From Pseudarthrobacter equi (GTDB lineage Bacteria > Actinomycetota > Actinomycetes > Actinomycetales > Micrococcaceae), in NCBI RefSeq assembly GCF_900105535.1, contig NZ_LT629779.1, positions 3,658,001-3,722,000 on the forward strand: 64,000 nucleotides of DNA. The letters run 5' to 3'. Numbering within the stretch: the first letter of the stretch is position 1; each line of letters begins with the position of its first letter. Positions 1-64,000 of this stretch are shown here, piece by piece. Both the position numbers and the translations under genes were made by a program. The notes under the pieces are model-generated. The model ran no database searches and was not told where the DNA came from. It saw nothing but the letters and a program-made list of their open reading frames with translations.

Positions 1-509
1 AGCAGGCGGGGGTCGTCGTAGTTCGGGGAGACGCTGATCCCGCCGTTGCCGTGGTCCCAGTAGGCGTGGGTGGCGAGGCCGGAATTCAGGAGGTATGCGG
101 GGACGCCGGAGGGCTTCCCCGGATAGTCCAGGTAGAACCTGAAGACCGACTGGTGGCCGCGCGCGGCGATGGCGTTCAGCTGTGCTTCGAAACCTGACCA
201 GTTGTATGTGCCCGGTCCCGTCACTACGGAGCTGACCGGCACGTAGAACCACTCCATGGAATGGGGCACCCCGTTATAACTGCCGGCGTACGGAACGAAA
301 CCTGCAAGGGGACTGCTCGCCGGGACAGGTCCGGCGGCCAGCGAAACCCACTCACCCGCCGGATCCGCTGCTTCGGCCGGAGAAACCGCTGATCTGGAAG
401 GAACGATTAATAACACCGCAGCCACCAGGCATGACACAACAACAGCAAGCACAAGCCGCCAGTGGCTTGCTAATCCGCGCGAACGAAACCCCAAAGTATT
501 CAATTGCAT
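1..509 (-). CDS. secreted DUF4874/DUF4832-like protein (C-terminus outside window)
   Basis: The visible 169 residues begin with a signal peptide: basic N-terminus, hydrophobic stretch LVLAVVVSCLVAAVLLIV, then an AEA cleavage region. The mature start, with WYFVP-like and NWSGFEAQLNAIAARGHQ segments followed by FRFYLDYPG, looks like the DUF4874 domain usually paired with DUF4832 in glycosidase-like extracellular proteins. The annotated ATG sits only 2 nt after GGGGGA; the TTG at 503 would have a better 8-nt spacing, so the true start may be there. The gene runs off the left edge. The family call is from recall of the motif order, so substrate and activity are unknown. Confidence 0.5.
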   Translation of the reverse strand, partial: MQLNTLGFRSRGLASHWRLVLAVVVSCLVAAVLLIVPSRSAVSPAEAADPAGEWVSLAAGPVPASSPLAGFVPYAGSYNGVPHSMEWFYVPVSSVVTGPGTYNWSGFEAQLNAIAARGHQSVFRFYLDYPGKPSGVPAYLLNSGLATHAYWDHGNGGISVSPNYDDPRL

Positions 510-721
510 TTCCCCCTGAGACCCGGTGCAAGCACCAACTGAGACCAAGCAGTGAAAAACATCTATGAGACCAGGAACTGCAGACGCCACTCCCAATGGC
601 GCTTCACACTCAGTACTTCGCACTGATCCTAAGGCCAAAAGCACCAGCCCCCTCAGGGATTTCCATAACTCTTTTCGAAACTTTTGTGCTGAAAAGCCAC
701 CCCTACCCCAAGGCAGTACGC

Positions 722-1189
722 ATGACCCCCATGACATCCCCGTCCCACGAGTTCACCACCCGGCCGGTAAGGACGCTTCCCGCCCAGACAGCCCAGGCCG
801 AGCGCCCCTTGGTGGACCACCTGGTCCTCGAACGGCTGAGAGAGGAACTGGAGGATGACCGGGGCTATACCCGCGTCTTCGTCGCCGACTTCGTCCGCTG
901 CCTCCCCGGACGGATAGAACGGCTGCGCCATGCCCTCACTACCGGGGACTGGGCGGGCTCCTTTGACACTGTGCTGAGCTTGAAGACCTCCAGCCAAATG
1001 GTGGGCGCGGAGCAACTGGCCTCCCTGGCCGCGGACCTCGAGGCAGAATTGCGCAGCGACGCCACCACGGCGAACCTGCCGGATGCACTGCCGCAGCTCG
1101 CAGCAGCATTTCTCGCACCGATCCTCCGCTGCAGCACACGAACCAGGGACAGCCTCGCGTCCCGGTATCCGGTCCCGTTCCGCCGCTGA
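722..1189 (+). CDS. Hpt-like protein lacking the phosphoacceptor histidine
   Basis: This 155-residue protein has a helical region resembling a histidine phosphotransfer (Hpt) domain at about residues 35-150. The Hpt signature normally reads HxLKGSS; here residues 84-96 read VLSLKTSSQMVGA, so the histidine position is Leu. It is one of three related proteins in the window (also at 11487-11936 and 13927-14361), all with Leu at that place. I chose the ATG at 722, preceded by AAGG with 8-nt spacing; longer in-frame starts give an implausible N-terminus. No kinase lies nearby. It probably acts as a binding or scaffold protein rather than a phosphorelay step; that is inference. Confidence 0.6.
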   Translation: MTPMTSPSHEFTTRPVRTLPAQTAQAERPLVDHLVLERLREELEDDRGYTRVFVADFVRCLPGRIERLRHALTTGDWAGSFDTVLSLKTSSQMVGAEQLASLAADLEAELRSDATTANLPDALPQLAAAFLAPILRCSTRTRDSLASRYPVPFRR

Positions 1190-1349
1190 AATGCCGGGGA
1201 ATTCCAGGTCATTCTTCTTCCGAGAGCTCGCCTGACACGAGGATCTGTATACCGCGCCCCGATTCACGGCATTGAAGTTGCTTCCCAATGCCTACACTGG
1301 GAGACGATTTGTAAATGTGAGCTGGCTTACGGCAGGGGTTGTGGAGGGC

Positions 1350-1814
1350 ATGGCGGCGAAGGACGGCCGGGCAGAACCGGTGGAGCTGGACGACATCGAC
1401 AGGAGCATCATCGCGGAGCTCACCCGGGACGGCCGGATGTCCGTGACGCAGGTGGCGGAGAACGTCCACATCTCCCGGGCGCATGCGTACACCCGCATCA
1501 ACCGGCTCACCTCGGACGGGGTGCTGTCCCGGTTCACGGCCGTGGTGGACCCCATCAAGGCCGGGCTGAAGTCCTCCGCGTACGTGACGCTCAAGCTCAA
1601 GCAGGACTCGTGGCGGGAACTGCGCGACCAGCTCGGCGCCATCCCCGAGGTGCACCACATCGCCCTGGTGGGCGGCGACTTCGATGTCATCCTCCTGGTC
1701 CGCGCCGTGGACAACATCGACCTCCGCCGGGTCATCTTCGACCAGCTGCAGTCCATGCCCGGCGTGCTGGACACCCAGACTTTCCTGGTGTTTGAGGACG
1801 TGGACACCCGCTAG
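1350..1814 (+). CDS. Lrp/AsnC family transcriptional regulator
   Basis: The 154-residue product has the two-part Lrp layout. An N-terminal winged HTH (LDDIDRSIIAELTRDGRMS through ISRAHAYTRINRL) is followed by a RAM/AsnC ligand-binding domain with the conserved GGDFDVILLVR segment. Such proteins assemble as dimers to octamers and respond to amino acids or related metabolites. Start choice is uncertain: ATG 1350 is followed by the canonical domain, but the SD GGAGGG is only 1 nt away, and GTG 1341 is an in-frame alternative. No adjacent metabolic gene identifies its target; the next genes downstream encode surface proteins. Confidence 0.85.
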   Translation: MAAKDGRAEPVELDDIDRSIIAELTRDGRMSVTQVAENVHISRAHAYTRINRLTSDGVLSRFTAVVDPIKAGLKSSAYVTLKLKQDSWRELRDQLGAIPEVHHIALVGGDFDVILLVRAVDNIDLRRVIFDQLQSMPGVLDTQTFLVFEDVDTR

Positions 1815-1975
1815 GCAAGCTCCTGCGCCCACGGCTCCGGGGTGCTACCTGCTCGCCCCCGGAGCCCAACAACGGCGGGACGCGGGAGCCGGCGGGCCGA
1901 TTCGAGTACTGCAGAAAGCGCGAGTAGGCGGACCCAAAAATCAAGTACCTCTGCTGGACCGCGCCCAAATAATCG

Positions 1976-1987
1976 CGTACCGGTACG
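1976..1987. promoter_or_regulatory. perfect 12-bp palindrome upstream of surface-protein operon
   Basis: CGTACCGGTACG is a perfect palindrome in the 290-bp gap between the Lrp gene and the first SipW-type secreted protein, about 120 bp before its start. The rest of the gap shows no gene. It may be an operator for a dimeric regulator; nothing in the sequence says which. Confidence 0.3.
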
Positions 1988-2105
1988 TGTTGTTGAGCCC
2001 GTGGGCGCCCGGCAAATATTGGGTCATCGATCCACCGGAAGGCACCTGGATGGGAGCCACCAATGGGGGAACGGGTTCTCAATCACTTTTACAAGGAGTC
2101 TTTCC

Positions 2106-2561
2106 ATGCGCCCTATGACCAAGAAGAACAAAGTCGCCGCTGTTGCCCTGTCCGCTGCCCTGCTGGCAGCCGGTGGCGGTGCCGCGTACGCCTACTGGAG
2201 CACCACCGGCTCGGGTAACGGATCCGCTGCCGCGTCGTCCGGCACCTCCCCCGTCACCATCAACGTGACCGTTGACGCCGGTGTCGCCCCGGGCACCCCG
2301 AAGACGATTACCTACACGGCCACCAACCCCAACAGCAGCAGCACCCCGGTGACCCTGGCCAAGCCGGTTGTCACCACCAGCAACGCGGGATGCCTCCCGG
2401 CATGGTTCGACGCCACCGCCCCAACCGGAACCACCACGGTCCTCGGCAACGCCAGCGGCACGGCCCTGGGCACCGGAACCCTGACTCTCAACGATGATCC
2501 GGCAGTCAACCAGGATGCCTGCAAGGGCGCCACCATCACGGTGACCGTCGCCAGCAACTAA
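2106..2561 (+). CDS. secreted protein with SipW-dependent-type signal peptide
   Basis: The 151-residue protein begins with a basic stretch (MRPMTKKNK), a hydrophobic segment, and the AAYAYWS motif typical of SipW/TasA/camelysin-type precursors. The mature part is Thr/Ser/Val-rich beta-strand sequence with two cysteines (NAGCLPAW and QDACKGA) that could pair. The start is well supported by AAGGAG at 2093-2098, spaced 7 nt. It heads a run of four co-oriented surface-protein genes ending at 6395. A SipW-type peptidase to process it is not in this operon but is encoded at 10843-11490. Assembly into fibres is only suggested by family resemblance. Confidence 0.75.
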   Translation: MRPMTKKNKVAAVALSAALLAAGGGAAYAYWSTTGSGNGSAAASSGTSPVTINVTVDAGVAPGTPKTITYTATNPNSSSTPVTLAKPVVTTSNAGCLPAWFDATAPTGTTTVLGNASGTALGTGTLTLNDDPAVNQDACKGATITVTVASN

Positions 2562-2572
2562 CAAGCGAGCGG

Positions 2573-2603
2573 GCCGGGGATGGGTGAAAACCCCGTCCCC
2601 GGC
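2573..2603 (+). terminator. GC-rich hairpin between surface-protein genes
   Basis: GCCGGGGATGGG pairs with CCCGTCCCCGGC (12 bp with one G-U pair) around a short A-rich loop. No T-run follows. It may attenuate transcription between the first and second genes of the operon or stabilise the upstream transcript. Confidence 0.5.
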
Positions 2604-2639
2604 TTGCCGTCATTTGCACCAAATGGGAAGGGGCACGGG

Positions 2640-3776
2640 GTGCACAATCAGGATGGACGGCCACGGCGCCGCAAGCGGGCAGCGTTCAAGGGGGCGTTGA
2701 TCGCGCTGGCGCTGCTGCTCGGCAGCGCGGGCGCGCTCATCGCAGCCTCCAACAACCCAAAGCCGGGCATCACCGTACAGGTCTCCCCCGCCAGCCAGTC
2801 CGTCCAACAGGGCCAGTCCGCCGCCTACACGGTGACTGTCACGTCCACCGGCGGTTTCAGCGGCGCGGTGAATCTGGCCGCGGCGGGGCTGCCGGCAGGC
2901 ACAAGCGGCGCATTCACGCCGCAGTCCATAACGCTGGCCTCCGGTACCACGGCGACCGCCACCCTGAACGCCGCCACCGCCACCAGCACGCCGGCCGGCA
3001 CCAGCCCGGTCACCATCACCGGCACCAGCGGCAAGGTCTCCGGCAATGTCGATGCCAGCCTCACCGTGAACTACAAGATGACCAGCGCCTTCTCCGTGGC
3101 AGCCACGCCGGATTCCGTGACCATCCCGCCCGGAGCCACCGCGGTATACAGCCTGCAATTGGCCCGCAACAACTTCAGCGGCCCGGTCAGCTTCAGCGTC
3201 CTCGGCGGCCTCCCGGCCGGCGCCACCGCCCAGTTCTCACCCAATCCCGCCACCGGCAGTTCCACTACCCTTCAAGTGGCCACCACCGCAGCTTCCCCCA
3301 CGGGGACGTCCAGCCTCTACCTGGTGGGAACCGGCAAGGACTCCAGCGGGAAAGTGCAGTACGCGTACGCCAACGTCCAGCTGGTCCTGGACTCCACGGT
3401 CAAACAATTCATCATCTCCGGGAAGGTGCCCGGCACCCTCTCCCCCGGCACGTCAGCGGCCCTGGACCTACAGATCAGCAACCCCATCAACAAGTCGCTG
3501 TCGCTGACCAACCTGTCCGTCGCCGTCACGGGCGTCACCCGTAGCGCCGACGCCGTGGCGAGGAAGCTGCCCTGCACGGCGGCCGACTTCGCTGTCGCCC
3601 AGTTCAGCGGGCCCTATCCGCTGACCGTCCCGGCCGCCGGCGGAACCCTGTCCGGACTCCGCGTGGCGCAGTCCGCCTGGCCGCAGGTGGGAATGCTGGA
3701 CACATCCGCCAACCAGGATGGCTGCAAAGGTGCACTCCTCCAGCTTGCTTACTCGGGATCAGGACAGGGGAACTGA
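2640..3776 (+). CDS. secreted Ig-like/invasin-type repeat protein
   Basis: From GTG 2640 the product is 378 residues. A Lys/Arg-rich N-terminus (RPRRRKRAAFKGA) is followed by a hydrophobic segment, LIALALLLGSAGALIA, and then two beta-rich domains. Each has the pattern common in bacterial Ig-like domains: SVxQGQxAxYTV, GFSGxVxL, GLPAGxxAxFxP. A C-terminal beta domain carries two cysteines. The GTG has GGAAGGGG 6 nt upstream, better than the ATG at 2580, which lies inside the hairpin. Unlike its neighbours it lacks the AYAYW motif, so it may use the ordinary Sec route or stay membrane-anchored. It ends 1 nt before the next start, indicating co-translation. Confidence 0.65.
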   Translation: MHNQDGRPRRRKRAAFKGALIALALLLGSAGALIAASNNPKPGITVQVSPASQSVQQGQSAAYTVTVTSTGGFSGAVNLAAAGLPAGTSGAFTPQSITLASGTTATATLNAATATSTPAGTSPVTITGTSGKVSGNVDASLTVNYKMTSAFSVAATPDSVTIPPGATAVYSLQLARNNFSGPVSFSVLGGLPAGATAQFSPNPATGSSTTLQVATTAASPTGTSSLYLVGTGKDSSGKVQYAYANVQLVLDSTVKQFIISGKVPGTLSPGTSAALDLQISNPINKSLSLTNLSVAVTGVTRSADAVARKLPCTAADFAVAQFSGPYPLTVPAAGGTLSGLRVAQSAWPQVGMLDTSANQDGCKGALLQLAYSGSGQGN

Positions 3777-3777
3777 A

Positions 3778-4263
3778 ATGCCCACCACCGCAAAGCGCCT
3801 CAAAACGGCGGCTCTCGCCGGGCTCCTGATAACCGCCGGCGCAGGAACGGCCTACGCCTACTGGACCGCCACGGGAACCGGCGGCGGGTCCGCAGCGGCC
3901 GCCGCCATGCAAACCGTCGCCGTGAACGCCCTCGTGGCCGGCGACAACCCCAAGAATGCGCTCTATCCGGGCGGCAGCGCCGACGTCGTCCTCCGGCTCA
4001 CCAACCCGAACCCGTATGCGGTGCAGGTCTACCGCGTCACCGGCACGGGCCCCGCGGCGGCCGACGCCGCCCATTCCGGCTGCACCACTACCGGCGTCAC
4101 CTTCGCCGCGCCGGCCGCACCGCTCTCCCCAGCAACCTCCGTTGCCGCGAACTCGTCGGCACTCATTACCCTCCCCGGAGCGGCCGCCATGGACACCACC
4201 TCGCTCGCAGCCTGCCAGGGCGCAACCTTCAGCCTTCCCGTGACGGTGGAGGTGCGCAAATGA
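3778..4263 (+). CDS. secreted protein with SipW-dependent-type signal peptide
   Basis: The 161-residue protein opens MPTTAKRLKTAALAGLL and reaches GTAYAYWTATG, the same signal motif as the protein at 2106. The mature domain is a single beta-rich unit containing LRLTNPNPYAVQV, a segment typical of CalY/TasA-like and DUF11-like folds, and two cysteines. SD AGGGG lies 7 nt before the ATG. It overlaps the next gene by ATGA (4260-4263), so the two are translationally coupled. It is probably a minor structural partner of the protein at 2106; that is inference. Confidence 0.7.
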   Translation: MPTTAKRLKTAALAGLLITAGAGTAYAYWTATGTGGGSAAAAAMQTVAVNALVAGDNPKNALYPGGSADVVLRLTNPNPYAVQVYRVTGTGPAAADAAHSGCTTTGVTFAAPAAPLSPATSVAANSSALITLPGAAAMDTTSLAACQGATFSLPVTVEVRK

Positions 4264-6395
4264 GCCTCGCAACGCTTATCCCGGCGCTGCTGCGGGGCCG
4301 TCCGTCACGGAAGCTGACGGTGGTCTGGGTTGCCACTGCGCTCCTGTTGCTGCTCGGCACTGGCTCAGCGGCCTACGCGTTCTGGGCTTCCACCACCAGC
4401 AGCAGCAACGCCGCCGCAGCCGCCGATGCCCTGACGCCGGGTTCCAAACCGGCGGTGTCCGCCAGCGGCTCGTCGCTGTCCGTCACGTGGGCAGGCGGGA
4501 CCACCGTCAACGGGCGGGCCGCCACGGGCTACACCGTTACCCGCTACGCGGTGGCCTCGGGCGGCGCCGGCATCCCGGCCACCGGCGGATGCGCCGGTAC
4601 GGTGACCACCCTCAGCTGCACGGAACAGAACGTCCAGGGCGGGATCTGGTACTACACGGTCACGCCGGCCATCGCCCTGTGGACCGGCGTCGAGAGCCCC
4701 CGCAGCAACGGCACCAGCAATGACGCGAGCGCGCCCGTGGCCACCGTTTCGGGCATCTCGCCCACGCCCAACACAGCCGGATGGAACAGCTCCAGCCCCG
4801 TCACGGTGAGCATCACGGCCGGCGACGGCGCGTCCGGTTCCGGCGTCGCCTCCATCTCGTACGCGGTCGACGGCGGTGCGCAGCAGACGGTGGGCGCCGC
4901 CGTCGCCAGCATCCTGGTCAGCGGGGACGGGACGCACATCGTGTCCTATTTCGCTACGGACAAAGTGGGTAACGCCGGTACCGTCCAGAGCCAGACCGTG
5001 CGGATCGATACGCAGGCGCCGGCCGCACCCGGCCTGACGGTGCCCGCATTCGCGAACTCGGCCAACGTTGCCGCGGTGCCGGTTTCCGGCACAACGGAAT
5101 CGGGGGCAAAGATCACGCTGACGGCCGCCGACACGGGGGCGGCCCATTCCGCGACCCCCGTGACAGCCACGGCGGACGGCGGCGGCAACTGGTCCGCCAC
5201 GCTGAACCTCAGCAGCCTTGACCAGGGTGCCGTCGCTTTCTCGGCCACGGCAACCGACGCCGCTGGCAATGTCAGCGCTGCAAAGACTGCCTCGAGCGTG
5301 AAGGAAACAGTGGCCCCTGCGGCGGCACAGTCCCTGGGCGTCCCGGCCTACGTGAACATCTCCACCGCAAGCTCGGCACAGATTTCGGGGACCGCGGAAA
5401 CCGGGGCAACAGTGAAGATTTCCGCCACCAGCCCGGGCTCGGCCCAGCCTGTCACGGGCACCGCCACGGCCATCGGCGGCAACTGGTCCGCAAACCTCAA
5501 CCTCAGTTCGCTCAGGGACGGCACCGTGACCTACACGGTCACCGTCACTGACGCTGCAGGCAACACCGGCACGGCTGCCACCGCCACTAGTACGAAGGAC
5601 ACCGTGGCGCCGGTCCTCAGGCTCGATACGCCGCCGAACATCCTTGCATCCACCGTCACGGGTTACGCAGTGAGTGGCACCAGCGACTCCGGTTCAGCGG
5701 TAAGTGTGACTGTAACGGACGCCGCCACCAGCATCCCCGCCACAGCGTCCGGCGCAACGTGGAATACCGGGCCACTGAACCTGTCCGCCCTCAAGGACAC
5801 TTCCAGCACGGCGCCGGTCGTGGCACTCACCATCACGGCAACCACCACGGACGCCGCCGGCAACAGCACCACCGTGACGTCGGCGGTCACCAAGGACACC
5901 AAGGCGCCAACCGTCGATGTCACATTGCAGAACGCCGGAGGAACCCTGGGCAAAGCCGAACAGGGCGATACGCTGACAATCCAGTTCTCTGAAGCAATGG
6001 AGTCCAGCAAGATCTGCTCCACCTGGACCAACAGCGCGCAAACGTTGAGCGGCAACAACAACGTGGTTGTCAACATCAGCACATCCAATGTCCTGACGGT
6101 GACCAGCACAAGCTGCACGCTGAATCTCGGCTCAATCACCCTCGGAGCCAACGCCAAGTACGGTTCAGCCGGTGCCCTCAGCTTCAACGGCAACGGCAAC
6201 GCAAGCAATATGAGCACCGTTACCTGGGACGGGTCCACCACCCTGACCATCAAGCTTGGCAAGTCCACCGGCGGAACCTCCGGGACCACCACCACGCCGG
6301 ACGTGCCCGTCTACACCGCGGGTACGGGACTCACCGATGCGGCCGGAAATGCTCTCGGGACGGGTCCCTTCAACGGCACATCATCGAGGTTCTAA
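4260..6395 (+). CDS. large surface protein with SipW-type signal and bacterial Ig-like repeats
   Basis: The 711-residue product starts with a signal region ending SAAYAFWASTT, matching the AYAYW motif of its operon partners. A fibronectin-like segment (about 55-155) follows. Then comes an array of Big/Ig-like repeats (about 155-560), each closing with DAAGN or TDAAGNxS and separated by KDTVAP/KDTKAP linkers. The C-terminal 150 residues form a different Ser/Thr/Asn-rich domain (FSEAMESSKICSTW) resembling the SbsA/Big_5-type Ig fold. No LPxTG or C-terminal membrane anchor is visible. It is the last gene of the operon and is followed by a strong terminator. It probably acts as an adhesin or fibre-associated protein. 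Confidence 0.7.
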   Translation: MSLATLIPALLRGRPSRKLTVVWVATALLLLLGTGSAAYAFWASTTSSSNAAAAADALTPGSKPAVSASGSSLSVTWAGGTTVNGRAATGYTVTRYAVASGGAGIPATGGCAGTVTTLSCTEQNVQGGIWYYTVTPAIALWTGVESPRSNGTSNDASAPVATVSGISPTPNTAGWNSSSPVTVSITAGDGASGSGVASISYAVDGGAQQTVGAAVASILVSGDGTHIVSYFATDKVGNAGTVQSQTVRIDTQAPAAPGLTVPAFANSANVAAVPVSGTTESGAKITLTAADTGAAHSATPVTATADGGGNWSATLNLSSLDQGAVAFSATATDAAGNVSAAKTASSVKETVAPAAAQSLGVPAYVNISTASSAQISGTAETGATVKISATSPGSAQPVTGTATAIGGNWSANLNLSSLRDGTVTYTVTVTDAAGNTGTAATATSTKDTVAPVLRLDTPPNILASTVTGYAVSGTSDSGSAVSVTVTDAATSIPATASGATWNTGPLNLSALKDTSSTAPVVALTITATTTDAAGNSTTVTSAVTKDTKAPTVDVTLQNAGGTLGKAEQGDTLTIQFSEAMESSKICSTWTNSAQTLSGNNNVVVNISTSNVLTVTSTSCTLNLGSITLGANAKYGSAGALSFNGNGNASNMSTVTWDGSTTLTIKLGKSTGGTSGTTTTPDVPVYTAGTGLTDAAGNALGTGPFNGTSSRF

Positions 6396-6412
6396 CCTCG
6401 CTCACCCAAACA

Positions 6413-6449
6413 AGATGGCCCTGCAGCCCGGCGGACTGCAGGGCCATCT
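6413..6449 (+). terminator. strong hairpin terminator after surface-protein operon
   Basis: A perfect 14-bp stem, AGATGGCCCTGCAG pairing with CTGCAGGGCCATCT, encloses a 9-nt loop and is followed by GGTTTAA. It sits 18 bp after the stop codon at 6395 and between convergent genes, so it may serve both strands. Confidence 0.85.
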
Positions 6450-6558
6450 GGTTTAACCGGGGCGCGGTCTGCGTGTGGATGCGCCGCCCAACCCGGCGTT
6501 GACTGGGGGTCGTAACCAGATTCGATGCGCAGCGAAAACAGCCCAGCCAGCCGAAGGG

Positions 6559-9021
6559 TCAGCCGCCGGTCGTCGGTGCCGGCGCTACCGTTTCCCCAGC
6601 ACCCGACCCCACAGTGGGTGCAGGCGTCGCGTTGTCCACGGACGACGTCGGCTGGCCACCTCCCGCAGGCTGGCTCGCCGGAGCAGTGGGCACGGGAGTT
6701 GCGGCCGGGCCGGGGGCGAACGTTTCGGCAGGTGCACCAGCCGGAACTGTGGGCCGCCCGTCCGGGGCAGAAGAAGACGTCGGGACAGAGGACGGGCCGC
6801 CACTGGGACCGGCGGAGGGCGGAGTGGTGGCAACAGAGGTGCCGTCCGCAGCCGGGGATCCCTTCACGATGGCCGTGATCTGCTCCTTGAAGCCGTTGAG
6901 GGTGGCCTGGATTTCGGAGAGCGGGACGTCGCGGATGTTCCGGCCGTACTCGGCAATCTTCAACCACAGCGCCTCAAGCTGCTGCTTGCTGTCGCCGTCC
7001 AGCGGCCCGTCGAGGGTCAGCACCAGCTGGCTGGCCAGGGCGTACGTGAGGCAGTCCAGGCAGTTGTAGTTGGCCGCCGCCGACAGGTTCTCCGGCACAA
7101 TCACATCCGTCTGACCCACCACCAGGACCACCTGGAACCCCACGGCCACGGCGGCGCAGCCCGAGCAGTTGGCGAACGCGTACGCCTCGTTGGCAGTGGT
7201 GACGGGAGCCCCGTCCTCCGCCCACACCAGCGCGAACGCCACACTGTAGGCAACGGAACCGTCCGTGGTGTTGACGGCGAGCGCCTGGTTCCCATCAGCT
7301 TCGGGGGCGGCGGGCCGGTCGAACGGGAACACCCAGGACGGCGCAGCGGGCGCGGCGGCCGCAGTGCCGCCAGCGGCACCAGCAGCGCCACCAGCCCCAG
7401 CACCCACCGGCACCAGCACCATGCTCAGCTGCGGGTTGTCCCGCGTGGGCTTCGTGGCACCGGCCGGCCACAACGCCACCGTCTGCCCGGTGCCGCCCTC
7501 ACGCAGTTCCCCGCGCTCACGGACGGGAAGGATGGCGCGCGTGGCGTCCCCCAGCGTCCCGCGTTCGTACGCCTGCACCGGACGGTACGTCCCGCCGTCG
7601 GGCCACCATGCCCAGGCGAGGCCGCCCAGCAAAACCGCGACGGCGGTCATGGCCGCGGTGCGCTGCAGCGCCTTGCCGCGGGTCTTCTTCCACAGCCCGG
7701 TGACCAGCTGCCGCAGCAGCCGCACCACGATGTACAGCAGGCCCAGTACCGGGATGGCCACAATGACAATTGCCACTCCCCGGACGGCTGCGCCCAAAAC
7801 GTCCCCATCGGCGAGCGACGCCAGCAGCATCTCCTGCTGCTTGCCCACACTCGCCCAGCCCGTGGCCAGCAGCCGCGGCAGGGACAGCACCATCATCACC
7901 ATGCTGAACAGCAGCACCGGGACGGTCACCAGCACCCATACGGTCACCACGGCCCGCGCCCACGGCTTGAGCACCTTGCTTTCGGGGTTCCCCCACCGCC
8001 AGGGCAGGATCCCCAGAAGGGTGGGCTTGATGCGCTGGAAGAGGTCCGGGACGCCGGTGGCGTCGGCCAGGATGTGGTAGCCGTCGTACTTCACCAGCGG
8101 GATCAGCTGGCGGACCATCTGCAGGATCTGCGTGACCACCACAAGCAGCAGCGCGTCGAAGCCGGTGGCCCACCACACCCCCATGATGGCCACGGCAACG
8201 ATGGCGTTGAAGTACAGCCCGCCCAGGTCCGTGCGGATCCTGCCGCCGCGGCCCAGCCGGTAGGAATCGGTGACGTCGGTGAAGAACGCCGGCCACAGCA
8301 GGTACAGCCCGGCGCCCATGGCCCCCGGCGTTGCACCGCCCTTTCGTGTGGCGGCGGCGTGGCCGAATTCGTGGAATCCCGCGGACAGGATGGTGACGGC
8401 GAGGATCAGCAGCAGGAGGGCGGGCTGTTCGAACGCCTCATGCGTGGCCGAGCCCAGGCCCTTGACCATTAGCACCCACCAGCACGAGGCCAGGAACGCA
8501 GCCGCCACGGCCACCACCAGCAGCGGGTGGAACAGCACGGCGAACGGGGCGGTGATCCTGCGGGTGCGCTCGGGATCGGACACGATGTAGCGGAACCGCA
8601 GGCCCAGCAGCGGGTTCGACTTCCTGACCTCCGGCTGGCTGCCGTCCGCGAGCCGGAGCACGCCCATCGGCAGCAGTTGCGAGTCCATCAGGGTCCGCAC
8701 GTTGTCCGCGCTGACCAGCCGGCCGGAGCCTTCGCTGACGTGCCGGGCGATGCCCTCAAGGTCCTGCGTCCCGTCGGCGGCCTCCAGCACCAGGTACAGG
8801 AGCCTGGTCAGCTGCAGGGTCTGGCCGTCGGCGCGACGCACCAGGGCGGGCGGTTCGCGGTAGCCGGACCCCTCCGCGGTGCCCAGCAGCTGGACGCCGT
8901 CAGCGCGGGCGGGAAGGTGGGCTCCCGCCGTCGTCGTCTGGCCCGGCGGTTCCTGGGCAACGGTAACGCGCGACGGCGGCCGGCCCGCCTCGGGAGGCGG
9001 GCCGCCGTGGGTCTGGGTCAT
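6559..9021 (-). CDS. membrane M50-type zinc metalloprotease with PqqD/RRE-like N-terminal domain
   Basis: The 820-residue protein has a Pro-rich N-terminus, then a PqqD-like winged-helix region (about 40-130). Several membrane segments carry HEFGH at 217-221 and KYDGYH at 321-326, the two zinc-ligand motifs of site-2-type (M50) proteases. More membrane segments run to about 480. An extracellular domain (about 500-720) with paired cysteines CSGC and CLDC follows, then a Ser/Pro/Thr-rich tail. It matches proteins annotated as putative peptide zinc metalloprotease; the YydH protease of the Bacillus yyd RiPP locus belongs to the same broad group. Its partner at 9028-9711 lies 6 bp upstream on the same strand and is the obvious substrate candidate. 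Confidence 0.75.
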   Translation of the reverse strand: MTQTHGGPPPEAGRPPSRVTVAQEPPGQTTTAGAHLPARADGVQLLGTAEGSGYREPPALVRRADGQTLQLTRLLYLVLEAADGTQDLEGIARHVSEGSGRLVSADNVRTLMDSQLLPMGVLRLADGSQPEVRKSNPLLGLRFRYIVSDPERTRRITAPFAVLFHPLLVVAVAAAFLASCWWVLMVKGLGSATHEAFEQPALLLLILAVTILSAGFHEFGHAAATRKGGATPGAMGAGLYLLWPAFFTDVTDSYRLGRGGRIRTDLGGLYFNAIVAVAIMGVWWATGFDALLLVVVTQILQMVRQLIPLVKYDGYHILADATGVPDLFQRIKPTLLGILPWRWGNPESKVLKPWARAVVTVWVLVTVPVLLFSMVMMVLSLPRLLATGWASVGKQQEMLLASLADGDVLGAAVRGVAIVIVAIPVLGLLYIVVRLLRQLVTGLWKKTRGKALQRTAAMTAVAVLLGGLAWAWWPDGGTYRPVQAYERGTLGDATRAILPVRERGELREGGTGQTVALWPAGATKPTRDNPQLSMVLVPVGAGAGGAAGAAGGTAAAAPAAPSWVFPFDRPAAPEADGNQALAVNTTDGSVAYSVAFALVWAEDGAPVTTANEAYAFANCSGCAAVAVGFQVVLVVGQTDVIVPENLSAAANYNCLDCLTYALASQLVLTLDGPLDGDSKQQLEALWLKIAEYGRNIRDVPLSEIQATLNGFKEQITAIVKGSPAADGTSVATTPPSAGPSGGPSSVPTSSSAPDGRPTVPAGAPAETFAPGPAATPVPTAPASQPAGGGQPTSSVDNATPAPTVGSGAGETVAPAPTTGG

Positions 9022-9027
9022 GTTGGC

Positions 9028-9711
9028 TTACTGCTGCAGGTCGGACGTCTGGCCGGCGTTTGCGTCCGCGGTGCCGTCAATGTGCTGCGAGATGGTGGCG
9101 CTCTGGTCCGAGATGGCGTACGCCTGGCTGTCGATGGAGCCGACGTTCGCGGCCACAGCGGCGTCGATGGGCGCGGCCACGTTGGCGTTCGCTGCTACGG
9201 CACCGTTGATGGGGGCGGCGATGGCGGCGTCGGCGTCCAGGTTGACGTCCACGTTCAGCAGGTTGCCGTTGAGGGCACCCGCGGCATCGGTCACGGCATC
9301 GGTGCCGGGCAGTGCGGAGACGGCATCTGCGGCGCCGTCCGTGGTGCCGGCGTCGGTGGTGCCCGTGCCGGCGGCGGTGTCAGTTGCGCCGTCGCCCTGC
9401 CCGATCACGCTGTCCTGCTGGGATTCGGCGTTGGCGTCAGCGGTGATGCCCTGGTCAATGGCGGCGTCCTGGGTGGACAGCGCCTGCGCGTCCGAACCGT
9501 AGGAGAGGATGTTGGCCGAGGCTGCGGCGTCGATGGGTGCAGCCACGTTGGCGTTGGCGGCGACTGCCAGGTCGATGGGTGCGGCGGCGTTGATGCCCAG
9601 ATCCAGGTCCGCGTTCAGGTCCAGGACTGATGCCACTTCCTTGTCCGGCAGTGCGGTGGCCTGCTCCTGCAGCAGTTCTTCGTCAGTGAGGGGACGCATC
9701 TGGTTGTCCAT
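9028..9711 (-). CDS. Ala/Asp-rich repeat protein with leader-like N-terminus
   Basis: The 227-residue acidic protein has no signal peptide or membrane segment. Its start, LTDEELLQEQ followed by ALPDKEVASVLDL, resembles leader peptides of actinobacterial RiPP precursors (aLPxREamS type). The remainder holds two copies of a roughly 60-residue unit: NANVAAPIDAA, then a SYGSDAQALS or SIDSQAYAIS segment, then ITADANAESQ or IDGTADANAG. These are separated by a Thr/Gly-rich linker. The ATG at 9711 follows GGAGG with 10-nt spacing. Lying immediately upstream of the M50 protease, it could be the substrate, cargo or precursor of that protein. I do not recognise a characterised family. Confidence 0.65.
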   Translation of the reverse strand: MDNQMRPLTDEELLQEQATALPDKEVASVLDLNADLDLGINAAAPIDLAVAANANVAAPIDAAASANILSYGSDAQALSTQDAAIDQGITADANAESQQDSVIGQGDGATDTAAGTGTTDAGTTDGAADAVSALPGTDAVTDAAGALNGNLLNVDVNLDADAAIAAPINGAVAANANVAAPIDAAVAANVGSIDSQAYAISDQSATISQHIDGTADANAGQTSDLQQ

Positions 9712-9813
9712 GCTTGAAAAACCTCCGGTGCAGCGCGGGTGCTCTGCCCCCAGCGGGCAGCCCGCGCTCCACAATACTAAGCATGATTAGCAGTTTTGCG
9801 AAGGGAAGCTGGT

Positions 9814-9900
9814 TATCGACGCGCAAATTCGCCTTCGCGGCCCGGATAGAGGGGGCGTCAACGGACCTGAGCAGCGAAAACACATATGCGCAGCGAAAAC
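9814..9900. repeat. dispersed intergenic repeat, copy A
   Basis: This ~90-bp block starts TATCGACGCGCAAATTCG, includes GCGGCCCGGATAGAGG and GCGTCAACGGAC, and ends in repeats of GCAGCGAAAAC. It is nearly the same as copy B at 13401-13490. Short GCGCAGCGAAAAC fragments also occur near 6525 and 9890. It occupies part of the 416-bp gap between 9711 and 10128, which otherwise holds only the direct-repeat site at 9987. Confidence 0.7.
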
Positions 9901-9986
9901 GGACAGGTGCGGCGAGAACGAACCTGCGCAGCAGAAGCGGCGCGCAGTGGCCCCAGTTGAGCACAACCTGAGGGACTACCGGGAAG

Positions 9987-10008
9987 TTGAAGAAGTCTTG
10001 AACTTTTC
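9987..10008 (+). promoter_or_regulatory. 11-bp direct repeat, candidate OmpR-type operator (site 1)
   Basis: TTGAAGAAGTC is followed directly by TTGAACTTTTC, a TTGAA direct repeat with 11-bp period. It lies about 120 bp upstream of the TasA-like gene. OmpR-family regulators bind tandem half-sites with 10-11 bp spacing. Matching sites lie at 12852-12873 and 20106-20127. Confidence 0.5.
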
Positions 10009-10127
10009 TTGTCAGTGATGCCCGGTTGGCCTTGAAACTGCGGCGGCAAAGTTGTTGTTGTCAGCCGATGGGGCTGGCAAACAGTCCGCAGGCCGCACCG
10101 GCCGGCCATCACGAACGGATCACCATC

Positions 10128-10745
10128 ATGGGTCTCAACCTCAAGTCCACCACCGGCAAGGTCCTCGCTTCCACCGCCCTGGTTGCCGCCGCAGCGTCCG
10201 TTGCAGGCCTGGGTACCTACGGTGCCTTCACCTCCACCACCAGCGCCAGCGAGACGGTAGCATCCGGCACCGTGAACGTGGCCCTCGGCGCCACCGGCGC
10301 AGCGAACCGCCTGAGCGTCGCGGCAAGCGGCCTGGTTGCCGGCGACACCGTCCAGCGCGCCGTAACCCTCTCCAACACGGGCAACCAGAACCTCTCCGCC
10401 ATCACCCTGACCACGGCAGCGTCGCCGTCCTCGAAGCTGGACACGGACACCGTGAACGGCCTCCAGCTGACCGTCGATGCCTGCTCCGTCCCGTGGACCG
10501 AAGCCGGCACCTCCCCCGCCTTCACCTACACCTGCTCCGGCACGGTCACCCAGGTCCTCGCTCCCCGCGCCGCCGTGGGTGCCAACATGGCCCTGGCCGG
10601 CCTGAACTCCGTGACCTCGGCCGCTGCTGACAACCTCCGCGTCACCGTGACGCTGCCGTCCTCCGCGGACAACACCTTCCAGGGCCTGTCCAGCACCGTC
10701 GGCTTCAGCTTCACCGGCACCCAGCGCACCGCCACCAGCAAGTAA
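10128..10745 (+). CDS. TasA/camelysin-like secreted protein
   Basis: The 205-residue precursor begins MGLNLKSTTGKVLAS and continues to a GLGTYGAFTSTTSAS segment, equivalent to the GTFAYFSD cleavage region of TasA and camelysin precursors. The mature part contains LSNTGNQNLSAITL, a segment common in this beta-sandwich family, plus two cysteines near TVDACSVPW and YTCSGTV. The next gene downstream is a SipW-type signal peptidase, the usual TasA processing enzyme, separated by a hairpin. A candidate operator lies upstream at 9987. I chose ATG 10128 because it gives the standard precursor N-terminus, although its SD is weak. Confidence 0.75.
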   Translation: MGLNLKSTTGKVLASTALVAAAASVAGLGTYGAFTSTTSASETVASGTVNVALGATGAANRLSVAASGLVAGDTVQRAVTLSNTGNQNLSAITLTTAASPSSKLDTDTVNGLQLTVDACSVPWTEAGTSPAFTYTCSGTVTQVLAPRAAVGANMALAGLNSVTSAAADNLRVTVTLPSSADNTFQGLSSTVGFSFTGTQRTATSK

Positions 10746-10775
10746 CCAGTTCCGCCACCAGCCGTTCCGCACGGC

Positions 10776-10801
10776 GGCGCGGATGCCCAGGCATCCGCGC
10801 C
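10776..10801 (+). terminator. hairpin between TasA-like gene and sipW
   Basis: GGCGCGGATGC and GCATCCGCGCC form a perfect 11-bp stem with a CCAG loop and no T-run. Placed between a structural-protein gene and its peptidase gene, it probably lowers downstream expression or protects the upstream mRNA. Confidence 0.55.
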
Positions 10802-10842
10802 GCGGAATCAAGAACCAACACCAGACCTGAACCGAGGGCATC

Positions 10843-11490
10843 ATGACCACGCAGACACAGTCCTACCCCGGACGGCGACGCGCCGCCACCACACCCTCGT
10901 ACCCCACCGCTGCTGCAATTACCCGGGCCGCGAAGCGCACCGCCAAACTGGCCGGCAAGGTCCTGATGGTCGGCATCATGGTGGTGGCAACAGCAGCCTT
11001 CCTGTTCCTCGCGGTAGGCCCCCGGGTGTTCGGCTACCAGACCTCAACCATGCTCACCGGCTCTATGTCGCCACTGATCAACCCGGGTGACGTAGTGGTC
11101 AGCGTCCCCACCCCTGTCACTGACCTCAAGGTGGGCGACATCGTCACGTACCACATCCCCGTAGAGGACCAGCGGATCGAGACACACCGCATCACCGACG
11201 TGACCCACGCCGGCACCTCCACCACCATCCAGACCAAGGGCGATGCCAACAACGGCGCGGACCCCTGGACCGCCACCATGGCCGAGGACCACGCCTTCAC
11301 CACCGTGGCCGTCATCCCGCACCTGGGCGATGCCATCCGTGCCCTCCGCTCCCCCGTGGTGGGCAAAGTTCTCCTCTACGGCGCCCCGGCCGTTCTGGTC
11401 CTCCTGCTGCTGACCAGCATCTGGTCAAAGCCCAAAGAATCCACCGGTTCCGCCAAAGGCACGGCAGTTCCCGCTACCATCCCCTCATGA
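10843..11490 (+). CDS. sipW: SipW-type signal peptidase I
   Basis: The 215-residue protein has an N-terminal membrane segment (about 37-58) and the catalytic serine in TGSM at Ser74, followed by PLINPGDVVV. His115 in IETHRI replaces the lysine of classical bacterial type I peptidases; this Ser-His arrangement marks the ER/SipW branch. TKGDANNGADP follows, then a second membrane segment near the C-terminus (about 174-191). It should cleave SipW-type precursors such as those at 10128, 2106, 3778 and 4260. SD GAGGG precedes the ATG. It overlaps the next gene by ATGA. Confidence 0.9.
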   Translation: MTTQTQSYPGRRRAATTPSYPTAAAITRAAKRTAKLAGKVLMVGIMVVATAAFLFLAVGPRVFGYQTSTMLTGSMSPLINPGDVVVSVPTPVTDLKVGDIVTYHIPVEDQRIETHRITDVTHAGTSTTIQTKGDANNGADPWTATMAEDHAFTTVAVIPHLGDAIRALRSPVVGKVLLYGAPAVLVLLLLTSIWSKPKESTGSAKGTAVPATIPS

Positions 11491-11936
11491 CCAAAGTTCC
11501 TGCTGGCGGCCCGGAGCGTCCCGGGCCGGGCGACGGCGCAGCACTGGACAACATTGCAGTACTGAACAACAGTGCAGTACCGGATGACAGTGCAGTGCTG
11601 GACAGGTCCTGCCTCACCGACCTCGCCGATCAGCTCGCCTCACCCGAAGCGGCGGCCCAGTTCGCAGCCGTGTTTGTGGAGATGCTGCCCGAACGGGTGC
11701 AGGCCATCGAGGAACCCTTGGCGGACATCCGGGTACAGGCAGCCCGCACAGCGGCGCTGTCCCTCGGTTCGTCGGCCGCGATGATCGGCGCCCAGCAGCT
11801 GGTCCGTGATGCCGGGCTGATCAACCAGCACCTCAAAACGGGCTCGCTCGACGCGGCCCGCGAAGTAGCGGCACGGCTGAGCGCCGACGCCGCAGCCGTG
11901 GCCGCTGCCATCGAAGACTTGCTCGCCGGACAGTAG
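11487..11936 (+). CDS. Hpt-like protein lacking the phosphoacceptor histidine
   Basis: This 149-residue protein is coupled to sipW by an ATGA overlap. Residues 40-147 resemble an Hpt helical bundle, but the signature reads ALSLGSSAAMIGA at 90-102, with Leu91 where the histidine should be. The N-terminus contains three to four copies of a hexapeptide (LDNIAV, LNNSAV, PDDSAV, LDRSCL) encoded by 18-bp tandem repeats at 11544-11615. It is related to proteins at 722 and 13927. Its linkage to SipW/TasA genes and to a response regulator suggests a role in controlling this export or matrix module, but the mechanism is unknown. Confidence 0.6.
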   Translation: MTKVPAGGPERPGPGDGAALDNIAVLNNSAVPDDSAVLDRSCLTDLADQLASPEAAAQFAAVFVEMLPERVQAIEEPLADIRVQAARTAALSLGSSAAMIGAQQLVRDAGLINQHLKTGSLDAAREVAARLSADAAAVAAAIEDLLAGQ

Positions 11937-12004
11937 CCGTCCGTACAGTCGTGTCAGGACGGACGACGGCGGCGGGTCAGGACGGGAGCGTCAGGACCGG
12001 CGCG

Positions 12005-12787
12005 TCAGGACAGGGCAGCCGCGGGCACCAAGCCGTAGCCCACTCCGCGCACGGTCCGGATGATCTGGGTGTCGGAGCCGCCGGCGCGGATCTTCCGCCG
12101 CAGGTTGCCGACGTGGACCTCCACCAGGTGCTCGTCCGTGGCCCACTCATCGCCCCACACGCGCCGCAGCAGGGATTCCTTGGTCCACACCCGGCGCGGC
12201 GCCCCAACGAACGCCGCCAGCAGATCGAACTCGGTCCGGGTCAGCACAACCTCGTTGCCGGCCACGTGGACAGTCCGGGACTCCGTGTCCACACGAACGG
12301 GCCCGTGGACGGTCGCCTCGGAATCCGCCTCGGCCTCAACGGCCGGCTGTTCCGGCTCCGCAGCCGCCAGCTCGGCAACCGCTGGAGCACCGCCGTCGGG
12401 AAACCCCGGACGGGGACGCCGGAACATGGCGGTGATGCGCGCACCCAGGGCACGGGGGCTGAACGGCTTGGTCACAAAGTCGTCGGCGCCGATCTGCAGG
12501 CCCAGGAGCTCATCGATTTCCTCCACGCGGGCGGTGATCATCACCACGTAGGCGTCGGAGAACTCGCGCAGCCGCCGGCACACTTCGGTCCCGTCCAGGT
12601 CCGGCAGGTTCAGGTCGAGGGTGATCAGTTCCGGCTGGTGTTCCCGGATTCGAGCGAGACCGTCCATGCCGTTTCCCGCCACCACCACGTCGAAGCCCTG
12701 CATGCTGAGCGTCCTGTTCAGCAGCATCTGGATGTCTTTGTCGTCTTCAACAACTACGGCCCTGCGGTTGGCGGTTTCATGTCCCAT
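12005..12787 (-). CDS. OmpR/PhoB-type response regulator
   Basis: The 260-residue protein has a receiver domain (about 9-122) with acidic pair VEDD at 13-16, phosphoacceptor Asp58 in LITLDLN, Thr85 and Lys107 in FVTKPF. An Ala/Glu-rich linker (about 125-165) follows. A C-terminal winged HTH (about 168-255) carries TRTEFDLLAAF and VGNLRRKI. No histidine kinase gene is in the window, so its input is unknown. The gene ends against the Hpt-like gene at 11936 (convergent). It is divergent from the secreted protein at 12943, with a candidate operator between them, which suggests autoregulation. The start at 12787 has a weak AGG; 12799 is an alternative. Confidence 0.9.
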   Translation of the reverse strand: MGHETANRRAVVVEDDKDIQMLLNRTLSMQGFDVVVAGNGMDGLARIREHQPELITLDLNLPDLDGTEVCRRLREFSDAYVVMITARVEEIDELLGLQIGADDFVTKPFSPRALGARITAMFRRPRPGFPDGGAPAVAELAAAEPEQPAVEAEADSEATVHGPVRVDTESRTVHVAGNEVVLTRTEFDLLAAFVGAPRRVWTKESLLRRVWGDEWATDEHLVEVHVGNLRRKIRAGGSDTQIIRTVRGVGYGLVPAAALS

Positions 12788-12851
12788 GATGCCTAGCATT
12801 CCAGATAAGGCCACCCTCACCAGCCACCATGTCGGGGAATCGCGGACATTC

Positions 12852-12873
12852 TTGAAGAAACCTTGAACTGTCC
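12852..12873 (+). promoter_or_regulatory. 11-bp direct repeat, candidate OmpR-type operator (site 2)
   Basis: TTGAAGAAACC followed by TTGAACTGTCC lies in the divergent gap between the response regulator and the secreted protein at 12943. It matches site 1 at 17 of 22 positions. Confidence 0.5.
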
Positions 12874-12942
12874 CCCGGCAGGTGTTGAAGCGCGTGGCCC
12901 AGAATTGAAACAAGCAACCACAACGGAAGGCAGCAGCGGAAC

Positions 12943-13383
12943 ATGGGCACGTCAAGGCACGCAGGCGCAGCACGGCATCTCCGCCGTCTTGTTGCCGGTT
13001 TCGTCGTGGCCCTCTTCCTCGCAGCCACCCCCGCCATGGCCCAGGCCGCTTTCAGGGCCACAGCCTCCGCACCGTTCACCACGTCCACCTACGTGATCGC
13101 TGCTCCGGCGTCCATCGGCGGCACCTACTCCTGCGACACCAGCCGCCCCTACGGCTCCACCATCAACGTCACCAGCTTCGGCAAGGTGCCGCGCGCCACG
13201 GCCTACCAGCTCACCCTCATCGCGCCCGACGGCACCTCGCTGACCCAGTCCGCCACCGCGAACGCAAACACCATCACCATGACCAAGCCCTCCTCCCTCA
13301 GGAACGGCACCTACACGTACGAGCTCAGCGCCCTCGTGGGGACCTGGACCGGCACTCCCTACCGGGGTACCTACACCTGCTGA
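12943..13383 (+). CDS. small secreted protein, unknown function
   Basis: The 146-residue protein has a clear Sec signal peptide: RRLVAGFVVALFLAATP with a PAMAQA cleavage region. The roughly 110-residue mature domain is beta-rich and contains two cysteines, TYSCDTS and the C-terminal YTC, likely a disulfide. I do not recognise the family. It is divergent from the OmpR-type regulator and has that regulator's candidate operator about 70 bp upstream, so it may be a direct target. The DNA after its stop codon leads into repeat copy B. Confidence 0.6.
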   Translation: MGTSRHAGAARHLRRLVAGFVVALFLAATPAMAQAAFRATASAPFTTSTYVIAAPASIGGTYSCDTSRPYGSTINVTSFGKVPRATAYQLTLIAPDGTSLTQSATANANTITMTKPSSLRNGTYTYELSALVGTWTGTPYRGTYTC

Positions 13384-13400
13384 CCGGGGGCCGTCTCCAC

Positions 13401-13490
13401 TTTCGACGCGCACATTCGATATCGCGGCCCAGACAGGGGGTGCGTCAACGGACTTGCGCAGCGAAACCGGGCATGGGCAGCGGAAACGCA
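13401..13490. repeat. dispersed intergenic repeat, copy B
   Basis: Starts TTTCGACGCGCACATTCG and contains GCGGCCCAGACAGGGG and GCGTCAACGGACTTG followed by GCAGCGAAAC. It aligns along its whole length with copy A at 9814-9900. A weaker partial match (GTCGACGCGCAGATCCG) begins near 13800 in the 270-bp gap before 13927, which otherwise shows nothing. Confidence 0.7.
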
Positions 13491-13503
13491 GGGCCGTACC
13501 GCG

Positions 13504-13656
13504 CTACGGCCTGTGGGCTGACGCGTCGCCCCAGTACTGATAGCTGTCATAGCAGTCGCGGGAGCAGAACACCGCGGACGGGTCCGGAAGCAGGGCTTGC
13601 CCGCAGTACCGGCATTTCGGCTTGGTTCGCAGGATCTGCTTCACGATTCTCAGCAT
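13504..13656 (-). CDS. small zinc-finger-like protein (50 aa)
   Basis: Reading the minus strand from ATG 13656 gives a basic 50-residue protein. It contains KCRYCGQALL and, after 13 residues, VFCSRDCYDSYQYW. The CxxC and CxxxC pairs are suited to binding one zinc ion. The codons are GC-biased as in neighbouring genes. The SD is weak. No family is recognised; similar short treble-clef proteins are often nucleic-acid or protein adaptors. Confidence 0.5.
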   Translation of the reverse strand: MLRIVKQILRTKPKCRYCGQALLPDPSAVFCSRDCYDSYQYWGDASAHRP

Positions 13657-13926
13657 GGATGCAGGCTAAGCGTTCAATCCGCGCCTGTGACCAGTAGATC
13701 GATACCCCACTTTTCAGACGAGTAATACCTACTCAGTACAGGCGTCTCGGGGGTGGATAGCCCCCTGCCCAGCAGATCGAGGGCCGGCGGCGAGTTCATT
13801 GTCGACGCGCAGATCCGCGGCCGGCACGCAGGGGCAGAATCGCGACCCACATACCCCGTGCGCCCGTGCATCACCGCGTCGAAAGCGGGAAGGTCACAGG
13901 CAGCACGCGGGATAGGGTCCGGAGCG

Positions 13927-14361
13927 TCACCCCGGGGCTCCGGATATGCCGACGGCAGCCCGGCCGGCTGCCAGCACCGCCGCCACGTCAGCGTCCAGCA
14001 CCTCCAGCAGCGGTTCCGCGGCAGCCCAGTTGCCCGTGCACACCAGCCCCTGCAGCACTTCGGCGAGCGCCGCCAGCCGGGCGGCGCCCACCATGGTGGA
14101 GGACACCTTCAGGCTCAGCACCCGGTCCATGGCGGCAGCGGTGTCCTCCAGCAGCACGGCGGCGCAGAAGGTGGCCAGCCGCTGGGGCAGGAAGTCCAGG
14201 TAGGCGGAGAGGAACGTCAGGGCTGAGCCGTGGCAGCCCAGCTCCTCCCCCATCTGCCGGAGACAGCCCGGGTCCAGGACAGGCAGGTCCGCCCCCCGGA
14301 GACCTGGAAGCCCTGCGCTGGAAAAACCCGAAAGCCCGGACGCACGAAGGTGCACGCTCAC
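13927..14361 (-). CDS. Hpt-like protein lacking the phosphoacceptor histidine
   Basis: From GTG 14361, which overlaps the stop of the upstream synthase gene as GTGA, the product is 144 residues. The Hpt-like signature at 80-93 reads RVLSLKVSSTMVGA, with Leu82 at the histidine position. It is closest to the protein at 722 (shared LSLK.SS.MVGA). It is the last gene of the exopolysaccharide operon that starts at 20066, so it may regulate the synthase or connect it to the OmpR-type regulator. Longer upstream reading in this frame only shadows the synthase gene. Confidence 0.6.
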   Translation of the reverse strand: MSVHLRASGLSGFSSAGLPGLRGADLPVLDPGCLRQMGEELGCHGSALTFLSAYLDFLPQRLATFCAAVLLEDTAAAMDRVLSLKVSSTMVGAARLAALAEVLQGLVCTGNWAAAEPLLEVLDADVAAVLAAGRAAVGISGAPG

Positions 14362-16352
14362 GCGGACCACCGCCCGTCGTCGTGATACTCCTCGTCCAGC
14401 CCGTGCGGTGTCTTCTCCCACTTGTGCGGGCTGGTGAGCATCTGCCAGGCGGCCCGCCACGCGGCCACCGAGTGCAGCACCCAGTACGCCGGGTTCAGCA
14501 GCGCGAAGATGGCGATCCGCCAGCCGTGCCGCCGCCAGGTGGCCACCCCGGACACCACGATCATCATGGCGTTGCCGAACAGCATGGACACCACCCCGCC
14601 CACCAGCAGCCACTGCGGCAGGACCAGCCCCACGAAGTTGTAGCCCACGTAGGTGACGATGGTGAAGCCCAGCACCAGCGGGTAGGCCAGGAACGCCAGC
14701 GGGGTGCCCAGGATCAGGCCCAGGAACCCGACGGCGCCGGCCACCCCGGTGCGCTGGATGTACCGGAGGGTGTTGCGGGTGTTCACGGCCGCGGTGACCA
14801 TGTAGCCCTTGATCCAGCGGGTGCGCTGCTTGATCCATGCGGGCACCTGCGAGCAGGCCTCCTCCCACGTGGTGGAGCTGATGACGCCCACGCGGTAGCC
14901 CTCGACGGCGGCGCGCAGCCCCAGGTCCGCATCTTCCGTCACGTTCCACGGGTCCCAGGCGCCCACCAGCCGCAGCAGCCGGGTATCGAAGTGGTTGGAG
15001 GTGCCGCCCAGAGGCAGCGGGATACCGGAACGGTCCAGGCCCGGGAGCATGGAATCGAACCAGTGGGTGTATTCGATCGTGAACAGTCGGGTGAGGACGT
15101 TCTGGTCCGCGTTGAAGTAGTTCAGGGCGGCCTGCACGCAGATCAGCGGCCGCCGGTCCGGGTCCAGGTACTGCCGCTCGAATGCGTCCTGCCGGAAGGC
15201 GTCGATGGCGGCGCGGAGCTGGCCGGGATCGGGCCGGTCCTCGGCGTCGTAAATCACCACGTACTCGCCCCGGGCGAAGGTGAGCCCGTAGTTGCAGGCC
15301 CGCGGCTTGGTCTGCGGTTCGCCGCGGGGCACCACCAGGATCCGCACGTACTCCGGCGGGCGGGAGCGCTTGGCGGCCTCGATGGTTTCGGTGTCGTCCT
15401 CCTCCAGCAGCACCAGGACGTCCAGCTTGGAGCGGGGGTAGTCCAGCTGGCCCAGGTTGCTGAGGAGCTTGTCGATGATGTTGGCCTCGCGGAACACCGG
15501 GATGAGGATGGTGTACACGGGCAGGTCCGCGTCCGGGATCCGCTCCGCCTCCTCCGCCGGCAGGCCGCGCCGTTCCAGTTCACGGGCACGGGCTTTCGCC
15601 GCGGACCGGTCGTGCAGCACGTCGAACGGCTGCCGCAGGCTGGCCACGGTCTTGAACCCGATGCTCACCAGGAACACCACGTTGACGGCGGTGAGCAGCA
15701 CGATGGTGGTCAGCAGCGCATTCAGTGCCAACCCGGCCAGCAGGCAGCCAAGCAGCACGGCGGGCAGCAGGGTCTGCCACCGGTTCAGGGCGGTCCGGGC
15801 CGAGCCGTCCGGCAGTTCTTCGGCCAGCCGTTCGGCGGATTCGTAGAGCAGGTGGTTGCGGAAGGCCCGCTGGATGGAGTGGTTGATGTCCCAGTCGGTG
15901 GTGGTCCGGAACACCACGTCCGTGGCGCCGGTAGCCCGCATGGCGGCACGGCGGATCGCCTCGCTGGGTTTCACCGCGGTGGCCACTGTCAGCACCCCGT
16001 CCTGCAGGCGCCACGGCAGCCAGCCGGGCTCGGACACTTCGCTGAACCGCAGCCGCTCCAGCAGGGCATCGTCCGACGGGTGCGACACCAGGTCCACCAG
16101 CGGCGCGTCCCACTGCTCGGCCAGGACCTCGTAGACGTGCCGGCGGTTCAGCCCGGTTTCGAGGATGATGTGCCGGCCCAGCAGGCCGCCCTCGGTGGCG
16201 GCGCGGAGCAGGGCACGGTCCAGCTGGCCGGTGGTGATCAGGCCGGCCTGGAGCAGGGTCTGGCCCAGCGCGAGCGACTGCCGCCCCGGGCCATCAGCCA
16301 GCGGCCCGGCGTCGGCGTCGGGCGGGTCAAGAACCGGTACTGCCTCGGACAT
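14358..16352 (-). CDS. BcsA/NfrB-like processive glycosyltransferase with N-terminal MshEN domain
   Basis: The 664-residue protein starts with an MshEN/GspE-N domain (about 26-88). Two membrane segments (about 194-232) follow. A GT2 catalytic domain from about 278 carries DAED at 369-372, TED at 472-474 and QRTRW at 509-513, the signature of cellulose-synthase-like polymerases. Further membrane segments occupy about 530-640. MshEN domains elsewhere bind c-di-GMP. Here the first repeat has lost its Arg (ALG instead of RLG) and its final Gln, while the second keeps LG and Gln80. The gene overlaps its neighbours by ATGA (upstream) and GTGA (downstream). With the BcsB-like protein it probably makes and exports an exopolysaccharide; the sugar is unknown. 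Confidence 0.8.
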   Translation of the reverse strand: MSEAVPVLDPPDADAGPLADGPGRQSLALGQTLLQAGLITTGQLDRALLRAATEGGLLGRHIILETGLNRRHVYEVLAEQWDAPLVDLVSHPSDDALLERLRFSEVSEPGWLPWRLQDGVLTVATAVKPSEAIRRAAMRATGATDVVFRTTTDWDINHSIQRAFRNHLLYESAERLAEELPDGSARTALNRWQTLLPAVLLGCLLAGLALNALLTTIVLLTAVNVVFLVSIGFKTVASLRQPFDVLHDRSAAKARARELERRGLPAEEAERIPDADLPVYTILIPVFREANIIDKLLSNLGQLDYPRSKLDVLVLLEEDDTETIEAAKRSRPPEYVRILVVPRGEPQTKPRACNYGLTFARGEYVVIYDAEDRPDPGQLRAAIDAFRQDAFERQYLDPDRRPLICVQAALNYFNADQNVLTRLFTIEYTHWFDSMLPGLDRSGIPLPLGGTSNHFDTRLLRLVGAWDPWNVTEDADLGLRAAVEGYRVGVISSTTWEEACSQVPAWIKQRTRWIKGYMVTAAVNTRNTLRYIQRTGVAGAVGFLGLILGTPLAFLAYPLVLGFTIVTYVGYNFVGLVLPQWLLVGGVVSMLFGNAMMIVVSGVATWRRHGWRIAIFALLNPAYWVLHSVAAWRAAWQMLTSPHKWEKTPHGLDEEYHDDGRWSA

Positions 16353-18049
16353 CAGTCCACGGTCCTTTCGTAGATCCGGTGGGTGGGGCTGGTGAACGCC
16401 ACCGCGTAGCGGGAGTTGAAGGTGGGGTCGGCGCTGATGGCCTCATAGACCAGGTCCGTGAAGCCGGAGTCCTGCGGCCCGGCGCCCGCCTCCACGTTCA
16501 CGTACACCCATTCGGCGTACCGGGCGGGTTCCTCGAGCGCCGGGGCGAAGTGGTCGCCGGAGGCACGGTTGTAGATGTTGCTTAGCGGGATGCCCATGGT
16601 GGGAAGTACCGCGTTCCCGCGGGCGCTTTCGTCCATGAGGATCCCGCCGCCGCGGTAATGGTCCTTCAGCCAGCGCGCGGCGGCGAACGAATCGGTGTTG
16701 GACTCGCGGGACATGCGCCCCTCGGCCAGGATGGCCAGCCGGCCGGCGGGGTCCTGCAGCCACCACGCGTTCTGCGCGGCGAGGGCCAGCAGGAGCGCGG
16801 CAGCCACCAGGGAGCGCGCACGACGGCGGCGCGTCACCTCGTGCACGAACGCCGCCACCAGCACGGCGGCCAGGGGCAGTGCGGTGAGGGCGAAACGGTT
16901 GTTCCACCAGGTGCTGGGGAGGGAGTGATCGTTGTTGATGGCGGTCTGCCCCAGGTACAGGCTCACCAGGGCGAAGGCGTAGGCGCTGCCGGTGACGGCG
17001 ATCAGGAGGGTGCCGGTGGCCAGGCCGCGGCGGAACACCACCACCACAGCACCGCAGGCAGCCGCGGCGACCACCACCACGCCCAGGGTTTCGAACAGGG
17101 ACCAGTGGAACGTCCAGAGGGTCAGGCCCAGGTTGCCCTTGGTGGGGAGCAGGCCGCCGTCGGTGATGTTTTTCTGCTGCGCGTAGGCCGAGTACTGGCC
17201 GAACATGAATTCCAGCGGGTTGCCGTAGATGGCCCAGTTGTAGGAGAGCCACCAGAGCACAGCGGCGGCGGGGACCATGGCGTAGCCGGAGGCCATTTTG
17301 ATAGCTTCACGGACCTGCCCGGAGCGGCGCAGCTCGGTGATGAGGACAAAAAGGGTGCCCGTGAGCACCAGCGCCCAGCCCTCGTAGCGGGACAGCACCG
17401 CGGCGCCGGACGGGATCGCGGCGAACACGGCCAGCTCGCCGGCGCTCATCCTGCGGCGGCTGGTGGCCCAGTGCGCCAGCCCGGCCATGCCCGCCACCAG
17501 GCACATGAGCAGCACCGGTTCGGTGAGGGCGGTGGTGTAGGTGTAGAGGATGGCCGGGTTGGCCAGGACCACCAGCACGGCGGCCAGGCGCCCGGCCCGG
17601 CCGTAGCCCAGGCGGGCGGCAATCCGGTAGAGCCCGGAGGTGGTGGCGGCCAGGGCCAGGATGCCCAGGATGCAGGCGCCCCAGCCGGTGCTGAACATCC
17701 AGAGGTTGATGATGAACGGCATCAGGAGCAGGTGCGGCATGGGCAGCCACACGGTGCCCAGCTGTTCGAAGCCGGGGGCTTTGCTGTCGAACACGCGCCG
17801 GGCGATGGTGAGGTGGCTTTGGGCGTCCGAGTAGTCCAGGTTGCTGCCGGAGCTGGTGGTGTAAAGGCAGGCGAGGAACCCCACCACAGCCGCAGCCCCG
17901 GCGATCACGGCGGTGCCGGGCACGTGCCGGCCGGCCACCGGGGCGCCGAGTGAGGCCCAGGCGCGGGCCAGCCGCGGGGTCCGCTCCCCCGCGGCGTCCC
18001 GGGCCGGGACGGCCCGTGTGGCCGGCGGGGTGTGGAGGCTACTGGCCAC
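16352..18049 (-). CDS. GT-C-type (GT39-like) membrane glycosyltransferase
   Basis: The 565-residue protein starts at GTG 18049, inside the end of the BcsB-like gene. It has about ten membrane segments. The first extracytoplasmic loop carries YSDAQSHLTIARRV, and LSRYEGW appears further on, both typical of GT-C transferases that use polyprenyl-phosphate sugars. The C-terminal 120 residues are soluble and probably extracytoplasmic. It most likely decorates the polymer made by the next gene or a surface protein. It overlaps the following gene by ATGA. The substrate cannot be read from the sequence. Confidence 0.7.
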   Translation of the reverse strand: MASSLHTPPATRAVPARDAAGERTPRLARAWASLGAPVAGRHVPGTAVIAGAAAVVGFLACLYTTSSGSNLDYSDAQSHLTIARRVFDSKAPGFEQLGTVWLPMPHLLLMPFIINLWMFSTGWGACILGILALAATTSGLYRIAARLGYGRAGRLAAVLVVLANPAILYTYTTALTEPVLLMCLVAGMAGLAHWATSRRRMSAGELAVFAAIPSGAAVLSRYEGWALVLTGTLFVLITELRRSGQVREAIKMASGYAMVPAAAVLWWLSYNWAIYGNPLEFMFGQYSAYAQQKNITDGGLLPTKGNLGLTLWTFHWSLFETLGVVVVAAAACGAVVVVFRRGLATGTLLIAVTGSAYAFALVSLYLGQTAINNDHSLPSTWWNNRFALTALPLAAVLVAAFVHEVTRRRRARSLVAAALLLALAAQNAWWLQDPAGRLAILAEGRMSRESNTDSFAAARWLKDHYRGGGILMDESARGNAVLPTMGIPLSNIYNRASGDHFAPALEEPARYAEWVYVNVEAGAGPQDSGFTDLVYEAISADPTFNSRYAVAFTSPTHRIYERTVD

Positions 18050-20066
18050 TGGCGGTGTCCGCGGCGGCGGCCTGTTCCCGGGCTTCTGCGTAGGCGCCGG
18101 CGTGCCGCTTGTGCCGTCGGCGCAGGAGGACGCGGGCGGCGAAGGCGAGCAGCAGCACGGCGGCGGCCGCGCCGATCCAGAGCGCCAGGGGCCGGAACCC
18201 GTCAGTGACCTCGGCCTGGGGTGTGATGGCGTTGCTTTCGAGCAGCACGGGGTCCCCGGTGGTCTGGGTGACCAGCAGGTTCCGGGAGAGGGCGCTCCAG
18301 CCGCCGGGCTGCTGCTGGACGTGCGCGGCCAGGCTGCCCTGCAGGGTGCCGGCGGTGGCGGCGCCGGTGGCGTTATCGGGGGCCCAGCCGCCCAGGAGCA
18401 CGAGGTTGCGGCCGTTCTGTTCGAACCCTTCCAGGACGCCGTAGGGGGCGGTGGTGCCCACGCCGAATTCGATGTCCCGGGCGGCCACGGTGCGGAAGCC
18501 GGCCAGGCGGAGCGGTGCGGCCACTTTCTCGGCGGTTTCCGCGGTGGCGCCCACCAGGAGGCCGGAGTCGCTGGAGTCCAGGAGGCCGGCGGCGTCGGTG
18601 AGGCGGACGTCCAGGAGCCCTGCGGAGTCGCGCTGCAGGGCGAAGGCGAGCGTGGCGGCGCTGATGGTGTTCTCCTGGGGCGTGGCGCCGGCGTCGAACG
18701 CTATGGGCAGGGTGCTGCCCAGCACCTGCGGGAAGCGGGCGAAGCCGGGCTCGAGGGAGTGGCCGCGTTCGGCGGTGAGTTTGCTGCCGGTGGTGTCCAC
18801 GGTGAGTTCCATGGGCATCAGGCCGGCGGGGCCGGAGCAGTCGCCGCCGGCGGGGAGGGCGGTGAGGCGGAGGCGGAGGCCGTTGCGGGACTGGATCTGC
18901 CCGGCGGGGACGCTGGCGGTGAGGTCGAAGCTGTCGCCGTCCAGGGTGTGGGAGCTGATCAGGTAGTCGTTCCAGTAGACGGAGAGGGCTGCCTGTCCCC
19001 CGGCGGGCACGGCGGTGTGGGTGCCGCTGAGGTGGAGGGTGACGGCGGAGACGGGCCCGCCGAACTGGGACTGGTTGACCCCCAGGTAGGTTTCCTGGGT
19101 GCCGTAGCCGGCCAGTTTGATGGTGTTGGCGCCGAGGTCCGCCAGGGTCTGTTCGGGCCCGGCGGCGGCCGGGACGGTGGAGGTCATGCCGGTGACGGTG
19201 GTGGAATCGGCCAGCGCTGATTTGGTGTTGGCCAGTGCCTGGGCGGCGCTGCGGAGTTCGTCGCCGTGGCCGGTGAGGGCCAGGGCGGGGCGGCCCGCCT
19301 GGGTGGCGAGGGTGGTGCTGACGGCGTCCTGTTCCTCCGGCTTGGCGGCGGCGATGCTGATGATCCGGGAACCGGCGGGGAGGGCGGCTGCCCGGGCGGC
19401 GGCGTCCGGTTCGGGGACGAGGCTGAGGGCGGCGTCCGGGTAGCGGTGGGCCATGGCGGCGGAGGCGGCCAGGATGGCGGCGGAGACGTCCGACGGCGGA
19501 TTGGCCGGCACCGGGATGAGGACGGCGGGCATGGAGGGGGCCAGGAATTCGGCCACGGTGGCGGGGGCGGCCTCGGTGCCGCTGGTGGCGAGGGCCACCT
19601 TGCTGAGGGTGGCGGCGGACTGGGCGGCGGTGCAGACGTTCTGGACGGCGGGGAGGTAGTCCAGGGTGAGGACCAGTTCGTGGTCCGTGAGGTCCGCGGC
19701 GGTGACGGGTGCGTCCAGTGTGAGGTTTGCGCCGGCGGGTGCTTCGAGGAGGGTGCGGCCCTTGGCGGTGACGCGGATGGTGCCCTGGACGGCCTGCCCG
19801 GCGACGGCGATGGCGCCGGTGACGCGGGCGGGGTTGAGGCCATCGGCCACGTGCAGGGCGAGCTGCTGCCCGGTCTGGCCGGGAAGGGCTGACACGGAGG
19901 CTTTGGACGCCGGCGCTGCCGTGCCGTCGGTGTGCGAGGCCAGGACGCCGGTGCGGGTCGTTGCCGGGGATGCTGCGTTCGCGGCGGGTGCTGCGAGGAG
20001 GAAGCCGGAGGCGAGCATGGCGGCGCAGGTGAGCACGGTGCTCCCTGCCCTGAGACGTGAGAGCAT
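18039..20066 (-). CDS. BcsB-like exopolysaccharide synthesis accessory protein
   Basis: From ATG 20066 the product is 675 residues. It has a signal peptide (VLTCAAMLASGFLLAAPAANA), a long extracytoplasmic region with alternating beta-rich and alpha/beta domains, a membrane segment near the C-terminus (LALWIGAAAAVLLLAFAARVLL) and a basic Ala-rich tail. This layout and segments such as SVYWNDYLISSHTL match the BcsB family, partner of cellulose-synthase-like enzymes. An in-frame TTG at 20093 would place the start almost against the candidate operator, so 20066 is preferred, though its SD is only 1 nt away. First gene of the four-gene operon. Confidence 0.7.
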   Translation of the reverse strand: MLSRLRAGSTVLTCAAMLASGFLLAAPAANAASPATTRTGVLASHTDGTAAPASKASVSALPGQTGQQLALHVADGLNPARVTGAIAVAGQAVQGTIRVTAKGRTLLEAPAGANLTLDAPVTAADLTDHELVLTLDYLPAVQNVCTAAQSAATLSKVALATSGTEAAPATVAEFLAPSMPAVLIPVPANPPSDVSAAILAASAAMAHRYPDAALSLVPEPDAAARAAALPAGSRIISIAAAKPEEQDAVSTTLATQAGRPALALTGHGDELRSAAQALANTKSALADSTTVTGMTSTVPAAAGPEQTLADLGANTIKLAGYGTQETYLGVNQSQFGGPVSAVTLHLSGTHTAVPAGGQAALSVYWNDYLISSHTLDGDSFDLTASVPAGQIQSRNGLRLRLTALPAGGDCSGPAGLMPMELTVDTTGSKLTAERGHSLEPGFARFPQVLGSTLPIAFDAGATPQENTISAATLAFALQRDSAGLLDVRLTDAAGLLDSSDSGLLVGATAETAEKVAAPLRLAGFRTVAARDIEFGVGTTAPYGVLEGFEQNGRNLVLLGGWAPDNATGAATAGTLQGSLAAHVQQQPGGWSALSRNLLVTQTTGDPVLLESNAITPQAEVTDGFRPLALWIGAAAAVLLLAFAARVLLRRRHKRHAGAYAEAREQAAAADTASGQ

Positions 20067-20105
20067 TCCCCCAGCTTCTGCGGGCCAGTTCAAGGCAAGG
20101 CGGTG

Positions 20106-20127
20106 GCTACGCTCAAGACTTGGTCAA
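20106..20127 (-). promoter_or_regulatory. 11-bp direct repeat, candidate OmpR-type operator (site 3)
   Basis: On the minus strand TTGACCAAGTC is followed by TTGAGCGTAGC. AAGTCTTGA is identical to site 1. It lies about 40 bp upstream of the BcsB-like start, in a position suited to direct control of the exopolysaccharide operon. Confidence 0.45.
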
Positions 20128-20201
20128 GAAGTGGTGTTTGGGCTGGTCTCGGGCCTGAAGCCCGCATCAATGTTGATTGCGCGGTAGGTTCTGTTGCTTA
20201 A

Positions 20202-20486
20202 AGTCAGGGTGCCGGCAAGCCTGCATGGAAGCCAGGAACGGCCTACGCAGCGGGCGCGCTGGCCGTCGCTCCCTCTGGGACGTTGGCCAAAGCCAAGGCA
20301 CCTTTCACCAGCGGGAGCGCCTACAGCGGGTCAAACTGGGATGTCGTTGCATCTGCCAGTGCAGAGGCTCGGTGCTACGACGACAACAACTTCACGGACC
20401 GCGGAGCCATGAAGGTCATCCCTAGCCAAATACCGTCACCGAATGGCCTCCAGCACAACGTCTTCCAACTTGTGTCAGTCAGCTGA
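20202..20486 (+). pseudogene. 3' remnant of a secreted-protein gene
   Basis: An open frame with no credible start reads ...GTAYAAGALAVAPSG... and, further on, SGSNWDVVASASAEARCYDD before a stop at 20486. The composition is that of a mature exported protein. A stop lies just upstream (20199) with no signal peptide or SD, so the 5' part seems lost. It ends against the acyltransferase gene, overlapping its last 8 bp. Confidence 0.35.
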
Positions 20487-22584
20487 TAGCAGCGGCGATT
20501 GACTTCACCAAGTAGGGTGCCAACGTCTTGCTGAAGGTTCCGGTGATGTGGCCAACGGTGTCCCGGTAGGCGATCACGTTTCCGATCACTACCGGGCACC
20601 TGGACTCATCGCAGTAGATGGAGTTCATGTCCACGAGCTTCGCGTCCGAGACCAGGTCCGCAGCTTTCACCAACGGGTCCGTTACGGCGAATGCCTCGGA
20701 GTTCGCCGTGGAGCATGTGTTGTCTTTGACTGAGAAGCCCAGCCGATTCACGCACTGTAGTGCGGCGCCCGCGACCCCAGGGTTGTCTGCGATAACGACA
20801 ATCTGTGTGCCGCGAGCCGCCACAGGCGCCCACGCGGCAGCGTACTGCCTGGATACCCAATCCTTATCGGTTGCCGTTTTGTGGCGCGCCCCGGTCACGA
20901 GTACCAAGTCGTACTGCGGCCCCGTAGTCAGCCGCTCCTGGATTGACTCCATAGCGTCATTGCATTCACTGCCGGTTCCTGTTGCCATCCACTGGCATCC
21001 CCAGCCGACGTAGCTGTCTAGCGTCCAGTTAGCCGATTCCAACTGGGTCGTAAGGCCGGGCAAGAGCATTGCAGCGTGGCTGTCACCAAGAAGGGCGACC
21101 TTCATGGCACCCGGCCGGTCAGTGCCGTAGGAGCACGCTTTCATGGGGGCGCCCTGGTCAATCCAGCAGTCGAATGCGCCAGCAGTGTCGTTCGACATCG
21201 CCGCTGGGTCAGGGGCTATGGAATCACCCAAAAAAGCAGGGCATTCGAGTGCAGGGTCCTTGGAAGCTGCACCGAGACACTTCTGAGCGACCGGAAGCTC
21301 CCCGGTTGCAGCCAAGGCGGTGGGAACGAAGGTGGCCGACTCAATCGGTGGCTTGACCGGAACGAGAGCTGCCCCGGCGACAGTGGCCGTCGCGATACTC
21401 AAGGCCGCCAGGCCTGTAATTTTCCATCCATACCGAGATGATTCAGGAAGGCTGCCACGCTTCGGGAACCACTGGCCGTTTCGGGCCGGCGTTTCCAGCC
21501 AGTGGTAAGAGGCTATGGACAGTGCGAACATCATGACGAGGCAGACTAGGTAATACGCAGGCTGGTCAGTTGGAAGAAGGGCAACCATGAGCACAAGTAC
21601 TGGAAAGTGCCAAAGGTACAGCGAGTAAGAAATCTCCCCGATGTAAATGCTGAACTTGTTGGTCAGCGGCCAGACGTAAGGCTGCTCACCGCCGATGCCC
21701 GCTAGGAGAACCAAGGCCGTCGATAAGACTGGAAGCGCCGCCCAAGGTGCGGGAAAGCCCGACGACTGCGGTACGGCGAAAAGCGAGTAAACGATACCGG
21801 CAACGCCGACCCACCCGAGAAGGGTTCGGATTGCAACTTGCCGAATCTGAAGCCCCTTCTGAACAACCGCGATTAGAGCACCGACCCCCAGTTCCCATGC
21901 GCGGGAGCCCGTCGAGAAGTAGGCAAAGGTCGCGTTGCTTACGGACTCACTCATCGCCCAAGCGAAGGAGAGTAGCGTAATGACGGTGATGGCCACTGTC
22001 ACGGCAGCCCTCCGTTGTGATACTCCCCATCCGAAGCGCCGGACGCCCAGGGCAAGAAGTCCCAGCATCAGCCACGGCCACACGAGGTAGAACTGTTCCT
22101 CGACTGCCAGCGACCAGAAGTGCTGCACCGGCGAAGGCGGCAGCCCTTCTTGGAAGTAGTCGGTTCCCTGCGCGGCAAAGCGCCAGTTCGCCACGAAAAA
22201 TAGGCCCCACACGGAATCCCACATGGTTTCCCGGAAGCGCTCAACGCCGATAAGGAAGTATGAGGCGGACACCGTCACTATGAGTAGGGCGATAGCGGCA
22301 GGCATGATCCTCTTGAACCGGCGCTCATAAAAGCCGCGGAATGAGATGGTCCCCGTCCGCTCGTGCTCGCGCAGCAGCAGGCCCGTAATCAGGAACCCCG
22401 AAATCACGAAGAAGACGTCCACCCCTATAAAGCCACCCGATGGCCAGTGGAACAGGTGATCAGCAACCACGGCGAGAACGGCTATCGCCCGTAGTCCCTG
22501 AATGTCGCGCCGAAAATGCGACGTTGCGCCCTTCGGTTTCCCCTTCGATACCTGCCCGCGTTTGCGCGTGCCAAGTAGAGACAT
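20479..22584 (-). CDS. OafA/YrhL-type acyltransferase-3 with SGNH domain
   Basis: The 701-residue protein has an acyltransferase-3 membrane domain (about 25-400, ten membrane segments). It begins FRRDIQGLRAIAVLAVV and carries FFVISGFLITG and FWSLAVEEQFY. A C-terminal extracytoplasmic SGNH domain has ALLGDSHAAM and a late D...H pair near YRDTVGHIT. Such proteins O-acetylate cell-surface polysaccharides or peptidoglycan, moving the acyl group across the membrane. The start is backed by GGGGGA with 6-nt spacing. Its codon use is less GC-rich than the operon to its left, fitting the beginning of the mosaic region. Confidence 0.9.
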   Translation of the reverse strand: MSLLGTRKRGQVSKGKPKGATSHFRRDIQGLRAIAVLAVVADHLFHWPSGGFIGVDVFFVISGFLITGLLLREHERTGTISFRGFYERRFKRIMPAAIALLIVTVSASYFLIGVERFRETMWDSVWGLFFVANWRFAAQGTDYFQEGLPPSPVQHFWSLAVEEQFYLVWPWLMLGLLALGVRRFGWGVSQRRAAVTVAITVITLLSFAWAMSESVSNATFAYFSTGSRAWELGVGALIAVVQKGLQIRQVAIRTLLGWVGVAGIVYSLFAVPQSSGFPAPWAALPVLSTALVLLAGIGGEQPYVWPLTNKFSIYIGEISYSLYLWHFPVLVLMVALLPTDQPAYYLVCLVMMFALSIASYHWLETPARNGQWFPKRGSLPESSRYGWKITGLAALSIATATVAGAALVPVKPPIESATFVPTALAATGELPVAQKCLGAASKDPALECPAFLGDSIAPDPAAMSNDTAGAFDCWIDQGAPMKACSYGTDRPGAMKVALLGDSHAAMLLPGLTTQLESANWTLDSYVGWGCQWMATGTGSECNDAMESIQERLTTGPQYDLVLVTGARHKTATDKDWVSRQYAAAWAPVAARGTQIVVIADNPGVAGAALQCVNRLGFSVKDNTCSTANSEAFAVTDPLVKAADLVSDAKLVDMNSIYCDESRCPVVIGNVIAYRDTVGHITGTFSKTLAPYLVKSIAAAIS

Positions 22585-22667
22585 TTGTGTTCCCCCAGTA
22601 TTGAGACCTAGCGCTATTCTACCGGGGGGATAATTTCACAAATGCACCTTAGACAACGTGGCTATGA

Positions 22668-22877
22668 CTTCGGGACTACCGTCATTGGAAACCAAAGCAG
22701 ACTGTCGCGGACCAAGCATTGGACGGCGGACGCGGCTTCGTCGACATGCCGTGCTGGAAGGGGTCGCCGCAAGGATCATCCTCGGCCCCGTTCATCGGCC
22801 CCATTCCCGAAAGAATGCAAGCCGAGAACATCACGCTAGTTGGGCGGTGCATCAACCGTGGCAGATTGGGGCCCTGA
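22668..22877 (+). pseudogene. possible remnant of a surface/beta-helix protein gene
   Basis: In the 395-bp gap between two genes, a stop-to-stop frame without a start encodes ALDGGRGFVDMPCWKG and, later, MQAENITLVGRCINRG. These read like authentic protein, similar to parallel-beta-helix rungs. An overlapping frame just upstream has RGYDFGTTVIGN. I read this as a decayed, frameshifted gene; a random open frame is possible. Confidence 0.3.
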
Positions 22878-22980
22878 CGGAATGCCTGGTCGGTTAACGG
22901 AGGAGAGGCTGCGGTCGACGCCTACATCAGTCCCAGCCTAGGAGAGATGGACTGCTCCCTGGGCTGGAACGGAGCCGGTG

Positions 22981-24351
22981 CTAGCTGTAACCGTCCACGA
23001 TGGCTGCGGCAATTTCCTTGTACGCTCGCCGGGTCTCCGGCTTCAGAACGTCCAGGGTCACCAAATCACCGTCTGCAACGCCCCGGTCGTGTGGAACTGC
23101 GATGAGCTGGCGGCAGATCCCGGACAGGTGTTCCTCAATGGCGTCCTTGTCCACACGGGACGAGACTTCGTCCTTATCGGTTATCACGACGATGGCGTTC
23201 CGGGCCAACTCCTCATACCCGTGGCCGGCAAGCCACTGCAACGTGCTGCGAGCACGCTTCGCACCTGACACGGCGTAGCCAGCGGCGATGACCAGGTTGT
23301 CCGCCGACTGCAGGATCCCGCTCATCGCGTTGTGCGTCACGCCTGTGCCGCAGTCGGTCAGCGCCACGGAGTAGTAGCCAGAGATGAGCTTGCGGATCCG
23401 CAGGTACTCTTCGGCGGTGAGCGAGTCCGAGACTTCGGGGTCCTGCTCCCCCGCTATCAGGTGCAGCCGGCCGGCATGGTGCATGTACCGGGCCAGCGCG
23501 GTGAGGGAGTCGACAGATTCAATGTTCTCCAGCAGGTCGGTGATGGTGCGGGGACTGGCCTGCTGGTAGATGCCCTCTCCCAGGGCACGCTCCACAAGGT
23601 CGCCCGAGTCCGGGTTTGCATCAATGGCACACGGTGCATCTCCTCGGAACTCAGCAAGGGTGAGGCCTACGCCGACGGTGGTGGAAGTCTTTCCGATGCC
23701 GCCCTTGAGGCTCAGGATGGCGGTGTTGTAACTGCCCTGGAGCTGTCGTGAAATGCGGCGGGCAAGCTCATCCTCCTGGCGCTGCTTCGGCCCTGGACCC
23801 AGGTTCCAGGAACCGCCGGTCAGCTTGTACATGGCGCCGCGGAAGCCGCCCACAGGGCGAGGCTTCTGCTCCTTGACGAACAGTCCGGGCGAGCTGATGA
23901 AGTCCGGCGCAGGGGTACCTGCGATGGCCTCACCCACGGTAGGGCGGCTTCGACGGAAAGAAGGCGCATCAGAAGCAACGTCCGACGGCGACACGGAGAC
24001 TTCCTGGGCGGCCTCAGCAGCGGTTGCATCACGGGGCACAGCGGAGATGGGAGCTTCCGGCTGGACAGCGGACTTCGCGGAAACCGGCAGCCGCGTCGGG
24101 GCGGCCGGCCCGGACGAAGCGGGCTTAGCCGCGTCGGCTGCGGCCGCCGCTTCCGCCCAGGACGAGCGGCGCGTTACCGGCCCTCCGGCGTCGTTCTTGC
24201 GAGGCGTGTTGGGAGTTACGGCTGGCATGGTTCCTGTCCAGGCATCCTCAATCGAGCCATCGGCGCGACGAATGTCGCGGCGTCGGCGCAGTCGCGGCTG
24301 CCCTGCATCTTCTGCTGGGGCGCCTGCATTCTGATCCGCCGGTTGTGGCAT
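22981..24351 (-). CDS. orphan MinD/ParA-like ATPase (EspI-like)
   Basis: The 456-residue protein has a disordered Pro/Ala-rich N-terminus of about 165 residues, then a P-loop ATPase domain with deviant Walker A KGGIGKT at 216-222. The segment before the ATPase (FRGAMYKLTGG, then NLGPGPKQRQEDELARRI) matches the junction seen in MinD-like proteins of actinobacterial type VII (ESX) loci. However, no WXG100, EccC or mycosin gene is in the window. It may work with an ESX system elsewhere or position an envelope complex. It sits among small membrane proteins and polysaccharide genes. Confidence 0.75.
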   Translation of the reverse strand: MPQPADQNAGAPAEDAGQPRLRRRRDIRRADGSIEDAWTGTMPAVTPNTPRKNDAGGPVTRRSSWAEAAAAADAAKPASSGPAAPTRLPVSAKSAVQPEAPISAVPRDATAAEAAQEVSVSPSDVASDAPSFRRSRPTVGEAIAGTPAPDFISSPGLFVKEQKPRPVGGFRGAMYKLTGGSWNLGPGPKQRQEDELARRISRQLQGSYNTAILSLKGGIGKTSTTVGVGLTLAEFRGDAPCAIDANPDSGDLVERALGEGIYQQASPRTITDLLENIESVDSLTALARYMHHAGRLHLIAGEQDPEVSDSLTAEEYLRIRKLISGYYSVALTDCGTGVTHNAMSGILQSADNLVIAAGYAVSGAKRARSTLQWLAGHGYEELARNAIVVITDKDEVSSRVDKDAIEEHLSGICRQLIAVPHDRGVADGDLVTLDVLKPETRRAYKEIAAAIVDGYS

Positions 24352-24443
24352 GTCTGTCCCCCCGGACGCTCGGCAAACTGTTATGCAGCACTAGTTCAAG
24401 GAATAAGTCTAGGTGCTGCGAACGACACGCTCAGCCAGGCTGC

Positions 24444-24566
24444 CTAATAGCGGTGCGTAAGGGCGGTGGCGACCACACAGGCCGTAAGCACAAGGAGGAC
24501 GGCGAGAATGGTGTATCCAACCCATTTAGGACGGCCTTTGTGGGGGTTGATGTCGACGTACGGCAT
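24444..24566 (-). CDS. tiny membrane protein (40 aa)
   Basis: ATG 24566 begins a 40-residue protein with a short polar head (MPYVDINPHKGRPKWVG) and one membrane helix (YTILAVLLVLTACVVATAL). The start lies 1 nt after the stop of the preceding 48-residue gene, so the two are probably translated together. No family recognised. The gap from 24352 to 24443 shows nothing. Confidence 0.5.
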   Translation of the reverse strand: MPYVDINPHKGRPKWVGYTILAVLLVLTACVVATALTHRY

Positions 24567-24567
24567 G

Positions 24568-24714
24568 TCAGTGTTGGTTACCTCGGGGCTCGGAGCGGGC
24601 GGGGATCCGTATTGCGCGACGCCTAAGCCTCAGCATTTGGTAGACGACAAAGGAGGGAACCAACAAAGTGCCGAGCAAAGCGCAGAGCGCAAGTGCGTAG
24701 TCCGAAAAAACCAC
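24568..24714 (-). CDS. tiny membrane protein (48 aa)
   Basis: GTG 24714 has an excellent SD (AAGGGAGG, 5-nt spacing) and gives a 48-residue protein. It has one membrane segment (YALALCALLGTLLVPSFVV), then a very basic RLRRRAIRIPAR tail. Longer starts in this frame lack an SD. The hydrophobic helix plus Arg-rich cytoplasmic tail suggests a membrane-anchored regulator or subunit. It forms a two-gene unit with the protein at 24444-24566. Confidence 0.5.
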   Translation of the reverse strand: MVFSDYALALCALLGTLLVPSFVVYQMLRLRRRAIRIPARSEPRGNQH

Positions 24715-24874
24715 AACAGCCTCCCTTGGATAAGTGAACCTCCCCATAAAGCCAATCACGCGTTCATGGAATTGACAAACTGAGTCAAATTAGCGCGTGA
24801 TTTGTCACGACTTGCCCTGCTGATGGTGAGGACCTTTTTGGCCCTTTGTACGAAGGCCATCGTGAACCGCAGAT

Positions 24875-25180
24875 TATCGAGCCATCCGTCGCCGTGAAAT
24901 TCGTCGTCCAGCCCGAGCGGGGCCTACTCCCACTTGTGCGCGCTGGTGAGCATCTGCCAGGCGGCGCGCCCCGCGCCAACCGACCACAGCGCCAAGTACG
25001 CCGGGTTCAGCCCGCGCAAAGGTGACGAGGCCAGCCGTACCGCCGCCACGTAGTCGCCCCGGACGGCGTAATCACCATGGCATCGCCGAACAGCATCGGG
25101 CACCTCTCCGCCCACCAGCAGCACCACGCCCACGAAGTTGTAGCCAACGAGGGTGACGATGGTGAAACGCAGCAACAGCC
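24875..25180 (-). pseudogene. decayed duplicate of the MshEN-GT2 synthase C-terminus
   Basis: Across several frames the minus strand encodes FTIVTLVGYNFVGV, then WRRYGW, NPAYLALWSVGAGRAAWQ and MLTSAHKWE, then GLDDEFHGDG. Each matches, in order, the last ~100 residues of the synthase at 14358-16352. Frameshifts and a stop break it, so it is a relic of a second synthase copy. The flanks (24786-24874 and 25181-25300) show no gene. Confidence 0.65.
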
Positions 25181-25300
25181 GGTAGTCGACGTAGCCATGT
25201 GCCGGCATCATGACGTCTGACAAATGCGCCAATCGCGCTTCCAGGGAGCGGCGGGCGCTGTCCCAAACCCTCTTAGTTGTCAGGAGCTGGCTGTTACTCA

Positions 25301-25762
25301 TATGCAGGGATGCACTCCAAAGCGAATATGGCTAGTACATGGAGCAACGATATTTCCCCGCCGCTGCCGAACATGAATTACAGGGCAGGTGGTTCAATAC
25401 AGTGCTAGCTGTCCGCTTGCCAAAGGCGAATAGAGATGCAACGCCGAGCGCACGTCTGAAATCCCGATATCCGCAGCAGCGATATCCCCAGCACCTCCCT
25501 AGAAGGTTTCTAGCAGGCTGAGTAGCGTGTCGCGCCTCCCTAAGTATTCACGCGGACAATGTCCGATAAATCTGGGTACCCCGCCACGTGCACGCAAGTA
25601 CGTCTCCAGCGAAATCAGGTAAACCCTACTGGCGTCAAGTGAATCTAGGGTGCATAGCCTTACAGCATGTTGAGCGGCGGAGGTTCATGAAACGTCACGT
25701 TCAACAAATACCTAACGCACGCACTCTAGGCCAGCGTTTGTAGAACTCGATGGGATATAAAC
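25301..25762. other. intergenic region without recognisable gene
   Basis: This 460-bp, comparatively AT-rich stretch lies between the synthase relic and the Tat-signal protein. I see no coding frame with a credible start or SD, no RNA gene and no strong hairpin. It presumably holds the promoter of the gene at 25763. Confidence 0.5.
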
Positions 25763-27082
25763 ATGGACAGGAAAGACAACTCACCCGACAAGGTTAAGGG
25801 CGTCAAACGCCGAGGACTCCTGCGCTTCGGAAGCCTCGTAAGTGCAATATCTGGCGCCGTTGTCCTCACCGGAACTACAACGAGCGCCGTTGCCGCACCA
25901 GGTGACAAGAACCTTTCTTCTTACGTGCCCACTGCCGAAAAGGGAGCGCCATTGGGGGTAGCAACCCTGGACAACGGCACGAAAATCCCATCCACACAAA
26001 TACCAGACCTCTCTGAATCTTATGCGCGAGCAATTTCTGCACAAGCGTGGAAGCCTTTTACTTTTTACTCGACCGGAACGGTGATCGCCAGCCCTGCAGG
26101 GAGCTTAGTTAAAGCAAGGATCGATCACCAGTCAAATATAGAGTTTCAAATCGGAGATTGGCTGCAGATAGCCCCGGCGGCATTGATGCCAAGATACTAC
26201 GATGAGGGAGGCAGATTTGTTGATCGAGGCGCAATTCTAACCCTGTCACGGAATCATGATCCTTCCGGCTTCCAACCCCTAATATGGGCAAACGTTGCCG
26301 GCCAAGGCGACAACAAGTCATTCAAGGGGGTCGTTGCCGGTCAATTTCTCGCCCGAGATCGTTTCGAAGTGGATTCGACAAACAAAGGCGTTTTGTACGC
26401 GATCCAGGCTGTCGTCGCGCCGACCATTGACCGCGACAACATCCCATACGACGACGTGGTGGGGCTTTCAATAGTGAACCAAGGGACAGCAATGGGGACC
26501 GATGGGCTGTACTTTGGTAATAATCGGATGGACCGTGCCACAAATCCTGATGCAAAGGATTTTGCAAATGTGATACAGAATGACATGTCTTCGAACTCCT
26601 TTATTCGTTCAATCGGAAGACATGATGTGGGCATTAGCCTAAGTGGGGCCAAAATAACTACGACCGCCATCCGCCTGGGAAACAGTCAATCTATTTCTTG
26701 GAACGATGAACTGGGAAATCTGACTCATGCCATACGCCTCAGCGCTAAGGGGACACTTCGTCTTCTGGAGGGTGGCATCGATATACGTTCGGACAAGTCA
26801 GTATATTTCAACAATAAAGTGGTGCTTTCAAACAATACCCCGTTGTATGGCTTGCGGTTCGGCGCAGCTACCGAGTGCGAGGTAATTAAGGTTGCGACGG
26901 ACGACAACGTCGCACTATTCGGAGGCCGGGTAAAGATACTGGCCAGCGGCGGCATCGCCCTCCAAGGCTCCACAAGTCAACCAGCGGCACAAGCCAGTGG
27001 TGCTGGAGCTCTCTTCGTTGAAGCGGGCGCACTCAAGTACAGAGGCTCCCTCGGAACTGTAACCACTATCGCCCCAGCCTAG
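25763..27082 (+). CDS. Tat-exported tail-fibre-like surface protein
   Basis: The 439-residue protein begins with a twin-arginine signal: KRRGLLRFGS, then a hydrophobic stretch and AVAAPG. The mature part starts with a collar-like segment (LDNGTKIPSTQIPDLSESYA) of the kind found in phage tail fibres and secreted relatives. It continues as beta-rich sequence with Asn/Asp-containing turns and a repetitive C-terminal third (GTLRLLEGGIDIRS, VYFNNKVVLSNNTP). There is no membrane anchor. No phage structural genes are nearby; polysaccharide genes are, so it may bind or cap a surface glycan. Codon use is clearly less GC-biased than the window ends. Confidence 0.6.
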   Translation: MDRKDNSPDKVKGVKRRGLLRFGSLVSAISGAVVLTGTTTSAVAAPGDKNLSSYVPTAEKGAPLGVATLDNGTKIPSTQIPDLSESYARAISAQAWKPFTFYSTGTVIASPAGSLVKARIDHQSNIEFQIGDWLQIAPAALMPRYYDEGGRFVDRGAILTLSRNHDPSGFQPLIWANVAGQGDNKSFKGVVAGQFLARDRFEVDSTNKGVLYAIQAVVAPTIDRDNIPYDDVVGLSIVNQGTAMGTDGLYFGNNRMDRATNPDAKDFANVIQNDMSSNSFIRSIGRHDVGISLSGAKITTTAIRLGNSQSISWNDELGNLTHAIRLSAKGTLRLLEGGIDIRSDKSVYFNNKVVLSNNTPLYGLRFGAATECEVIKVATDDNVALFGGRVKILASGGIALQGSTSQPAAQASGAGALFVEAGALKYRGSLGTVTTIAPA

Positions 27083-27090
27083 GAGGCAAA

Positions 27091-27225
27091 ATGAACTCGA
27101 GCGCGCTTCTCTCACTGCTAGCCGACCTGTACGCACAAGTTGCGGCACTTACTGACGAGAACAATCAGCTCCGTGAACTACTCAGCCAGCCGGCCAGCCA
27201 GCGAGCCAGCGACAAAATACTGTAG
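27091..27225 (+). CDS. small coiled-coil protein (44 aa)
   Basis: ATG 27091 follows a perfect AGGAGG, 4 nt away and 8 bp after the previous stop. The peptide ALLSLLADLYAQVAAL then TDENNQLRELL has a leucine heptad pattern of about four turns, followed by a Ser/Gln/Ala tail. It is surely co-transcribed with the Tat-exported protein. It may be a cytoplasmic partner; no family recognised. Confidence 0.6.
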   Translation: MNSSALLSLLADLYAQVAALTDENNQLRELLSQPASQRASDKIL

Positions 27226-27455
27226 GTACGTCCACCACCGACGGCTCTGATCACGAGCGGATCAGATGAGGAGCACCGCTTCAAATCGCGTTCTCCAGAC
27301 GGAAGGAGTTGGATCTTGCCGAAGTCCTTGGCCTACGGAGGAGTGAGGATAAATGGGAACGAGCTCAACCGCTACAATTGGCTTGATCGCAGAAATCGCC
27401 GTTAGGAGGCGTGCCACCCGGCAGGTCTGCAGATATCGATCCAGGGGGACCCGGT

Positions 27456-28952
27456 TTGGACTTACGCGAATACCTGCGCTTGGCGCGCCGCAACTGGATT
27501 TTGATCGCCGCGGCAACCTTAGTCGGTCTTTTATGCGGCGGGACGGCCTCCGTGATGGTTCAGCCGACTTACACTGCAGAGACGCAGTTATTCGTTGCGA
27601 TACAGAGCTCAGGGACTGTTCAGGAACTCCAGCAGGGAAACACCTTCAGCCAAGCGCGAGTGCAGTCGTACGTAAAGACTGTCAATACGCCCGTAGTTCT
27701 GCAGCCCGCAATTGATTCTCTCGGTCTGGACATCACCTCTGCTGCCCTGGCTGACAGAGTCACAGCCAGTACCGACCTGAATACGGTACTGATCAACATC
27801 TCAGTCGAAGATCACTCTCCTGTACAGGCCGCCGCCACAGCTCAAGCCATTGCTAGCAGTCTGATCCGAGCGATTGACACTCTAGAGAAACCAAAGGCTG
27901 GGGGGACGTCACCCGTAAGCCTGTCGGTCATCAAGCCGGCTGAGGCTCCGACGACTCCTTCCGCTCCAAATACTCGGCTAAACCTCATCGTCGGTTTGGC
28001 GGCTGGACTCCTGGCTGGACTCGCTGGAGCCGTCCTAAGAACGACTCTCGATTTCCGCATTCGAGGCGAAGCAGATCTGAGGACTGTAACGGATGCGCCG
28101 CTTCTGGGAGGTATCGCTTTCGACCCCGATGCCGTCCGAAAACCACTTCTAACACAGGCGGCGCAGCAGAGTCCGCGCGCCGAATCGTTTAGGCAACTTC
28201 GAACGAACCTGCAATTCGCGAACATCTCTGGACGTGCCAAAACCGTACTCGTGACATCCTCCCTGCCGGGCGAGGGGAAGAGCACGACAGCAACGAACTT
28301 GGCAATTGCTTCAGCCCAAGCCGGACGAAGCGTTTGCCTTGTGGATGCCGATCTGCGAAGGCCAATGGTTCACGACTATTTAGGGTTGGAACGCAACGCA
28401 GGGCTGACCACTGCTCTGGTTGGAGCAGCAGACTTGCAGGATCTGTTGCAGCCGTGGGGCGACGACGACCTGTTTGTTCTCACCTCAGGTCAGATCCCAC
28501 CGAACCCAAGTGAACTACTGGGGTCGGCCGAGATGGGGGCGCTTTTGGAACGTCTTGAGCAAGATTTCGACACCGTCATTGTCGATGCTCCCCCGCTTCT
28601 ACCCGTGACGGACGCAGCAGTGTTGTCGCAGTTCGTCGGAGGTATCGTTTTGGTGGTCGGTTCACACAAGATTAAGCATCAGGATCTACAAAAATCCTTG
28701 TCGGCCCTGGACATGGTAGGAGCAACATTGCTCGGAGTTGTCCTGAATCGCCTCCCCGTCAAGGGGCCGGACTCGTACGCCTACAGCTACTACAGTAGCG
28801 ATGAAGTGCCGGTTCTCGGGTCCCAGAGCAAAGTCGCATCTACCTCCGTTCACACCCAGGTCGATGCCAGTTACGCGAACAATAACTACGCAGAGGCGCG
28901 CCCGGCAAGCTCCTTTCCCACCGCCACTAAGAAGTCCAACCATAGCTATTAG
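27456..28952 (+). CDS. Wzc/CpsCD-like bacterial tyrosine kinase and chain-length regulator
   Basis: The Wzz domain comes first: membrane segments about 14-37 and 176-195 enclose an extracytoplasmic loop. The kinase domain follows, with Walker A PGEGKST (271-277), Walker A' LVDADLRRP (295-303) and Walker B VIVDAPP (374-380). A Tyr-rich tail (YAYSYYSS, about 441-448) and another Tyr/Asn stretch are the autophosphorylation region. It controls polymer length and export in Wzy-dependent polysaccharide synthesis, matching Wzx, Wzy and the priming transferase further right. The TTG start has AGGGGGA at 6 nt; a GTG at 27411 would add 15 residues but has its AGGAGG only 1 nt away. Confidence 0.9.
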   Translation: MDLREYLRLARRNWILIAAATLVGLLCGGTASVMVQPTYTAETQLFVAIQSSGTVQELQQGNTFSQARVQSYVKTVNTPVVLQPAIDSLGLDITSAALADRVTASTDLNTVLINISVEDHSPVQAAATAQAIASSLIRAIDTLEKPKAGGTSPVSLSVIKPAEAPTTPSAPNTRLNLIVGLAAGLLAGLAGAVLRTTLDFRIRGEADLRTVTDAPLLGGIAFDPDAVRKPLLTQAAQQSPRAESFRQLRTNLQFANISGRAKTVLVTSSLPGEGKSTTATNLAIASAQAGRSVCLVDADLRRPMVHDYLGLERNAGLTTALVGAADLQDLLQPWGDDDLFVLTSGQIPPNPSELLGSAEMGALLERLEQDFDTVIVDAPPLLPVTDAAVLSQFVGGIVLVVGSHKIKHQDLQKSLSALDMVGATLLGVVLNRLPVKGPDSYAYSYYSSDEVPVLGSQSKVASTSVHTQVDASYANNNYAEARPASSFPTATKKSNHSY

Positions 28953-29096
28953 GGCTTGGTGACACTTCGACTCGTTTTCCGGGCTGGGTACCCAATTAGG
29001 GGGCGTCTATTAGTTGGCAGTTGAGCCGTGGCTGCCCTCAATCGGGTCTGGATTGACGCGCCCCCGCGACGGTTCCTCTTTGTGCTAAGGCAGCAC

Positions 29097-29475
29097 GGTC
29101 TTCACGGGTCGAGGTGAACGCTCTACCGTAAGGGATGCTCATGCCCTTATCCTGGCGCCGCGCACCAGGTCCTTGATGTCTTTTAGCGTGGTGTTATTGG
29201 GTTCGACCCTCCCTGTTGTGTCCGGTAACGATCAGCACCTCAAATCTCTTTCTACCGTCTGCAGACGGTCCTCAGTACCCGTTTGCCTCCGGCCGTGCTG
29301 CTGCCCTCTGCCCTCTGCCCTCACTACTTCTTCGACTTGGTTCTTGGCTGCGGCGGCGTCGCCCGGGGAGCCTGTGCGCAGCAAAACACGGAGCTGTTCC
29401 TTGACCTTTCGGACGGCCTGTAGGGTGCCGTTGGGGTCGCCCCAGGCAGATACTTCCTCGATCCGGGCGCTTGCC
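29097..29475 (-). pseudogene. relic of an ISL3-family transposase (3' part)
   Basis: The minus strand reads TLQAVRKVKEQLRVLLRTG and then GDAAAAKNQVEEVVRA, followed in another frame by ALKDIKDLVRGARIRA. These match, in order, the C-terminal part of the transposase in the adjacent ISL3 element. A terminal GGTCTTCACGGGTC at 29097 resembles the ISL3 inverted repeat. The 5' part is missing: the newer ISL3 element begins exactly where it stops. The stretch 28953-29096 shows no gene. Confidence 0.65.
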
Positions 29476-30546
29476 GGCTCTTCACGTTTGGCATGGAATT
29501 GAGTTCGTGTCTTTAAAGGCAAAGGGGCCCGTGGCCCTGCTGGGATGAGTATCTAAGCATTCAACCTGGAACTGGACCACCAGCCTTGAACGAGCCTACC
29601 GGGGTGTCAGCCGACGCTGCCACTATCCTCTTTAACCTGCCCGACTACCGTGTCATTGCCACGAGCATTACTGCCGGCCGCAGGCAGGTGATCATCGAAA
29701 CCAACCACCCGCCAGGGTGCCCGAGCTGCGGTGTTATCGCGGCTCGGCGGAAGTAGCACCGCTTCCAGGGGCTCCGCGATATTCCTGTTGCCGGCAGGTG
29801 GACGTCCTCTGGTCGAAATACCGGTGGTACTGCGAAGAGCCTATACGCGACCGGCTGTCGTTTTTCGAATCCACGCCGCAGGTCCCGCGCCGTGCCCGTT
29901 CCACGGGCAGGCTGAGGGACCATCTCGTGGACGCGGTCCTCCGCTCCGGCAGGACGGTGTCAGAAACAGCTGCCGGGTTCGTCGTGTCCTGGTGGATGGT
30001 GCGGGCCGCGGTGACCGAGGCCTGTCTGCTGCGACTGCCGGGCGTGGACAATCTCAGCCCAGAGTACTGGGCATTGATGAGCACCGGTTCCGGTCAGTTC
30101 GCTACTTCCAGGACCCGTCAACGAACGCGTGGACCCGGTTCGAGCCGTGGATGACAACGATCGTTGACCTGGACACCGGGCAGGTCCTCGGCGTCGTTGG
30201 CGGCCGAGACCACAAGGGCGTCGGAGACTGGCCGTTCGCCCGACCGTTGGAGTGGCGGCTGGCGGTGCAGGTCGTAGCGATCGATCCTTCTGCAGCGTTC
30301 CGCAAAGCGTTGCGAATGTGGCTCCCGCGCACCGCGGTCGCTGTCGATCACTTCCACCTGATCTCGCTGGCGAACCAGGCCACGACCGAGACCCGGCAGA
30401 ACCTCTCACAGCAGGTCAAGGGCCGCCGCGGACGGAAGATCGACAAGGCGTGGGCGCACCGGATGCTCCTGCTGCGCGGGGGTGTTAACGCCAACCGAAG
30501 ATAGGGCCAGTTTTGCCGACTGAAAACAGGGCCACGGGTTGCTGTT

Positions 30547-31305
30547 CTATTGTGCCTGAAGCTGGGTTCTTGTCTTGTTCCGGAGTCGGTAGCTGCTGCC
30601 GGTGAGGTTCAGGACTTCTGCGTGGTGAACGATCCGGTCGATCATCGCCGAGGCCACTGTCGCGTCGCTGAAGACCTCGCCCCACCTGCTGAAGGCGAGG
30701 TTGCTGGTAAGCACTAGAGAAGCGTGTTCGTAGCGGGATGAGACCAGCTGGAAGAACAGGTTGGCCGAGTCCTGGTCGAAGGGGATGTAGCCGACTTCGT
30801 CAACGATAAGGAGCTTGTATCGGCGTAACTTGGCCAGTTCCTGGGGCAGGCGGCCGCGGTCGTGAGCTTCGGCCAGTCTCGATACCCACCCGGTCGCGGT
30901 GTCGAACAGGACGCGATGACCGGCGCGTGCGGCCCGGATGCCGATCCCGACGGCCAGATGGGTTTTCCCGGTGCCAGGCGGACCGAGCAGGACCACGTTC
31001 TTGGCTTCTTCCAGGAAGGCCCCGGTTCCCAGATGGGCAACGAGGTTCCGGTCCGCGGCGGGCTGGTGGTCGAAGTTGAACTCTTCCAGCAGCTTGTGTC
31101 CGGGGAACCTCGCGGCTCTGATCCGAAGGGCGGCCCCGGAAGCTTCGCGTTCGGCGACTTCGCGGGAGAGGACAGCAGCTAGGTATTCCTCGTGTGACCA
31201 GCCCGCCTCCCGAGCCCGGTCGCCAAGGGACCGGTAGCTGTCGGCGACCCGCGGGGCGCGCAGTGCGCGGGCGTAGTACTCGATGTCCTTCACCGCAGCG
31301 CTCAC
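30547..31305 (-). CDS. istB: IS21-family helper ATPase IstB
   Basis: The 252-residue AAA+ protein has Walker A LLGPPGTGKTHLA, Walker B LLIVDEVGYIPF and the downstream LTSNLAF and RIVHHAEVL segments of IstB/DnaC-type ATPases. It helps the IstA transposase choose and bind its target DNA. It overlaps istA by 4 nt. Length and motifs appear complete. Confidence 0.95.
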   Translation of the reverse strand: MSAAVKDIEYYARALRAPRVADSYRSLGDRAREAGWSHEEYLAAVLSREVAEREASGAALRIRAARFPGHKLLEEFNFDHQPAADRNLVAHLGTGAFLEEAKNVVLLGPPGTGKTHLAVGIGIRAARAGHRVLFDTATGWVSRLAEAHDRGRLPQELAKLRRYKLLIVDEVGYIPFDQDSANLFFQLVSSRYEHASLVLTSNLAFSRWGEVFSDATVASAMIDRIVHHAEVLNLTGSSYRLRNKTRTQLQAQ

Positions 31306-32537
31306 CGTGCTGCCCCGGAGAGTTCGCGGGCATCGTCGGGGATTGCGACACCGAACAGTTCGTCATAGATCGACAGGTCCCGTTCCTCCACGACGGTGGA
31401 CCGTCCGGCCTTGACGCTGCGGTGGATTCGTCGGAGGGAGGCGGCCTTGTCGACATGCCCGGGGTCGGTGAAGATCTGGTGCCTTGCCCACCGCCGCTCG
31501 TGCGTGGCCAGCAGCCGGCCATCTGCGCTCACAGTCACCTTTTCCAGGTCTGCTTCGACGTTCACGATCCGCCCGATCGCGCCCGGATCCACGGAATAGT
31601 CGTTGGAGAAGACCCGCACGTAATAGTCACGTGGAAGCCGGACGCTGCTGCGGAAGGCGAACTCGGGCGCCACCGGCGTCAACGGCCGCATTGCATCCCG
31701 GTCCCGGACGAAAAGCTCGACCGGGCGCCCGTGCCGGGTCCGTGAGTAGCGGGCGTTCGCCCGCGGCAGCCAGTCCGCGAGCTGGTCGTTGAAATCCAGC
31801 GGGGACGCGAACGTCCGGCCGGGCATGAAGCCCTGGCGGAAGTAACGGTTCATCCGCTCCACCATGCCCTTGGATTCCGGATCCCTTGGCGGCAACTGCC
31901 GGATCTCGCAGCCCAGCACGCCAGCGAACGCCGCCGCAGGCTCGGTCAGCCGGCCCTGGCCGATCCCCGATTCGTTGTCCCAGACCAGCTGCTTGGGCAC
32001 TGCGCCGGCCTCCTGCAGCAGCGACCACATCCCGCCCAGCAAATCAAAGGTCGTGCGGGTCGGCAGCATCCTGGCCTGGATGTATCCGGAGAACGCGCTC
32101 GTCATCACCAACACCGGAGGCTTGCCCTCCTGCCCGTGCCCCAGAGGCAGCGGCTCATGCGGAAACCACAAATCGCACTGCATCGCCTGGCCCGGTTCAT
32201 GAACCAGCCGGTCCACCGGATCCGCCGGCATATACTCGGGCCGGAGTCCACGGACCTTGTCCCGGAATAAGGATGCAGAGCCCGTCCAGCCGACGCGTTC
32301 GGCCAGTACCGAAGCCGGCATCGTCGGCGTCTGCACCAACAAGGCACGCACCTGCGCCGCGTAAGCATCAAAACTCGATCCGGCCGGCCTCCGCTCATAC
32401 TTCGGCGGCCGCTCCGCCTCCAACGCCCGGTCCACCGTCCCCCGCGAAACCCCGAGCTGTTTAGCCAGCTCCCTCTTGGAGATCTTCTCCGTCGCGTATC
32501 GGTGGCGTATCTGCGCCCAAACATCCAATGTGATCAC
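31302..32537 (-). CDS. istA: IS21-family transposase IstA
   Basis: The 411-residue protein has an N-terminal HTH (KISKRELAKQLGVSRGTVDRA within the first 40 residues) and a DDE integrase core. The acidic residues lie in QCDLWF, VWDNESG and SKGMVERMN. A C-terminal beta-rich domain follows. It catalyses the strand transfer of the element, with IstB. The frame is intact. Confidence 0.95.
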   Translation of the reverse strand: MITLDVWAQIRHRYATEKISKRELAKQLGVSRGTVDRALEAERPPKYERRPAGSSFDAYAAQVRALLVQTPTMPASVLAERVGWTGSASLFRDKVRGLRPEYMPADPVDRLVHEPGQAMQCDLWFPHEPLPLGHGQEGKPPVLVMTSAFSGYIQARMLPTRTTFDLLGGMWSLLQEAGAVPKQLVWDNESGIGQGRLTEPAAAFAGVLGCEIRQLPPRDPESKGMVERMNRYFRQGFMPGRTFASPLDFNDQLADWLPRANARYSRTRHGRPVELFVRDRDAMRPLTPVAPEFAFRSSVRLPRDYYVRVFSNDYSVDPGAIGRIVNVEADLEKVTVSADGRLLATHERRWARHQIFTDPGHVDKAASLRRIHRSVKAGRSTVVEERDLSIYDELFGVAIPDDARELSGAAR

Positions 32538-33043
32538 CTTCCATAATGGTCAGTGGCCTCATTTTCAGTTGGCGTTTTTGGCCCTATTTTCGGTTGGCGT
32601 CAACAGGGGGCGACAATCTCAGTTGCAGGCCCGCCGCCCGGCTCAAGGAAGTCTTCAGCCAGGACGATTCGTCCGGCACCCTCCAGGCCGTTTGGAAAGT
32701 CAAGGAACAGCTCCGGACCCTGCTTCGAACAGGCTCCCTGGAGGACGCGGCGGCGGCCAGAAAGTACTCGAGGAACTAGTCAAGGCTGCCGCACGGCCGG
32801 AGACCAACAGGCTCTACCGCACCGTCTGCAGATGGTTGAAAGAGATCAAAGTCCTCATCATTACCGGCGCCAAAACAGGCAAAGTGGAGGCCAACAACAC
32901 CGCAATCAAAAACATCAAACGCACGGCCCGCGGATACCGCAACGCCGCCAACTACAAGTCGGTTATTCTCTTGAGAAGTGCCGTCCGGACGGCGGCATGA
33001 CGCTCATGCCGGGAATCCATTTCCCCACGAACCGCGAAGAGCC

Positions 33044-33186
33044 CCTTTACGGAACGTCGCCCATAGATCGATGTTTCCGGGCCGGAGCAGCAGCCGGTTG
33101 GCCGGGCCGGTCGACGGAGCGTACCCGCCCGCTATGGACATGAGGGTGAAGCACTGCGGAACTTCGGTAAGCATGACGTTGCCGAG
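33044..33186 (-). pseudogene. possible gene fragment truncated by the ISL3 element
   Basis: The minus strand from just after a TAG at 33187 reads LGNVMLTEVPQCFTLMSIAGG, then APSTGPANRLLLRPGN and IDLWATFRKG, without stops up to the ISL3 end. It looks like true protein sequence, but start and end are missing and I cannot name the family. Confidence 0.25.
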
Positions 33187-33261
33187 CTAGCGTGGGCCCC
33201 ACGGCCCGCCTCAGCGAGAACCATCCACCAGCAGGTGCAGTGTCCTACTTACGAGACAGCA

Positions 33262-34626
33262 CTAGGAGATCGATTTACGTTGACTACTACTTGCAACTGT
33301 CGGCGCCCCATTCCGAATTGGGACACCAGAGGACCCGATGCGACTCCATTTGAGGTCCCCCGATTTCCGCGGTTCGCCAAACGACCATCCGTTCAGGAGA
33401 CCAAATGTTAGAGCAAGTATCGGAAGAACATAGCCGCCGAGAATTCCCCACCCGGTTGACCCTATGAGGTACAGACCAGGCATCGCAGAAACGAAAACGC
33501 GCGAGGCCTCCCCTGATTGGTTCGCGAGCCGCAGTCTTCGAAGGCACATCAGTAATCCCGCTGCGAAGGGCAGTAAGAGCAGTGCTGTGCTCACGAGCCC
33601 CAGCTCCGCCAAAGCCAGCAAGAATGCATTGTGTACTGGTACTCCCGAAGCGGTAAGAGCGTTGTAGCTGCCCACAGCATCTACGTACGAATTGGGACCA
33701 ACCCCAGCCCAAAGATTAGAACCAATTTGCGCCCAAGCTATGTCAGTCAATGTCGAACGATCCCCTCCTTGCGGGTCCTCGTCGAACCGAGCTAAAAGAG
33801 TTCCGGCCAGGAACGCGGATACGCTGAGTGCTACCCCAAGCGCCACAAGCTTTCCACCTCTTCGTGACTTGGCGCCCGGTGCCAGTACTGCCCACAACGT
33901 AAGCATGCAAACTGCAGCGGCAGACACCGCACGCCCCCCAGTCATTGCGAGAACAATAAAGGCACTACCTACTGCTGCCTTCCATATGTTGGAGTCAAGC
34001 CGATTAAGCGAGCGGCCAAAAGGAAGCAACATAGCAAGTAGCAAGAAGATGACTTTTCCGAGGTCGTTGGGGTGACCTAGCGTCCCATTAGCTCGGGAGC
34101 CCAGAATCGCTTCCTGCGTAGCCTCCATTGGATTAACCTGTATGCCCATCGTTTGGAGCAAACAGACGGCAAGCTGAAGGAATACAACCAATGCAACGGC
34201 TCGGATTAAGAATCGACCACCGTCAGCGGCAAGATGTGTGGACAAACTCATCCCAACAATCCAAGCTGCTGGCGCAAGGAGAAGTTGTATCAAGCCGGCG
34301 TCTTGTACTGGGCCGCCGGCCCATACCAAGCTCGCGCTAGCTACTAGCGAAACCACAAACGGGACCCAGGTCCAGGCCCCGCGTCGGGTTCTAGCCATGA
34401 ACAGCGTGCCAAGCAGTGTTACACCGACGGTCACCAAGTAGGTAGTCGGCCGAGGCATGGGAGACGCAATACCGATGTGTCGGAACGCAACTTCCTGCGT
34501 CAGATTCCTAGGAACTACTGCAGCAGAAAGGAGAATTAATATAAGCGCACACTTAGGGAAACCCCACTTGTGAACAGCTAGCCCAAATACACAGGAGACA
34601 AGCACGAGGCCCAGAAGTTCGGTCAT
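33262..34626 (-). CDS. O-antigen ligase/polymerase-like (Wzy) membrane protein
   Basis: The 454-residue protein has about 11-12 membrane segments. A large extracytoplasmic loop region contains NGTLGHPNDLGKVIFLLLAM and WAGVGPNSYVDAVGSYN, then PVHNAFLLALAELG, the H-containing segments typical of the Wzy/WaaL superfamily. It would polymerise lipid-linked repeat units flipped by the Wzx at 35555. A cytoplasmic tail of about 45 residues follows the last helix. It ends only about 200 bp from the ISL3 element. Confidence 0.8.
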   Translation of the reverse strand: MTELLGLVLVSCVFGLAVHKWGFPKCALILILLSAAVVPRNLTQEVAFRHIGIASPMPRPTTYLVTVGVTLLGTLFMARTRRGAWTWVPFVVSLVASASLVWAGGPVQDAGLIQLLLAPAAWIVGMSLSTHLAADGGRFLIRAVALVVFLQLAVCLLQTMGIQVNPMEATQEAILGSRANGTLGHPNDLGKVIFLLLAMLLPFGRSLNRLDSNIWKAAVGSAFIVLAMTGGRAVSAAAVCMLTLWAVLAPGAKSRRGGKLVALGVALSVSAFLAGTLLARFDEDPQGGDRSTLTDIAWAQIGSNLWAGVGPNSYVDAVGSYNALTASGVPVHNAFLLALAELGLVSTALLLLPFAAGLLMCLRRLRLANQSGEASRVFVSAMPGLYLIGSTGWGILGGYVLPILALTFGLLNGWSFGEPRKSGDLKWSRIGSSGVPIRNGAPTVASSSQRKSIS

Positions 34627-34673
34627 GGTGCCTGTACACCCTTCGTTCGATAGTGAATGATTCGTGCCGTGCT

Positions 34674-35558
34674 TTACAGCGTCTCGGCGACGCGCATTAG
34701 ATCCTCGGCAAGCTTTGACGTTTTCGCAGCCAGTTCAGGGGTCTTGGCATCAGCCCGGTCCCAGGCTGCACGCAAACTGGGTTCAGACAGAACTGCGCTG
34801 ATGGGTATTTTTGAAGAGACCTCGCCGATGCTTGAGAAGTAATCGGCATACTTGAAGTCCGGTTCTGACTGCCCATGCGAATCCCATGAGACTAGTTGAG
34901 TGGGTCTTCCAAGTGAATGACCCAAAATCAGTCCGTGGAGGCTCGAAGTGAGAACCAAACTCGAATCCGTGATCCGATTTATCATTGACTTCGGATGCAA
35001 TGTCGGTTCCGCGATGTCGAAGCCGGCCGCTCGCAAGCTTGCTAGGGTATCACGACCGCCCACCGATGCCCATGCACGAAAATGCGGTATCACTAACGGC
35101 CGTCTATCGACCTTAGGGGAAGGCCGGGCAAATAAGGGTGCTAGCACCCCAGGATCACCCAAAACTTGTGAATCGGATAGTCCAAGAGCGTTTCTAGTCA
35201 GCTGTCCTCGCACCGCCAGTACCGGTCCGAGCCTGTCGTGCAACCTCTTACTTTCGAGAGGGTCTAAATGCTCACGAATACCGCTTCCCCATATGGCGGC
35301 GCCCGAGCCCAAGGATGCGTAAAGACCTAGAACGGAACCTACGCCCACCAAATCCGCCGACCCGGGCGCGGACCACACCACGCGCCTCCTAGTTGCAGCC
35401 TCAACAACATGTTTCGACAGCTCGTCCCCAAAGTTTGTAGCCACTCTGCCCGTCCGAGCAGCTAACCGGACCCATACTCCTGGATTAGTCTTAATTTCCG
35501 GCCAGGCCAGACGCGCATGTCGAGTCGGCGCCCACCAGAACAACTTGATTGGCTTCAA
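34674..35558 (-). CDS. polysaccharide pyruvyl transferase family protein
   Basis: The 294-residue protein has the family pattern: an N-terminal NFGDELSKHVV segment, then GVGSVLGL, GSGIRE and AVRGQLTRNALGL, then LGDPGVLAPL and the late SSLHGLILGHSLGRP. These enzymes add pyruvate ketals from phosphoenolpyruvate to sugar residues, giving the polymer negative charge. It overlaps the flippase gene by ATGA at 35555-35558. The length is slightly short for the family but the motifs are complete. Confidence 0.85.
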   Translation of the reverse strand: MKPIKLFWWAPTRHARLAWPEIKTNPGVWVRLAARTGRVATNFGDELSKHVVEAATRRRVVWSAPGSADLVGVGSVLGLYASLGSGAAIWGSGIREHLDPLESKRLHDRLGPVLAVRGQLTRNALGLSDSQVLGDPGVLAPLFARPSPKVDRRPLVIPHFRAWASVGGRDTLASLRAAGFDIAEPTLHPKSMINRITDSSLVLTSSLHGLILGHSLGRPTQLVSWDSHGQSEPDFKYADYFSSIGEVSSKIPISAVLSEPSLRAAWDRADAKTPELAAKTSKLAEDLMRVAETL

Positions 35559-37036
35559 AATGCCCCCTCCTTCAAAGTAGCTTCAGTACGCTTTCGCGAT
35601 ACAACAAGTTTGATCGTAGCCAAAATTGCGACGAAGTCCCGCCGGAATGTGGGCAATATAAGTAATAGCGCGGCGCCCGCGAGAGCGCCTGCAACTACAA
35701 CTGCGATTGCCAGAGGATCTTCTAGATCGCGTCCGAAGTGCTGCAGAACTGACCCCGAGCAGAAACAAAGCATCCCAAGAATCGCAGCACGTAATCCGCC
35801 TAAAAATAGGGGCGCCACCTCGATTTGAGCCACCCCCCTTAGCCAGAGCAATGCGAGGGGCCAGCTCGCTACGGCACCAAAGCTGTAGCCCGCCGCAATA
35901 CCGATAGGACCCCAGGCGCTTCCGACGACGATGCAGATAATAAGGATCGAGCGCGAGATCAATGAAAAGCGGAAATGCGAAGCAGTTAGACCTTTAGACA
36001 GAAAAACCCAATAGCTCACGTAACCAATCGCCTGAAAGGCGCCCGCCAATGAAAGTACCTGAAATATCGCGGCGCTCGGTAGCCACTGCTCACCGAAAAC
36101 CAGCCGTATCAGAGGTTCAATTGCCGCAGAGACGGTGGCAAACAAGAGCACAGTCGGGTATGCAACTAGGATCTGGGCGCGCCGAATGTAGCCATTGAAC
36201 CGTATTGTCTCCTCATTTATTCGCGACAACACCGGCAAAGCCACGGCTGTCAGGGGAGTCAATATCTGGTTGAGTGGCATCATTAGCAACTGAAAGCCCC
36301 TGTTGTAATAGCCGAGTTGCGCTGGTCCGAACCTCGCACCGATTATCAGGGAATCAATATTACTGCTCGCGTAGACAAGGACTTGTGTCATCACAAGGCT
36401 TCGACCGTAAACTACCAGTTTCCGGATACTCGCCTTCTTGGTTGGAAGCCCAGGTAACCATTGTGCTGCGCTTACCCTGAATACTAGAAGCGAGAAAGAC
36501 TGCAATCCCAACTGAATAACTAGAGCCCAGTAGCCCAAGCCCAGGACCGCGGCAATCACTGCTGAGCCAAGTCCGACTACCTGAGCCGCTAGGTCTGTTA
36601 TAGAAAGAGCAGTAAATCGCATCTCCCGGGCTAATCCTGCTTGAAATTGCGTTTGGAGTCCGCCAAAAATGAATGTTAAGGAAAGAACCAAAGCGATTTC
36701 TGATACGCGCTTATCATCGTAGATTAGCGAAAACAGCGGTGAGGCGAAGAAGACAGCGGCCGCAACCAATAGTCCCAAACCTGTGTTCAACCAAAAAAGA
36801 TTCGAACGTTGGGGGCGAGAAATGGACGTCGCTTGGACCGTTGCTGGCACCAAACCGAACTCTCGGATGATGTCGCCAACACCAATTACCGCAGTGACCA
36901 TCGCAACAAGACCGAAATCCGATGGGGCCAGAATCCGCCCCAAGACTATTAATCCTGCGAACTGAACAACAAAGCGCGCACCTTGAACGCCAATTGTAAC
37001 GACGGCCCCCCGTGCAGCTAATGTACTAAGACTCAC
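35555..37036 (-). CDS. Wzx-like polysaccharide flippase (MOP superfamily)
   Basis: The 493-residue membrane protein has about 12-14 helices and starts SLSTLAARGAVVTIGVQGARF, followed by VLGRILAPSDFGLVAMV, the classical N-terminal pattern of the PST/Wzx family. It would flip undecaprenyl-linked repeat units to the outer face. It is coupled to the pyruvyltransferase by ATGA, which suggests the pyruvylated sugar is part of the same repeat unit. Confidence 0.9.
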   Translation of the reverse strand: MSLSTLAARGAVVTIGVQGARFVVQFAGLIVLGRILAPSDFGLVAMVTAVIGVGDIIREFGLVPATVQATSISRPQRSNLFWLNTGLGLLVAAAVFFASPLFSLIYDDKRVSEIALVLSLTFIFGGLQTQFQAGLAREMRFTALSITDLAAQVVGLGSAVIAAVLGLGYWALVIQLGLQSFSLLVFRVSAAQWLPGLPTKKASIRKLVVYGRSLVMTQVLVYASSNIDSLIIGARFGPAQLGYYNRGFQLLMMPLNQILTPLTAVALPVLSRINEETIRFNGYIRRAQILVAYPTVLLFATVSAAIEPLIRLVFGEQWLPSAAIFQVLSLAGAFQAIGYVSYWVFLSKGLTASHFRFSLISRSILIICIVVGSAWGPIGIAAGYSFGAVASWPLALLWLRGVAQIEVAPLFLGGLRAAILGMLCFCSGSVLQHFGRDLEDPLAIAVVVAGALAGAALLLILPTFRRDFVAILATIKLVVSRKRTEATLKEGAF

Positions 37037-37098
37037 GAGGCGACCAGAAGACTGCTGTGCTGCTTAGAAACCGAACCAAGCTTGGCGATAACACTTTG

Positions 37099-38265
37099 CT
37101 ACCTCAGCTCTTTGGTCACTGCGATACCAGACAGAGCTTCGTCAAGGGAACGGTATATGGAGTCAACCGAGTACTCTGAACCCACCCAGGTTCTGGCGCG
37201 CTCGACCAGCGAGGCACTGCTTCCTTCATCAGTCAATGCCGCAACAACCATGTCGATCCATTCCGCCGCCGTGGACGCAACATAACAATGTTGGGTGTCT
37301 ACTCCAGCGCCTCTCGCGACAATAGGCGTCGCAACAACGGGGGTCCCCATCACCATAGATTCAATGAGCTTCATCTGCACGCCTGTGGCCATAGTTACAG
37401 GTATTACTGACACCGTGGCGGAAGCGTAGTGTTCAGCAACGTCTTTAACGCGCCCGGTCACGGTGACATTGTCACTCCCGAGCCTACGGGTGCTCTTAGG
37501 TGGAGCATCGCCAACAATGAACAAATGGGCATTGGGAACCCTCTTCAGTACACCGGGTAGGACTTCCCGCACGAACCAGTTCACGGCCTCCGCGTTAGCT
37601 CGATAACTTTGTCGTCCGACGAAAATTATTCGAAGGTCGTTCCTAGCACGATTCTCACTGCTGCCAAGCGGCGACGAGAGCGCATGGGGACTCCTAACCA
37701 ACCTGATGCCTGGATTGTTAGGCTGTAAATCGGTTGGCGAAGAAACAATTACCCGATTAAACTCCGCCAGGACGCGTTCTTCGGCCTCACGCATGCGTTT
37801 CTTCTCAAGACTGGCAATGATCCGCCACATCGGATTCTTGCTTGTCTCGGACAGCAATTCATAGTAAGAGCTCCGGAATTCATCGAGATCAATGACGGTG
37901 GGTATTTCTCCAACCTCGTTGCCGAACTGCGCAGTCCTAATGACATTGAAGAAAGCCAGGTCAGGCCGGAACTCGGCCACAGCTTGCCGCAGGACAGAGC
38001 GGAAGTGCGGAGAGTCAACATAAGACTGTTGTAGCGAGCGTCCCTTCAGTAGGCCAACTAATGACCGCCAATAGGCTCCCGTTTTCTTCATTGGTACCGC
38101 TACGACGCGCGTCACTGGGAGTTGTTGGAGTTCCTCAGCATCCGAAGCCGACCAAGTTGCCCCAACCACCAGCACGTCATGGTTCTTGGCGAGATAGCTG
38201 ATCAGCCCCAAACTCCTTGGCCTCGTTACACTCGGAGCCCACGGCACAACTACGATAATCTTCAT
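37099..38265 (-). CDS. glycosyltransferase, GT-B fold (GT4-like)
   Basis: From ATG 38265, overlapping the preceding stop by ATGA, the product is 388 residues. It has an N-terminal Rossmann-like domain (IIVVVPWAPSVTRPRSLGL) and a C-terminal donor-binding domain with IIFVGRQSYRANAEAVNWF, VTVTGRVKDVAEHYA, and VQMKLIESMVMGTPVVATP where GT4 enzymes have their EGFG/E-x7-E region. It transfers a sugar from a nucleotide donor to the growing repeat unit. The 63 extra N-terminal residues in the longer frame only shadow the neighbouring gene. Confidence 0.85.
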   Translation of the reverse strand: MKIIVVVPWAPSVTRPRSLGLISYLAKNHDVLVVGATWSASDAEELQQLPVTRVVAVPMKKTGAYWRSLVGLLKGRSLQQSYVDSPHFRSVLRQAVAEFRPDLAFFNVIRTAQFGNEVGEIPTVIDLDEFRSSYYELLSETSKNPMWRIIASLEKKRMREAEERVLAEFNRVIVSSPTDLQPNNPGIRLVRSPHALSSPLGSSENRARNDLRIIFVGRQSYRANAEAVNWFVREVLPGVLKRVPNAHLFIVGDAPPKSTRRLGSDNVTVTGRVKDVAEHYASATVSVIPVTMATGVQMKLIESMVMGTPVVATPIVARGAGVDTQHCYVASTAAEWIDMVVAALTDEGSSASLVERARTWVGSEYSVDSIYRSLDEALSGIAVTKELR

Positions 38266-39095
38266 TTGACTAATCCCAATGTCTTGGCAAAGAGACGGCT
38301 GCCAGCGGTGCCGTGCTTGCGAAGATAGACCGACAAGCCCTGGTAGTAGTGACGGGACTTGCCCGCCGCAATAGTGCTTGTACTTTCCAGATGCAGTGCC
38401 GATATGTTTCGGACGAGCTTCACAGAATATCCTTTTTCTGTAGCCCTGCGGCAAATGTCAACATCTTCAAAGTACAAAAAATAGTCGCTATCAAAACCTG
38501 CGACTTCGCGAAATGCCTCGGCGCGGATCATCATGCAAAAGCCAGAAACCCAATCAACGGAGATTGCGGCTCCTGGTACCAATGAGTCGTAGTATGAGGC
38601 CCCATTTGACGATGACTTGAACAAGCTCAGGATGATTGATTTCAGGCCCTTGGGCACGAATCGATCAACGCCAAGTTTACCTAGAAACTCCTTCAAAACA
38701 CTGGGATAGGGCCCCCCAGCAATTCCCTGTTGCCCATTTTCATAGGTCATTCGTGGGGCAACTATCCCCGTTTCGGGTTGATCGAACTCGCGGCACAGGC
38801 CTTGCACAACGTCCGCCGTCACAAAGCAGTCGGGATTGATGAGTAATATTTGGGCAGCATCCGCGCAGTGTTTTGACGCCTTGTTTATTGCTCCACCGAA
38901 TCCCTCATTGGTTTCATCTCCAATGAGCATTAGGCGACTATCTTCGACATGAGAAAGGGCTTTCAGCGATCCCTGATCGTCAGCATTGTCCCAAACAATG
39001 ACCTGCGATAATCCAGAGGCCAATGCGGCGTTCACGCAGTCGACAATTAGGTCTTCAGAATGATAGGCAACAATAATTGCTGATATATCTTGCAT
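38262..39095 (-). CDS. GT2 family glycosyltransferase (rhamnosyltransferase-like)
   Basis: The 277-residue GT-A enzyme begins ISAIIVAYHSEDLIVDCV. It carries VIVWDNADD, NEGFGGAINKASKH and LLINPDC (the DxD-equivalent), then WVSGFCMMIRAEAFREVAGFD and YFEDVDICRRATEKGY. This set is typical of WbbL/RfbF-like rhamnosyl or galactofuranosyl transferases. The gene lies between two GT-B transferases; 1 nt separates it from the upstream gene's stop. Confidence 0.9.
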   Translation of the reverse strand: MQDISAIIVAYHSEDLIVDCVNAALASGLSQVIVWDNADDQGSLKALSHVEDSRLMLIGDETNEGFGGAINKASKHCADAAQILLINPDCFVTADVVQGLCREFDQPETGIVAPRMTYENGQQGIAGGPYPSVLKEFLGKLGVDRFVPKGLKSIILSLFKSSSNGASYYDSLVPGAAISVDWVSGFCMMIRAEAFREVAGFDSDYFLYFEDVDICRRATEKGYSVKLVRNISALHLESTSTIAAGKSRHYYQGLSVYLRKHGTAGSRLFAKTLGLVK

Positions 39096-40310
39096 TTATC
39101 CTTCAATCCCCCGCAACATCTCGTTCGCGTAAGCAGTCCACGAAAATCTTTCGCGCACGAACTTTGCGCCTGCAGCTGCCACCGGAACAGCTATTTCAGG
39201 ATTTTCCAAGATAGCGATCATTTGTTCAGCGACAAGACCGGGCGTATCTCTGACATAACAGTTCACTCCATCCTCAACGTCCAGAGGATCGGCAGATGCA
39301 GAATTGAGTATCACTGGAACCCCGCAAGCCATCCCTCGAAGTGCCTTTAGTAGTATGCCTGCGTCGACAAGTGTCGGGGCTAGTACGGCCGCAGCTTGAA
39401 GATATTCGTCTTCAATATTTTCAACCCTGCCTACGACTTGAATCCGAGTATCGGCAGCGAGTGCCAAGACGCGTGGAGCAGGGCGGGCGCCAACAATTCT
39501 TAGAGTTGCGTGAGGAGATTTTTCCCAAACGAGTGGCATCACGGCATTGGCTAACCACTCGGCGACAGCGATATTGGGCTCACGCCACATCGCGCCCGCA
39601 AATACAAAAGTACTCTCTCCCGCCGAGCTCCACGCCACAGAACTTGTAGGAGGATCCATACCGATGCGCAGATGCGAAACGGACTGGGCCGGCGCCTTCA
39701 GCTGGACCCATTCAGCGTCCCGAGCTGACAACGTGAATACGTGCTTCGCGGCTCGTATCGTCCGTCGCTCAAGTACGTACACCCGGATGTACTCTGCCCA
39801 GCGGTAAAACTTTTCAATCCCCTTGGAAGCCTGGGCACGCTGCCGGAAGACTACTGACGTTATGTCATGCAGTGATATGGACCACGGTATGCTCCGACCA
39901 GTTCGCACGGCCTCCGCGCATTGCAGATACTCAACGTGGAGGTAATCCGGACGACGGCTCTCTATGATTCTCCTAAGTTCGCGACTGTTTGCTCTCGACC
40001 AGTCTTTTCGAAGGCCCGCCGGGTAGAACCCAAAATGACGTAAGAAAGAGGGCTTCGCAGCCATCGCAGGTAGATATGTTACGCCGTCAATGGATTTCGC
40101 CCGGGTTTCAACCTCAGTTTGACCCGGAGCATAGATGTCCACGCTGAAACGGGCTGAAAGTACTTCTACGAGTTTCTGTCCCAGGTCGTCCGCAGCGTGT
40201 CCGTGAGTCTTCAGTGGGGAGTACGGCGTGACAAGCAGGAGCCGTCCCGCAGTGCCACCGGTGTCAAGGCGATCACGTTCCGCGTCCGTGTGAACACCAG
40301 ATTCATGCAT
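39096..40310 (-). CDS. glycosyltransferase, GT-B fold
   Basis: From ATG 40310, with GGAGG at 7 nt, the product is 404 residues. Motifs include LLLVTPYSPLKTHGHAADDL, HVEYLQCAEAVRTG, FVFAGAMWREPNIAVAEWL, IQVVGRVENIEDEY and APTLVDAGILLKALRGMACGVPVI. These are typical of GT4-like enzymes of the FkbM/PslF-type neighbourhoods. It is the first gene of the minus-strand polysaccharide operon that continues to 33262. The frame is open another 300 bp upstream without an SD, which I excluded. Confidence 0.85.
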   Translation of the reverse strand: MHESGVHTDAERDRLDTGGTAGRLLLVTPYSPLKTHGHAADDLGQKLVEVLSARFSVDIYAPGQTEVETRAKSIDGVTYLPAMAAKPSFLRHFGFYPAGLRKDWSRANSRELRRIIESRRPDYLHVEYLQCAEAVRTGRSIPWSISLHDITSVVFRQRAQASKGIEKFYRWAEYIRVYVLERRTIRAAKHVFTLSARDAEWVQLKAPAQSVSHLRIGMDPPTSSVAWSSAGESTFVFAGAMWREPNIAVAEWLANAVMPLVWEKSPHATLRIVGARPAPRVLALAADTRIQVVGRVENIEDEYLQAAAVLAPTLVDAGILLKALRGMACGVPVILNSASADPLDVEDGVNCYVRDTPGLVAEQMIAILENPEIAVPVAAAGAKFVRERFSWTAYANEMLRGIEG

Positions 40311-40680
40311 AGTATTGCCTCCGAATTCGGTCGATGCCGGGCCGAACTCCGGGTCACGCCGCCAGAAGAGATTCCCCAGATCTCGCGGCGCCGACGCTGC
40401 ATGAACCAAGAATAACAGCCCGCCAAGCCGCTTCAGGAGCTGTTGCGCTGCATGTGTCATGCTCACCACTAGGGCGTTCTCGATTCCCCGGCTGGAGCGG
40501 CCGCCCGTACGGATGTCGACGGCAGGTCGGTCTTGAAGATTGGATTGTAGCTTTCGAAAGCTACGTTGCTTCCGCCGTGCGCACCAGCGTAAGGGCTGTA
40601 TCAATCCGCGCAAGGCCGATCATCTCTTACAACGGCCTATGATTGGGCTTGCATTAGTTGGAGCATCACATGGGGGGCGC
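40311..40680. other. divergent promoter region of the polysaccharide locus
   Basis: This 370-bp gap separates the minus-strand glycosyltransferase operon from the plus-strand priming transferase. I see no gene and no convincing operator. It must hold both promoters. The open frame over it continues both neighbours without start signals. Confidence 0.6.
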
Positions 40681-42123
40681 ATGAACACCACGGCCAAGGG
40701 CTGGAGGCCTAAGTATGCGCGGAGGTTGCTACTTATAGATGCAGCCGTAACGCTTTGGGCCGTAGTTGGCGCATACATCGTCCGTTTCGGTTACACAGAC
40801 GCACCCGTCGTGGACGCAAGTGACATCACATACCAGACATTTGCTATTGGCTTAGCGGTCATCTGGTGGTTGATGTTGGGCTTCTGGGGCAGTCGAAACA
40901 GCAGGGTACTAGGCGCAGGGTCAGAAGAATATAAGCGAGTCCTCGCTGCTTCAGTTTGGCTCTTCGGTATTGTGGCCGTGGTTTCCTATGCACTCCGGAT
41001 TGACACTGCCCGCGGATTCGTGGGCTTAGCCTTCCCGGCTGGCGTTCTTGGCCTACTTGTTGCCCGCTGGCTGGTGCGCCAACACCTCAGCCTTGATCGC
41101 AAGCTTGGACGCAGTAACTCGCGTGTCCTGATAATCGGGGGCCCAGATTCTGCAAAGCACCTAGTTCGTTCCCTTACTAGCGCACCTGCAGCGGGTTATC
41201 ACCCCGTAGCGGCTCACCTGCCCGGGGCACAACAGCTCGACTTTGCTCATGAAGATTTCCCAGTTCCAGTAACGGGTGTGAGTTCAGACATCGAGGCACT
41301 CCTGAGCGCCATCGAGGCACACCAGGTGGATGCTGTTGCGGTGTCCGCCGGAGCACTTCTGACGCCATCGGACCTGAGAACGTTGGGCTGGGAGCTAGCG
41401 GCCCGCGAAATCGGCATGATTCTTGCACCCGCTCTTACTGACGTGGCCGGACCCAGAATCCACACCCAGCCTGTGGCAGGGCTGCCTCTTATTCATGTTT
41501 CGACACCGAAGCTAACTGGTGGCAAGAAGGTCGCAAAGCGTTCATTTGACCTGTTCGGAGCCGGCATACTGCTGATCCTGCTGTCACCACTCTTTTTACT
41601 TCTAGCAGCCCTGGTCAAAACAACGAGTGCTGGGCCAGTTTTCTACGCACAGGAGCGCATTGGCCTGCGTGGAACGACTTTCAAGATGTTGAAGTTTCGG
41701 TCCATGAAGGTCGACGCCGACGCGCAACTCCAACAATTGCTGGCCGCGCAGGGTTCTGGGGACAAGCCTCTATTCAAAATAGAAAACGATCCACGTATCA
41801 CGCCGGTAGGACAAATACTGCGGAAATACTCTCTAGACGAGCTCCCGCAACTACTAAACGTCTTCCTCGGCAGCATGAGCCTGGTTGGACCTCGTCCCCA
41901 GCGTGCGAGCGAGGTAGCCCTATACGACGATGCTGCTCATAGGAGACTCTATGTAAGCCCCGGCATGAGCGGCCTCTGGCAGGTGTCCGGTCGCTCCAAC
42001 CTCACATGGGAAGAAAGCATTCGCCTTGATCTCTACTACGTAGAAAACTGGTCGCTTATGGGCGATGTGGTGATTCTGTTCAAGACTTTCCGGGCCGTTT
42101 TTGGAAGTACAGGAGCGTTTTGA
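40681..42123 (+). CDS. WbaP/CpsE-like undecaprenyl-phosphate sugar-1-phosphate transferase
   Basis: The 480-residue protein has four N-terminal membrane helices and a CoA-binding-like middle domain (SRVLIIGGPDSAKHLVRSL). A re-entrant helix precedes the catalytic domain: KRSFDLFGAGILLI, AQERIGLRGTTFKMLKFRSM, LRKYSLDELPQLLNVF, MSLVGPRPQR and PGMSGLWQVSGRSNLTWEE. It starts repeat-unit synthesis by moving a sugar-1-phosphate to undecaprenyl phosphate. The ATG at 40681 has a GGGGGG SD. It overlaps the next gene as TGATG. Confidence 0.95.
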   Translation: MNTTAKGWRPKYARRLLLIDAAVTLWAVVGAYIVRFGYTDAPVVDASDITYQTFAIGLAVIWWLMLGFWGSRNSRVLGAGSEEYKRVLAASVWLFGIVAVVSYALRIDTARGFVGLAFPAGVLGLLVARWLVRQHLSLDRKLGRSNSRVLIIGGPDSAKHLVRSLTSAPAAGYHPVAAHLPGAQQLDFAHEDFPVPVTGVSSDIEALLSAIEAHQVDAVAVSAGALLTPSDLRTLGWELAAREIGMILAPALTDVAGPRIHTQPVAGLPLIHVSTPKLTGGKKVAKRSFDLFGAGILLILLSPLFLLLAALVKTTSAGPVFYAQERIGLRGTTFKMLKFRSMKVDADAQLQQLLAAQGSGDKPLFKIENDPRITPVGQILRKYSLDELPQLLNVFLGSMSLVGPRPQRASEVALYDDAAHRRLYVSPGMSGLWQVSGRSNLTWEESIRLDLYYVENWSLMGDVVILFKTFRAVFGSTGAF

Positions 42124-43994
42124 TGCAGGAGATGCCAAGTTCAAGTGCCTCGCGCTCAGGTGAACTCAGCTCAAACGACAGCCGAAGAGGCCGGCGCCGG
42201 CGACCTAGGCAGCCTCGACGGATTCTCCTAATTTTCGCCGGTGTGTTCCTGCTTCTCGTTGTGCTCAGTGCAGCTTGGCTAGGAATTAGGGCCGCCACAC
42301 TGCATTCTGAGATGCAGCATGTTGCAAGACTTGTACCTGAGCTGAAGACAGCGATTCAAGATAACAACCGATCCACTGCGCTGACCAAGGTGGATGAGCT
42401 CTCTGTCAGGGCTCAGTCATCGCGTCAACTTGTTAGCGACCCAGTCTGGAGCATGGCGACCATTTTGCCCTGGATTGGACCCAATTTCCAAGCAGCAAGA
42501 GAAATGGCAATTTCCGCCGACGACGTTGTTCAACTCGGAGTGGCACCGCTCGCGCAATCCTACGAGGCGCTTGATTGGCAGAACCTCATTACCGAGCAGG
42601 GCATAAACCTGCAGCCTCTAAAGGCAGCGTCGCCCGGACTAACGTCGGCCTCCCATGCCCTGCGCGCGTCCTCCGCCCGCTTGAGGGGAATAGACGCTGG
42701 TGCTTTAATCCCCGCGTTGAAAACCCCTCTCATCGAGGTTCGAAGAGAACTTGATACTGCCGGCGCTGGTTTGGAGGCCGCTTCGGACGCCGCTCGAATG
42801 ACGCCCGAAATGATGGGTAGCGCCGGTGCACGGCATTACCTCTTGCTAGTCGAGAATAATGCCGAAGTTCGTGCGACTGGAGGAATACCCGGAGCGCTGG
42901 CCATCCTCAGCTTCGATAACGGCAGAATGTCACTTGCAGGGCAATCTAGCGCCGGAGCGCTGGGCACTTTCTCCCCTGTCGTTCCCGTAAATTCTGATCA
43001 AACGGAGATCTACTCGGCCCGTCTTGGTAAATTCATGCAAGACGTAAATTTAACTCCGGACTTCCCCACTGCTGCCAGAACCGCATCGTCGATGTGGGAA
43101 AGCAGAACCGGTCAACGGGTTGACGGTGTCATTTCTCTCGATCCGGTAGCTTTGGGCTATCTCCTTGACGGGACGGGTCCAGTCGACTCCATGAACCCCG
43201 AGATTGCGAAGATCGCACAGGGAAAACTGCCACAGAAGCTGAACGGACAAAACGTTGTTAAGACTTTGCTATCCGACGTTTACTCTGCGATCGAAGAACC
43301 CGAGATGCAGGACGCATACTTTGCGTTTGTTGCAAAAGAAATTTTTGGTGCTCTTTCCAAAGGCCAGGGCAACGCAAGCGGTCTGATTGAGGGCGTTACC
43401 AGCAGCGTCCAGGAAGGCCGGCTTCGGCTCTGGTCGCAGGCGGAGACTGAGCAATCAATCATCGGGAAATACGCGTTGAGCGGTTCTATAAGTGGAGTCA
43501 CAGTGGCACCCGCCGAGTTCGGCGTCTATTTCAACGATGGCACAGGCGCCAAAATGGACTACTACGTGAAACGCACTGTTCAGTTGGTGAGGGCGTGCTC
43601 AAAGGACGGCTACGAAGAGACAACCGTGCGCGTTATTAGTACCAATACAGCCCCTAACGACGCCGCAAGATCGTTGCCCGCGTACGTGACCGGTGACGGC
43701 AACTTCGGCGTCCCGCCGGGCTCAGTTCAAACCAACATTGTGGCCTATGGCCCCGCGCAATCCACTGTTGAAACAGCGGTTATTGACGGGCAGAAGGCCC
43801 CGTTTTCGCCACATATCCACGACGGAAGACCCGTAGGCGTAGTGGCTGTCCGCTTGGCACCTGGCGAGAGTCAGACCGTCGAGTTTAAGTTTGGCAAGAT
43901 CGTGCAGCACGCTGAACCTAACTTGGTTGTCACACCGACCGTCCAACCCGTCAAGGATGTGATCCTGCCCACAGCAAACGCGGCCTGTGGTTAA
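42123..43994 (+). CDS. DUF4012 domain-containing membrane protein
   Basis: The 623-residue protein has an Arg-rich N-terminus (RRGRRRRPRQPRR), a single membrane helix (ILLIFAGVFLLLVVLSAAWLG) and a large extracytoplasmic domain. This contains YLLLVENNAEVRATGG-IPGA, the hallmark of DUF4012, and DGVISLDPVALGYLLDGTGPV. DUF4012 proteins accompany exopolysaccharide loci in Actinobacteria and resemble LytR-CpsA-Psr-associated proteins in context, but their activity is unproven. It is coupled to the priming transferase (TGATG) with AGGAG 8 nt upstream. A late Cys pair (LVRACSKD, NAACG) may form a disulfide. Confidence 0.85.
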   Translation: MQEMPSSSASRSGELSSNDSRRGRRRRPRQPRRILLIFAGVFLLLVVLSAAWLGIRAATLHSEMQHVARLVPELKTAIQDNNRSTALTKVDELSVRAQSSRQLVSDPVWSMATILPWIGPNFQAAREMAISADDVVQLGVAPLAQSYEALDWQNLITEQGINLQPLKAASPGLTSASHALRASSARLRGIDAGALIPALKTPLIEVRRELDTAGAGLEAASDAARMTPEMMGSAGARHYLLLVENNAEVRATGGIPGALAILSFDNGRMSLAGQSSAGALGTFSPVVPVNSDQTEIYSARLGKFMQDVNLTPDFPTAARTASSMWESRTGQRVDGVISLDPVALGYLLDGTGPVDSMNPEIAKIAQGKLPQKLNGQNVVKTLLSDVYSAIEEPEMQDAYFAFVAKEIFGALSKGQGNASGLIEGVTSSVQEGRLRLWSQAETEQSIIGKYALSGSISGVTVAPAEFGVYFNDGTGAKMDYYVKRTVQLVRACSKDGYEETTVRVISTNTAPNDAARSLPAYVTGDGNFGVPPGSVQTNIVAYGPAQSTVETAVIDGQKAPFSPHIHDGRPVGVVAVRLAPGESQTVEFKFGKIVQHAEPNLVVTPTVQPVKDVILPTANAACG

Positions 43995-44173
43995 ATCTCG
44001 AGGTTCATTCGTTAACACTATGTAAACCGACTGGATTGAGATTGCTCACAGCGAACGCCGGATGGTACGGTCTTTTTTGGGATATCTATCCGTGGTTCTG
44101 CACAGGGTCTCGTGCGGAGGGGAACTTCCCCAAATTCGGGTATAACAAAACTTAAACGTCTCCGGGGGGACAC

Positions 44174-44773
44174 ATGAAGAAAACACTCGCAGCACTCGCA
44201 CTGGCAGGTTCCATCGCACTTATCGGCTCGACTCCGGCCATGGCCGCAACCTACCCGGCCCTTCCGCCGGCGGCTGGCGTTTCTGACGGCACCGTTGCAC
44301 CGGGCGAAACCTTCACCTTCACGGGTCAGGGATTCATTGCTGGGGAGACGGTAACCATCACGGTCACAGTCGTTACGGGCGGCGCAGCAAATGCTGGCGG
44401 CACCGCAGTTTCGGCCAAGATCCCCGTGTTCCAGGCACCGCAGACGCTTACGGCAACTGCTGACGCTCAGGGCAAGATCGCTGTCCCGCTTGCTCTCAAC
44501 GAGGCCGGGACTTACTCCATCACGGCAACTGGCAACACCTCTGGCGTTACTGTTGGCCCCGTGACGGTGTCGGTTGCTGCTTCACTTGCAAACACCGGTG
44601 GCAACGCTGGCGGCGCGCCGCTGGCCAACACCGGTTCGGGTACAGGTCTGGCCAACACCGGTGCAGATTCCGGTTTGATCCTCTGGACTCTGGTTGGCGC
44701 TGGCGCACTGGCAGCCGGCGCAACCTCCGTGGTGGTTGTTCGCCGCCGCGCCAAGGCAGAGGTTGCTGCATAA
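44174..44773 (+). CDS. LANTG-anchored surface protein (sortase E-type signal)
   Basis: The 199-residue protein has a Sec signal (MKKTLAALALAGSIALIG, cleavage after AMA). One Ig-like domain follows (about 30-135, GETFTFTGQGFIAGETVTI). The C-terminal sorting region carries LANTG three times within 30 residues (ASLANTGGN, APLANTGSG, GLANTGADS). Then come a hydrophobic helix (LILWTLVGAGALAAGATSVVVV) and RRRAK. LAxTG is the signal used by class E sortases of high-GC Actinobacteria. No sortase is encoded in the window. The SD GGGGGG is strong, and the gene is monocistronic with its own terminator. The 179 bp upstream should hold a promoter. Confidence 0.8.
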   Translation: MKKTLAALALAGSIALIGSTPAMAATYPALPPAAGVSDGTVAPGETFTFTGQGFIAGETVTITVTVVTGGAANAGGTAVSAKIPVFQAPQTLTATADAQGKIAVPLALNEAGTYSITATGNTSGVTVGPVTVSVAASLANTGGNAGGAPLANTGSGTGLANTGADSGLILWTLVGAGALAAGATSVVVVRRRAKAEVAA

Positions 44774-44798
44774 CCGCAGCTAGTAAAGCTCCACCAAG

Positions 44799-44838
44799 AA
44801 GGTGGGTGGTCCTCCGCACTTGGAGAACCACCCACCTT
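44799..44838 (+). terminator. intrinsic terminator after LANTG protein gene
   Basis: AAGGTGGGTGGTCCTCC pairs with GGAGAACCACCCACCTT (17 bp, one mismatch), followed by TTCGTTT. This is a typical Rho-independent terminator. Confidence 0.9.
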
Positions 44839-44910
44839 TTCGTTTAACTTCTTTTCAGTTGCGGCCGTCCGAGCTCTGAGAGGCCTGACCGTTACTGTTA
44901 TTGCGTGTAG

Positions 44911-45399
44911 TTGAACCATCAGGCGACGCTGGAGAAGTCATTTGGATCTGTTTTGAACGGCTTTCACCAGCAACGGTTTTGGAAGCTCATCCTCGTCGCC
45001 ATGTTCATCCCCCTCGCCTTCATTGCGTTTTGGCCGACACCAGTCGACCAACCCATCGACGGACAGATCGCGGATGTTCTCAGCCTTCTGCATCGCCACG
45101 GCTTGCCGCTGTGGTTTGACTACGCATTTATTGAGGCCTTTGCGAACATCCTGCTTTTTTTGCCTTTAGGATTCGTGACCCGTCTCGCTTTTCCGTTCAA
45201 ACGATGGTGGCAAATTGGAGCATTTGGCCTCCTTGTATCCGGTTGTATTGAGCTGGGGCAGCTTCTGTTTCTTCACAACCGTTTTGCAAGTCCGTCAGAC
45301 ATCGTGACTAATACTGCAGGTGCTGTCATGGGAGCTTTGCTGGCCAGCTTGGTTGTCAAGGCAAAGAGGCCCGCCGCCTTCCGGCAACGGGCCTCATGA
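44911..45399 (+). CDS. VanZ-like family membrane protein
   Basis: The 162-residue protein has four to five membrane helices and the VanZ pattern: FANILLFLPLGFVTRLAF, then SGCIELGQLLFLHNRFASPSDIVTNTAGAVMGALL. VanZ-like proteins are linked to glycopeptide (teicoplanin) tolerance or envelope lipids, but most are uncharacterised. The TTG at 44911 follows a stop immediately and lacks a clear SD, so the start is uncertain. It converges on galU, with a hairpin inside its 3' end. Confidence 0.8.
   Translation: MNHQATLEKSFGSVLNGFHQQRFWKLILVAMFIPLAFIAFWPTPVDQPIDGQIADVLSLLHRHGLPLWFDYAFIEAFANILLFLPLGFVTRLAFPFKRWWQIGAFGLLVSGCIELGQLLFLHNRFASPSDIVTNTAGAVMGALLASLVVKAKRPAAFRQRAS
45366..45395. terminator. bidirectional hairpin between VanZ gene and galU
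   Basis: GAGGCCCG pairs with CGGGCCTC around a 14-nt loop, inside the last codons of the VanZ gene and 20 bp from the galU stop. The placement suggests a shared terminator for the convergent pair. Confidence 0.5.
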
Positions 45400-45417
45400 G
45401 ACGTCTGAAATTACCAC

Positions 45418-46308
45418 CTATCCAACAAAGCTTTTTAGCCAGGTCTTAAGATCCTCGCCGAACTCCACTCTCTCGGACGCAAGGGTAATGACGGCTTTGA
45501 GGTAACTCAGCTTGTCCCCGGTATCGAAGCGGCGGCCCTTGAATACCACTCCGTAGACGCCGGAACCTTCGCCCTCACCGGCTGCCAACGTCTGCAGGGC
45601 ATCAGTGAGCTGGATCTCGTTACCGCGCCCCGGCTTGGTGTTCTCAAGGACAGTGAAGACAGACGGATGCAGCACGTAGCGGCCGATCACGGCCAGATTC
45701 GACGGAGCGTCTGCCACGGCGGGCTTCTCTACCAAGCTGTTGACGCGGACGTAGTCTTCGCCCTCAACGGCCGTGACATCCGCGCATCCATAGGCGCTGA
45801 TCTGGGATGGTTCCACTTCGATCAGCGCGATCACGGAGCCGCCTGTCTTTTGCTGCACCTCAATCATGGTGCTCAGCAGGTCCTCCGCCTCGTCAATGAG
45901 GTCGTCACCCAGCAGCACCGCGAAAGGCTCGTTACCTACGTGCTGCTTGCCGCACAGCACCGCATGGCCGAGCCCCTTTGCCTCTCCTTGACGAACGTAG
46001 TGAATTGGACCCAGTTCGGAGGCTGCCTGAATCGATGCAAGCCGGTCCTTGTCCCCCTTCTGTTCAAGAAGGCGCTCCAGGCCCGGCGCGCGGTCGAAGT
46101 GGTCCTCCAAGGCTCGCTTGCTGCGGCCTGTGATCATCAGGACATCGTCGAGCCCGGACTTTATGGCTTCTTCCACGACGTACTGGATGGCTGGACGGTC
46201 AACCACCGGCAACATTTCCTTCGGCATTGCCTTGGTGGCCGGTAGGAAACGAGTTCCCAGTCCAGCTGCAGGAATGACGGCTTTAGTTACGGCTCTCCCC
46301 ATAGTCAT
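45418..46308 (-). CDS. galU: UTP-glucose-1-phosphate uridylyltransferase
   Basis: The 296-residue enzyme makes UDP-glucose from UTP and glucose-1-phosphate, a donor for surface polysaccharides. It carries AVIPAAGLGTRFLPATKAMPKEMLPVVDRP (nucleotide-binding loop), VLLGDDLID (metal-binding Asp), NSLVEKP and the late GRRFDTGDKLSYLKA. The ATG at 46308 has AAGG at 7 nt. Its GC-rich codons resemble the core genome. Its place beside the polysaccharide locus fits a supply role. Confidence 0.95.
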   Translation of the reverse strand: MTMGRAVTKAVIPAAGLGTRFLPATKAMPKEMLPVVDRPAIQYVVEEAIKSGLDDVLMITGRSKRALEDHFDRAPGLERLLEQKGDKDRLASIQAASELGPIHYVRQGEAKGLGHAVLCGKQHVGNEPFAVLLGDDLIDEAEDLLSTMIEVQQKTGGSVIALIEVEPSQISAYGCADVTAVEGEDYVRVNSLVEKPAVADAPSNLAVIGRYVLHPSVFTVLENTKPGRGNEIQLTDALQTLAAGEGEGSGVYGVVFKGRRFDTGDKLSYLKAVITLASERVEFGEDLKTWLKSFVG

Positions 46309-46396
46309 ATCTGAACCTTAACAAATCTCGTAAAGCGACGGGTGGCTGATTTGGATTTTTGGCAGCGACCCCGTAAGCCCGTCATCTTGAGGCCAG

Positions 46397-47179
46397 TCAC
46401 CGGCCCTTAAACGCCGGCTCCCGCTTCTCCTGGAACGCCAGGAAGCCCTCGGCGTAGTCGTCGGTCTTGCAGAGCCGGGCCTGCTCCTGGTTCTCCTCCT
46501 GCATGGACGCCCACAGGCCCAGCCGCTGGTCGCGGATGTGCGCCACCAGCTCCTTGGACGCCACGAACGCGCCCGTGGCCCCGGCAGCCACCCGCGAGAC
46601 GATCGCCCGCGTCGACTCCAGCAAAGAATCAGCCGGCATGGCCCGGCTGAACATCCCCTGCGCCACCGCCTCGGCGCCCGAGATCAGGTCCGCCGTGTAG
46701 ATCAGGTCCAGCGTCCGGTGCATGCCCAGCCGCTCCGTGAAGTACCAGTGCCCGCCCGAATCGAGCGTGGCCCCCAGCTTGGCGAACGGCGAACCGAACT
46801 TCGCGTTCTCCGCCACGTACACCACGTCCGTGGCCAGCAGCAGCCCCAGCCCCACCCCCAGGCAGGCGCCCTGGGCCGCGGCAAACGTCGGCGCCGGGAA
46901 CGCCGCCATCTTCTTCAGCAGCGGCTCCACCAGCCCGCCCAGGTACGCGGCGGCGTCGTCGCTCTCCGGCGTGACCCCGGCAATGTCCCGGCCCGCGCAG
47001 AAGGCGCGGCCCTCTCCCCTGAGCAGCAGCGCCCGCACCTCACCGCGAGAGGCGGCGACAGCAGCGTCGTCGTACGCCTGGGTTAAATCCCGCAGCGCCT
47101 GCTCGTCCAGCGAGTTCAGCTTGTGCGGGGCGTTGAGAACAACCTCGGCGATGCCGTTGCTGATGGAAAGGGAAATCAT
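46397..47179 (-). CDS. paaG: enoyl-CoA hydratase/isomerase, PaaG-like
   Basis: The 260-residue crotonase-fold enzyme has FCAGRDIAGV and AQGACLGVGLGLLLATDVVYV for the oxyanion hole, and a catalytic Asp in LGATLDSGGHW. The glutamate of true hydratases is absent from the first active-site loop, and the Asp position matches PaaG, which isomerises ring-1,2-epoxyphenylacetyl-CoA to the oxepin. As the last gene of the paa operon, 29 bp after paaE, it fits that step. A generic hydratase role (PaaF) is less likely but possible. Confidence 0.75.
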   Translation of the reverse strand: MISLSISNGIAEVVLNAPHKLNSLDEQALRDLTQAYDDAAVAASRGEVRALLLRGEGRAFCAGRDIAGVTPESDDAAAYLGGLVEPLLKKMAAFPAPTFAAAQGACLGVGLGLLLATDVVYVAENAKFGSPFAKLGATLDSGGHWYFTERLGMHRTLDLIYTADLISGAEAVAQGMFSRAMPADSLLESTRAIVSRVAAGATGAFVASKELVAHIRDQRLGLWASMQEENQEQARLCKTDDYAEGFLAFQEKREPAFKGR

Positions 47180-47208
47180 GGAACTCCTCCGTTGAAGCTG
47201 AAAATGAC

Positions 47209-48435
47209 CTACACGTCGAAGTCGACAGTGACTTCCTTGCTGGTGGGGTGGCTCTGGCAGGTCAGCACGTAGCCCTTGTCCAGCTCATCCTGCTCCAGCG
47301 CATAGTTCTCGTCCATGGTCACGGTGCCGGTGACCACCTTGGCCCGGCACGTGCCGCACACTCCCCCGGCACACGCGAACGGCACATCCGGGCGCACCCG
47401 CAGCGCCGCGTTCAGGATCGATTCGCGCGCATGCGTGGGGCTGGCCACGTCACCCTGCAGGCCATCCAGCTTGAACGTGATCTTGTACGTCTCCTGGCTC
47501 TCGTCCACGATCACGGGACGGCCGGCATGCCCCTCCGGGCGGTCCGGCTTGCCGGACGTGAACAGCTCGAACCGGACGTTCTCCGGCTTCACGCCGCGCT
47601 CGGCCAGGGTGTCCCGGCACAGCTGCACCAGCTCGAACGGCCCGCACAGGAACCACTCGTCCACATCGTCCGCGTGGATGGCGGTGCCCAGCAGCTGCTG
47701 CAGCTTCTCGGCATCGATCCTGCCGGACAGCAGCGGCGCGATCCGCTGCTCACGGCTCAGCACGTGGTGGATGGCCAGCCGCTGCGGGTACTTGTCCTTC
47801 AGGTCCGCCAGCTCCTCCAGGAACATCACGTCCATGGCGGCCTTGTTGGCGTAGATCAGGTCGAACCGGGTCTCCGGGTTGGCGGCCAGCAGCGTCCGGG
47901 CGATCGCGATCACCGGGGTGATGCCGGAGCCCGCGGCGATGGCCACGAAGCTGCCCGCCTCCCCCGCCAAATCTTCCGGGTGGTTCATGGAGTTCATGAC
48001 ATTCTGCTCAACAGCCTGGCCGTCGCGGCCGTGCTTGGACACGAACGCGCCCATGGGGCTCATCACGTCCAGCTCGTGGCCGGCCTTCAGCTCGGCGTTG
48101 GCCCACGTGGAGAACAGCCCGCCCAGGTCCTTTTTCACGGCCACGCGGATCTCACTGCTGCCGTCCTCGAAGCTGCGCGGCTCCGCGCAGATGGAGTAGC
48201 TGCGGCGCACCTCGTGCGGCTCGCCGCCGGCGTCCGGCAGGGTGGTGCGCAGCGCCACGTACTGGCCGGGCAGGTAGTCGAACTGGCCGGTAAGCTCTTT
48301 TGGTACCGCGAAGGACACCTCGATGGCATCGTCGGTGAGCCGGCGCACCTCCTTCACCGCAAGGGTGTGGAAGGACGGACGACGGCGGCCGGTGGCCTGC
48401 GCCTCCTCGGCGGCGGTCTGGCGGACAACAGTCAT
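47209..48435 (-). CDS. paaE: phenylacetyl-CoA epoxidase reductase subunit PaaE
   Basis: The 408-residue reductase has an FAD/NAD(P)H-binding ferredoxin-reductase module, with RRSYSICAEP for FAD and IAAGSGITPVIAIARTLL for the pyridine nucleotide. A C-terminal plant-type [2Fe-2S] domain has Cys355, Cys360, Cys363 and Cys393. It passes electrons from NAD(P)H to the PaaA diiron centre. All ligands are present. It follows paaD by 9 bp. Confidence 0.95.
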   Translation of the reverse strand: MTVVRQTAAEEAQATGRRRPSFHTLAVKEVRRLTDDAIEVSFAVPKELTGQFDYLPGQYVALRTTLPDAGGEPHEVRRSYSICAEPRSFEDGSSEIRVAVKKDLGGLFSTWANAELKAGHELDVMSPMGAFVSKHGRDGQAVEQNVMNSMNHPEDLAGEAGSFVAIAAGSGITPVIAIARTLLAANPETRFDLIYANKAAMDVMFLEELADLKDKYPQRLAIHHVLSREQRIAPLLSGRIDAEKLQQLLGTAIHADDVDEWFLCGPFELVQLCRDTLAERGVKPENVRFELFTSGKPDRPEGHAGRPVIVDESQETYKITFKLDGLQGDVASPTHARESILNAALRVRPDVPFACAGGVCGTCRAKVVTGTVTMDENYALEQDELDKGYVLTCQSHPTSKEVTVDFDV

Positions 48436-48444
48436 GGCGGTTCC

Positions 48445-48972
48445 TTAGAGGACTTTGAAGTAGTCGAACGGTTCCTTGCAGTCCTGGCACACATACAGGG
48501 CCTTGCAGGACGTGGAACCGAAGCGGGTGAGTTCCTTGGTATGCAGGCTGGAGCACTGCGGGCACTTCACGGCCATCTGCAGCCGGATGGGGCCGGCATG
48601 CCTTGCCGCGTCGCTCCTGCCGGTGGGCGGGGCGATGCCGTACTCCCGCAGCTTCGCCTTGCCGGCCTCGGTCATCCAGTCAGTGGTCCAGGCCGGGGCG
48701 AGGACCAGGTCCACGGTGACGTCCGCGATGCCCTCTTTGGCGAACGCGGTCTTCACGTCGTCCCGGATGGCGTCCATGGCCGGGCAGCCCGAGTACGTGG
48801 GCGTGATGGTGACGGTGGTGCGGCCACCGGCAACCTGCACATCCCGCAGGATGCCCAGGTCCTCGATGGTGAGCACGGGGATCTCCGGATCGCACACCGT
48901 GGCGGCGATGTCCCACGCCTTTTGGCGCGGGGTCATGGTCCGGGTCTCGAAGTCCGAAATGTACACGGTCAC
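48445..48972 (-). CDS. paaD: phenylacetyl-CoA epoxidase subunit PaaD
   Basis: The 175-residue protein has a DUF59/MIP18-like domain (about 15-105; DPEIPVLTIEDLGIL and TPTYSGCPAMDAI). A C-terminal Cys cluster follows (Cys137, 140, 156, 162, 165), probably a zinc or Fe-S site. PaaD is needed for epoxidase activity and is thought to help Fe-S assembly of PaaE. The GTG start overlaps the paaC stop as GTGA. Confidence 0.9.
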   Translation of the reverse strand: MTVYISDFETRTMTPRQKAWDIAATVCDPEIPVLTIEDLGILRDVQVAGGRTTVTITPTYSGCPAMDAIRDDVKTAFAKEGIADVTVDLVLAPAWTTDWMTEAGKAKLREYGIAPPTGRSDAARHAGPIRLQMAVKCPQCSSLHTKELTRFGSTSCKALYVCQDCKEPFDYFKVL

Positions 48973-49907
48973 CAGCTCGCCCCGGGATGCTCCCGCGCCA
49001 GGACCTGCATCTCCGCGAGGAGGTAGCCCAGGTGCTCCGAGTGCAGGCCCTCACGGCCGCCGCCGGGGGCCGCCGGAACGTCCGGCACCTCCAGCTCGGC
49101 TTCTTGGAGGACCTCGCCGGTGAGGCGGTCAAAGTCTTCCCTGAGCGAGGAAGGCGCGACGGCGGCACCCGCCTCGGCGAGGCTGGCCGTCAGATGATCG
49201 TCGCGGAACAGTTCGGCAACGAACGGCCACATGGTGCGGAGGCCGTGGATCATCCTCGTGCGGGATTCCTCGGTGCCGCCGGCCAGGCGCAGCACCCACT
49301 GGGCGCTGTGGTCCCGGTGGTAATCCACTTCCTTGACGGCCTTGGCGGCGATGGCTGCCAGGGTGGCGTCCGTGGATTCGGTGAGGCGGCGGTACAGCTC
49401 GAACTGGTAGTAGCTCACCACGAACTGCCGGGCGATGGTGGCCGCGAAGTCCCCGTTGGGCTGCTCAAACAGCTGCACTGAGCGGAACTCGTGCTCGCGG
49501 CGGAAGTACGCCAGGTCATCCTCGGACCGCGGCGTGCCGTCCTCCTTGGGGATGCCGGCACCGGCGTAGGTGAGGAAGCTGCGGGCGTGGCCCAGCTGGT
49601 CCAGGGCGATGTTACCCAGGGCGATGTCCTCTTCGAGCTCCGGGGCGCGGGAGATCCAGTGGCCCAGGCGCTGCGCCAGGATCAGGGCGTCGTCACCGAT
49701 GCGCAGGGCGTACTCCGCCACGTCCTCGGTGGGCTTGGCCAGGCCGGTCTTGACCTCGAGGGCGATGTCCTCCGGGCGGAGGGCGTTGCCAGGGGTGATC
49801 CGGGTGGCGGAGGCGTTACTTTCACCACCGACCATTGGCGCGGCTACGCCGGTGGAGATGTCGCCGTGACCCGTGGTGGTTTCGCTGTTCGTTGGGGGCG
49901 TGCTCAC
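48969..49907 (-). CDS. paaC: phenylacetyl-CoA epoxidase structural subunit PaaC
   Basis: From GTG 49907 (GTGA overlap with paaB) the product is 312 residues. About 45 residues of Ser/Thr-rich extension precede the ferritin-like helical domain: EYALRIGDDALILAQRLGHWI, LALGNIALDQLGHARSFL and VKEVDYHRDHSAQWVLRLAGG. PaaC pairs with PaaA as the non-catalytic partner of the epoxidase. The longer open frame to 50498 shadows paaB and is not coding. Confidence 0.95.
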   Translation of the reverse strand: MSTPPTNSETTTGHGDISTGVAAPMVGGESNASATRITPGNALRPEDIALEVKTGLAKPTEDVAEYALRIGDDALILAQRLGHWISRAPELEEDIALGNIALDQLGHARSFLTYAGAGIPKEDGTPRSEDDLAYFRREHEFRSVQLFEQPNGDFAATIARQFVVSYYQFELYRRLTESTDATLAAIAAKAVKEVDYHRDHSAQWVLRLAGGTEESRTRMIHGLRTMWPFVAELFRDDHLTASLAEAGAAVAPSSLREDFDRLTGEVLQEAELEVPDVPAAPGGGREGLHSEHLGYLLAEMQVLAREHPGASW

Positions 49908-50284
49908 AGGTGCTTTACCCCTTCGCTCTTGGTGTAGTACGTGGCGTGCCGGTAGTCCTTGCCCTGCGGGGACTCGAAGAACGAGCCCTTGGAATCGGGA
50001 TCGCTGGCCGCGATGGCGTCGGCCGGGACAACCCAGATGGAGACGCCCTCGTTGCGGCGGGTGTAGAGGTCGCGGGCGTTGCGGAGGGCCATCGCGGCGT
50101 CCGGGGCGTGCAGGGACCCGGCGTGCACGTGGCTCAGGCCGCGGCTGGACCGGACGAAGACCTCCCAGAGGCCCCAGGCGGAGCGGTCGTGGTGCTCCTG
50201 TGGTGCAGTGCTGACTTTGGGGGCTTCGCGGTTGATTTCTGCTGCGCCGCTTGCGGGGGCTTCCGGGTTGCCGTGGGGGCTCAT
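49904..50284 (-). CDS. paaB: phenylacetyl-CoA epoxidase subunit PaaB
   Basis: The 126-residue protein contains [31 protein letters not shown] and [21 protein letters not shown], diagnostic of PaaB. It bridges PaaAC dimers in the complex. An N-terminal extension of about 30 residues precedes the domain. It overlaps paaA by ATGA and paaC by GTGA. Confidence 0.95.
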
Positions 50285-51300
50285 GCTGCGTATTCCTTCT
50301 GCATCTTTGCTGACTGTTTTGCTGCGTAAGCCGCCGCTGCTTCCCTAACCCAGGCGCCGTCGTCGTGCGCTTGACGCCTGCGTTCCAAACGCTGGGCGTT
50401 GCAGGGACCGCGGCCGGCGAGCACTTCCTGGAACTCGTGCCAGTCCAGCGGGCCGTGCTCCCACTTCTTGGTGTCCTCGTTGTAGCGGACCTGGTCATCG
50501 GGGAGGGTGAGGCCCAGGACCCGGACCTGCTCCACCATCATGCCCACGAAGCGGCTGCGGAGCTCGTCATTGCTGAACCGCTTGATGTTCCAGGCCATGG
50601 ACTGCTTGGAGTTGGGCGAATCGTCATCCGGCGGTCCGAACATCATCAGCGCCGGGGCGTACCAGCGGTTCACGGCATCCTGCGCCATCTGCTTCTGCGC
50701 TGCCGTTCCGTTGGAGAGCTCCAGGAGGATCTCGAAGCCCTGGCGCTGGTGGAAGGATTCTTCCTTGCAGACGCGCACCATGGCGCGGCCGTAGGGGCCG
50801 TAGGAGGCGCGGCACAGCGGGACCTGATTGCAGATGGCTGCGCCGTCCACCAGCCAGCCGATGGCGCCCATGTCCGCCCAGGTGCGGGCGGGGTAGTTGA
50901 AGATGCTGGAGTAGCGGGCCTTGCCGGCGATGAGGTCGTCCATCATCTTGTCGCGGCTCTGGCCGAGGGTTTCGGCGGCGCTGTAGAGGTAGAGCCCATG
51001 GCCGGCCTCGTCCTGGACCTTGGCCATGAGGATGGACTTGCGCTTCAGGCTGGGGGCACGGGAGATCCAGTTGGCCTCGGGCTGCATGCCGATGATCTCC
51101 GAGTGGGCGTGCTGGGATACCTGGCGCAGCAGCGTCTTGCGGTAGGCGGCCGGCATCCAGTCCTTGGGCTCAATGCGTGAATCTTCGGCGATGACGCGGT
51201 CGAAGTGGGCCTGGCCGGCTGCGTCCGCTTCTTGCTGGGCCGCCTGGGCCTGTTCGGTTGCGGGCTCAGCGGGCACTGACTGCAGGTTCTGCGCTGCCAT
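50281..51300 (-). CDS. paaA: phenylacetyl-CoA epoxidase catalytic subunit PaaA
   Basis: The 339-residue diiron oxygenase subunit contains [36 protein letters not shown] and [19 protein letters not shown], supplying the Glu/His ligands. It epoxidises the ring of phenylacetyl-CoA using O2 and electrons from PaaE. An Ala/Gln-rich N-terminus of about 30 residues precedes the domain. First gene of paaABCDE-G, with a PaaR-type operator about 45 bp upstream. Confidence 0.95.
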
Positions 51301-51341
51301 GGTTGCTCCTATGCAATGACCTTCCGGGACGGCGCGGATTT

Positions 51342-51363
51342 ATTTACCGACCGTTCGTTCAGG
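51342..51363. promoter_or_regulatory. PaaR-type (TetR family) operator upstream of paaA
   Basis: ACCGACCGTTCGTTC lies within an imperfect palindrome about 45 bp before the paaA start. By memory it matches the actinobacterial PaaR consensus (ACCG-NN-CG-NN-CGGT core with outer A/T arms) except for a few positions. PaaR represses paa genes until phenylacetyl-CoA binds it. No paaR gene is in the window. Confidence 0.6.
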
Positions 51364-51399
51364 ATATGCGGAAGCGTTTGGGGCCGTCAAGCGTGCCAC

Positions 51400-51527
51400 C
51401 CCTTTTCGACGCGCGCTCACTCGTGGCGGCTCCCCCTTCGACGCGCGCTCACTTGTGGCGGCTCTCGCTACAACGCGCGCTCACTTGTGGCGGCTATCCC
51501 TCCAACGCCCGCTCACTCGTGGCGGCT
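51400..51527 (+). repeat. four tandem 32-bp repeats
   Basis: Four contiguous units of exactly 32 bp each end in GCTCACTTGTGGCGGCT or a one- or two-base variant and usually contain TCGACGCGC. They lie between paaA and rpoN, within a 389-bp gap that contains no gene except this repeat, its inverted copies and the paa operator. Confidence 0.85.
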
Positions 51528-51620
51528 CCCCCAACTGGGTAGCAGTAGATGTCGTTTTGGGGGCTCGGCGTAACGCTGCAGTAACGGCCGTCGTGGCAAA
51601 TGGAGACCAACCAACCTGAA

Positions 51621-51677
51621 ACCAGTGAGCGCGCGTCCCCTGGGAAGACACCGCAAGTGAGCGCGCGTTTGAGGGGG
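51621..51677 (-). repeat. two inverted copies of the 32-bp repeat just before rpoN
   Basis: CAGTGAGCGCGCGTCCCC (51624-51641) and GCAAGTGAGCGCGCGTTTGA (51653-51672) are inverted relatives of the upstream unit. They end 13 bp before the rpoN start, so they lie in its leader or promoter region. Transcribed together with the forward units they could form long stem-loops. Confidence 0.6.
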
Positions 51678-51689
51678 TACTGAAGGGCC

Positions 51690-52982
51690 ATGGCGAGCGG
51701 AGTGGCGGGTCAGAGCCTGCAACTGCAGACCGTGCTGCACGCTGAACTTCGTGCGCTGCCCGGCCTTCTAAACGCCATGGGCATGCTGGCCCTGACCCAC
51801 GACGAGGTCACGCAGGCCACAGAACGCGCGCTCGCCGAGAACCCCGTCCTGGAGCGGGCCGAGGGCCACCCGTGCCCCGGCTGCGGCCGGCACGTCGCCT
51901 CCGGAACCTGCCCCCGCTGTACGGGGCGGGCCACCGCTGCCCAGTTCCCCGGCGGCATGGAACCGGCCTATGACCCCTTCGCGACGCTCGAAGCCGACGC
52001 CGGAACGGAAGTCCGGTCCGACTGCCGTCACGCGCTCACCCTGGTCATCGCGCACCTGACCCCACGCGGGCTCCTCGACGCCGGACCGGAAGCGATCGCC
52101 GCAGCTGAAAACCTGGAGCCCGGGCACGTCCACGAAGCCGTCCGCGCCATCAAGGCCGTGGGCCCGCCCGGCATCGCCGCCACCAGCATCACCAATTTAC
52201 TGGCCGCCCAGGCTGACGCGCTCGCGGAGCAGGGCCACGTCCCGCACTGGCTCCCCCGCCTGGTTCGCGGGCACCTCGGCGACCTGGCCGCGGGAAGCAC
52301 CGACGTCGTCGTCCGCGCCATGGGACTGACCGAGGCCCAGGTCCGGGAAGGCCTGGCGCTCATCAAGGACCGGCTGAAGCCGTTCGTTTCCGCGGAAACT
52401 GCGTCCGTTGCAGGAGCGGCTCCAACCGCGGACGTGTTCCTGTACCGCAGGCCCGACGGATCGCTGGAGGTGGAGGTGCCGGCGAGCGCCTGGTTCGGGC
52501 TGCAGGTGGCGGACCTCTCCGCCGGCCTGCGCGGGGCGTCAGGCACCACCGAGGCGGCGCAATGGCTCACAGAGCATGAACTTGCGGCGCAGCGGCTCCT
52601 CTACCAGATCGACCGCCGCGCCGGCGCCCTCCTCCGCATCACCGAATGCGCGGTGATGCACCAGAAGGACTTCCTGGACCGCGGCACCGGGCACCACAAA
52701 CCCCTGACGCGGACCGCCGTCGCGCAGGAACTCGGGCTGCACCCGTCCACGGTGAGCCGGGCGGTCAGCGGCAAGCGGCTCCGGCTGCCCACCGGCTCCG
52801 TCACGGACCTCGCCTGCATGTTCGGCAAGGGCCTGGCTGCGCGGGCTGCCTTGCGGGAATCAATCACGACGGCGGGTCCCGCCTCGGACGAGCAGCTCCG
52901 GGAGATGCTGGCGCGCGGCGGGTTCAGCGTCGCCCGGCGGACCGTGAACAAGTACCGTCACACGCTGCAGCAGGGCGCCTGA
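51690..52982 (+). CDS. rpoN: RNA polymerase sigma-54 factor (RpoN)
   Basis: The 430-residue protein follows the sigma-54 plan. Region I (about 8-56, Leu/Gln-rich, ending AENPVLE) is the activator-responsive part. A core-binding region spans about 95-285 and includes LVIAHLTPRGLLD and AVGPPGIAATSI. The DNA-binding region has an HTH (TAVAQELGLHPSTVSRAVSGK, about 348-368) and the RpoN box ARRTVNKYR at 415-423 (canonical ARRTVAKYR). Unusually, a four-Cys zinc-ribbon motif, CPGCG...CPRC (Cys62, 65, 74, 77), sits just after region I. The adjacent sigma-54 promoter and AAA+ activator show it is functional. Sigma-54 is generally absent from Actinobacteria, so horizontal gain is likely. Confidence 0.95.
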   Translation: MASGVAGQSLQLQTVLHAELRALPGLLNAMGMLALTHDEVTQATERALAENPVLERAEGHPCPGCGRHVASGTCPRCTGRATAAQFPGGMEPAYDPFATLEADAGTEVRSDCRHALTLVIAHLTPRGLLDAGPEAIAAAENLEPGHVHEAVRAIKAVGPPGIAATSITNLLAAQADALAEQGHVPHWLPRLVRGHLGDLAAGSTDVVVRAMGLTEAQVREGLALIKDRLKPFVSAETASVAGAAPTADVFLYRRPDGSLEVEVPASAWFGLQVADLSAGLRGASGTTEAAQWLTEHELAAQRLLYQIDRRAGALLRITECAVMHQKDFLDRGTGHHKPLTRTAVAQELGLHPSTVSRAVSGKRLRLPTGSVTDLACMFGKGLAARAALRESITTAGPASDEQLREMLARGGFSVARRTVNKYRHTLQQGA

Positions 52983-53106
52983 GCGCAACTTCGCTGCACC
53001 AGCCCCACGCGAATCTATTTTCGCCGCGGCGAACCCCCGTTCGGCCCCGCGCTTGTCAGCGCCCGGAAACCCGGCCCCGGAGACCGCAACCCAAGCCCCC
53101 AAAGGG

Positions 53107-53123
53107 TTGGCACGAATTGTGCA
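53107..53123 (+). promoter_or_regulatory. sigma-54 -24/-12 promoter
   Basis: TTGGCACGAATTGTGCA matches the consensus YTGGCACG-N4-TTGCW with one mismatch (GTGC for TTGC) and the exact GG-to-GC distance of 12 bp. It is 75 bp upstream of the first cluster gene and in the correct orientation. Confidence 0.9.
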
Positions 53124-53197
53124 GTAAGAGGGTATGCGGTGTTCCGCGGTGGCGCCTCCAACGGCGGCGCCTGCAAGACTCCGGAAAGGAAATACTC

Positions 53198-53911
53198 ATG
53201 CACGACATCGATAGGGCACTGTTCGAGGGCCAGGACGAAGGCACCTGGGGCGAGGTGATGGAACAGGAGTCCGGCTACTCCTACGAGGACGAGTCACCGT
53301 TCCAGGGCGAAGACGCCGGCGAGGCCGGGGGCCTGTGGGGAGAGGCGGACAGCCGCGAAGCCGACGAGCTCGCCCTCGCCGCGGAACTGCTCGAAGTCAG
53401 CGACGAGGACGAACTGGACCAGTTCCTCGGCGACCTGGCCAAGAAGGCCTTCTCCGCCGCCCGCGACTTCGCCGGCAGCGCCGCGGGACAGGCCGTGGGC
53501 AACGTGCTCAAGTCCGCCGCCAGGAAGGCCCTGCCCCAGCTGGGACAGGCGGTGGGCAACTACTTCGTCCCCGGCGCCGGCGGTCAGGCCGGACGACAGG
53601 TGGGCAAGTGGCTGGGCAGCAAGTTCGAATCCGGCCTGCAGCTGGAGGGCCTCTCCGCCGAGGACCGCGACCTGGAAACCGCGCGCGCCTTCGTCCGCTT
53701 CGCCACCGACACCGCGCAGCGGACCGCCGCCACGCCCAAGAGTGTGCCCGCCGTCCAGGCAGCACAGCAGGCAGCCACCGCCGCGGCCCGGCAACACCTC
53801 CCCGGCCTCCTCAAACGCCCCGGCCAGCCCGGCCAGCCCGGCCAGTCCGGACGTTCCGGCGGCCGGTGGATCCGCCGCGGCCGCAACATCGTCATCCTCA
53901 ACGCACGCTAA
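53198..53911 (+). CDS. acidic-head protein A of the sigma-54 cluster
   Basis: The 237-residue protein has a strongly acidic N-terminus (about 1-58). A short amphipathic helix, ELLEVSDEDELDQFLGDL, spans 63-80. A Gly/Ala-rich core (about 85-145; AGQAVGNVLKSAARKALPQL, PGAGGQAGRQVGKWLG) is followed by GLSAEDRDLETARAFVRFA, an Ala-rich helix, a Pro/Gly linker and a C-terminus GRWIRRGRNIVIL. It is paralogous to the next gene. The core could insert into membranes or self-assemble. I know this layout only from uncharacterised proteins of other phyla. SD GGAAAGGA is at 7 nt; the sigma-54 promoter is directly upstream. Confidence 0.75.
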   Translation: MHDIDRALFEGQDEGTWGEVMEQESGYSYEDESPFQGEDAGEAGGLWGEADSREADELALAAELLEVSDEDELDQFLGDLAKKAFSAARDFAGSAAGQAVGNVLKSAARKALPQLGQAVGNYFVPGAGGQAGRQVGKWLGSKFESGLQLEGLSAEDRDLETARAFVRFATDTAQRTAATPKSVPAVQAAQQAATAAARQHLPGLLKRPGQPGQPGQSGRSGGRWIRRGRNIVILNAR

Positions 53912-53959
53912 CCCGGCACAACCCACCCCCGAGCACCACCCAACCCAAAGGACATTGCC

Positions 53960-54745
53960 ATGAGCACCTACTACGAGACCGAGTCCGCCAGCCCCTGGGC
54001 GCAGGAAGAAGAGGACGAAGGCGGCTTCAGCGGCTACGAAGGCGAATCGGACCACGAAGGGAACCTCGAAACCGAACTGGCCATGGAACTCCTCAGCGTC
54101 AGCTCCGAGGAGGAACTGGACCAATTCCTGGGCAGCCTGGCCCGCAGCGTGGTCCGGGGCGCCTCCAAGTTCATCAAGTCCCCCATCGGCAGAGCACTGG
54201 GCGGCGCGCTCAAATCGGTGGCCAAGACGGCGCTGCCCATTGTGGGAGGCGCCATCGGCTCCTTCGTGGCTCCCGGCGTCGGGACAGCCATCGGCAGCAA
54301 GCTCGGCTCCATGGCCGGCGGCCTGCTCGAAGCCGACGAAGCCGAGTCCATGGACGAATCCGAGGCCGAGGAAGAAGCCGCCCGCCGCTACGTCCGGTTC
54401 GCCCGGGCCGCCTACCGCAACGCCGCGCGGACCCCCGTCTCGGTCCCGCCCAACGCGGCCGCCCGCGCCGCAGCCACCGCAGCCGCCCGCCGCTACGCCC
54501 CATCCCTGCTGCGCGCCCGCCAGGCCGCCCGGCGCGGATCCAGCGGTTCCGGCGGCTACCGCGGCGGCACCCGGATCTACAACAACCAGTACTCCGGAGC
54601 CACCTGGGGCGCCCCGGACGAGGGCTGGGACAGCGGCCAGCAGAACGGAAATTCCGACGCCGGCCAGGGCGGCGGCCAGGACGGCGGCGCGGACGAGGGC
54701 CGCTGGATCCGCCGCAACGGGCGCGTCATCCTGCTGGGTCTCTGA
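53960..54745 (+). CDS. acidic-head protein B of the sigma-54 cluster
   Basis: The 261-residue protein is a paralogue of the preceding one. It has an acidic N-terminus, ELLSVSSEEELDQFLGSL at 43-60, and a Gly/Ala-rich core SPIGRALGGALKSVAKTALP then GGAIGSFVAPGVGTAIGSKLG. An acidic spacer, a YVRFARAAYRNAARTP helix, a Gly/Asn/Gln-rich linker with YNNQYSG, and a C-terminus GRWIRRNGRVILL follow. The glycine-zipper-like core is typical of membrane-inserting or oligomerising segments. No signal peptide is present, so export, if any, needs another route. Function unknown. Confidence 0.75.
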   Translation: MSTYYETESASPWAQEEEDEGGFSGYEGESDHEGNLETELAMELLSVSSEEELDQFLGSLARSVVRGASKFIKSPIGRALGGALKSVAKTALPIVGGAIGSFVAPGVGTAIGSKLGSMAGGLLEADEAESMDESEAEEEAARRYVRFARAAYRNAARTPVSVPPNAAARAAATAAARRYAPSLLRARQAARRGSSGSGGYRGGTRIYNNQYSGATWGAPDEGWDSGQQNGNSDAGQGGGQDGGADEGRWIRRNGRVILLGL

Positions 54746-54789
54746 CCGGCGGAGCGGACACGGCAGACGGCTGACGGCAGGCGATCGAG

Positions 54790-56115
54790 GTGGACACCAA
54801 CAGCATCGGCACGGCGCTGATCGAGAGTGAAGCGACCGGCCTGATGTCGCGGCTGGACCAGATCAAGCCTTTCGTCATGCACGAAACAATGGTCCTCGCC
54901 GCCGCCCTCCCCCGCGACGCCCAGCTGCTGATCGAACGGTTCCTGCACACCGGACGCCACGAACTGCGCGTCCAGATCGGGGACTTCCTCGACTGGCTGC
55001 ACAGCGACGGGCGGACCGCCACCCCCGCCGAACAGCAGCGTCGTTTCGTCCTCATCCGCCTCCAGTTCAACATGGTCCTGTCCCAGTTCGACATGTTCAC
55101 CGAGGTGGTCACCCAGCGCAGCGAACACTCCACGGGGGTCTGGCTTTCCGGGCTGGACATCCTCGCCCAGGATGCGCTGCGGCTGGGACGGTACGACGAC
55201 GGCGACGCCCGGCTGGTGGTCTACCTCGCCCGGGGCGCGGGTGCTGCGATCCGGCGCGCCAAGACCCGGCTGCCCGGCGGCAAGCCCAACCCGGTGGGCA
55301 TCATCCGGCTACCCCGGGAGCGGATGGTGGGCAGCGGGATCGCGTCCTCCCTGGCGCACGAAGTGGGCCACCAGGGGGCCGCGCAGCTGGACCTGGTCAC
55401 TTCACTTCGGGCCGAGCTGGACCGGCGGGCAGCGCAGGACCCGGACGGCGGCTGGGACGTGTGGTCCCTCTGGATCAGCGAAATCGTGGCGGACATGTGG
55501 TCCGTGGCCACGGTGGGCATCACCTCCACGGTGGGCCTCCTGGCGGTGGTCAGCCTTCCCCGCTATTTCGTGTTCCGCCCCGGCGGCACCGACCCCCACC
55601 CGATGCCGTACCTGCGGGTGCTGATCTCCGCGGCACTGGGCAATGCCCTCTACCCACATCCGCAGTGGCGGGAGCTGGCGGCGGTGTGGCGGGCGATGTA
55701 CCCGGTGGCCGGCCTCCCGGACCACCACCTCGCCTGGATCAGGAAACGCGAGTCCCATATCGGCAACCTGGTGGAGGTCCTCATGAACCACCCTGTGGCC
55801 TTGGCCGGCGGCCGGAAGTTGGGCACCATCTGGCCCGTCCGCCAGCGGCAGCCCGACCGGCTGCTGAGCCTGCACGAAGCCTGGGGCAACGATTTCGGCA
55901 TCATGGCCCGGCAACGGCCCGCCCTGGTGTTCGCCGTGCTGGGCCAGGCGAAGGCCGCCGGCCGGATCACCGCCGGGGAGGAAAGCGCCCAGCTGTCATC
56001 CCTGCTCACCGCGTGGGCCGTGCGCAGCAGCCTGGACCTCATGGGCAGCCCCGCACCACCGGGCCTGCCCGCACCGCAGAACCCCACCACACCAGCACTA
56101 ACAACAAGGAGATAG
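54790..56115 (+). CDS. gluzincin-type HExxH protein of the sigma-54 cluster
   Basis: The 441-residue protein carries HEVGH at 190-194 and, 37 residues on, EIVAD (Glu231, Asp235). This is the ligand spacing of gluzincin zinc metallopeptidases. The N-terminal 150 residues are helical without recognised domain; the C-terminal half (about 260-420) has HPQWRELAAVWRAMYP and a Pro-rich end. No signal peptide is present. It may cut or mature the two acidic proteins encoded upstream; this is inference from position. GTG 54790 is the only practical start, with a weak GAG in front. It ends 2 bp before the next gene. Confidence 0.7.
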   Translation: MDTNSIGTALIESEATGLMSRLDQIKPFVMHETMVLAAALPRDAQLLIERFLHTGRHELRVQIGDFLDWLHSDGRTATPAEQQRRFVLIRLQFNMVLSQFDMFTEVVTQRSEHSTGVWLSGLDILAQDALRLGRYDDGDARLVVYLARGAGAAIRRAKTRLPGGKPNPVGIIRLPRERMVGSGIASSLAHEVGHQGAAQLDLVTSLRAELDRRAAQDPDGGWDVWSLWISEIVADMWSVATVGITSTVGLLAVVSLPRYFVFRPGGTDPHPMPYLRVLISAALGNALYPHPQWRELAAVWRAMYPVAGLPDHHLAWIRKRESHIGNLVEVLMNHPVALAGGRKLGTIWPVRQRQPDRLLSLHEAWGNDFGIMARQRPALVFAVLGQAKAAGRITAGEESAQLSSLLTAWAVRSSLDLMGSPAPPGLPAPQNPTTPALTTRR

Positions 56116-56117
56116 CC

Positions 56118-57680
56118 ATGGATTTCAATCGACGGCCGGTTGCACCGGTTTACGCGGGACAGGACGTGGGCATCCGGTTCCAGCTGGAATCTTCGGACCC
56201 GCTGGGCGACTACGACTTCCAGGTCCTGGACGAACGGGGCAGGAGCGTGCCCATCGGCGGGAACAAGGGCGGCGTTTTCAGCAAGACCATGAGCCGCGGC
56301 AAGGCCCTGGACCTGAAAGTCCAGCTTCCCGAGGCCATGGAGTACAGGATCCGGTTCCGGCCCAACATGCGCGGCATCGTAGGGAACTGGACCATCATCG
56401 ACCGGATCGATGTGCAGGCGCCCGAGTCCGCACCGGTGGTCAAGGTGGCCCTGGAGCCGAACGCCTCCCCCAACAGCGGCCATTCCCAGCTTTGGGAGTT
56501 CATTTCCGGGGTATCCGGGAACCTGACCTACACCAACTTCGCCGCATTCGCGAAGACACGGAAGAAGAGCTTCAATGCCTTCCCGCCCTTCGGCGGGATG
56601 ACGTACCAGAACCTGCACGCCCTCTCGGTGGAATTCGTTTCGAAGGGGGCGCTGGGCAACAAGTTCGGATCGGGCAAGAAGGGCACCAGTTGGGGACCGG
56701 CCCCGCACAGCAGCCAGGCCATTCCGCTGTCCTACGTCAGCGACCAGGACAAGGACCTCGCCAGCCCCTTCCCGAGCGGCATCCCCAACGGCCCCTACCC
56801 GCTGGACCTGGTGCCCTTCGTCGAGCTGATTTACGTGTACTGGCTGGAGGAGGGCATGCTGTTCCAGTCGCTGAACCGGATCATTGCCCGGTTCCAGAAC
56901 CGGCGGACCCCGGCCGGCGGGGACGCGTTGTCCCGGCTCGCCGTCAGCCCGCTCCTGCCGCTGAGAGGCCTCCTTTGGGGGCTGGCCGAGGCGGAGAAGG
57001 ACCGGCTCTCGCTGCGCCGCCGCGCCGCCGAGTACGAGTACCAGTACGGGCTGCAGCTGATCGGCCGGGCCATCCCGCCGTCGGAGACGCTCGTGGAACG
57101 GCGGACCCAGTTCCTGGACGCCTTCCATGGCCTGCTCAACGCCTGCCACCGCTACTACAAGGAGTTCAGCGACAAGACCGTGGACGCGGACGCCTTTCCG
57201 CTGCTGAGCAACCTGCAGGAACTGCACCTGGTCCTCGCGGCCGGAGCCAACAACCAGTTCGCCGACGTTTCACTGACCGCCCGGATCGAGACCCTCGACG
57301 TGCAGTGGATGCTGGCCCAGCCGGAGATGCGCGAGTTCCTGGGCGGCCGCACCATGGTGCCCTACCAGGAGGAATGGATGGGCCGGGTGGACACCATGAA
57401 GCTGATGCAGGAGTGGGCCGATACCAGCGTGACCCACTTCTACGACCTTGCCGTCCACGGCGAGCAGCTGCTGCTGTCCGTCCGCCACGGCCGGTGGAAC
57501 GAGTCAGGCATGGCCAGCGACGACGCCAAGAACTGGGCGCTCAAGTGGAAGCCGTCCGTGCAGCGCTACATCCACGCCTACCGGGCCGTGACAGGGGCGG
57601 ACCTCAGCGAGCGGGTGGACACCACCATGCCGTCCGCGCTGCTGCAGCGCCGGCTGGCCCGGAAGCTTGTGCGGTACTAG
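56118..57680 (+). CDS. uncharacterised 520-residue protein of the sigma-54 cluster
   Basis: The start is certain: AAGGAG about 6 nt before ATG 56118. The first ~115 residues look like a beta-sandwich (IRFQLESSDPLGDYDFQV, YRIRFRPNMRGIVGNWTI). The middle (about 120-240) contains NLTYTNFAAFAKTRKKSF. The C-terminal half is largely helical, with LIYVYWLEEGMLFQSLNRII, a Tyr-rich RRRAAEYEYQYGLQL and WKPSVQRYIHAYRAVTG. There is no signal or membrane segment, and I recognise no family. Its size and central place suggest a structural or scaffold role for the cluster product. Confidence 0.65.
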   Translation: MDFNRRPVAPVYAGQDVGIRFQLESSDPLGDYDFQVLDERGRSVPIGGNKGGVFSKTMSRGKALDLKVQLPEAMEYRIRFRPNMRGIVGNWTIIDRIDVQAPESAPVVKVALEPNASPNSGHSQLWEFISGVSGNLTYTNFAAFAKTRKKSFNAFPPFGGMTYQNLHALSVEFVSKGALGNKFGSGKKGTSWGPAPHSSQAIPLSYVSDQDKDLASPFPSGIPNGPYPLDLVPFVELIYVYWLEEGMLFQSLNRIIARFQNRRTPAGGDALSRLAVSPLLPLRGLLWGLAEAEKDRLSLRRRAAEYEYQYGLQLIGRAIPPSETLVERRTQFLDAFHGLLNACHRYYKEFSDKTVDADAFPLLSNLQELHLVLAAGANNQFADVSLTARIETLDVQWMLAQPEMREFLGGRTMVPYQEEWMGRVDTMKLMQEWADTSVTHFYDLAVHGEQLLLSVRHGRWNESGMASDDAKNWALKWKPSVQRYIHAYRAVTGADLSERVDTTMPSALLQRRLARKLVRY

Positions 57681-57699
57681 GCGATGGCCGGGTCAGGAG

Positions 57700-58806
57700 A
57701 TGTCTAGCCCGCTGCAAGGGACGGACTTCACCTCCGCACTGTTCCTGGGCCAGCACCACCCCAGCGCCTCACTGGCGCCGTGGGCGGAGTTCACCACGGG
57801 GGTGCCGGCAGCGCTGCGGGAGCTGCCGGCCGCCGCGGACCTCGCCTCAACTGTGGCCGCCCGCCAGCACGCCGGCGCCGGCCTGGTGGCGCGCTCCGCA
57901 CTGCACGGCATGATGGACATTCTGCAGGAAATCCCCCGCCCCGGGGACCTGCTCCTGGTGGACGAGGGCGCCTATCCCCTCACCCACTGGGCCTGCCGGG
58001 CCGGCGTTTCCCGCGGCGTGCGGGTGGCGACGTACCCGCATTTCCGGCCGCCCGCCGTCGTGCCCTCAACGCGGACGTGGCTGGTGACCGACGGCTGGTG
58101 CCAGGGCTGCGGACGGCCTGCTCCCCTGGCCCGGCTGCAGGCGCTGGCCGGAAAGACCGGCGGCCGGGTGATCGTGGATGATTCGCTGGCGTTCGGCGTC
58201 CTGGGCAGGAGGAATCACGACGGCGGACGTCGCGACGGCGGGCACGGCGGCTTTGGCGATGCTGACCTTGCGGGCGGCTTCGGCGACGGGTCCGGCACGG
58301 CGCGCTGGCTGGGGCTCGGCCACGACCATGTGCTGTGGCTGGGGTCGCTGGCCAAGGCGTACGGCACCCCGGTCACGGTGATCACCGGCGACCGGGCCGC
58401 TATTGACCTGCTGGCCCGGCACGGGGAGAACCGGGTGCACAGCAGTCCGCCGTCGGCAGCTGATCTTGCCGCCGGGATCGGTGCCCTCCGCAACGGCCGC
58501 CTCCCCGCCCTGCGGGCCAGGCTGTGGCGGCTGACCCGGTGGCTCCGGCAGGCCTTCCGGGGCCTGGGCCTGCCTCCGGTGGGACAGCCGTTCCCCATCG
58601 TGGGAACCCGGGTGGCGTCGCTGCCGCTGGCGCGACGGTGGCATGCGGCCCTGGCCGCCAGGGGTGTGGAGGCACTCGTCCAGCTGCCCCGCTGCCGGCC
58701 CGGCGCCGTGCTGTCCGCGGTGGTGCGGGCCGACCACACTCAGGCCGACCTCGACCGGCTGGTACGGGGACTGGACTCCGTGACGCGGGACAGGCGGGCG
58801 GCCTGA
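57700..58806 (+). CDS. PLP-dependent AONS/KBL-like acyltransferase or aminotransferase-fold enzyme
   Basis: The 368-residue protein has the alpha-oxoamine synthase fold pattern: LLLVDEGAYPLTHWACRA, VIVDDSLAFGVLGR (159-170, where DxAHxxG normally binds the cofactor) and LWLGSLAKAYGTP with Lys219 as the likely Schiff-base lysine. The usual His of DDAHG is Leu, and a Gly/Asp/Arg-rich loop is inserted at about 172-202, so its chemistry may differ. The ATG at 57700 directly abuts AGGAG, an unusually short spacing. It overlaps the following gene as TGATG. Confidence 0.7.
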   Translation: MSSPLQGTDFTSALFLGQHHPSASLAPWAEFTTGVPAALRELPAAADLASTVAARQHAGAGLVARSALHGMMDILQEIPRPGDLLLVDEGAYPLTHWACRAGVSRGVRVATYPHFRPPAVVPSTRTWLVTDGWCQGCGRPAPLARLQALAGKTGGRVIVDDSLAFGVLGRRNHDGGRRDGGHGGFGDADLAGGFGDGSGTARWLGLGHDHVLWLGSLAKAYGTPVTVITGDRAAIDLLARHGENRVHSSPPSAADLAAGIGALRNGRLPALRARLWRLTRWLRQAFRGLGLPPVGQPFPIVGTRVASLPLARRWHAALAARGVEALVQLPRCRPGAVLSAVVRADHTQADLDRLVRGLDSVTRDRRAA

Positions 58807-59627
58807 TGGACATCGTCGACTCCCACGTCCATGTGGGGACCGCCGGGGTGCCGCTGGGCCCTCCCGACCCCGCTGCCTCCTTTGCGGTGTGGCGGAGGCG
58901 CGCGGCCGCCGTCGGGATTTACCGGGCGGTGCTGATGGCCGCTCCCGTGGGCGCCTATGCGGCGGCCAACCGGACCGTGGCCGGGCTGGCCGGGCAGGCG
59001 CCGGGGCGATGGCTCTGGTACGTGTTCGTCAACGCCGCCGCGGATCGGGGACGGGTAGGCAGCATCGTGGCGGACGCCCACACCCATGGGGCCTGCGGGA
59101 TCAAAGTGCACTGGTCCGACGGGCCGGCGACGGACGAGGTGGGTCTCGCCGCGGAACGCCACCGGATGCCGGTGCTCTTCGACCCCGGCGGCGACGTGGA
59201 GCAGGTGGTGTGGCTGGCAGAGCGTCATCCCGGGGTGGCGTGGATCGTGCCGCACCTGTCCTCCTTCTCCGATGACTGGCGGGCCCAGAGCCGGCTGATC
59301 GGCGCGCTGGCCATGGTGCCCAACATCTTCACCGACACCTCCGGAGTGCGGTACTTCGACCTGCTGACGGAGGCGGTGGCCCGGGCGGGGGCGCGCAAAG
59401 TGCTGTACGGCAGCGACGGCCCCTACCTGCACCCAGCCCCCGAACTCGCAAAGATTTTCGCGCTGGACCTGCCGCCCGCCGAACGGGCCCTCATCCTGGG
59501 CGGCAACGTCCTGCAGCTGACCGGCCCGGCGCGCAGGACCGGCGGGCGCCGCACGGCCTTCGCGGGCAATGGGCGAAGTCGCACCGATCAAAGTGGCACC
59601 GACAGGAGGAACACGGCATGGCTATGA
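58806..59627 (+). CDS. amidohydrolase_2-type TIM-barrel metal-dependent hydrolase
   Basis: The 273-residue protein starts MDIVDSHVHVG with the metal-binding HxH at His7/His9. It has GIKVHW at about 98-103, VPHLSSF with His150, and YGSDGPYLHP with Asp204, ending LGGNVLQL. This is the amidohydrolase_2 pattern (decarboxylase/lactonase-like group). The usual third His region reads VLFDPGGD, with Asp instead of His, a possible loss. The start overlaps the PLP enzyme stop (TGATG), implying the two act in one pathway. The last 40 residues are Arg/Gly-rich and probably disordered. Confidence 0.8.
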   Translation: MDIVDSHVHVGTAGVPLGPPDPAASFAVWRRRAAAVGIYRAVLMAAPVGAYAAANRTVAGLAGQAPGRWLWYVFVNAAADRGRVGSIVADAHTHGACGIKVHWSDGPATDEVGLAAERHRMPVLFDPGGDVEQVVWLAERHPGVAWIVPHLSSFSDDWRAQSRLIGALAMVPNIFTDTSGVRYFDLLTEAVARAGARKVLYGSDGPYLHPAPELAKIFALDLPPAERALILGGNVLQLTGPARRTGGRRTAFAGNGRSRTDQSGTDRRNTAWL

Positions 59628-60229
59628 CAACAACCGGACTGACCGTCGGAAGCAAGGCCGTCGGCGGCCCAGGACTTGCGGAGATCAAGCCGCACAACGA
59701 TGCGGCGATCCGGAAGGGCCTGTATCAGCTGCAGCGCTACGTGCAGCAAAGCGCGGCGGCCCGGGGAACCTCCACGGGCAAGCGGCCGGCGTGGATGGCG
59801 GGCAGCGAACCGGACCGGACCTCGGTGTGGCTGGTCACCTACAGGCCGTGGTCGGCCAAGGGCCCGCCCACCCACGTGAGGGTGTTCGCGCATGAGCTGA
59901 AGCGCGACGAGCTGCTGAAGAAGGGCCCGCTGCCCAGCCTGGAACGGCTGCTGGTTTCGCGCCGGGAGCTGGACAAGGTTGAGCTGCCCAAGACGATGCC
60001 GTTCCCGCACCCTGGCAAGCCGGACCTTTTCGGCCTGGCGGTGGAGCCGCTGGTCCGGCAGCGGTTCGCCGGCACCTTCCACCGGCCGCAGCAGAGGCCC
60101 CAGCGGCTGCGCAGGAAGGGACCTGACGTGCTCTGGCGGGAGCTGGGCGATCTGTTCCGGGAACTAGCCGACGAGACCGGCGACCGGTACTGGCGGGAAG
60201 TGGCCAACGAGCTGTCCCACGGCGTTTAG
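59618..60229 (+). CDS. uncharacterised 203-residue basic protein of the sigma-54 cluster
   Basis: ATG 59618 has a near-perfect AGGAGG 8 nt upstream and overlaps the amidohydrolase end by 10 bp. The protein has a short head and helix (DAAIRKGLYQLQRYVQQSAA). A beta-rich middle (TSVWLVTYRPWSAKGPPTHVRVFAHEL) is followed by a basic segment (RPQQRPQRLRRKGPDVLWREL) and a helical end. No domain is recognised. It is the last gene of the operon; its stop overlaps the stop of the convergent activator gene by 2-3 bp. Confidence 0.65.
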   Translation: MAMTTTGLTVGSKAVGGPGLAEIKPHNDAAIRKGLYQLQRYVQQSAAARGTSTGKRPAWMAGSEPDRTSVWLVTYRPWSAKGPPTHVRVFAHELKRDELLKKGPLPSLERLLVSRRELDKVELPKTMPFPHPGKPDLFGLAVEPLVRQRFAGTFHRPQQRPQRLRRKGPDVLWRELGDLFRELADETGDRYWREVANELSHGV

Positions 60230-61611
60230 GTGCCCTCGCCAGCGGCCGGATCTGTTTGTGGACCTGCCTTGCGGGCCTGCCGCTGCTGGACGGCGCGGTC
60301 CGTGAGCCCCAGCATGGAGGCGGCCGCATGGACGTTCCCGCCGCTGCGCTCCACCGCCAGCGCAACGGCCTCCTCCGCGGCGCGCTCCTTGATCTCGCGC
60401 AGCCCCAGGCCCGCGTCAACGGCCCAAGCCACCGCCGCGGTGAGCGGATTCGCGGCGGAGGTACCGCCGTCGTACGCGTCTTTGCCCAGCGGCCCCCGGG
60501 ATGGTTGCGGCCTGTCATCGCGGGGAACGTCGCCGGGGGTGATGGCGCCGGGGCCCACGTGCCGGGCGGCGATGCGGAAGGCGAGCTGCCTGAGGTCGCG
60601 GAGGTTGCCGGGGTAGCTGCGGCTGACGAGGGCGTCCTGGACCGCCGGGTCCACCTCGGGATCGGTCCGGGCCCCAGTGGCTTCGCGGCAGAACCTGGCG
60701 AACAGGCAGAGGATGTCCTCCAGCCGGTCGCGGAGGGGCGGCATGGTGACCACGGAGGCGGCGATGCGGTGGTACAGGTCGGTGCGGAAGCCGCCGCCGG
60801 CCACTTCGCTGAGGAGGTCGCGGTTGGTGGCGCAGATGAGCCGGAACTTGCTGTGCAGCCACCGGTCGCCGCCCACCCGCTTGTAGGTGCCTTCCTGGAC
60901 CACGCGGAGCAGTTCCGGCTGGAGCTCCAGCGGGAGCTCACCCACCTCGTCCAGAAACAGGGAACCCTGGTCCGCGCCGGAACACGCACCGGTCCGCACG
61001 CTGACCGCACCGGTGAACGCGCCCCGCTCGTGGCCGAACAGTTCGCTGCCCATCAGTGTGGGGACGATGGTGGTGCAGTCCACCACCACCAGGTTTCCGC
61101 GCTGGCTGCTGACCGCATGGGCCACCCGTGCCGCGAGCTCCTTGCCCGTGCCCGTCTCGCCCTGAATCAAGATGGGCGCGTGTCCGAATTTCGCCGCCAC
61201 CACCAGCTCCCGCAGGGCTGTCCGGAGCGCCGGGCTCTGCCCCGCCAGCTTGTCCCGGACCGGCAGGGAATCGATCACCGATTCGACGTCCTCCACCCGC
61301 TGCAGCCACGCCGAAACCGCCGCCGCCTGCTTATGCCATGCCACGCATTCCGCCGCGCCCGCCTCCAGCACCGGCCACGGCCGCAACGATCCGTCCGGCG
61401 GCCCGATCACCATCACCCGGCACCGGCCGTGCTCCGCAGCCGCGAGCGCCGCCTCCAGGTCCCGGGTCAGTTCCTGCGCCACGATCAACCCCGCTGCCGA
61501 AACGCTGCCCGGCGCATCAACGGAATCCAGCGCGATGTCCCCGGCACGGAGGGTTGCTATCGCCTCCCCGGCCCAGGCCTGCCGGCCACTGAGGTCCATC
61601 ACCCACGGCAT
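60226..61611 (-). CDS. sigma-54-dependent AAA+ enhancer-binding protein
   Basis: Domains, numbered from an upstream GTG at 61638: an N-terminal region (about 45-125) that resembles a receiver fold without phosphorylatable Asp (RVMVIGPPDG, VLEAGAAECVAW). The AAA+ domain follows, with Walker A GETGTGKE (160-167), the sigma-54 contact loop GAFTGA (206-211), Walker B SLFLDEVGEL (226-235), ATNRDL and FRTDLYHRI. A C-terminal Fis-type HTH (AVERSGGNVHAAASMLGLTDRAVQ) completes it. I prefer ATG 61611, which has GAGGGG at 5 nt. It hydrolyses ATP to open sigma-54 promoters and surely drives the operon at 53198. It converges on that operon, overlapping at the stop codons. Confidence 0.95.
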   Translation of the reverse strand: MPWVMDLSGRQAWAGEAIATLRAGDIALDSVDAPGSVSAAGLIVAQELTRDLEAALAAAEHGRCRVMVIGPPDGSLRPWPVLEAGAAECVAWHKQAAAVSAWLQRVEDVESVIDSLPVRDKLAGQSPALRTALRELVVAAKFGHAPILIQGETGTGKELAARVAHAVSSQRGNLVVVDCTTIVPTLMGSELFGHERGAFTGAVSVRTGACSGADQGSLFLDEVGELPLELQPELLRVVQEGTYKRVGGDRWLHSKFRLICATNRDLLSEVAGGGFRTDLYHRIAASVVTMPPLRDRLEDILCLFARFCREATGARTDPEVDPAVQDALVSRSYPGNLRDLRQLAFRIAARHVGPGAITPGDVPRDDRPQPSRGPLGKDAYDGGTSAANPLTAAVAWAVDAGLGLREIKERAAEEAVALAVERSGGNVHAAASMLGLTDRAVQQRQARKAGPQTDPAAGEGT

Positions 61612-61807
61612 CGAGCCCCTCGCAGTTCCGCCGCCCACGTTGCCACCGCCTGAGGAAGGAGACCACGGCCGGCGTTACTGCCCCGTTACCGGTGCGTCCC
61701 GTCGCGCGGACCGGCTGCGCGGGTGTGCCGATCTTGCGTCAATCTTTCCGTAAAAACAGCGGGTTGCAGACGGTTCCTGCAGCATGATCAGGGCTACAAA
61801 GAAGGAG

Positions 61808-62794
61808 TCAGGTGACAGCATGATCGACGACAGCGCCCCCGCCGGGTCCGCCGCTCCCGCCAGCGGCGGGACGCTTGTCATCCGCACGTGGATCGAGGCC
61901 GACGGCGAGCCCGCCTTCCGTGCCCGGGTGACCTTCAGCGAAGGCCCCGGACGCCACGGCAGCCTCGCCGCCGCCGACCGGGAGCAAGTGGTCCAGGCCG
62001 TGCGGGAGTGGCTGTGGGACCAGAACGGCTGAATAGTCCACCGGTGTTTTCCGGCCGCTGTGCACCTGCGGATGGACCGGGCCCTGGACTTCGTCGATGA
62101 GTTTCACGAGTTCCTCGGAAGGCGCCACGCCCATTTCCTGCCACAGGGTCACCGCATACTTTTCATACGCCAACAGGCCTGAGGCGGAATTTCCCATCCG
62201 TATTTCGGCGATGACCAAAGCCCGCACTGCGCTCTCATAAAGCGGTTCAATATCCAGTGCGGCCACCGCGGCTTCCGCAGCGCCTTCACAGTCACCTGCC
62301 GTCAGCAGCGAGCGGGACAGCGTGGTCAGGGCCCAGAGCCGGGACTGGCGCAACCGGCCTTCCTCAAAGACCACCCAGTCCTCGTACCACCCTGGCAGCA
62401 GCTCGGCCCCGCGCAAGTCCAGGAGCGCCCGGGCGGCCTGCCCGAAGCCGGCGGAGCCGTCCTGGAGCAGGGCACGGACCCGATGCAGGTCAACCTGCAC
62501 CGCAGGGTCCAGGGCGAGCATCGGCCCGTTCTTCGCCAGCAGCCCCGGCACCTGGCGCGTCACCAGATGAGTGCTGACCCTCAGGCTTTCCAGCGCCCTC
62601 GGCTCAGGGCAGTTTGGCCACAACAAACCGGCCAGATAGATCCGCAGGCTGGGCCCGTGGACGGCAAGCACGGCGATGAGACGCTGCTGCCTGGCGGCAA
62701 CGCGGACAATTTCTCCGTCACGGCGCAGTTGCCAATACCGGAGCAAATTCAATTCCAAATGTCCACAGACGCCATTGCCCACGGGACACCTCAA
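61808..62794 (-). CDS. SARP-like (BTAD domain) transcriptional regulator with abnormal C-terminus
   Basis: The first ~245 residues match a SARP. A winged HTH carries RQQRLIAVLAVHGPSLRIYLAGLLWP and LRVSTHLVTRQVPGLL. A BTAD helical domain follows (LDLRGAELLPGWYEDWVV, YESAVRALVIAEIRMG, ending SEELVKLIDEV). The expected stop after LIDEV is missing, so the frame runs 80 more residues of Gly/Pro-rich sequence over the opposite-strand gene at 61820-62032. The stop may have been lost by mutation. The start is unclear: TTG 62794 is the longest, and a TTG at 62758 (LELNLLRYW) would match family length better. Confidence 0.65.
   Translation of the reverse strand: MRCPVGNGVCGHLELNLLRYWQLRRDGEIVRVAARQQRLIAVLAVHGPSLRIYLAGLLWPNCPEPRALESLRVSTHLVTRQVPGLLAKNGPMLALDPAVQVDLHRVRALLQDGSAGFGQAARALLDLRGAELLPGWYEDWVVFEEGRLRQSRLWALTTLSRSLLTAGDCEGAAEAAVAALDIEPLYESAVRALVIAEIRMGNSASGLLAYEKYAVTLWQEMGVAPSEELVKLIDEVQGPVHPQVHSGRKTPVDYSAVLVPQPLPHGLDHLLPVGGGEAAVASGAFAEGHPGTEGGLAVGLDPRADDKRPAAGGSGGPGGGAVVDHAVT
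61820..62032 (+). CDS. small acidic protein, unknown function (70 aa)
   Basis: ATG 61820 begins a 70-residue protein with a Ser/Ala/Pro head and the segment TLVIRTWIEADGEPAFRARVTFSEG, then AAADREQVVQAVREWLWDQNG. This is a compact beta-beta-alpha-like unit with natural hydrophobic spacing. AAGGAG lies 12 nt upstream, a little far. It lies entirely opposite the extended tail of the SARP-like gene, so only one of the two is expected to be under normal protein selection here; this one reads as the better protein. Sequence 61612-61783 may hold its promoter. Confidence 0.5.
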   Translation: MIDDSAPAGSAAPASGGTLVIRTWIEADGEPAFRARVTFSEGPGRHGSLAAADREQVVQAVREWLWDQNG

Positions 62795-62932
62795 CCCGTT
62801 TGAATTACCTGAAACACGTAGGAACGAGCATCCCCAGCTTGAAATGGAAAGTCAATGAACGTTAGCCCCTAATCAGGTTGGGAGGGCTGTCTCTCATACA
62901 CCCATCCCCACCACAGGAACAGGGCACAGGAG

Positions 62933-62954
62933 TTCTTAAGCCTTTCTTAAGGAC
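62933..62954 (+). promoter_or_regulatory. 11-bp-period TTCTTAAG direct repeat
   Basis: TTCTTAAGCCT is followed by TTCTTAAGGAC, 60 bp upstream of the PAP2 gene. The spacing suits an OmpR/PhoB-type regulator, or the site could act as a promoter element. An inverted repeat (ATGTGGGCCG...GCGGCCACAT, 62970-62993) follows in the leader. Confidence 0.4.
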
Positions 62955-63013
62955 GCCTTGGGAGGGTTGAATGTGGGCCGGACAGCGGCCACATCCCCTC
63001 CCCAAGGAAGCCG

Positions 63014-63775
63014 ATGCACCAGCCAACAGACAACTCACGCGGTCAACAGCACCCCGCCCCCACGGCTTCCCCGGCCGTCGGCACCCGGTTCCGGGCACTC
63101 CCCCAGCCCCGGCACTGGCTGCCGGTGGGAGCGCTGCTGTGCGCCGCCGTCGTGACGATTGGCCTGGCCGTGCAGCTGCTGCCCGGCGATACGGCCGCGG
63201 AACTGGGTTTTGACCAGACCCTCAGCCTGCACCACGCCGCCGCGCTGACTGCCGTGGCCATGGGGATCAACCTGCTGTTCGGCCCGGTGGCGGGGCTGCT
63301 GCTCATCGCCGCGGCCGCGCTGGCCATCTGGGTGTTCCGGCGCGACCTGGTTGGCGCCGTGGCGTTCGGCCTCACGGCATGCTCGGGCTGGGTGGCCAGC
63401 GAGGCCTTCAAGCTGATCTTCGCCCGGCAGCGGCCCAACCCGGCCCTGCTTTTCGATCCCCTTGCCCCGGAGACCGGCTCCAACAGCTTCCCCAGCGGCC
63501 ACACCTGCTTCGCCGTGGCCCTGGCGTTCGCGCTGTACTTCCTCTTCCGCGGCACCCGCTGGGCAAAGCCTGTGGCCGTGGCCGGCGCGGTGATGGCCGT
63601 GGTGGTGGCCTGGTCCCGGCTCTACATCGGCGTGCATTACCCCACGGATGTGGCGGCGTCCTTCCTGGCCGCGAGCGCCGCAGCGGTCCTGCTCGCCGGG
63701 CTTTGGAACCGTTTCGCCCCGCGGCTCCTGGAGCGCCTGCCCGCCGCCACCATGCGCCCCTCGGGCCGGATCTAA
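63014..63775 (+). CDS. PAP2-family membrane phosphatase
   Basis: The 253-residue protein has about six membrane helices and the three PAP2 motifs: KLIFARQRP (KxxxxxxRP), FPSGH, and SRLYIGVHYPTD (SRxxxxxHxxxD). Such enzymes dephosphorylate lipid phosphates such as phosphatidate or undecaprenyl pyrophosphate at the outer membrane face. A Pro-rich N-terminal tail of about 35 residues precedes the first helix. It is followed 10 bp later by a DedA gene, a common pairing for lipid-carrier recycling. Confidence 0.95.
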   Translation: MHQPTDNSRGQQHPAPTASPAVGTRFRALPQPRHWLPVGALLCAAVVTIGLAVQLLPGDTAAELGFDQTLSLHHAAALTAVAMGINLLFGPVAGLLLIAAAALAIWVFRRDLVGAVAFGLTACSGWVASEAFKLIFARQRPNPALLFDPLAPETGSNSFPSGHTCFAVALAFALYFLFRGTRWAKPVAVAGAVMAVVVAWSRLYIGVHYPTDVAASFLAASAAAVLLAGLWNRFAPRLLERLPAATMRPSGRI

Positions 63776-63785
63776 GGGACCAGAC

Positions 63786-64000
63786 ATGCACAACATTCTT
63801 GTTTCAGGCGTGGTTCACGCCGCCGGTTCACCGTCCCTGCTGGACCCGGCAAGCCTCCTGGAAGGCCTGGGGCCGGCGGCCCTGGGCGTGATCGCGGCAA
63901 TGGTGTTCATCGAATCCGGGGTCCTGTTCCCGTTCCTGCCCGGCGACTCGCTGCTCTTCACGGCCGGGCTCTTGCACCAGCAGCTCCAGCTGGCACTGCC
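63786..64000 (+). CDS. DedA family membrane protein (5' part)
   Basis: The visible 71 residues include VIAAMVFIESGVLFPFLPGDSLLFTAGLL, the N-terminal membrane and re-entrant motif of the DedA/SNARE-associated family. DedA proteins include undecaprenyl-phosphate and phospholipid flippases. It probably forms an operon with the PAP2 phosphatase 10 bp upstream. The gene continues past the window. Confidence 0.9.
   Translation, partial: MHNILVSGVVHAAGSPSLLDPASLLEGLGPAALGVIAAMVFIESGVLFPFLPGDSLLFTAGLLHQQLQLAL

Follow-up and report, generated by a model that had tools for sequence, protein, structure and literature searches.

The window, i.e., the whole 64,000-nt stretch of Pseudarthrobacter equi DNA analysed here, does contain a sigma-54 cassette, predicted to be private, in which an rpoN gene, one operon, and an activator gene are packed together at 51690-61638; the -24/-12 promoter, the GAFTGA activator, and the seven-gene operon beside rpoN claimed in the first-pass annotation all lie within it. 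Nine genes are present: rpoN and the seven operon genes, all on the plus strand, and the activator gene (EBP). Our principal reading, to which we give a probability of roughly 80%, is that these genes would form a private sigma-54 regulon served by a single promoter, with an operon core, EBP, palindromes, and promoter shared with Proteobacteria. Herein, the cassette RpoN would bind the host core RNA polymerase and park it at 53107-53123, with EBP occupying both palindromes at 53009-53044. On signal, the EBP GAFTGA loop would remodel the closed complex through ATP hydrolysis, allowing transcription of the seven operon genes, and RpoN is predicted to control this operon exclusively.

The rpoN gene (51690-52982, plus strand) encodes a 430-aa divergent sigma-54 factor, as identified via the Pfam domains Sigma54_DBD (93 bits; cut-off 22.8) and Sigma54_CBD (57.2 bits; cut-off 22.9), along with a region I (Sigma54_AID), the part on which activator control depends, that is recognisable yet under its cut-off (19.3 bits vs 23.8). 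At E 0.01, the DBD and CBD were matched in 8/8 module RpoN proteins and the AID in 4/8, two of these eight proteins being partial stretches. When an HMM of five module RpoN sequences was compared with the N-terminus of a sigma-54 chain from the PDB, the region I stretch scored 13.7 bits (i-Evalue 0.19). The window protein displays ARRTVNKYR, which we take to be an RpoN box (ARRTVxKYR), with the A, R, R, T, V, K, Y, and R positions invariant across the 8/8 aligned module RpoN proteins. Equally invariant (8/8) are C62, C65, and C74 of a cysteine cluster directly after region I (residues 62-77; 51873-51920, plus strand), which possibly binds zinc. Against the NCBIfam equivalog TIGR02395 (rpoN_sigma), the score of 158.7 bits falls below the cut-off of 277.35; by this profile, the window RpoN is a divergent relative and not an equivalog member. 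The earlier description of a "full" RpoN was generous given this score.

EBP, a GAFTGA AAA+ activator, is encoded on the minus strand at 60226-61638, convergent with the operon; a GTG start places its end at 61638, with an alternative ATG placing it at 61611. Its Sigma54_activat domain scored 176.7 bits in Pfam, and its GAFTGA loop is invariant in 4/4 aligned proteins. An activator of this type was found in every module locus scanned for one, with the loop being GAFTGA in copies from the Arthrobacter lineage and from Proteobacteria, GAYTGA in that of Citricoccus, and GSFTGA in that of Nocardiopsis. A C-terminal HTH_8 (Fis-type) match reached 13.6 bits (cut-off 22), and that of the Ensifer copy 18.5 bits.

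Between rpoN and the seven-gene operon lies the predicted sigma-54-type -24/-12 promoter TTGGCACGAATTGTGCA (53107-53123, plus strand), the top score of a scan of the window against a -24/-12 consensus. In an alignment of the window and four relatives (five strains), the 20 columns around this site were invariant in 5/5 against a mean column identity of 71% for the region; conservation of the block therefore exceeds chance. The first base of the 20-bp block is changed in strain L040 and in Citricoccus, with one further change in the latter. The -24/-12-like site of the Paraburkholderia phymatum module is weak (score 0.83), and in L040, P. phymatum, and Rhizobium sp. CCGE532, other positions match or beat the score of the module site.

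These data bear on the possibility that RpoN is a degenerate relic and that transcription of the operon relies on a sigma-70-type factor. Degeneracy was the conclusion of a 2025 survey (PMC12316311) for the actinobacterial RpoN proteins it found, with that of Citricoccus SGAir0253 included, and the sub-cut-off region I and rpoN equivalog scores are in favour of a relic. Yet for the two most closely related copies, rpoN displays a dN/dS of about 0.21 (0.10-0.27 over the nine module genes, each in its own closest pair), and the invariance of both the RpoN box and the -24/-12 block, together with the GAFTGA-type activator accompanying every scanned locus, argues against decay. Moreover, the Citricoccus rpoN itself sits within the module, together with a -24/-12 site and palindromes, though the PLP gene of that copy is split over two frames. 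We consider a relic RpoN highly improbable.

Upstream of the promoter are two 16-bp palindromes to which no strand is assigned, GCGAA-N6-TTCGC (53009-53024) and GCGAA-N6-TTCGG (53029-53044), the start of the second being 20 bp past that of the first; these are likely the EBP binding sites. Two palindromes were present at most 200 bp upstream in 10/12 strains examined, with one in P. phymatum and none in Nocardiopsis. Beyond this upstream region, the fetched loci of the 12 strains contained only one extra palindrome, in the 64-kb window. Taken singly, the palindrome occurs often across the genome, with 49 matches on both strands vs 13 for a reversed control, but no other two lie <100 bp apart; specificity would therefore rest on the pair alone. 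For the promoter, the genome-wide scan proposed in the first-pass annotation found the strict pattern YTGGCACGNNNNNTGCW twice, the second copy falling within a long opposite-strand ORF, with no enrichment over the reversed control (2 vs 6).

Could RpoN and EBP also regulate genes elsewhere, i.e., constitute a small global regulator instead of a private one? The excess of single palindromes over the control and the presence of weaker promoter matches leave room for this, and RpoN could serve weaker promoters missed by these patterns. However, EBP was the sole strong Sigma54_activat match in the genome, the close palindrome pair is unique, the other strict promoter match lies within an opposite-strand ORF, and the sampled class, genus, and two families show no strong RpoN apart from the module. 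We regard a wider regulon as improbable. With a single rpoN, a single strong EBP, one conserved -24/-12 site, and a genome-unique palindrome pair, the proposed self-contained regulon is supported in silico.

The genome in question is 99.98% complete, and rpoN was its only match in a Sigma54_DBD search. Sigma-54 has been reported as lacking in Actinobacteria (PMC3162934), and section 14 of a 2025 survey (PMC12316311) treats the Actinomycetota as effectively without functional RpoN, naming the RpoN proteins of Alloactinosynnema and Modestobacter and discounting that of Citricoccus SGAir0253, among others. For the phylum as a whole, the absence claimed earlier does not stand, as 18 of 396 sampled genomes scored above the RpoN cut-off, 17 of them outside the window's class (Actinomycetes). 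Within that class, strong RpoN was found only with the module: 8/8 strong-RpoN genomes from the samples of the class, the genus, and two families possess it, and no strong RpoN was detected in these samples without it. RpoN and a close Mpr (operon metallopeptidase) relative mark the identical 5/101 genomes in the genus sample and the identical 3/394 in the class sample, with one marginal RpoN hit set aside in the latter. No close Mpr was found in 301 genomes of another actinobacterial family, which yielded five distant relatives. Proteins from Nocardia, Rhodococcus, Kribbella, and Nocardioides were among the matches of module-protein searches, including that for Mpr. The module also occurs in Nocardiopsis and Citricoccus.

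Plasmids of Ensifer adhaerens, Rhizobium sp. CCGE532, and P. phymatum encode an operon core of A-type genes, Mpr, and B5 with a convergent EBP, and share GCGAA-N6-TTCGC-type palindromes and a -24/-12-like site with the window module; unlike the latter, they contain no rpoN within 12 kb on either side. Among plasmid records matching EBP, the best 4 of 880 are the four with close Mpr and B5. These plasmid modules presumably use the RpoN of their host. The operon core, EBP, palindromes, and promoter would thus constitute a module common to Proteobacteria that brings its own rpoN in actinobacteria. The proposal of a transferred module gains support from its sporadic presence in the genus, its recurrence in Nocardiopsis and Citricoccus, and the occurrence of its core on proteobacterial plasmids with no rpoN nearby.

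Alternatively, rpoN may not have been carried in at all, instead being a vertical remnant: an ancestral sigma-54 of actinobacteria would have persisted only where the operon needs it. RpoN does exist in other classes of the phylum, and in the RpoN phylogeny, the module proteins (all on one side of a 98/98 branch) share their side of the midpoint-rooted tree with two entries from other classes (93/88; branch 0.033). This neighbouring position is unsure because of long branches, among them that of the Nocardiopsis RpoN, which is 31% identical to the window protein. Placement within the genus is not randomly scattered, with a paaA-like gene at most about 6 kb from the module in six strains (the window, L013, L014, L016, L040, and L041), as a remnant might display. 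Against this, such a gene was not found in >14 kb of left flank in A. nitrophenolicus, and a PAP2-type gene flanks the module on its right side in the window and on its left in L016 and L041. That the module occupies more than one locus within the genus makes vertical descent less likely; the sporadic spread in the genus (5/101), the sharing of the remaining module with Proteobacteria, and the location of the Nocardiopsis rpoN between Mpr and A1 also count against it. We deem it unlikely, and favour acquisition of rpoN with the module.

The operon, all on the plus strand, begins with A1 (53198-53911; a 237-aa glycine-rich MHDIDR protein) and its paralogue A2 (53960-54745; 261 aa), followed by Mpr (54790-56115; 441 aa), a predicted metallopeptidase. 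H190, E191, H194, E231, A234, and D235 of Mpr are invariant in an alignment of 53 proteins, and this HExxH...ExxAD arrangement we take to be a gluzincin/M48-type signature; the Mpr search scored 7997 candidates, 4663 of which were homologues at E 0.001. B5 (56118-57680; 520 aa) has an Ig-like N-terminal domain and a conserved helical C-terminal region. Next are genes for a PLP-dependent enzyme (57700-58806; Aminotran_1_2 barely above cut-off, with a sub-threshold BioF/Kbl-like match) and an amidohydrolase (58806-59627; PF04909, 60.5 bits vs cut-off 26.4). The final gene, C8 (59618-60229; 203 aa), displays a sub-threshold likeness to toxins of the restriction-endonuclease fold: its 18.6 bits against Tox-REase-9 (PF15650) do not reach the cut-off of 27.3, although 4/4 aligned C8 proteins match this profile with E values no higher than 1, the best being 1e-4. 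In the A1/A2 family, 3/17 members match the glycine zipper PF13488 within the same E limit of 1, the best at 0.00025, and no match was obtained for A2.

None of the families in Pfam, NCBIfam, or PADLOC accounts for A1, A2, Mpr, or B5, in support of the proposal that the operon is an undescribed system; a literature search, mostly of records without full text, found no published account of the module. A nitrogen or symbiosis link via P. phymatum was considered and dropped, the presumed locus-tag stems having no match in the main texts of two of its transcriptome papers. As a tentative guess, the operon may specify an intracellular assembly of the glycine-rich A1/A2 proteins, which Mpr would process and in which exchangeable cargo could be carried. 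The broadest version of this idea, in which a cross-phylum mobile system imports its own sigma-54 as a one-promoter circuit driving an undescribed glycine-zipper/metallopeptidase/B5 assembly with exchangeable lytic or nuclease cargo, is speculative and rather doubtful. It is also possible, if somewhat doubtful, that the PLP enzyme and amidohydrolase make up a small metabolic pathway for which A1/A2/Mpr/B5 form a scaffold, with no cargo assembly. The above-cut-off amidohydrolase and BioF/Kbl-like enzyme would fit such a pathway, but both genes look dispensable in related modules: in profile searches, the PLP gene went undetected in the P. phymatum stretch, the amidohydrolase gene in that of Rhizobium, and both in that of Nocardiopsis, whereas L057 and the three plasmids each have A-type genes together with Mpr, B5, and EBP.

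Sigma-54 requires a dedicated ATP-driven activator, and the cassette resembles canonical sigma-54/NtrC-type EBP systems in its core-binding and DNA-binding domains, RpoN box, -24/-12 site, upstream palindromes, and GAFTGA AAA+ activator. It differs in its divergent RpoN with a weak region I and a cysteine cluster thereafter, and, in place of the canonical wide regulon, would have one promoter and one activator. ECF modules also place a sigma factor gene beside its own targets, and are typically anti-sigma-controlled with no ATP-driven activator; the window cassette is like these in that its sigma factor adjoins the target genes, though the sigma families are unrelated. Dedication of a sigma-54 copy to one process is also described, in PMC12316311, for RpoN2 of Rhodobacter sphaeroides, an extra copy beside other sigma-54 genes, whereas the RpoN of the window is the only sigma-54 of its genome and is encoded next to what is probably its one target.

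Ultimately, the Citricoccus RpoN illustrates that single-protein survey thresholds can drop a system that is visible from the gene neighbourhood. A genome with a single sigma-54, a single strong activator, and, as it seems, a single promoter would contain the smallest natural sigma-54 circuit of which we are aware; its target operon marks an uncharacterised cross-phylum system. Such a circuit would open both the transfer of sigma-54 between phyla as a cassette and its use as an orthogonal switch in actinobacteria to direct testing.

The module spans positions 51690-61638 of the window: rpoN, then seven same-strand genes (A1, A2, Mpr, B5, a PLP enzyme, an amidohydrolase and C8), then the activator gene EBP on the opposite strand, with the stop codons of EBP and the last operon gene overlapping. 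The first-pass annotation was right in describing RpoN, a -24/-12 promoter and a GAFTGA activator around a seven-gene operon. Its wording of a "full RpoN" held for the DNA-binding (Sigma54_DBD) and core-binding (Sigma54_CBD) domains and the RpoN box, but region I (Sigma54_AID) scored below the Pfam cut-off. Across eight aligned module RpoNs, both DBD and CBD match in all eight, the RpoN box is invariant, and so are three cysteines of a cluster that follows region I and precedes the core-binding domain (51873-51920 in the window). For the closest pair, dN/dS is 0.213 for rpoN and 0.144 for EBP, within a range of 0.10-0.27 over the nine genes. The host genome, a single contig of 4,459,078 bases (99.98% complete) of which the window takes up 3658001-3722000, has a single Sigma54_DBD match and six Sigma54_activat matches, among which the module activator alone is strong (9e-53); the second-best (2.4e-8) falls within an 834-aa frame.

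Scored against what we take to be the consensus, the -24/-12 site TTGGCACGAATTGTGCA (53107-53123) is the best in the 64-kb scan, and the A1 start codon follows 75 bp after the end of its -12 element. Twenty columns around it are invariant in five aligned strains (the window and four relatives); the first base of the block differs in genus locus L040 and in Citricoccus, both outside that alignment, with one further difference in Citricoccus. Upstream lie two palindromes, GCGAA-N6-TTCGC (53009-53024) and GCGAA-N6-TTCGG (53029-53044), whose starts are 20 bp apart. Of 12 distinct strains, covering fourteen promoter rows (L013 and L042 being one strain, and Nocardiopsis counted with two sites), 10 have such a pair within 200 bp upstream. 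Spacing is 20 bp in each of seven Arthrobacter-lineage strains, 23 bp in Citricoccus, 43 bp in Ensifer and 41 bp in Rhizobium; within the same 200 bp, Paraburkholderia phymatum has one palindrome, and none was found at either Nocardiopsis site. The fetched loci of 17-25 kb hold no additional copies, and the 64-kb window holds one besides the module pair. Genome-wide, on both strands, the single palindrome is commoner than its reversed control (49 versus 13) and is therefore not specific by itself; the module pair, however, comprises the sole two palindromes in the genome less than 100 bp apart. The strict promoter pattern YTGGCACGNNNNNTGCW is not enriched, since it has 2 copies against 6 for its reversed control; the copy outside the module falls within a long ORF that is encoded on the opposite strand. 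From these motifs we infer that the module would have one promoter with one enhancer.

As to the statement that sigma-54 is absent from Actinobacteria, RpoN matched in 21 of 396 genomes of the phylum sample, 18 above cut-off and 17 of these outside the window's class; outside that class RpoN is ordinary. In the class sample 7/394 matched, 4 above cut-off. Strong class-sample matches (E < 1e-20) are those of genomes G000, G738 (Pseudarthrobacter sp. C4D7, of the window's genus; locus L041) and G680 (Nocardiopsis), and G820 is above cut-off yet marginal at 23.4 bits. The genus sample gave 6 matches to PF04552 at E 0.001 in 101 genomes, five above cut-off (G000, G025, G035, G073, G092) and a sixth, 36 positions long, under it. 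In the window's family 11 of 168 matched (4 above cut-off; strong in G000, G738 and G1171, Citricoccus sp. SGAir0253), and in the Nocardiopsis family 6 of 135 (4 above cut-off; G680 alone strong). The Mpr profile, for a predicted HExxH metallopeptidase, matched 10 of the 101 genus genomes: the five RpoN-positive ones at E < 1e-140 (in two pieces in G092), and five without RpoN, whose matches (1e-24 to 1e-39) belong to a second, distant Mpr-like family at loci L080-L084 (genomes G031, G038, G046, G052 and G054). Mpr matched 12 of 394 class genomes, with G000, G738 and G680 at 2e-158 or better and the other nine between 1.7e-37 and 4e-4. With genomes taken as independent, the two RpoN/Mpr coincidences have chance probabilities of 1.3e-8 and 9.9e-8, figures that are too small because the genomes are related.

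Within the class, the samples thus gave eight distinct genomes with a strong RpoN, and all eight carry the module, including G092, an Arthrobacter nitrophenolicus draft in which it is divided between two contigs. In seven out-of-class RpoN loci fetched as 20-kb stretches, module genes were absent except for matches to RpoN and the AAA+ activator. At two loci from other classes of the phylum (L090, L091), RpoN adjoins an EBP and the rest of the module is absent. In a tree of 33 RpoNs, the nine module rows all fall to one side of a 98/98 branch; the placement of Nocardiopsis RpoN is unsure because of its long branch, and the position of the two other-class rows closest to the module rows is likewise unsure. 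Citricoccus sp. SGAir0253 is among the four actinomycetotal genomes listed with rpoN in PMC12316311, the conclusion of which regards the phylum as effectively without functional RpoN. This strain carries all nine module gene families, the site and the palindromes, with its PLP gene divided between two frames; its gene neighbourhood argues against that verdict for this strain.

The module also crosses phyla. When 72,556 plasmid records were searched by tblastn with Mpr, B5 and EBP, Mpr was found in five (one distant, at 27%) and B5 in four, of which three were examined: Ensifer adhaerens (L070), Rhizobium sp. CCGE532 (L072) and P. phymatum (L071). The fourth, CCGE531, is nearly identical to CCGE532 in its match rows. 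The best four of 880 EBP records are those same four (286, 266, 266 and 199 bits), and no other record among the best 15 exceeds 156 bits. A-type genes, Mpr, B5 and a convergent EBP are present at all three loci, and the PLP and amidohydrolase genes vary in presence; the 12 kb of flank fetched on each side contained no rpoN. A -24/-12-like site precedes the first gene of each (scores 1.0, 0.95 and 0.83), although L071, L072 and L040 each have other positions that equal or outscore the module site. In Nocardiopsis the order is Mpr, rpoN, two A-type genes and B5, and the two best sites of 20 kb precede Mpr and the first A-type gene. Among copies scanned, the activator loop reads GAFTGA in the Arthrobacter lineage and Proteobacteria, GAYTGA in Citricoccus and GSFTGA in Nocardiopsis.

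Within the genus, a gene that we take to be paaA-like (window 50281-51300) is found to the left of rpoN, at a distance of up to about 6 kb, in six strains (the window, L013, L014, L016, L040 and L041) but is unmatched in the >14-kb left flank of A. nitrophenolicus (L015). A presumably PAP2-type gene (63014-63775) is on the module's right side in the window, whereas L016 and L041 have it between paaA and rpoN; copies thus sit mostly near one place, in an arrangement that is not fixed. Just upstream of the window's rpoN are four tandem copies of a 32-bp-period repeat (51377-51535), with inverted copies at 51621-51668; such periods recur at L040:6311-6374 (two copies) and L016:6418-6673 (six copies, of different sequence). 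A minus-strand BTAD-type regulator ORF (61808-62794), its 3' part overlapped by a plus-strand 70-aa ORF (61820-62032), flanks the module, as the two ORFs do in L016, L040 and L041. Window positions 20001-46000 have a GC content of 0.53-0.62 (0.66 at 30-32 kb) versus 0.63-0.74 elsewhere, which may mark an island. In L043, the A. nitrophenolicus SJCon draft, Mpr, B5, the amidohydrolase and EBP are each in two pieces, apparently in different frames; sequencing error is one explanation, as the protein database has a normal-length B5 cluster under this species' name (P0247).

A1 and A2 are homologues of each other (about 42%), A1-type members mostly beginning with MHDIDR or similar. Proteins of this family are glycine-rich in the middle and, in almost all aligned rows, end in a conserved W-x-R; some proteins from other phyla are fused double copies. 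The HExxH and ExxAD motifs of Mpr are invariant, and its structure model (pLDDT 84.3) gave no significant match in a fold search, nor did the conserved C-terminal region of B5, which follows an Ig-like N-terminus. Gene content towards the operon's 3' end is variable: C8, whose Tox-REase-9 likeness is under threshold in 4/4, occurs in the Arthrobacter lineage and Citricoccus, Ensifer has an additional A-type gene, and Rhizobium has a 934-aa protein (L072:16411-19212) with PG_binding_1, DUF2272 and Glucosaminidase domains. The N-terminus of this last protein is acidic and phenylalanine-rich. None of the seven operon genes matched transporter families. From these protein features, the variable 3' part and the lack of transporter matches, we would guess, weakly, that the operon makes an assembly inside the cell whose cargo is exchangeable; a metabolic pathway on a scaffold is a fair rival. 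Ultimately, the proposal of a self-contained, transferred sigma-54 regulon is borne out by the presence of the module wherever the class samples gave a strong RpoN, by the module crossing phyla and by one clear enhancer-promoter set in the genome, with the biochemistry, exclusive control and product of the module being parts of this reading that we infer.
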